From IMG/VR virus record IMGVR_UViG_3300010160_000231, positions 1 through 23,304 of that record: a stretch of 23,304 bases of DNA; one strand, 5' to 3'. Source of the DNA: a virus. Made by a program: the position numbers and the translations under genes. Shown piece by piece: positions 1-23,304 of the stretch. The notes beneath the pieces were generated by a model. The model was not told the DNA's origin and did no database searches. It saw only the letters and a list, made by a program, of their open reading frames with translations. Positions within the stretch are counted from its first letter, which is position 1, and every line of letters starts with the position of its first letter.

Positions 1-61
1 CAACAGATAAATATCTAGTAATAGTGCTTAGAATATTTCCAAAAATCATAAAGGAAAGAGT
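1..61 (+). other. Leader of major tail protein gene with possible 3' end of an upstream gene
   Basis: This 61-base stretch holds a good ribosome binding site, AAGGAAAGAG at 51-60, just before the ATG at 62. One frame stays open from the window edge to a TAA at 69-71, which would overlap the next gene by about ten bases and end in KERVWH. Another frame closes at 18 after QQINI. Either could be the end of an upstream gene, by lambda-like order perhaps a tail terminator protein. Too little is visible to choose. Confidence 0.35.
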
Positions 62-1255
62 ATGGCATTAAATTTAATTCGTAATAGTCGAGTTTTTTAT
101 ACAACTAATTTGACAGTTACAGGAGCTGTAGCCGCAACCGGATTCACTACCGCAAATACACAAGAGATTCAAGTTCAAGATGGGTTCTCTTTTTCACAAA
201 ACACAGGTCAAGAAACTGTTACTGTAAATGAATCAGGTGCTGCACCTGTTCGTGGTCAACGTAGTTTCAATACTTCCCTAGAGCCAGTAGACTGGAGTTT
301 TGCTACTTATATTCGTCCTAAGTTTGAAGAAGGCGGCACATCTTCCCCTTCTCTCGACTCTGATGACTATATTAACGCAGAAGAAGCTGTTCTTTGGAAC
401 TCGCTATCTGGTACAGCTGCAATTGGTTCTGCAGGAGCCGGCTGGACAAAGTCTAGTACATTTGCACCTCCTTATGCTACATGTGCATTTGGAAATTCTA
501 ATGCTCACCAGCTGTTAGCATTTGGTTTGATTATTCGCTTTGAAGATGTAACTTATGTTATCGATAATTGCGCTATTGACTCAGCCACCCTTGATTTCGG
601 ATTAGACGCCATTGCTTCTATTACCTGGGCCGGTAAAGGTACTGCAATGCGCCAAGTTGCTAGCGCAGTAACTTTAGCAGATAGTTCTGGTACAACTACT
701 ATGAGTGGTGGTTTAACAGGTTCTGGAAAAACAAAAGATACTACTGCTGCTTATATTGCTAACAAACTGTCAACTATGACAATGTCAGCCTTGGCTTTTG
801 GTGGATTGAGTGCTAAAGCTTATACACTTGCTTTAACAGGTGGAAACTTAACCATTAGCAATAATTTAACATTCTTAACACCTGCTAACTTGGGTGTTGT
901 TAATCAGCCTATTACTTACTTTACAGGTACACGTGCTATTACTGGTAATGTAACTGCATATTTAAAGACAGGTAGTAATGAAACATCAACATTGTTGAAA
1001 GATATGTTGGCAGCTAGTTCTTCAAGTACTGAAAATAAGTTTGCAACAGAGATTTCACTAGGTGGAGCAACTAATACAAACAAAGTTGTGTTAAATATCC
1101 CTACTGCTCAGTTGACTATTCCTTCTATTACTTCTGAACAAATTATTGCTACTTCTATTAATTTAACTGCTCAAGGTTCTGCCTCTGGTGCATATGACCT
1201 TACAGCTGTAAACGAGTTAGAAGTTAAATACTACGCAACTAATACAACTCCGTAA
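62..1255 (+). CDS. Major tail (tube) protein
   Basis: Likely the subunit that stacks as hexamer rings around the tape measure to form the tail tube. The 397-aa product opens with MALNLIRNSRVFYTT and continues through a segment with the motifs IQVQDGFSFSQNT, APVRGQRSFN and DWSFATYIRP. I recognise this as a tail tube family of siphophages by its look, not by search. It is rich in Thr, Ser, Ala and Gly with alternating beta pattern, no signal peptide and no membrane segment. The last 90 residues or so (TAQLTIPSITSEQ onward) look like a separate beta domain, comparable in position to the Ig-like tail of lambda gpV. Start chosen at ATG 62 behind AAGGAAAGAG. It sits immediately before the chaperone pair and tape measure, the standard slot, and is followed by its own hairpin terminator, fitting the very high copy number of this protein. 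Confidence 0.85.
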   Translation: MALNLIRNSRVFYTTNLTVTGAVAATGFTTANTQEIQVQDGFSFSQNTGQETVTVNESGAAPVRGQRSFNTSLEPVDWSFATYIRPKFEEGGTSSPSLDSDDYINAEEAVLWNSLSGTAAIGSAGAGWTKSSTFAPPYATCAFGNSNAHQLLAFGLIIRFEDVTYVIDNCAIDSATLDFGLDAIASITWAGKGTAMRQVASAVTLADSSGTTTMSGGLTGSGKTKDTTAAYIANKLSTMTMSALAFGGLSAKAYTLALTGGNLTISNNLTFLTPANLGVVNQPITYFTGTRAITGNVTAYLKTGSNETSTLLKDMLAASSSSTENKFATEISLGGATNTNKVVLNIPTAQLTIPSITSEQIIATSINLTAQGSASGAYDLTAVNELEVKYYATNTTP

Positions 1256-1268
1256 GTTGCATTTTTAT

Positions 1269-1300
1269 AGAGGCTGGGCTGATCTCCAGTCTCTCTTTTT
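1269..1300 (+). terminator. Hairpin terminator after major tail protein
   Basis: AGAGGCTGG (1269-1277) pairs with CCAGTCTCT (1286-1294), nine pairs with one G-U, around an 8-nt loop. A T-run follows at 1296-1300. No promoter is visible between it and the next gene, so it is probably leaky and lowers chaperone expression relative to the major tail protein (inference). Confidence 0.75.
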
Positions 1301-1314
1301 AATCTTATTATAAA

Positions 1315-1740
1315 ATGACTATTAATACTCTCTCTTTAAAAACACTGTTAGTTCCTTCAAAATCAGTACAGGTTGAATATCCTGGTATGCCTGGTTTTAT
1401 GATTGATTTGGCATTTTTATCCCGCGAAACACTTTTGTCGATTCGCAAAAAGTCTACAAAGACTAGTTTTAAAAATCGACAAGCTTCTGAAGAATTTAAC
1501 GAAGATTTATTTTTGCAACTTTACGTTGAAAATGCTATTAAAGGATGGTCGGGGCTAAAACTCAGCTATCTTGAACAGTTAGCACCAGTAGATTTAAGTG
1601 GTAAAGATATGGAAGCTGAACTAGGATATACTGGTGAAAACGCACTATACCTAATGAAGAACTCCAGTAACTTTGATGCATTTATTAGCGAACAGGTCAC
1701 AGACTTGGGAAACTTTTCGACGACCAACTCCAGCAAGTAA
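1315..1740 (+). CDS. Tail assembly chaperone, G-like (upstream frame)
   Basis: Predicted 141-aa tail assembly chaperone, the functional equivalent of lambda gpG. Such proteins coat the tape measure during tail assembly and are absent from the finished virion. Supporting signs are its slot between major tail and tape measure genes, its acidic and soluble character, and motifs such as EYPGMPGFMIDLAFLSRE, KGWSGLKLSYLEQL and ENALYLMKNSSNFDAFI that are typical of siphophage chaperones. A canonical slippery site lies nine codons before its stop (see 1707-1753). The stop codon TAA at 1738-1740 sits in the loop of the stimulatory hairpin. Start ATG 1315 has no recognisable Shine-Dalgarno sequence in the TTTTTAATCTTATTATAAA upstream, which is odd in this window. 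Later in-frame ATGs would cut into the conserved-looking PGMPGF stretch, so I keep 1315. Confidence 0.8.
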   Translation: MTINTLSLKTLLVPSKSVQVEYPGMPGFMIDLAFLSRETLLSIRKKSTKTSFKNRQASEEFNEDLFLQLYVENAIKGWSGLKLSYLEQLAPVDLSGKDMEAELGYTGENALYLMKNSSNFDAFISEQVTDLGNFSTTNSSK

Positions 1741-1753
1741 ATCTGCAGTTGGT
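1707..1753 (+). promoter_or_regulatory. Programmed -1 ribosomal frameshift site (slippery heptamer plus hairpin)
   Basis: GGGAAAC at 1707-1713 is read G GGA AAC in the chaperone frame, an exact X XXY YYZ heptamer. Nine bases later ACCAACT (1723-1729) pairs with AGTTGGT (1747-1753), and after one C-C mismatch CAG (1731-1733) pairs with CTG (1743-1745), closing a 9-nt loop that contains the upstream frame's stop codon. Slippage moves the ribosome into the frame that stays open to 2099. The next stop upstream in that frame is TAG 1686-1688, so the two frames overlap across the site. Lambda uses the near-identical GGGAAAG for G/GT. Confidence 0.92.
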
Positions 1754-2099
1754 TAACTACATTCAAAATATGAGTGTGTCAATGACCAAAGACGCATATT
1801 TTGAAATGTGTGAAGCATTAGGCAGCGAACCTATAGAATCTGAGATTCCGGTTGAGTTTGATGACTTTCCCTTTGAAGTCCAACAAGCATTTAATGCTTA
1901 TAGGATGTTAAGAGATGAGTGGGATTTCATGAATGGAAACTACTTAGGAAAATCTCTTATAGGTATTAAAGACGTTTTGGAAGCAACAGAAGTTGATCCG
2001 TCAGAGCAAAAGTTTATTGTTATGCTAATACGCGTAATTGATAATATTAGGTCAGATGAAATCAATAATAAGAAAAAGATGCAAGAGCCCGCTAGTTAA
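1713..2099 (+). CDS. Tail assembly chaperone GT extension, made by -1 frameshift
   Basis: This frame supplies the T part of a GT fusion. Shifting at 1707-1713 gives 133 residues of the upstream chaperone plus 128 residues from here, about 261 aa in all, continuing KLFDDQLQQVNLQL and ending KKKMQEPAS. In lambda the T domain recruits the major tail protein while G binds the tape measure, and the same split role is likely here. The stretch has soluble, acidic, helical character (EALGSEPIESEIPVEFDDFP, FNAYRMLRDEWDFMNG). It could be started alone at TTG 1749 or ATG 1770 or 1782, but none has a Shine-Dalgarno sequence, so fusion is much more likely than an independent 116-aa protein. Its stop TAA 2097-2099 lies inside the loop of the following terminator. 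Confidence 0.85.
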   Translation, partial: LFDDQLQQVNLQLVNYIQNMSVSMTKDAYFEMCEALGSEPIESEIPVEFDDFPFEVQQAFNAYRMLRDEWDFMNGNYLGKSLIGIKDVLEATEVDPSEQKFIVMLIRVIDNIRSDEINNKKKMQEPAS

Positions 2100-2117
2100 A
2101 AATTAGCGGGCTTTTTT
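2086..2117 (+). terminator. Strong intrinsic terminator overlapping the GT stop codon
   Basis: AGCCCGCTA (2086-2094) pairs perfectly with TAGCGGGCT (2104-2112), nine GC-rich pairs around a 9-nt loop, followed by T-run 2112-2117. The GT stop codon is in the loop, so the left arm is coding (EPAS). Confidence 0.92.
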
Positions 2118-2136
2118 GCGTTAAAAATTTTTTGGT

Positions 2137-2165
2137 TTGACAACTGCGTGGTCACATGGTATAAT
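2137..2165 (+). promoter_or_regulatory. Consensus sigma70 promoter for the tape measure and tail tip operon
   Basis: TTGACA (2137-2142), exactly 17 bases, TATAAT (2160-2165), with TGG directly before the -10 making an extended -10. Transcription should start near 2172, leaving a leader of about 47 bases with AGGAGT (2209-2214) before ATG 2219. AT-rich imperfect repeats flank it: TAAAAATTTTTTGGT near 2122 and CAAAAAATTTTGGT near 2184. Confidence 0.92.
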
Positions 2166-2218
2166 GATCTCTAGTTAAGTTATCAAAAAATTTTGGTAAT
2201 ATCCGAACAGGAGTAGGC

Positions 2219-5200
2219 ATGGCTGATACAACGGTTTTACAGATTAAATTAGAAGATGTTGGTGCATCTATTAAAGGCGTTAATAAAGATATAAAAGACG
2301 TTAGGTCAAGTTACGACGCACTTGAAAAGCAGATGAGCAAAGGCGTTGGCAGTAAACCTAAAAGTAGTTATAAAAACGCTATGATGGGCAACACCGAGTA
2401 TGATATTGCTCGTGGTAGTGCCGGTGCAACAGGCGCCTCAGGACGTGACTTTGCAAACCAAGCTCGTGGGCTTGATGGATTGGTGCGTCTATATGCCACC
2501 TATGCCGCTAATGTATTTGCGGCTGGAGCTGCTTTCCGTGCATTAAGTGAGGCTGCAGATACTAGTAACATGATTCAAGGTATGAATCAACTAGGTGCTG
2601 CCAGTGGATTAGCTTTAGGTACTATTGCTACAAAATTAAGGGAAGCTACCGATGGCGCAATTAGTATGCGCGAAGCCATGGAAGCAACTACAAAAGGTAC
2701 TGCTGCTGGATTGACAGGTAAGCAAATGGAACAACTAGGGCAAGTAGCTAATAAGGCTTCTAAGGCCTTAGGTATTGCTATGCCCGATGCTATTAGTCGT
2801 TTAACTCGTGGTATTTCAAAACTAGAGCCTGAGCTGTTAGACGAACTTGGTCTGTTTACAAAAATAGGCCCTGCCACAGAAAATTACGCTAGAAGCATAG
2901 GTAAAAGTGCAGCAAGTTTAACAGATTTTGAAAGACGTCAAGCGTTTGCAAACGCAGTATTAAAAGAAGGTATAGATAAATTTAATTCTATTGATGTAGC
3001 CGCTAATCCTTATGATAAGCTGTTGGCTAGTTTAAAAGATTTAAGTTTTCAAGCACTAGAAATTGTTAACAAAGCTTTTGTACCTTTAGTTAATATATTG
3101 TCGCAAAATCCTACAGTATTGCTAGGAGTTTTAGCTGCAATAGGTTCATCAATAGTTAAAAGTGCTATACCTGCACTTGGACAATACAGAGATAATTTAA
3201 AGAAAACTGCTGATGCAAGTCGAGCAGTTTTCTCCCAAATGTATGCAGACCAGCAAGATAAGATAAGTGACATGGCCTCTTTAGCAGGTGCTAAAGCAGA
3301 GATGGCTTTTAAGAAACTGCCTGCTACATTAAGTAAAGTTGAAGAGCTGTCAAAAAAGGGTGCTACTTTTAGTAATACCAAAAAAACAGATTATGCTGCA
3401 TTAGCAGGCAAAGATCCGTTTGCTCTTACACCAGAAGAAATAAAGTCTTTAGATAATCGTGCTAAATATTTAGCTACACGAAATGCTGAAGAGTCTGCTA
3501 GACTTAAAAAGCATATTGCTGAATTAAAAGCAATACGTGCAGGAGCTGCAGCGGCTGGTTCAGATGTATCAGAGAGTATAATTAAAGGAACAGAAGGTAG
3601 GTTTACTACACCAGGTTCTAATGATATTATACAAAAACGTACATTAAATAAGTTAGCCAGTGACACTATAAGGTCCACAACTGCAGAAACTCAAGCAATT
3701 TATGGATCTAGGGCAGCTTATGCTAAATTAAACGACGAGTTAGCTTTAGCTAGGGCGGGCTTGTTACAAGTTCAAACTGGAGTAGATGAGAACGGCAAAG
3801 CTATTATGAAAACTGCTCCTAAAATGGGAGCTTTGCAAGCAGGATACACTCGTTTTGCTGGAACAGTGGGTATAGTAGCACAAAAAATTGGTTCTCTTGT
3901 TTCAGCGTTTGGTAATATAGGCATGGCTGTAGGTGCAGCAATTGGAGCTTTTGTTCTACTTGATTCTTTTCTTACAAAAACAGAAAAAGAAGCAGATGCT
4001 TTTAGTAAGGCTATACAGGCTACTTCAGACGCAATTGATAATGCAACCAGAACTCTAGCTGCACTTGCAAAACAACCAGGAATAGCCACGGCTTCAATTC
4101 AAGGATTTTTAGCACTATCAAATGCAAGCAATACTACAACTGGAGCAATTGAAGCACAGTTAGATGCTACAAAAAATTTATTAACAGCATTAAATAGTAG
4201 CTTGTGGGATCGCGCAAAAGACAATATTGCTAGCTTGTTTGGCGAAGATATTGCAACACAATCTGCTAAAAAACTTGCAGCTACAGTACAATCACAACTG
4301 CAATTATTTCGTGCAGCTGGTATGGGTGACCAAGCAGAAGCAAGTTTTAAGAAAGCAATAGGCGTAAATAGTTTAGATATTGATACTGTTACTGCAGCAT
4401 TTAAAAAGAGCACTCCTGCTCAAGAAGAATTTGCAAAGTCACAAAAAGCACTAAGCGTTAAACTAGGAGAATCTAGCACTAAACTACAGAATTTTAAAAC
4501 TGCTACAGAAGCCGTAACAAAGGCTTATGATGAGTTCATTCAATCTACAGCTTCTAGTAACCCTTTATTTAAAATAGGGGCAGCTTTAGAGGATTTATCG
4601 GTATCCATGGATGAATTATCTAGCGGCAGTATTGAGAGAATGAATGCTGCTTTTAACGATTTAGCAGATAATCCTAGAAAGATAGCACAATTCGGCCAAC
4701 CGTTTATTGCTCAATTTGTCGCGATTAGGCAACAATTTAAAACTACGCTACAAGATTACTCTGCATATGCACAAAATCTGGCTGGTATACAAGATCGAAT
4801 TGCTCAAATAACAGAACAAAGAAAAAATGCTAAAGATATATATAAACCGGTTATGGCTGGTAGAGGAATGGGTACTCAGGTAATTACTGCTGAGTCGCAA
4901 AGAAAAGATTTTGATAAACAATTGGGGCTTCTTCGAGGAAACGAGAAAACTGTAACCGAACTACAGCTTGGTTTAAATACTGAAGTTTTTACTAAAGCCA
5001 GAGATTTATTTACTAAAGGTGTTGCTGATTCTTTTGCAAAAGGTTCGGAGTTTATAAAAATAGCTATGGGCCAAGCTTCAGATAAAGCCGCACTAACTAT
5101 TGCACAAGCAGGTATAGGTGCTTTAACAGGTGCTCGTGCTGCCCAAGAAACTACAAGATTAAAGCAAGAAGAAATAAAGATTCAAATGAGTCAAATTCAA

Positions 5201-7279
5201 TCTACTATTGAATTAATAACTAGTAATACCTTGCTAACCGCAACACTAACTGAAAGTAACGCTTTACAGGCAGTAGCTATAGCTAAAAAAGAAGGTGCGC
5301 CAGAAGTAGTGCAAGAATCAAAACGTGCAGAACTATTAGCCGCCGGAATATTTAAAAATGCAATGAAAGATGTAGCTGCAGGTACATTAAAAACATCAAA
5401 TCTACAAAGTAGATTAATTGGTGACCCGCAGGTAGACGCATTTTTAAAACGCGACATTATAGAGGTTCAAAGAAAAACAGCAGCACAAGAAGCTAGTAGA
5501 ACAGAACTTGGCGGAAAAAGTAAAGCTAATCAAATAGAGGGTGCTAGAGCACTAGAGCTTGCTAAACTAGAAGATTTAAATAAACAACGTAATCTTCAAA
5601 ATGATATTAACCAACAGTTAATATCTAGAGTAGATATTTTAGCTAGTATTGATACACTTAGTGGTACTCAGCGAGTTCAAGAAAAAATAGATTTAGAAAA
5701 TACAATACTACAAACTAAGCAATTACAGGAAATACAAGGGTATACTACAGCTATTGGTAATGCTGTAGCCTTAAATACTGATAAAGGCAGTGAAGAAGCC
5801 AGAACACAACAAAATCTCTTGGTTTTAGCTATAAAGCGTCAAAATCTTGAAACCGACAATAAAGGTGTAGTAGATAAACTTAAATTAAAAACAGCTGAGT
5901 TTGAAGTTGCAAGTAAATTAAATGCGCTAAACGAAGCACTGCTGGATCAAGACTTAGCTAGATTAGGTATAGTTAGCAGTTTAGTAGGCTTCTCCTCAGA
6001 ACAAAATGTTCAAGCAACAGCAGCGCTTGAAAATAAAAAGCTTGAAAATAAGTTTGCACTTGAGCTGAAAAAGATTAATGATGATCTTGCACAACTTGAA
6101 CAAGACAAAACTAGAGACAACACTAAAAGCATTGCTTTAAAACAAACAGAGTTAGCTTTAGTTACTCAGAGACAAGAAAAAGAAAAAGATAACAAGGGTT
6201 TACAAGACGCTTTAAAGTTAGTAGAAGCACGTTTTGACTTAGAACAAAAATTAGCTGGGTTTAGAAAAACAGCAGCAGACGCACAAAGCCAACAAGCAGA
6301 AGACGAATTAAACTACAGAAAAGAACTAGGTTTAGTTACTAGTTTTGATGCCGTTAAAGAAAAAGCTAATTTAGACAGAGGCCGAGTAGGTAGAGAATTT
6401 GCAGAAGGGCAGGCTCTTATAGATAAAGAAATGGCTAAAAGATCTGTACTTGAAAAAGAAATACAAGATATTGAGTCCGACGGAATTTTAACAGCAACTG
6501 AAAAACGTGAATCAGTAGAAAACATGACTAAGGCTATAAATGGTCAAAGTGCAGCATTGGACGCTACTAATAAACAGAAACTAAATGCAATTGATTTAAA
6601 TGAAAAGCTAGGTAGTAAGATGACCGGCTTCTCTAAAATTGTAGAAGGCAGTTTTCAAAGTATGGCGGATGCTTTAGCTGATTTTGCTAAAACTGGTAAA
6701 CTAGACTTTAAAGCATTAGTAGATCAAATGATCTTAGACTTGATTAGATTTGAAATGCGTGCGCAAATGTCTTCGTTGTTTACTGCATCTGGTGGTCTTA
6801 ATGGATTACTGACTATGGTTGGTCTTGGCTCAATAGATAGGTCTATTAGTAGTTTTACCAGCTCAGGTCAATCCTTAACCTCTGCACAAGGTAATGTATT
6901 TGATGTTGGTCTTACAAAGTATGCCAAAGGCGGAATGTTTACAAATTCAGTTGTTAATCAACCTACGTTATTTAAGTTTGCACAAGGTACTGGACTAATG
7001 GGCGAAGCAGGACCCGAAGCCATTATGCCCCTAAAGCGTGATAGCAACGGCAATCTGGGAGTTCGTGGACTAGGTGGTGGTGGCAATGTAGACGTAGTTG
7101 TTAACAATTATGGAAACGAAAAAGCTACAACCAAGGAAACTATGGATTCACGTGGTAATCGCCGAATTGAAGTAATCGTAGGCGATATGGTTGCCGGAGA
7201 ACTTTCACGACCTGGAAGTTCTGTTCAACAATCTTTATCAAGCAACTATGGCAATAAACCCTCAGTTGCAAGGAGATAA
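2219..7279 (+). CDS. Tail tape measure protein
   Basis: This 1686-aa protein sets tail length and is ejected with the DNA. At the usual 0.15 nm per residue it predicts a tail near 250 nm. Evidence: longest gene after the chaperones; extended helical, Ala/Lys/Gln/Glu-rich sequence; predicted coiled-coil stretches throughout, densest at about residues 1090-1460. It has hydrophobic segments at about 291-318 (PTVLLGVLAAIGSSIV) and 564-585 (IGMAVGAAIGAFVLL) that could form the membrane-crossing part. The C-terminus matches the lambda gpH type: an ADFAKTGKLDFKALVDQM-like region near 1485-1505, then GLMGEAGPEAIMPLKRD near 1593 with a following NLGVRG. Start ATG 2219 follows AGGAGT. It is the first gene behind the 2137 promoter and ends two bases before the next start. 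No lysozyme or peptidase motif was seen in it. Confidence 0.93.
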   Translation: MADTTVLQIKLEDVGASIKGVNKDIKDVRSSYDALEKQMSKGVGSKPKSSYKNAMMGNTEYDIARGSAGATGASGRDFANQARGLDGLVRLYATYAANVFAAGAAFRALSEAADTSNMIQGMNQLGAASGLALGTIATKLREATDGAISMREAMEATTKGTAAGLTGKQMEQLGQVANKASKALGIAMPDAISRLTRGISKLEPELLDELGLFTKIGPATENYARSIGKSAASLTDFERRQAFANAVLKEGIDKFNSIDVAANPYDKLLASLKDLSFQALEIVNKAFVPLVNILSQNPTVLLGVLAAIGSSIVKSAIPALGQYRDNLKKTADASRAVFSQMYADQQDKISDMASLAGAKAEMAFKKLPATLSKVEELSKKGATFSNTKKTDYAALAGKDPFALTPEEIKSLDNRAKYLATRNAEESARLKKHIAELKAIRAGAAAAGSDVSESIIKGTEGRFTTPGSNDIIQKRTLNKLASDTIRSTTAETQAIYGSRAAYAKLNDELALARAGLLQVQTGVDENGKAIMKTAPKMGALQAGYTRFAGTVGIVAQKIGSLVSAFGNIGMAVGAAIGAFVLLDSFLTKTEKEADAFSKAIQATSDAIDNATRTLAALAKQPGIATASIQGFLALSNASNTTTGAIEAQLDATKNLLTALNSSLWDRAKDNIASLFGEDIATQSAKKLAATVQSQLQLFRAAGMGDQAEASFKKAIGVNSLDIDTVTAAFKKSTPAQEEFAKSQKALSVKLGESSTKLQNFKTATEAVTKAYDEFIQSTASSNPLFKIGAALEDLSVSMDELSSGSIERMNAAFNDLADNPRKIAQFGQPFIAQFVAIRQQFKTTLQDYSAYAQNLAGIQDRIAQITEQRKNAKDIYKPVMAGRGMGTQVITAESQRKDFDKQLGLLRGNEKTVTELQLGLNTEVFTKARDLFTKGVADSFAKGSEFIKIAMGQASDKAALTIAQAGIGALTGARAAQETTRLKQEEIKIQMSQIQSTIELITSNTLLTATLTESNALQAVAIAKKEGAPEVVQESKRAELLAAGIFKNAMKDVAAGTLKTSNLQSRLIGDPQVDAFLKRDIIEVQRKTAAQEASRTELGGKSKANQIEGARALELAKLEDLNKQRNLQNDINQQLISRVDILASIDTLSGTQRVQEKIDLENTILQTKQLQEIQGYTTAIGNAVALNTDKGSEEARTQQNLLVLAIKRQNLETDNKGVVDKLKLKTAEFEVASKLNALNEALLDQDLARLGIVSSLVGFSSEQNVQATAALENKKLENKFALELKKINDDLAQLEQDKTRDNTKSIALKQTELALVTQRQEKEKDNKGLQDALKLVEARFDLEQKLAGFRKTAADAQSQQAEDELNYRKELGLVTSFDAVKEKANLDRGRVGREFAEGQALIDKEMAKRSVLEKEIQDIESDGILTATEKRESVENMTKAINGQSAALDATNKQKLNAIDLNEKLGSKMTGFSKIVEGSFQSMADALADFAKTGKLDFKALVDQMILDLIRFEMRAQMSSLFTASGGLNGLLTMVGLGSIDRSISSFTSSGQSLTSAQGNVFDVGLTKYAKGGMFTNSVVNQPTLFKFAQGTGLMGEAGPEAIMPLKRDSNGNLGVRGLGGGGNVDVVVNNYGNEKATTKETMDSRGNRRIEVIVGDMVAGELSRPGSSVQQSLSSNYGNKPSVARR

Positions 7280-7281
7280 TT

Positions 7282-7644
7282 ATGGCAATACCAAGCTGGC
7301 CTACAGGCTTACCACAGTCCCCTCAAAAAGGTTTTAAAGAATCCGTTGGACAGAACATTATACGTTCTACAATGGATGCTGGACCTGCAAAAATGAGAAA
7401 CCGAGGAAAGCGTCCTAATACAATGGACCTTTCCTTTATATTAACAACAGCACAAACCACAACACTAGAAACTTTTATTAAAGATACATTAGCAGGTGTA
7501 AAACGATTTAGTTTTCCGCATCCACGAACCTATACCACAGTTGAAGCACGAATAGTTCCTCAAAGCGAGGGAGAGTTTTATGGCCTAGAGTACTTAGCTC
7601 CTGGTTACTGGAAAACTAATTTAAAGTTTGAAATATTGCCATGA
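7282..7644 (+). CDS. Minor tail protein, WP.LPQ type (gpM-position)
   Basis: A 120-aa protein in the position of lambda gpM, probably part of the complex joining tube and tip. It begins with IPSWPTGLPQSPQKGF, then an acidic/Gly segment DAGPAKMRNRGKRP, a central MDLSFILTTAQTTTLETF and the end YWKTNLKFEILP. I recognise this arrangement (WP.LP at the start, then a short D.GPA.(R/K).R segment, then a beta-strand pair ending in a basic/aromatic strand) from small proteins that precede DUF1833 and NlpC/P60 genes in many proteobacterial phages. RBS AAGGAG ends a few bases before ATG 7282. It overlaps the next gene by ATGA, suggesting translational coupling. The exact role in the tip is inferred from position. 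Confidence 0.75.
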   Translation: MAIPSWPTGLPQSPQKGFKESVGQNIIRSTMDAGPAKMRNRGKRPNTMDLSFILTTAQTTTLETFIKDTLAGVKRFSFPHPRTYTTVEARIVPQSEGEFYGLEYLAPGYWKTNLKFEILP

Positions 7645-8183
7645 GTCGAATTAATACGCTATCTTCTGCAGCTATTAAAGCTATGTTCTCGTCTGAGACG
7701 GATCAACAGCTTATTATGTTATTTACTATCTTTGACCCTAATGGATCTACAGATCCCGCAGCAGCAACTACTGCGGTTAGGCTAGCAGACGGCTATACGG
7801 ATCGACTGTCTGCTACAACAGACACAGATGTAGTATACGGGGTTACTAGCCGTAGTAATGAGTTTGTATTTTTACCAATGCAACTTAATCTACCTGCCGA
7901 ACAAGAAACAGGAGTAGGAGAGTGTTCCATTACATTAAACTATGTAACTCCAGAAGCAATTGAGCTTATTAGAACACATTTATTTTCCCAAACCAAGGTA
8001 TTAATAGAATTAGTATTATCCGGAACGCCTAATTATGTAGAAGCTAGTTTTTCTGAATTCTACATAACTAATGTTAACTATAATGCTGAGACTATTAATT
8101 TTAGCTTAAGTATGGTTAGTTATAACAAAGAACCATTTCCAAGTTTTAATTTTACACCTAGTTATTTTCCAGGATTATTCTAA
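7641..8183 (+). CDS. DUF1833-type minor tail protein (gpL-position)
   Basis: A 180-aa protein that fits the DUF1833 tail family well. It has RLADGYTDRLS, VYGVTSRSNEFVFLPMQLNLP, SITLNYVTPEAIELIR, VLIELVLSGTPNYVEASF and the signature end EPFPSFNFTPSYFPGLF. These proteins sit between the WP.LPQ protein and the NlpC/P60 protein in many phages, the position of lambda gpL, and are thought to belong to the distal tail or tip. No catalytic motif is visible. An insertion of about ten residues rich in Asp, Ala and Thr (GSTDPAAATTA) lies near residue 37, a common variable loop. It overlaps the preceding gene by ATGA and shares one base with the next (TAATG), so it is probably translationally coupled on both sides. 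Confidence 0.85.
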   Translation: MSRINTLSSAAIKAMFSSETDQQLIMLFTIFDPNGSTDPAAATTAVRLADGYTDRLSATTDTDVVYGVTSRSNEFVFLPMQLNLPAEQETGVGECSITLNYVTPEAIELIRTHLFSQTKVLIELVLSGTPNYVEASFSEFYITNVNYNAETINFSLSMVSYNKEPFPSFNFTPSYFPGLF

Positions 8184-11100
8184 TGAATTATGATAAATAT
8201 ATCGGATTACCTTACCTTGAAAATGGCAGAACTGAAGCGGGTGTAGACTGCTGGGGATTAGCTCGACTATATTATAAAGATCAGTTTAATATTGATTTAC
8301 CAAGTTATACTGAAGAATACAATGGCGGGCAAGATCCTGCCATTGTTTCTATAATTAATGCACATATTGATAACTGGAAAGAAATAACTGCGCCTAATAT
8401 TGGAGACTTGTGTCTTTTTAATATACTGGGCGAGCCTACCCACGTGGGTATATATGTAGGTGATAACAAGTTTTTACACTGTCGTGAGAACATGGATTCA
8501 GTAATTGAATCACTAGACAATGTAAAGTGGAAGAATCGCTTCCAAGGATTTTATAGATACACTAAACAAGCACAAATTGAGACTATTGGAGCACCGCATC
8601 CACTAAGAACTAGTGTATTTAGAGACTGGACTGTTGAAGGTACAACAGTACAAGATCTAGCAAATTATGTAAAAGAAAAGTACAATGTTAGTACTGTTAT
8701 TGCAAATAAAACTATAATTATGATTAACGGTATAGTTGTTCCTCAAGATGTTTGGGAAACAACTGTACTACAAAAAGGACAACAGGTATCCTATAAAACA
8801 GTAGCCGAAGGAGCCTCGACTAGACGGTTAGTATTAATGCTTGCAGTTGTTGCTGCAGCTGTAACTTTTGGTCCCGAGGTAGGAGCTTTCTTTGAGGGTA
8901 CAGAAGTAGCTACAGTTAGTAAAGCTTATTCTGCTGTAGGTACTATGGCCATTAATATGGCGGGTATGGCATTAGTTAATGTTATTGCTCCTGTTCGCCA
9001 ACCTTCTACTAATGATGCCGGAAGTGCATCTGGACTTAATTTGTTTACAGGTGCAAGTAATCAAGCAAATAAATTTGGAGCTATCCCCGTTGTACTAGGT
9101 AAAGTACGTTTTACAGGTATGTTAGGAGCTACACCTTATGTAGAATCATTGCAAGATACAAGTATCTTAAATACTGCTATTGTATGGGGATTTGGCCCAC
9201 TTGATGTTAGTGATATTTGTATTGGTGGAAATGCAATAGAAACTTATTATGATGGACTACCTTCCACAGTATTACGTCCAGTTACATTAAAAGGAATTGC
9301 TGGAGAATCAACTGCTGATTTTGATAATCTATATGGTCGCGATGTTGAGCAACAATTTAAAAATGTTGAATTAGTAAATAATGCAATTGATGGTAATGCA
9401 TGGACTGAAGTAACACTTAATCAAAACGCTGACGCTATAGATATTGCTTTTACCTTTCCAGAAGGCATGCGTAAAATTAATGTTAAAGATGGAAAAGCAA
9501 GCGCAACTCCTTGTCAAATAGAGCTTCAAACACGACCTTATAGTACTCTATCATGGGACGCAACAACAAGCACTACTAGTTTAGGGATATATAAAAATGG
9601 CAATGCAGATGCCTCCACTTTAGATGCCGAGGCATATACTTCTATACTAACACCCCCAGCAGATCCAGATTCTGAAGCTAATTTATATAGATATACTATA
9701 TTTTGTTTGAGTCCTAGTGGTGGTGTTGCTAGATTTGACGGTCAAGTTACAGACACATTTGGTAGTAATGCTAGCGCATGGCTACAAGATAAATACAACA
9801 GCACTAGTTATAGCTACTTATTAGGAATAGACAAAAATTGGAATTACTTACCTACTATTCCAGCAGGATATATAAAACTATATACTGTGTATCAAACTAG
9901 TAACGGCACAGTAACTGTTGATAGTACCGCTATAAACAGTTATGCAGGTGTGCTAGGATTAACTCAAACAGTTACACCATTACAAGTTACTGAACTTAAC
10001 GGGGATTGGGTTGACTCAGCAACAAAGAAAATAAGTATTAAAGCTGGTAAACTATACTCTGAAACTGCTACAACTGTGGCACCTGGTGCCAATGAAACGA
10101 TCTGGACAACAAGACAGATAACTACTATTGGTTCTACTGTAGTTATACCTGCAAGTTATGGCAACTGGTGCAATCTATTAAAAAATACTTCTGTATGGTC
10201 TAGTAATAGCGGCCTTGCTGAATGGACACATACTGAGTCAAATGTAAATTTTCCGTACACTGGATATTACACTATTCAAGCAGCTGCAGATGATGAGGGT
10301 GAAGTATATATTGATGGAACTAAGGTTGCAAGTTTACCTAAAGGTGGGTATGGTAGTTATGTAGAAACTTCTGTTAAACTTACTAAAGGTTCACATACAA
10401 TAGTTATAGTAGGTAGAAACAGCCAAGGCGGATTAGCTGCTATAGGTGTTGTTATTGGTTTTACTGCAAATAGTGGGTTAAATATACGTGCAGCGGCTAA
10501 CACTATTATTACTTTTGGTACGTCTGGTTTCTATGAAAATAGAAAAGACGCTTTTAATTATGTACACCCTTTAGAAAATTTACCTCGTGGAAGGTATCAA
10601 ATACGTGTTAGACGCCTAACCAGTGATGAAACAGAAGACGAAACAGATTATCGTAAATATCATAAAGCAGTGTTAAATAACGTAACTAGTTACGATAGTA
10701 AATCTAGTCCAATGGTTAATCCTCCTGGATGTTATTTAGCTAAAACTGCCGTAAGGATACAAAGCACTAATAAAGTAAACGGTACTGTAGATGGTGTAAA
10801 TGCATTAGTGCAAACAATTACCTGGGATTATAATAGAGCAACTAGTTCTTGGACAGGGCCAAAACGCCCTACAAATAATCCTGCAAGTTTATTTTTATAT
10901 GTGTTAATGCACCCAGCTAATGCATTTAGGGTTACTAAGTTGTCCCAGCTTGATCTAACTAGTTTAACTGCTTGGCATAATTTTTGTAATCCTGTTCCAG
11001 TAACAGTTACTGCCGGAAGTTTTGTAATAGGTAAATATTATACTATTACAACCCCGGGAACTACTAGCTGGACTGCTATTGGCGCAGGATCTAGCAATAT

Positions 11101-12775
11101 TGGTGAGAGTTTTTACGCTACCGGAGTCGGTAGCGGAACAGGTACTGCTGTATATTGTCCAAAATATACCTATAACAGTATATTGACAAATACACAAAGT
11201 GTAATGGATACTCTAAGAGATATATGTGCAGCAGGATTAGCAAGCCCTACATATGTAGATGGTAAATGGGGTGTTGTAATAGATCAACCAAGAGCCTATA
11301 CAACTCAACATTTTACACCACATAATAGCTGGGGTTTTGAATCTACAAAAAATCTTCCTATATTACCGCACGCATTTAGAGTTACTATTCCAGATGAATC
11401 ATTAGCTTACCAAGCTAATGAGCTAATCATATATAACTATGGGTATGCTGCAACAGCAGCTAATGGTAAGAAAGCGGCAGAATTATTTGAACAACTTTCT
11501 TTACCAGGAGTAACAAATGCAGATCAAGCCACTAGACTAGCTAGATGGCATTTTGCACAAATTAAGTTGCGCCCAGAAACATACAGTTTAAATGTTGATT
11601 TTGAACAACTAGTTTGTACTCGCGGAGATTTAGTAAAAATTACTCACGATGTTCCACGATGGGGAACTGGTACTGGCAGAGTTAAATCTATCAGCGGAAC
11701 TGCAGTTACTCTTACAGAAGCAGCATACCTAGAAGTTGGAAAAACTTATACTATACTATTTAGAACAAATAATTTAAATAATTCTGGTGCTGGTAGCGTG
11801 ACAAAAACTTTGGCTGCAATTACAACTACTGGATATACAGACAGTATTACGTTAACATCTGCAGTTACTGGCAGCGATATTGTTGAAGCAGATAATTTAT
11901 TTATGTTAGGTGAAATTAATAAAACAACACAAGAATGTATTGTTTTAGCAGTAGAGCCAAGTAACAATTATAGTGCAAAATTAACCTTAGCAGATTATTC
12001 ACCACAAATATATACAGAAGATTTAAGCGGCTTATTAGTATTTAATGCTAATATCTCTAGTGTTAATACGGATTTGGTAAAAAACTCTATTACATTAGCC
12101 CCAATTATAAATGGTGTTAATAGTACCAGTCCATTAGCAGAACAACTATCTGAAGGTAACTATCAGAATATTGCTATTGCTTCTTTTTCAAATCCACCAA
12201 ATTTACCCGGTGTAGCAACAAAAGTACAATTTGATATAGTTAGAAGCGAAATATTATTTAATGACACTAGCCCTAATACTATATATATTGCAAACAAAGA
12301 AACTAGCGGGTTTACCTTTACTGGACTAACCTCTGACGTAGTGTACAAAATAAGAGCCAGATATTTAGATTCAACAGGCAAAATTGCAGGTCCATGGTCC
12401 GATATTTTTACTTTCTTAAATGATGGTAAAAATAGCAGTGCATCAGTAGCACCCGCATTGACTATGGACTTAGATCATACATTTATTGTAGCAAAACCTG
12501 CAGTAGTTACGCAAGGTACTGACTTTTTAACTTACGAATATAGATTATATAAAAACACAGGTGCTTCAGATTTTTGGGAATTAGATACTGCTGCAAATAA
12601 TATTAAAATTATTCGTAGTACTGGCGATGCTAGGTTTGACTTACGAGACCAACCAGCACCAAGAATTTCAGCAGCAGGGGTTACATATAGAGTAGCCTGT
12701 AGAACTGTAGACAGAACAAATAATTACAGTACTGCAAGTACTCTTGGAACAATAGTTGTTAAAACTATTATATAA
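8183..12775 (+). CDS. Tail tip protein: NlpC/P60 peptidase + gpI-like + gpJ-like fusion
   Basis: A 1530-aa fusion of parts that lambda encodes as K (C-terminal half), I and J. Residues 1-128 are an NlpC/P60 peptidase: Cys23 in VDCWGLARLYY, His87 in THVGIYVG and His99 in FLHC, a Cys-His-His set with the 12-residue His-His spacing of Spr. It should cut peptidoglycan cross-links during entry. Residues about 134-240 resemble gpI: a beta-grasp-like segment ending in a hydrophobic stretch (LMLAVVAAAVTFG). From about 270 on it is gpJ-like: FGAIPVVLGKVRFTGMLG, IVWGFGPLDVSDICIGG, then ASPTYVDGKWGVVID and RGDLVKITHDVPRWGTG. A PA14-like beta-sandwich (about 632-765) and a small Gly/Thr module (938-993) interrupt the J part. 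The end (about 1380-1445) is a fibronectin III-like domain. No JAMM domain is present. Confidence 0.88.
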   Translation: MNYDKYIGLPYLENGRTEAGVDCWGLARLYYKDQFNIDLPSYTEEYNGGQDPAIVSIINAHIDNWKEITAPNIGDLCLFNILGEPTHVGIYVGDNKFLHCRENMDSVIESLDNVKWKNRFQGFYRYTKQAQIETIGAPHPLRTSVFRDWTVEGTTVQDLANYVKEKYNVSTVIANKTIIMINGIVVPQDVWETTVLQKGQQVSYKTVAEGASTRRLVLMLAVVAAAVTFGPEVGAFFEGTEVATVSKAYSAVGTMAINMAGMALVNVIAPVRQPSTNDAGSASGLNLFTGASNQANKFGAIPVVLGKVRFTGMLGATPYVESLQDTSILNTAIVWGFGPLDVSDICIGGNAIETYYDGLPSTVLRPVTLKGIAGESTADFDNLYGRDVEQQFKNVELVNNAIDGNAWTEVTLNQNADAIDIAFTFPEGMRKINVKDGKASATPCQIELQTRPYSTLSWDATTSTTSLGIYKNGNADASTLDAEAYTSILTPPADPDSEANLYRYTIFCLSPSGGVARFDGQVTDTFGSNASAWLQDKYNSTSYSYLLGIDKNWNYLPTIPAGYIKLYTVYQTSNGTVTVDSTAINSYAGVLGLTQTVTPLQVTELNGDWVDSATKKISIKAGKLYSETATTVAPGANETIWTTRQITTIGSTVVIPASYGNWCNLLKNTSVWSSNSGLAEWTHTESNVNFPYTGYYTIQAAADDEGEVYIDGTKVASLPKGGYGSYVETSVKLTKGSHTIVIVGRNSQGGLAAIGVVIGFTANSGLNIRAAANTIITFGTSGFYENRKDAFNYVHPLENLPRGRYQIRVRRLTSDETEDETDYRKYHKAVLNNVTSYDSKSSPMVNPPGCYLAKTAVRIQSTNKVNGTVDGVNALVQTITWDYNRATSSWTGPKRPTNNPASLFLYVLMHPANAFRVTKLSQLDLTSLTAWHNFCNPVPVTVTAGSFVIGKYYTITTPGTTSWTAIGAGSSNIGESFYATGVGSGTGTAVYCPKYTYNSILTNTQSVMDTLRDICAAGLASPTYVDGKWGVVIDQPRAYTTQHFTPHNSWGFESTKNLPILPHAFRVTIPDESLAYQANELIIYNYGYAATAANGKKAAELFEQLSLPGVTNADQATRLARWHFAQIKLRPETYSLNVDFEQLVCTRGDLVKITHDVPRWGTGTGRVKSISGTAVTLTEAAYLEVGKTYTILFRTNNLNNSGAGSVTKTLAAITTTGYTDSITLTSAVTGSDIVEADNLFMLGEINKTTQECIVLAVEPSNNYSAKLTLADYSPQIYTEDLSGLLVFNANISSVNTDLVKNSITLAPIINGVNSTSPLAEQLSEGNYQNIAIASFSNPPNLPGVATKVQFDIVRSEILFNDTSPNTIYIANKETSGFTFTGLTSDVVYKIRARYLDSTGKIAGPWSDIFTFLNDGKNSSASVAPALTMDLDHTFIVAKPAVVTQGTDFLTYEYRLYKNTGASDFWELDTAANNIKIIRSTGDARFDLRDQPAPRISAAGVTYRVACRTVDRTNNYSTASTLGTIVVKTII

Positions 12776-12784
12776 AGGATAAGC

Positions 12785-15700
12785 ATGGCGGCAAATTTAT
12801 ACGCAGGCGTAAAATCTCTAACTTTAGTATTAACTACTCCATATGATAGTATTAGAACAACAGATATTAGAGATGACTTACTATCTGTTAAAGTATGGTA
12901 TTCTACTACAACTGGGTTTGACCCAAGTAATAATCAAGGCACATTAATATTTAATGGATCGGGCTTATCAATACCTATTACTGGACTAACCCCAGGAACT
13001 AGGTATTATGTAAGATATGCATTTATTAGTGCTATCGACCCAGATGTATATACAATCTCGTCTGAGTTAACTCAAGTAGTGCTTGCTGATAGTACAACTG
13101 TTTATGGATATTTAACTAATGATCCAGTACCTATTGCAACAGCTGCAGATGGTACTGGTGGAGATTTTACACAAGCTACAGGTACTTTTAAAGTATATAA
13201 CGGCTCTGAAGATGTAACGGGTAATGGTCCTGTTTATGCTATTAAAGCAAGCAGTACTACTAATCTTACTGGAGTAACTATTAATGCAACTACAGGCGTA
13301 TATGCTTGTACAGGGCTTTCTGCAAGTTCAGGAAATGTCATTTTTACGGCTACTTATGGTGCTACAGTTTTAGAAGAAGTATGGAATGTCTACAAAGCAC
13401 AGGCAGGACAAACTGCGCCTATACTTAACTTAACAGCCACTGCTAATCAATTTGCTTATAAAGATCAGTATTCTACAGCTTCAGTAAGTTCATCTATAAT
13501 TGTAACTGCTAATTTAACAAACCTTACTGGCACACCAACGTTTACAGTAACAGGATTTACGCGAGCAGGAGTGTCGTTAGGTGCAGTTGCATTTACACAA
13601 GTTAATAATGTTATAACTATTACAGCAGCAAATTTTGATGCAAAAGGTGTAACTATAGGAAATGCCAGAGTTACAGCTACCTTAGGTACCACTACTGACA
13701 CAATGAGTATTTTCAGGACTAATGATGGTACTGAACAAATAACTGTTATTTCTAGTAATGAAGCAACTCTTATACCTGCAAATAACGATGGCTCTACTGT
13801 TAGTGCTAGCTACACAAATAGCGGAACTATTCTTAAAGTGTTACAAGGTTCAGCATATTTACCTGTTGATAATACTAGTCCATATGCAAACGGAAGCTGG
13901 CGAGTAGTATCTGTAAATGCTACAGGTATTACTGTTGATACTTCTCCGCAAATTGGTTCAAATTATATTTATTACGATACCCATGCTGCAATGACAGCTG
14001 ATTCAGCAAGTATTGATTATACTATACGTACTATTACTACTACTGGAGTAACAGTAGATATTGTTACCACACAAAGTTTTGGTAAGTCAAAACAAGGTGT
14101 TGCAGGTGCATCTTCAAGAGTAGTCACTATTAGCGCAACAGGTCAAGCATTTATTACTGCAAAAAATAGTACTACTGTAAGTCCCTCAACAGTAGTACTT
14201 ACAGCTACCCAAAGTAATTTTACTACTCCAACATATACCTGGCTAGTAGATGGCGTTGCTCCAACAGTTTCTATTGGAACTGCGAGCGGAAATACTTTTA
14301 TCTTAAATAGTTTTGCCGCCGGATCTTCAAAAACAGTTACTGTTACTGCTTCAGAAGGTATTTATAGTGCTTTCGATACGTTTACAGTATATAGTGTTAG
14401 CCAAGGTGATGATGCTTTTGTTATAGGTTTATCTAATGAAAATCAAACAATTAGCTGCGATAGTACTGGAACAGCAATATCAGGGCAATTTCCTTTTACA
14501 TCTAGACTATATGCTAGTTTAGGTGGAAGATTATTAGATAATACAACTAATCCTCAAGCAACGTTTGCAAAAATAAGCTATACTGGCGGAGATGCGGGAT
14601 CTTATAGTATTGATGCTACAGGACTAGTTACTATTAATAGTTTAAACAATGCTTTTGCAGAAGCAGTATTTAGTGCTACCGTTAATGGTGTAACTCAAAC
14701 AAAAACTTTGAGTTTAAATAAATCAGTAGATGGTAATCCAGGCTCTAACTTAGTCCTTACCGCAACAAACTTAGCTTTTATTGCAGCTAAAAATACTGGT
14801 GTAATATCTCCTAGTACAATAACTTTTACAGGTTCTCCTTTTAATTTAGGTGCTAGCCCTGAATATGTATGGAAAGTGTCTACTGATAATGGTACTACTT
14901 TTACTACTCAAGCAGGGCAAACAGCCGCTACGTTTAGCTTATCAAGTTTTACAACTGGCACTAAACTAGTAAGATTAGAAGCTACAGGTAATAGCAGAAC
15001 TGTAGCAGATCAAGTAACAGTTTATGCATTAAAAGAAGGTGATGATAGTCTAAACGCTGGTTTGGTTAATGAAAATCAAACTATTACTTGTGATAATGCT
15101 GGTACAGTAATACCAGGGCAATTTCCTTTAGCAAGCCAATTAGTGGTTGTGCGAGGAAACACGCCACTAACCAATGCTGATGGTGTTACATGGTCAAAAG
15201 TAAGCGAGACTGGTATGACCAGCACCATTGTTAGTACTACAGGTATTATATCAATTACAGCGTTGACAGCTGATACTGGTACTGCAACTTATAGGGCTAC
15301 AATTGGAACAACTACGCTAGACAAAGTATTTACACTAAATAAATCTAAAAATGGTACTAATGGTATTAATGGTACTAATGCCAAAGCTGTAAATTTAACT
15401 ACTGTTGCTCAGGCGTTTTCTTACAATACAGCAGGATCAACTCCAAGCCCAAGTTCTTCAGTAGTCACAGCAACTGCCCAAAATACAACTGGAACAGTAT
15501 ATTATGAATTTTTAGTGGGTAGTACATCTGTACAAAATACTACTACTAACACATATACTTATACGCCTACTGTGGCATACAGCTCAATGCCTCAACAAAT
15601 TAATGTAAAAATCAGAGAAGATTCTAGTACAGGTACAGTTGTAGCAACTGATGTACTATCAATGATTGGTGTCAAAGCAGGCGTTGATGGCGTTAATGCA

Positions 15701-17575
15701 ATCAGTGGATTACTATCAAATGAATCTAGCACAGTCTCTGCAACTTCTGCAGGAGTTGTTAGCGATTTTAGTAATTCTGGTGGAACATTTTATGTTTTTG
15801 ACGGTATAACTGATAAAACAGGAAATGCCTCAGTAACTTATTCAGTTGTTTCAGGAAGTACAGTTGGAGTAACTATAAGTATAGCTTCTACAGGAATTTA
15901 TACTATTACGGGATTAAGTACAGATACTGGAACTGCTACACTAAGGGCAGTCTACAACGGAGTTACTATAAATAAAATATATAGTATTTCTAAAAGTAAA
16001 GCAGGCACTAATGGTATTAACGGTACTACCCCTAATAAAATTGCTACAGCTTATTTATATCAATGGAGTGCAGCTTCTTCTATAGGTGTTCCAAGTGGTA
16101 ATGCTACGTACACATGGTCAACAGGTGTAACTTCAGGATATACTGGCGGAAATGGTTGGCAAAATATTCCCCCAACAAATCCAGGAACTTCTGGTTTGAA
16201 ATTATGGATTGCAAGCAAACAAGTAACTGATGTACCAACGGCTACTACAACTTCAATAGATTGGTCTACATCATATAGTACTTATGTGGCTGGGCAAAAT
16301 GGTGATGCTGTTATAGGAGTCCAAACTGCAAAACCAGAAGTATATCAGTGGGCATTGTCTACACCAACCATATCTGGCACATCTACTTATACGTGGGCAA
16401 CTGGTAGTTATACAGCACCTACAGGATGGACTAAAGATAGTACAACAGCACCTTCTACAGGATTTTATTTGTACAGTGCAGTTGTAAGTTTAACAGATTC
16501 TGCTAGTGCTACGAGTAGTACTATAAACTGGGGTACTGCAAGTATTATTATATCTGGATATGCTGGAGCTAATGGTTCTCAGGGTATACAAGGTATTCAG
16601 GGTATCCAAGGTCTAACAGGTCCTAAAGGTGACACAGGCACAGGTACTACAGGAGCTGCAGGGGCTTCTGCTGTTGTTATGTATGCAAGAATTGCTAATA
16701 ATCCTGTAGCAGTTTCTGGGAATGTTAGTATTAGCGGCAGTGTAGCTACAAGACCCTCAGCCGCACAAGCTAGTGCAGTATGGGGCAGTTCGTTTAACGT
16801 AACTTGGTATGCCGCAGACCCTGATCCTACAAGTAATAATTCTTTATACGTATCTGATGGTATATTTAATGGAAGTACTACCACTGTCTGGACAACACCT
16901 TATATTGCTAGTTTAAAAGTAGGAGCACTTTCTGCAATTACTACTAATACAGGTAATTTAACAGTTACTGACTACCTTAAATCTAATACTGCTGCAATTA
17001 GTGGTACTACAATGACAGGTAGTGGTGGTATTTTATATTCTACAGGTTTATTTGCTTTTGGTAATTCAAGTACTAATATAGCTTTTAATGGTTCACAACT
17101 GACCCTAAACGGTAATGTTGTAGCAACCGACAATATTAATAATAATGCGGTATCTCAAATAATGCTTGCACAGGGTGGAGTTGACACAGATATGTATGGT
17201 AGCGATGGTTCTACTTATGGTAACTGGGTTACTTTAATAACGCCTGCAATAACACTACCTATAAATACTACAGTAACTGCGCTATTTACATGTGTAAAAG
17301 TATCGGGAGGTTCAGGGGATATTGAACTAGAAATGGGAGTTCTTAATGAAGCCGGAGACCAGGTATTGGCTTATTTTATAGGGCCTAATACTACTAGACG
17401 TGCAGTACAAACTATGGGACCTTATGGAGATAAAGTAACGTCAACTTTTTCGGGTTCTTATTCTTTTGTTAATGGTGGCGGAACCTTTAGATTCGCATCT
17501 AGATATTGGAACAGTTATGGTGGTAGATGGCCTAGCGCTAGATCAGAAATGATTGTAATGGTGGTTAAAAAATGA
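12785..17575 (+). CDS. Giant Ig-repeat tail protein, distal gpJ-like central fibre
   Basis: This 1596-aa protein looks like the distal, host-contacting continuation of a gpJ-type tip encoded as its own gene. Residues 1-103 are fibronectin III-like (ITGLTPGTRYYVRYAF). From about 104 to 1080 two Ig-like domain types alternate: an N(E/D).QT(I/V)..D.AG type starting near 104, 314, 542, 753 and 969, and a T(A/N).AF...N type near 212, 443, 653 and 865, each pair near 211-216 residues. Linkers between pairs often read DG or NGTNGINGT. Two Trp-rich copies follow (about 1082-1260), then a collagen-like stretch (1261-1297). The end (1298-1596) carries SLKVGALSAITTNTGNL and SGGILYSTGLFAFGNSST, as in gpJ C-terminal regions. 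RBS AAGGATAA lies at 12775-12782. It overlaps the next gene by ATGA. Predicted role is receptor contact; the receptor cannot be read from the sequence. Confidence 0.75.
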   Translation: MAANLYAGVKSLTLVLTTPYDSIRTTDIRDDLLSVKVWYSTTTGFDPSNNQGTLIFNGSGLSIPITGLTPGTRYYVRYAFISAIDPDVYTISSELTQVVLADSTTVYGYLTNDPVPIATAADGTGGDFTQATGTFKVYNGSEDVTGNGPVYAIKASSTTNLTGVTINATTGVYACTGLSASSGNVIFTATYGATVLEEVWNVYKAQAGQTAPILNLTATANQFAYKDQYSTASVSSSIIVTANLTNLTGTPTFTVTGFTRAGVSLGAVAFTQVNNVITITAANFDAKGVTIGNARVTATLGTTTDTMSIFRTNDGTEQITVISSNEATLIPANNDGSTVSASYTNSGTILKVLQGSAYLPVDNTSPYANGSWRVVSVNATGITVDTSPQIGSNYIYYDTHAAMTADSASIDYTIRTITTTGVTVDIVTTQSFGKSKQGVAGASSRVVTISATGQAFITAKNSTTVSPSTVVLTATQSNFTTPTYTWLVDGVAPTVSIGTASGNTFILNSFAAGSSKTVTVTASEGIYSAFDTFTVYSVSQGDDAFVIGLSNENQTISCDSTGTAISGQFPFTSRLYASLGGRLLDNTTNPQATFAKISYTGGDAGSYSIDATGLVTINSLNNAFAEAVFSATVNGVTQTKTLSLNKSVDGNPGSNLVLTATNLAFIAAKNTGVISPSTITFTGSPFNLGASPEYVWKVSTDNGTTFTTQAGQTAATFSLSSFTTGTKLVRLEATGNSRTVADQVTVYALKEGDDSLNAGLVNENQTITCDNAGTVIPGQFPLASQLVVVRGNTPLTNADGVTWSKVSETGMTSTIVSTTGIISITALTADTGTATYRATIGTTTLDKVFTLNKSKNGTNGINGTNAKAVNLTTVAQAFSYNTAGSTPSPSSSVVTATAQNTTGTVYYEFLVGSTSVQNTTTNTYTYTPTVAYSSMPQQINVKIREDSSTGTVVATDVLSMIGVKAGVDGVNAISGLLSNESSTVSATSAGVVSDFSNSGGTFYVFDGITDKTGNASVTYSVVSGSTVGVTISIASTGIYTITGLSTDTGTATLRAVYNGVTINKIYSISKSKAGTNGINGTTPNKIATAYLYQWSAASSIGVPSGNATYTWSTGVTSGYTGGNGWQNIPPTNPGTSGLKLWIASKQVTDVPTATTTSIDWSTSYSTYVAGQNGDAVIGVQTAKPEVYQWALSTPTISGTSTYTWATGSYTAPTGWTKDSTTAPSTGFYLYSAVVSLTDSASATSSTINWGTASIIISGYAGANGSQGIQGIQGIQGLTGPKGDTGTGTTGAAGASAVVMYARIANNPVAVSGNVSISGSVATRPSAAQASAVWGSSFNVTWYAADPDPTSNNSLYVSDGIFNGSTTTVWTTPYIASLKVGALSAITTNTGNLTVTDYLKSNTAAISGTTMTGSGGILYSTGLFAFGNSSTNIAFNGSQLTLNGNVVATDNINNNAVSQIMLAQGGVDTDMYGSDGSTYGNWVTLITPAITLPINTTVTALFTCVKVSGGSGDIELEMGVLNEAGDQVLAYFIGPNTTRRAVQTMGPYGDKVTSTFSGSYSFVNGGGTFRFASRYWNSYGGRWPSARSEMIVMVVKK
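16565..16672 (+). repeat. Collagen-like Gly-X-Y segment inside the Ig-repeat protein
   Basis: Codes for [20 protein letters not shown] and on to GAAGAS, about 12 triplets, separating the Trp-rich repeats from the C-terminal domain. Probably forms a trimeric stalk. At DNA level its GGTATACAAGGTATTCAGG run resembles the collagen array at the right edge of the window. Confidence 0.85.
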
Positions 17576-17997
17576 TTAATTATGCTTATTATAACTCTCA
17601 AGGAAAATATATACAAACTGGTACAGCTTTACAAGAGTTATCAGAATTAGATATGTTACCAGGATGTCAAGTTTATTACGGGTTTGTTAATATCGAAAAC
17701 CAATACCACGATATTGCTACTAACACTCCAATTACTATGCCTACAAAACCAGAAGGTAATTATAAATTTAATTATAATACTAAAATCTGGGAATTAAACT
17801 TAGAACAAGCAAAAGAAGAAGCAGTATATAAACGAGAACAGTTACTTCAAGAAAGTGATTGGACCGATACTGTTAGTGCTCAAACAAGACTAGGATCTAT
17901 GTATCAAGTTTGGCAAACATATCGTCAAGCACTACGTGATATTACTACTCAAAGTGGATACCCCGTAACTATAGCTTGGCCTACTAAGCCCGGTTAA
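17572..17997 (+). CDS. Small tail assembly chaperone, Phage_tail_APC-like
   Basis: A 141-aa protein. Its C-terminal half reads EEAVYKREQLLQESDWTDTV, then WQTYRQALRDITTQ and the end YPVTIAWPTKPG, the hallmark (helix with LL.ESDWT, then YRQALRDIT, then WPTKP) of the phage tail assembly chaperone family often encoded after tail fibre genes. The N-terminal half (MINYAYYNSQGKYIQTGTAL, CQVYYGFVNIENQYHDI) is a small beta region common in the same family. It probably helps fold or attach the preceding giant protein and need not be in the virion. The start ATG overlaps the preceding stop (ATGA), so production is coupled to it. It is the last gene before a strong terminator. Confidence 0.82.
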   Translation: MINYAYYNSQGKYIQTGTALQELSELDMLPGCQVYYGFVNIENQYHDIATNTPITMPTKPEGNYKFNYNTKIWELNLEQAKEEAVYKREQLLQESDWTDTVSAQTRLGSMYQVWQTYRQALRDITTQSGYPVTIAWPTKPG

Positions 17998-18026
17998 AGT
18001 ATTTGTTATATTAAACTGCAAAAATT

Positions 18027-18061
18027 ATACCCTGTCCAATCTTTGGGCAGGGTATTTTTTT
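18027..18061 (+). terminator. Intrinsic terminator ending the tail tip operon
   Basis: ATACCCTGTCC (18027-18037) pairs with GGGCAGGGTAT (18045-18055), eleven pairs including one G-U, with loop AATCTTT and T-run 18055-18061. Confidence 0.93.
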
Positions 18062-18064
18062 GCA

Positions 18065-18093
18065 TTGACAACTCCGCGCCCTTGTGGTATAAT
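18065..18093 (+). promoter_or_regulatory. Consensus sigma70 promoter for the fibre operon
   Basis: TTGACA (18065-18070), 17 bases, TATAAT (18088-18093), again with TGG before the -10. The spacer shares 10 of 17 positions with the promoter at 2137. A 15-bp palindrome TGGTATAATATACCA (18085-18099) covers the -10 and could be an operator. Transcription should start near 18100. Confidence 0.92.
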
Positions 18094-18216
18094 ATACCAA
18101 ATTGTCAGAACATTCCAATATTTTTTCTTGACAAGCTTTTAACCATATCTAAAAGGCGGACTTGCCGTTTGGATTATAATTAAATATTAAACACCTGCTA
18201 ATAAGGAGATCTGATT
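18094..18216 (+). other. Structured leader of the fibre operon
   Basis: About 120 bases with no ATG, so no small gene starts at ATG here. It can fold in several ways: TTGTCA (18102-18107) with TGACAA (18129-18134); CTTTTA (18136-18141) with TAAAAG (18150-18155); GGC (18155-18157) with GCC (18164-18166) plus flanking A/T pairs. It contains an orphan TTGACA (18128-18133) with no matching -10 and an orphan TATAAT (18175-18180) with no matching -35. AAGGAG (18202-18207) serves the next gene. The function is unknown. Confidence 0.5.
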
Positions 18217-18567
18217 ATGGTGGAGATTAACGACCACAGTTTCATTCAGACAATTTCACTAGTTGCGTTAGCAGTTGTTGCTTTCTCAGTTGGAATTCAG
18301 AAATTGTTAAAAGACTGGAAAAGTACTAATGCGGAAACTAGCGTAATTACTTTAATGCATACCGAACTAGAGCGCATGAGCCAACAAAACGGCTTACTAG
18401 CAACCGAATTAAACCGCTTGCAACAAGAAATGATTTTATTAAATGCACAACTATCACAGTTATGCATTGAGAATCAGCAACTACAAACCGAAGTTGTAGC
18501 TCTAACAGAAGAAGTAAATAAATTTAGAGTATCGGCTACACTTGCAGCAGCAAAGAAAATAGGGTAA
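18217..18567 (+). CDS. Membrane-anchored coiled-coil protein, function unknown
   Basis: I do not recognise a family for this 116-aa protein. One transmembrane helix lies at about residues 9-31 (FIQTISLVALAVVAFSVGI), followed by a basic stretch KLLKDWK and then a long heptad pattern at about 44-104 (LERMSQQNGLLATELNRL, LLNAQLSQLCIENQQL, TEVVALTEEVNKF), a likely parallel coiled coil. It has one Cys (in QLCIEN). There is no cleavable signal peptide. The layout (N-terminal anchor plus coiled coil) resembles inner-membrane spanins such as Rz, but no Rz1-like lipoprotein gene, holin or lysin is visible nearby. The basic residues after the helix could equally keep the coiled coil in the cytoplasm. 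It is the first gene behind the consensus promoter at 18065, with a good AAGGAG, so it should be well expressed. Start ATG 18217. Confidence 0.8.
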   Translation: MVEINDHSFIQTISLVALAVVAFSVGIQKLLKDWKSTNAETSVITLMHTELERMSQQNGLLATELNRLQQEMILLNAQLSQLCIENQQLQTEVVALTEEVNKFRVSATLAAAKKIG

Positions 18568-18571
18568 TATA

Positions 18572-19168
18572 ATGGAACCAGCAAAGATTAGTTACAGAAT
18601 TTATCAAGGTAGTACTTTTAAAGAGACTCTTCGCTGGGAGTCAGAGACTAAGCAATACGCAACAATCTCCAGTATTACTAAAACAGCACCTTGTGTAATT
18701 ACTACGGCTAGTGCTCATACTATTCCATTAAATTGGAGAATCAGAGTAACTGGTGTTAGTGGAATGAAAGATATAAATCTTGCATCAACAACTGATTATT
18801 ATCTAGTAACTTCAAAAACTACTAATAGTGTAACCCTAAACCAAGTAAATTCGTCAGATTACGGAGCGTATACTAGTGGAGGTATTATAGAATGGAATCA
18901 ACCAATACCATTAACGGGTTACACTGCACAAATGCAAATCCGAGAATCTATAGAGTCTACAACAGTAATTCATGAATTAACTAGTGCTAATGGCGGTATT
19001 AGTATTGATCCAGTTAATTTTACAATTTCTTTTAATATATCTGCGGTTACTACAGCGGCTTTTAATTTTGACGCAGCAGTATATTCTTGCGAATTAACAG
19101 ACAATCAAGGACTTGTATATCCTTTCTTAAGTGGCGGTATTACACTAATTAAAGAGGTTACTAGATGA
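18572..19168 (+). CDS. Fibre-region structural protein with an inserted FCCH-like module
   Basis: A 198-aa protein of a type often found just upstream of phage tail fibre genes. The scaffold is residues 1-29 (YRIYQGSTFKETLRWESE) plus about 109-198 (IPLTGYTAQMQIRESIES, FNFDAAVYSCELTD, ITLIKEVTR), which read as one continuous Q G.TF...L.W ... LTGYTA.MQIR domain when joined. Between them, about 30-108, lies a separate beta module with CVITTASAHTIPLNWRIRV, TGVSGMKDIN and SSDYGAYTSGG, the pattern annotated in phage proteins as E1 FCCH-like. No enzyme motif is visible, so a role in the fibre network or tip is inferred from position. It follows the membrane protein by four bases and overlaps the next gene by ATGA. 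Its RBS is weak (AGGGTAAT). Confidence 0.7.
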   Translation: MEPAKISYRIYQGSTFKETLRWESETKQYATISSITKTAPCVITTASAHTIPLNWRIRVTGVSGMKDINLASTTDYYLVTSKTTNSVTLNQVNSSDYGAYTSGGIIEWNQPIPLTGYTAQMQIRESIESTTVIHELTSANGGISIDPVNFTISFNISAVTTAAFNFDAAVYSCELTDNQGLVYPFLSGGITLIKEVTR

Positions 19169-19428
19169 CAACAGAGATAATCATAACCGAAATTAATAAT
19201 GCGGTTGTAATTGAAAAGACGGAACCAACAGTTGTTTCGTCACAAAGTGAGACAAGGGTAGTTGTTGGTGGCATGATAGGCCCTACACAAACTACAATCA
19301 AAGGACTATCAGATGTGGATACTAGTGTTTTAGCTACAGGTAGCTTACTGGTATATAACTCTGGAACAAGTAAATGGACTTCATCGAAACTGCTTGAACA
19401 GCAGACGATGGAAGGCGGATTCTTTTAA
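19165..19428 (+). CDS. Small fibre-linker protein with one LSDV...KW repeat
   Basis: An 87-aa protein with a charged beta-rich N-terminus (TTEIIITEINNAVVIEKTEP), a Gly/Pro turn MIGPTQTTIKGLSDVD, then LLVYNSGTSKW and the end LEQQTMEGGFF. The segment LSDVDTSVLATGSLLVYNSG is the same repeat found nine times in the last gene of the window, so this small protein is related to the fibres and may cap or join them. The closing acidic-Gly-Gly-aromatic motif recurs as DGGTY at the end of the following 665-aa fibre. The start overlaps the preceding stop as ATGA, and the next gene begins eleven bases downstream behind AGGAAGAG. It has no membrane segment. The function is inferred from repeats and position only. 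Confidence 0.7.
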   Translation: MTTEIIITEINNAVVIEKTEPTVVSSQSETRVVVGGMIGPTQTTIKGLSDVDTSVLATGSLLVYNSGTSKWTSSKLLEQQTMEGGFF

Positions 19429-19439
19429 AGGAAGAGAAA

Positions 19440-21437
19440 ATGGCTGATAAATCAACAATAAAGATTAAAAGAAGTAGTACTTCCATTGCACCAGCACTAT
19501 TAAATACTGGTGAACTGGCTTATACATTTGGTACTGGTTCTGATGCAAATCAAGGTGGCAGGTTATTTGTTGGTGGTATGGGTGCTAATAGTGACTTACT
19601 ATCTACAGCAGCTGCACCAATTGTAATTGGTGGTAAGTATTTTACTGATATTATTGATGCTGCAACTAGTGCAGGTACATTTGGTACACTAGTAAAACGC
19701 AATGGCGATAACATGGCCTACCTAAACATTACAGGTAATGTTAGTAGCACTGGACTTAGCTCATTTTCAAATGTAGCTGTTACGGGTGGTAGCATAAATG
19801 GTACGACTATTGGCGGCACAACAGCAGCTGCAATTACTGGTACTACAATTAATGGGACTGTAATTACTGCAAGTAGTAATTTTGCCGGTAATATTACTGG
19901 AAATGTTACAGGCGATGTGTTTGCTGCAAATGGTACTAGTAAAATTTTAGAAAATGGTACTGACGGTACTAATGCATCTTTTAGTGGTGCTGTTACTGGT
20001 AACGTTACTGGTAACGTTACTGGAAATGTTACAGGCGATATCTATGCTGCAAATGGTACTAGTAAAATTTTAGAAAATGGTACTGACGGTACTAATGCTG
20101 TGTTTTATGGTAGCGTTAGTGGGGGTATTACAGGTAATGTTACTGGTAATTTAACAGGAGATGTTTACGCTGCTGACGGAATTACAAAAATTATTGAAAA
20201 TGGTACTAATGGTAGTAACGCATATTTTACAGGCGGAATTACTGGTAATTTAACAGGTGATGTATTTGCCGCAGACGGCACTAGCAAAATCTTGGAGAAT
20301 GGTACCGACGGAACTAATGCTCAATTTACAGGTGCTGTTGTAGGAAATGCAAGTACAGCTACAAAGTGGGCTTCACCAATTAATATAACTTTTGGTGGTG
20401 ATGCAAGTACTTCAGCCATTAGTATTGATGGTTCCCTGAGTAAAACACCAACTATTACACTAGCAACCGTTAATGCTGCAGCAGGAGCAGGCACTCCTTA
20501 TGGATCCGCAACAGCTATTCCAATAGTAACCGTTAATTCAAAAGGTTTAGTAACCAGTGTTAGTACTGCAAGCGTTGCAAGTGTTTTAAAGTTTCGCGGA
20601 GATGCTCCAGGTACTATAGGTGAATTAGATCTATTAAACGATAATTTGCGAATTGTGGGTAGCGGCGGAGTTTCTACTAGTATTGACAATGCAACTAATA
20701 CAATTACGGTTGCTATGTCAGGCACAGGAAATCTGGGAGCACTAGCAGTTACTGGTAATGTTTCTGCAGGAACAATTAGTATTTCACAAGGCGCTGCCAG
20801 TATTGACGCTGATGGTGATGCTACTGTTGCAGATATTACTGTAAATGGTAACGCTGTTATTACTGGTAATCTAGAAGTTCGAGGTACAGTAACTGCTATA
20901 AATTCTACTACTGTTTCAATTGGCGATTTAAATATTGAGTTAGCTAAAGATGCTTCAAGTGCTGGCGCTGCAAACGGTGGTGGTATTACAATTAATGGAC
21001 CAACTATTCCAGCAACTTTAACTTATTCTTCTGGCGATAACCGTTGGAATTTTAACAAAGATTTAAATGTTAATAATGTTTACGGTAGTTTAATTGGCAA
21101 TGCCAGCACTGCTACAAAATGGGCAAGTGCTCAAAACTTAAGTTTAACTGGTGATGCTACTGCCACATTAACTAGCGTAGATGGGTCAGCAGCAGTTTCA
21201 GCAACACTTACACTAGCAAATGTAAATCCTACTACATATGGTAGTTTTGGTACTACACTAACTATTCCAGAGATTACAGTTAATACCAAAGGTTTAATTA
21301 CTAATGTTACTAATAAAACTATACCTAATGCTAGTACAGTAGCTAAAGGTTTAGCGTATTTTGATGCAGAATCTTTTGGGGTCAATGCATCAACAGGTTA
21401 TGTTACACTAGCTACTGTAGACGGCGGAACGTATTAA
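19440..21437 (+). CDS. Tail fibre protein 1, repeat-rich
   Basis: A 665-aa likely trimeric tail fibre. Residues 2-45 (STIKIKRSSTSIAPALLNTG, GELAYTFGTG, GGRLFVGGM) are an N-terminal attachment module shared with the next gene ([25 protein letters not shown]). Residues 150-301 hold four GNVTGD.(Y/F)AA.G...ILENGT repeats. Residues from 302 and from 553 both begin GNASTATKWA and carry a matching GDA...A..T.AN and T(V/I)NTKGL pattern, a duplicated domain ending before STVAKGLAYFD. Between them lies a NSTTVSIGDLNIELAKDAS segment near 488-520 typical of phage fibre shafts. Composition is Thr/Gly/Asn/Ala-rich with no cysteine. The protein ends VTLATVDGGTY and is closed by three stops in a row, TAA TAA TAG. 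RBS AGGAAGAG lies before ATG 19440. No adhesin or chaperone-peptidase domain is recognised. Confidence 0.85.
   Translation: MADKSTIKIKRSSTSIAPALLNTGELAYTFGTGSDANQGGRLFVGGMGANSDLLSTAAAPIVIGGKYFTDIIDAATSAGTFGTLVKRNGDNMAYLNITGNVSSTGLSSFSNVAVTGGSINGTTIGGTTAAAITGTTINGTVITASSNFAGNITGNVTGDVFAANGTSKILENGTDGTNASFSGAVTGNVTGNVTGNVTGDIYAANGTSKILENGTDGTNAVFYGSVSGGITGNVTGNLTGDVYAADGITKIIENGTNGSNAYFTGGITGNLTGDVFAADGTSKILENGTDGTNAQFTGAVVGNASTATKWASPINITFGGDASTSAISIDGSLSKTPTITLATVNAAAGAGTPYGSATAIPIVTVNSKGLVTSVSTASVASVLKFRGDAPGTIGELDLLNDNLRIVGSGGVSTSIDNATNTITVAMSGTGNLGALAVTGNVSAGTISISQGAASIDADGDATVADITVNGNAVITGNLEVRGTVTAINSTTVSIGDLNIELAKDASSAGAANGGGITINGPTIPATLTYSSGDNRWNFNKDLNVNNVYGSLIGNASTATKWASAQNLSLTGDATATLTSVDGSAAVSATLTLANVNPTTYGSFGTTLTIPEITVNTKGLITNVTNKTIPNASTVAKGLAYFDAESFGVNASTGYVTLATVDGGTY
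19887..20342 (+). repeat. Four tandem GNVTGD repeats in fibre 1
   Basis: Four copies encode variants of GNVTGDVFAANGTSKILENG followed by a short variable turn. Copies one and two are 123 bases apart and share 53 identical bases (19923-19975 and 20046-20098). Copies three and four have drifted. A short run of three GGTAACGTTACT-like units lies near 20000-20030. Confidence 0.85.
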
Positions 21438-21440
21438 TAA

Positions 21441-21474
21441 TAGGGAAACTTTTATAAGTTTCCCTAATTCTTTT
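21441..21474 (+). terminator. Perfect 11-bp hairpin between the two fibre genes, possible weak terminator
   Basis: TAGGGAAACTT (21441-21451) pairs perfectly with AAGTTTCCCTA (21456-21466), loop TTAT. The following T-rich stretch ATTCTTTT (21467-21474) is interrupted, so termination may be partial and let some transcription reach the next fibre. An mRNA-stabilising role is equally possible. Confidence 0.6.
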
Positions 21475-21484
21475 AGGGCTGAAT

Positions 21485-23304
21485 ATGGCATCAATAATTA
21501 AGATTAAAAATTCATCGACAACTGGGGGAGTCCCGCTGGCCGGTAATCTCCAGCCCGGAGAATTAGCCATTAATACAGCTGATGGAAGAATATACTTTAA
21601 AGCATCTAACAACCAAGTAAAATATTTTAAAAATTTAGCAGATACTAAAGTTGATGATTTAGGTAATGTAACTATTACCAGTGTTGAAAATAATCAAGTA
21701 TTAACTTGGGATTCCGCAACACAAAAATGGACTAATAAAACACCAACTACTCCTACTACCGCTCTTACTGCTTTAACTGATGTAACTATTACTAGCATTG
21801 CTGATAAACAAGCATTAGTATATGATACTACATCTGCTAAATGGATTAATAGAACTGCTACTGTTGATAATTTAAGTAATGTAACTATTACCACTGTTAC
21901 AAATAACCAAACACTATCCTGGGATTCTTCTACACAAAAATGGGTTAATAAAACCCCAGTAACAGCTATTACAGGATTAAGTGATCTAAATATCATTAGC
22001 CCGGCTAATAATCAAGCTTTAGTGTACGATACTGCTTCTGCTAAGTGGATTAATAAAACTACTAGCGTTAATGATTTAGGTAATGTAACTATTACTAGTG
22101 TTGCAAACAATCAAACACTATCATGGGATACTGCTACTCAAAAATGGGTTAATAGAACTAATAGCGTTGATAATTTAAATAATGTAACTATTACCAGTGT
22201 TGCTGATAAGCAAGCTTTAGTATGGGATGCAGCTACACAAAAATGGATTAATAAAACTACTAGCGTTAATGATTTAGGTAATGTAACTATTACTAGTGTT
22301 GCAAATAACCAAGTACTATCATGGGATTCTGCTACTTCAAAGTGGACTAATAAAACTGCTGTATCAACGATTACAGGATTAAGTGATGTAACTATTACTA
22401 CTCCAACCAATAAGCAACTACTTGCCTATGATACAGCCACTTCAAAATGGATTAATAAAAGTACAAGTGTCGAAGATTTAAGTAATGTTCAAGTAACTTC
22501 TCCTATTGGTGGACAAGCATTGCTTTGGGATTCCGGTACTCAAAAATGGATTAACCAAGCCCCAGGCGGAACAGCGTTCCAAGCAAATACTAAAACTTTT
22601 ACTGCTGACGGAACTACGGTTGCGTTTACAATTGCATCAGGTTTAACAACAGAAAGTATATTAGTACACGTAGGCGGTATTTTACAAGAAGCAAAAGTTG
22701 GGACTAATAATAACGATTATTATGTAAGTGGCAATAGCGTAATATTTACAACCGCACCCCCTTCTGGCCTCAAAATCATTATCAAAGAATTAACAGGACA
22801 TTTGGTTACTGCAGGTTTAGAAGGACCTCAAGGACCCGCAGTAAGTTTTGACGGAATCGGTCAAGCATTAGTACCATCACTAGATCAAGTATATGATTTA
22901 GGTTCTCCTACTAAACGTTGGAAAACTGGATATTTTTCTTCAAACACTATTGACTTAGGCGGAACACCTATTAGTGCTGAGAACGGCTTTTTAGTTGTTG
23001 CTGGTAACAGTATTGGTTATGGTGCTACAGGTCCAACAGGTGCTACAGGTCCACAAGGACCAGCAGGTCCAGGCTCAACTGTTCCAGGCGGTCAAGGTAT
23101 TCAAGGTGAAACAGGTGGACCCGGTCCAACAGGTCCTGCGGGCGTTGACGGACTACAGGGTATACAAGGACAGCAAGGTGTAGAAGGCCCAACAGGCCCA
23201 ACAGGCCCAACAGGTTCACAAGGTATTCAAGGTATTCAGGGTCCAACAGGCTCACAAGGTATCCAAGGTATCCAAGGTATCCAAGGTATCCAAGGTATCC
23301 AAGG
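21485..23304 (+). CDS. Tail fibre protein 2, partial, with collagen-like end
   Basis: It starts at ATG 21485 behind AGGG (21475-21478) and is still open at the window edge after 606 codons, so the 3' end is missing. Order: N-terminal attachment module ([32 protein letters not shown], about 1-45) as in fibre 1; nine copies of a 31-34-residue LSDVTITS..NKQ.L.YD repeat ending KWINKT (56-359); a compact beta domain with [28 protein letters not shown] and [15 protein letters not shown] (about 360-440), common in phage fibres; a short shaft segment [18 protein letters not shown]; then collagen-like Gly-X-Y from 513 to the edge. Such layouts give a long flexible trimeric fibre with a receptor-binding tip. 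The tip itself is beyond the window. Confidence 0.85.
21650..22561 (+). repeat. Nine tandem DLGNVTITS...KWINKT repeats in fibre 2
   Basis: Residues 56-359 are nine degenerate copies of about 34 residues, consensus DL.NVTITS(V/P)..NQ.L then (S/V)(W/Y)D.AT.KW(I/V)NKT. Two subtypes alternate loosely: one reading [10 protein letters not shown], the other [11 protein letters not shown] tenth copy is in the 87-aa gene upstream (19165-19428). Confidence 0.9.
23021..23304 (+). repeat. Collagen-like Gly-X-Y array with perfect 9-bp tandem repeats at the edge
   Basis: Encodes [18 protein letters not shown], a short break, then further GPT, GIQ and GPA triplets. The last 47 bases are five perfect GGTATCCAA units (23258-23302) plus GG, encoding GIQ triplets. 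The array continues beyond the window. Confidence 0.92.

Follow-up and report, generated by a model that had tools for sequence, protein, structure and literature searches.

A 48-residue module inserted in the gpJ-like tail-tip gene of this virus belongs to one homologous family that sits, with clean ends, in many unrelated virion proteins, has been gained or lost between orthologues, can nest and is under selection at the protein level. We regard it as a mobile promiscuous domain, with a probability of about 95%; the fuller proposition, in which domain character, mobility, protein-level conservation and spread by ordinary recombination all hold together, is also likely, at a lower degree of confidence. 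The module has no family in Pfam, PHROGs or NCBIfam, yet it recurs in nearly every part of the tailed-phage particle, from head to tail fibres, and naming it would aid the annotation of many environmental phage proteins.

The module in the gpJ-like protein

The window, that is, the whole stretch of 23,304 nucleotides analysed, is itself an environmental virus record and holds a single copy of the module. The initial annotation had described an interruption of about 56 residues in the gpJ core, and the segment is indeed there, at positions 10994–11161, in frame and bounded by WHNFCNP and K-YTYNSIL (VPVTVTAGSFVIGKYYTITTPGTTSWTAIGAGSSNIGESFYATGVGSGTGTAVYCP, 56 residues); the unit proper is shorter, a conserved core of 48 amino acids (VTAGSF...GTGTA, residues 942–989; Table 1), which scores 74.3 bits against the module profile (E = 1.2e-20). 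The host ORF is a homologue of gpJ, as judged by its match to the PHROG family “central tail fiber J” (E = 5.8e-74), Pfam matches to Phage-tail_3 and FNIII-A_GpJ, alignment of the profile of the gpJ region to lambda J over the hub domains (96.6% probability) and the match of the structural model of this region to the tail-tip structures of lambda, T1, and T5. The NlpC/P60 peptidase and ThiS-like domains that open the ORF (8183–8800) are encoded by separate genes near lambda J and are apparently fused here; close relatives of the ORF are of equal length.

Table 1. Window coordinates of the gpJ-like ORF, the module and its flanks.
Feature	Position	Strand	Basis
gpJ-like tail-tip protein, 1530 aa; N-terminal NlpC/P60 peptidase and ThiS-like domain fused to the J part	8183–12775	+	Pfam, PHROGs, profile match
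Upstream host flank SLTAWHNFCNP, end of a predicted helix (166–176 in the model)	10961–10993	+	Kept in filled and empty relatives
Extent of the predicted independent fold	11000–11155	+	AlphaFold2; strands also in the gpJ-context model
Mobile module core, 48 codons (VTAGSFVIGKYYTITTPGTTSWTAIGAGSSNIGESFYATGVGSGTGTA)	11006–11149	+	Profile match over 48/48 positions; sole stretch common to 100 otherwise dissimilar proteins
Downstream host flank YTYNSILTNTQSVMDTLRDICAAG	11165–11236	+	Kept in filled and empty relatives

The module is predicted to fold independently. AlphaFold2 modelled it alone, from 60 module sequences, with a mean pLDDT of 90.7 and a pTM of 0.72, placing strands at residues 3–6, 15–20, 39–41, and 51–54 of the 56-residue segment. 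The same strands, set between two helices, appear in the model of the gpJ context. That model is moderate in quality, with a mean pLDDT of 59, and served solely to establish element order and the resemblance to lambda J. In BFVD, 13 predicted viral proteins, mostly uncharacterised proteins of uncultured Caudovirales phages, contain the module fold with a probability of at least 0.98 and TM-scores of up to 0.93. Sequence searches of Pfam, PHROGs, NCBIfam, and the PDB with the module returned nothing better than E = 0.008, a value reached by YjbE, which we rejected as the family since it falls far short of the Pfam cut-off. Neither the module nor its consensus matched the Pfam Ig-like, FN3, or Big families, and there was no Pfam sequence match to BACON. 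A Foldseek search of the PDB with the module model gave only hits with E ≥ 6, and the cyclic-nucleotide-binding domain fold, the best VIA-align candidate (Z = 3.3), was not taken as meaningful. A plasmid search with the module found no match; the motif strings GTTDFTAIGA and GTTDFT were absent from open-access paper text, a weak result, as sequence strings are rarely printed.

Unrelated hosts, filled and empty sites

Two scans of viral sequences confirmed at least 486 and at least 529 matches, each among the 599 candidate stretches listed; the copies sampled follow the query patterns, and these counts are not measures of prevalence. In a collection of phage records, the module was found in only 3 of 50,697 entries, with low-complexity masking shortening the query and possibly hiding distant copies. 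Among these 3 records, the host is labelled “b-glycanase” in one, is a P22-gp10-like “stabilization protein” in another, and is a structural protein of a cyanophage in the third. Among cultured phages, cyanophage S-TIM54 carries the module. Once the module had been masked, the host ORFs fell into 35 groups, and an alignment of 100 hosts had the module as its only common stretch. By PHROG and Pfam matches, the hosts include tail tube, tail sheath, gp15-like sheath stabiliser, baseplate wedge, and major head proteins, connectors (SU10 adaptor, Ad2, Hc2, and Hc3), and tail spike, collar and tail fibres, gpJ, and P22-gp10-like proteins, encoded by sipho-, myo-, and podovirus-type genes on environmental virus contigs. 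PHROG matches were obtained for 28 of the 40 hosts scanned singly, and every match with a named function was structural, a share that may be inflated, as PHROG names are annotations and the profiles favour virion proteins over rare genes; a joint scan of 100 hosts added one amidase family to the matches.

The gpJ site itself occurs in 2 states. We gathered gpJ relatives using as query only the part downstream of the segment, took the best 80 of 339 confirmed relatives, and compared 63 distinct gpJ regions, 2 of them from cultured phages. The flanks were 57–65 amino acids apart in 34 of these regions (filled sites) and 3–17 amino acids apart in the other 29 (empty sites), with no intermediates. 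The relatives at least as close as 65% identity to the window over the region (65%–94%) all carry the segment at this site, whereas those at 54%–59% identity are empty and many other protein families carry it. The site is short in the Curvibacter and Bradyrhizobium phages, and likewise in lambda J, in which it corresponds to the short stretch between QYCDQ and RITCNAYLT. Two module subtypes occupy the filled sites, the short one of the window and a long one (GTTTQ..W..LAGT..Y..G..F) that is also present in a giant structural protein (locus L266). The module at the gpJ site of the window is old, inherited within one clade, and not a recent arrival. One relative (L161) is ~98% identical to the window gpJ gene over 300 nt downstream of the module and ~88% identical upstream, the module included; judging from the 2 sequences, the step in identity at window position ~11160 marks a breakpoint of recombination near the module’s 3′ end.

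The initial annotation had pointed to similar stretches in unrelated phage structural proteins and proposed a mobile domain cassette. The map of host contexts agrees, with many such families carrying the module, and together with the filled and empty gpJ sites it supports the cassette. Of the 2 findings that the initial annotation had named as jointly contrary to a cassette, one, presence at this site in every close gpJ relative, holds, and the other, absence from all other families, does not. The opposite view, that the module belongs to the normal make-up of gpJ and that its likenesses elsewhere reflect low-complexity Gly/Thr convergence, could draw on a composition in which G, T, S, or A make up 59% of residues and on the presence of the segment in all close gpJ relatives. 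It was rejected by reversed and shuffled controls: copies of the 2.5 million residues treated in either way yielded 0 matches, and the real set yielded 424. Invariant positions (Y, I, GxT, IGA, G, and F) over 180 distinct copies, the existence of empty gpJ sites and the confident common fold among the predicted viral proteins also argue against convergence, which we consider next to impossible.

Gain, loss, and nesting in phages and bacteria

Differences between close orthologues point to gain or loss of the mobile domain. Two orthologues that are 79% identical (L032 and L028) differ by 53 extra amino acids contributed by the module, a 77% identical pair (L048 and L126) has 3 modules in one member and 1 in the other, and in a third pair (L144 and L132, 68% identical) module presence differs within a region that is FN3-like by sequence. 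Copies also occur in tandem and scattered, with 7 in L099 and approximately 10 in L266, and in L284 a complete copy lies inside another (VTAGSFVPGKQYVIQSLGT...[AGSFVPGN...GTANYI]TDFTLIG...). A module copy in L266 is interrupted by a second module type (TGSISGTTL...GTYTI..SQTV), which is probably another mobile domain and of which the fetched loci contain 22 copies, spread over 17 ORFs; in L266, this type occupies residues 3470–3533 of the plus-strand ORF (TGSISGTTLTVT...GTYTISTSQTV). The module was internal in 93 of 104 copies located in complete ORFs. Recent transfer between host families was not seen among 190 distinct copies, the best between-family nucleotide identity being 77%.

A consensus scan of bacterial genome contigs identified 4 loci among 591 candidates. 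Flavobacterium filum encodes an FN3-containing surface protein with 2 tandem copies. The remaining bacterial copies, from metagenome bins and thus possibly mis-binned, lie in a 1112-aa protein (L240), in a pseudopilin-type protein that is MshP-like by eye and adjoins other prepilin-like genes (L241, 1979–2581), and in a PstS/DING-like phosphate-binding protein with E = 1e-17 to DING structures (L242, 2713–4362), a relative of which (L377) has an empty site. The FN3 surface, pseudopilin-like, and PstS/DING-like hosts are all exported proteins. Clear copies were present in 5 of 296 genomes around the Flavobacterium genome, itself counted, and in 1 of 299 genomes around the pseudopilin genome, namely that genome alone. 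The movement of domain-sized coding segments can be approached through the nested copies and through the pseudopilin and phosphate-binding hosts in bacteria.

Conservation as a protein, spread, and possible function

A DNA-pattern scan of viral contigs on both strands, without protein filtering, placed all 127 matches in newly fetched stretches in frame inside the module within an ORF; all 231 copies of the first set were likewise on the sense strand, most of them having been found by translated search. Between module copies, identity of synonymous codons was 0.39–0.45, with synonymous sites near saturation, against an amino acid identity of 0.60–0.68, and module GC3 tracked that of the host gene (r = 0.86). 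Among close gpJ relatives, dN/dS was 0.15–0.35 in the module versus 0.00–0.11 in the adjoining core, that is, several-fold higher and still well below 1. Folding of 8 copies as DNA revealed no shared palindrome: only the window copy was clearly better than its shuffles (local hairpin, z = −3.4), the other 7 ranging from −1.6 to +1.0. The hairpin of the window copy has an 8-bp stem of the GCTACCG/CGGTAGC type (11115–11135), which is absent from the other copies folded. The in-frame scan, the contrast between codons and amino acids, GC3, dN/dS, and the lack of a shared palindrome together indicate that the unit is conserved as a protein.

Rickettsia palindromic elements are in-frame insertions of ~150 nt in unrelated genes. 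The module resembles them in length, frame, and range of hosts, and a selfish DNA element of this kind, inserting anywhere and merely tolerated in proteins, would account for the unrelated hosts, the nesting, hosts with no obvious adhesive role such as the PstS/DING-like protein, and the hairpin of the window copy. We consider it very improbable, as the module, unlike those elements, occurs in one frame only, has no DNA structure common to its copies and keeps its amino acids while third positions approach saturation; the uniform sense orientation of the first set agrees, with the proviso about translated search.

For a mobile domain, we suggest that a self-folding beta domain of 48 residues would spread as a coding segment from one gene to another, unrelated one and persist wherever a loop of a virion or exported protein receives it. 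Transfer would proceed by ordinary phage recombination, illegitimate or through short homology, with no dedicated enzyme. A hitherto unrecognised process that delivers domain-sized coding segments, including at least 1 further module type, to exposed loops of surface proteins in phages and bacteria, keeping the reading frame and exceeding what chance recombination achieves, seems to us improbable. Ongoing shuffling of protein fragments has been documented in a survey of phage mosaicism (PMC10684548), which anticipates mosaicism, as yet unreported, among proteins that domain databases cover poorly; the present module has neither a Pfam nor a PHROGs entry.

Because the module model has no solved counterpart, function is argued by analogy. 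The module fits a decoration domain because its hosts span all parts of the virion and exported bacterial proteins, and because it is mostly internal, optional, and under weaker purifying selection than the host core. From its likely loop position, it would decorate the particle surface; in the window phage, its place would be the hub part of J, between 2 helices, at the point of a short loop in lambda J. The benefit may be contact of a weak, low-specificity kind with the surface of the host cell or the surrounding matrix. Parallels with phage Ig-like domains and with the carbohydrate-binding modules of 936 phages (PMC6669499) make such adhesion the likeliest benefit, and we put the chance that the module is adhesive at somewhat less than even. 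A less probable reading is a ligand-free spacer or stabilising domain, one that makes virion proteins stiffer or longer: few residues are charged (6%), the module is Gly/Thr-rich and forms tandem arrays in giant proteins, and it is inserted in sheath, baseplate, and connector proteins, in which cell contact is less obvious, but isolated loop copies, such as that in the window gpJ, add no length to the host protein, and several hosts also occur without the module.

Weak cell-surface binding has been proposed for phage Ig-like and FN3 domains (Fraser et al. 2006/2007, as cited in PMC10684548 and PMC6949934). Like those domains, the module is a promiscuous beta domain on many kinds of virion protein, present or absent among relatives. 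It differs in being approximately half their length, with 4 short predicted strands, in the lack of a Pfam Ig or FN3 match, and in nesting both inside itself and inside FN3-like regions. In lactococcal 936 phages, carbohydrate-binding modules occur in the neck passage structure, the major tail protein, and Dit, and 2 of them have been shown to bind host cells (PMC6669499); the module resembles these in its distribution over several virion proteins and may likewise bind host cells. The tandem BACON repeats of crAss-like phages, a small domain also found in bacterial surface proteins (PMC6949934), parallel the tandem arrays and bacterial copies described here; in contrast to BACON, the module has no Pfam match and occurs mostly as single insertions in unrelated proteins. 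The module turns the acquisition of small surface domains by phages, and the ligands of such domains, into testable questions. The window also encodes, at 21485–23302, a fibre-like ORF in which tandem repeats precede collagen-like GXY repeats.
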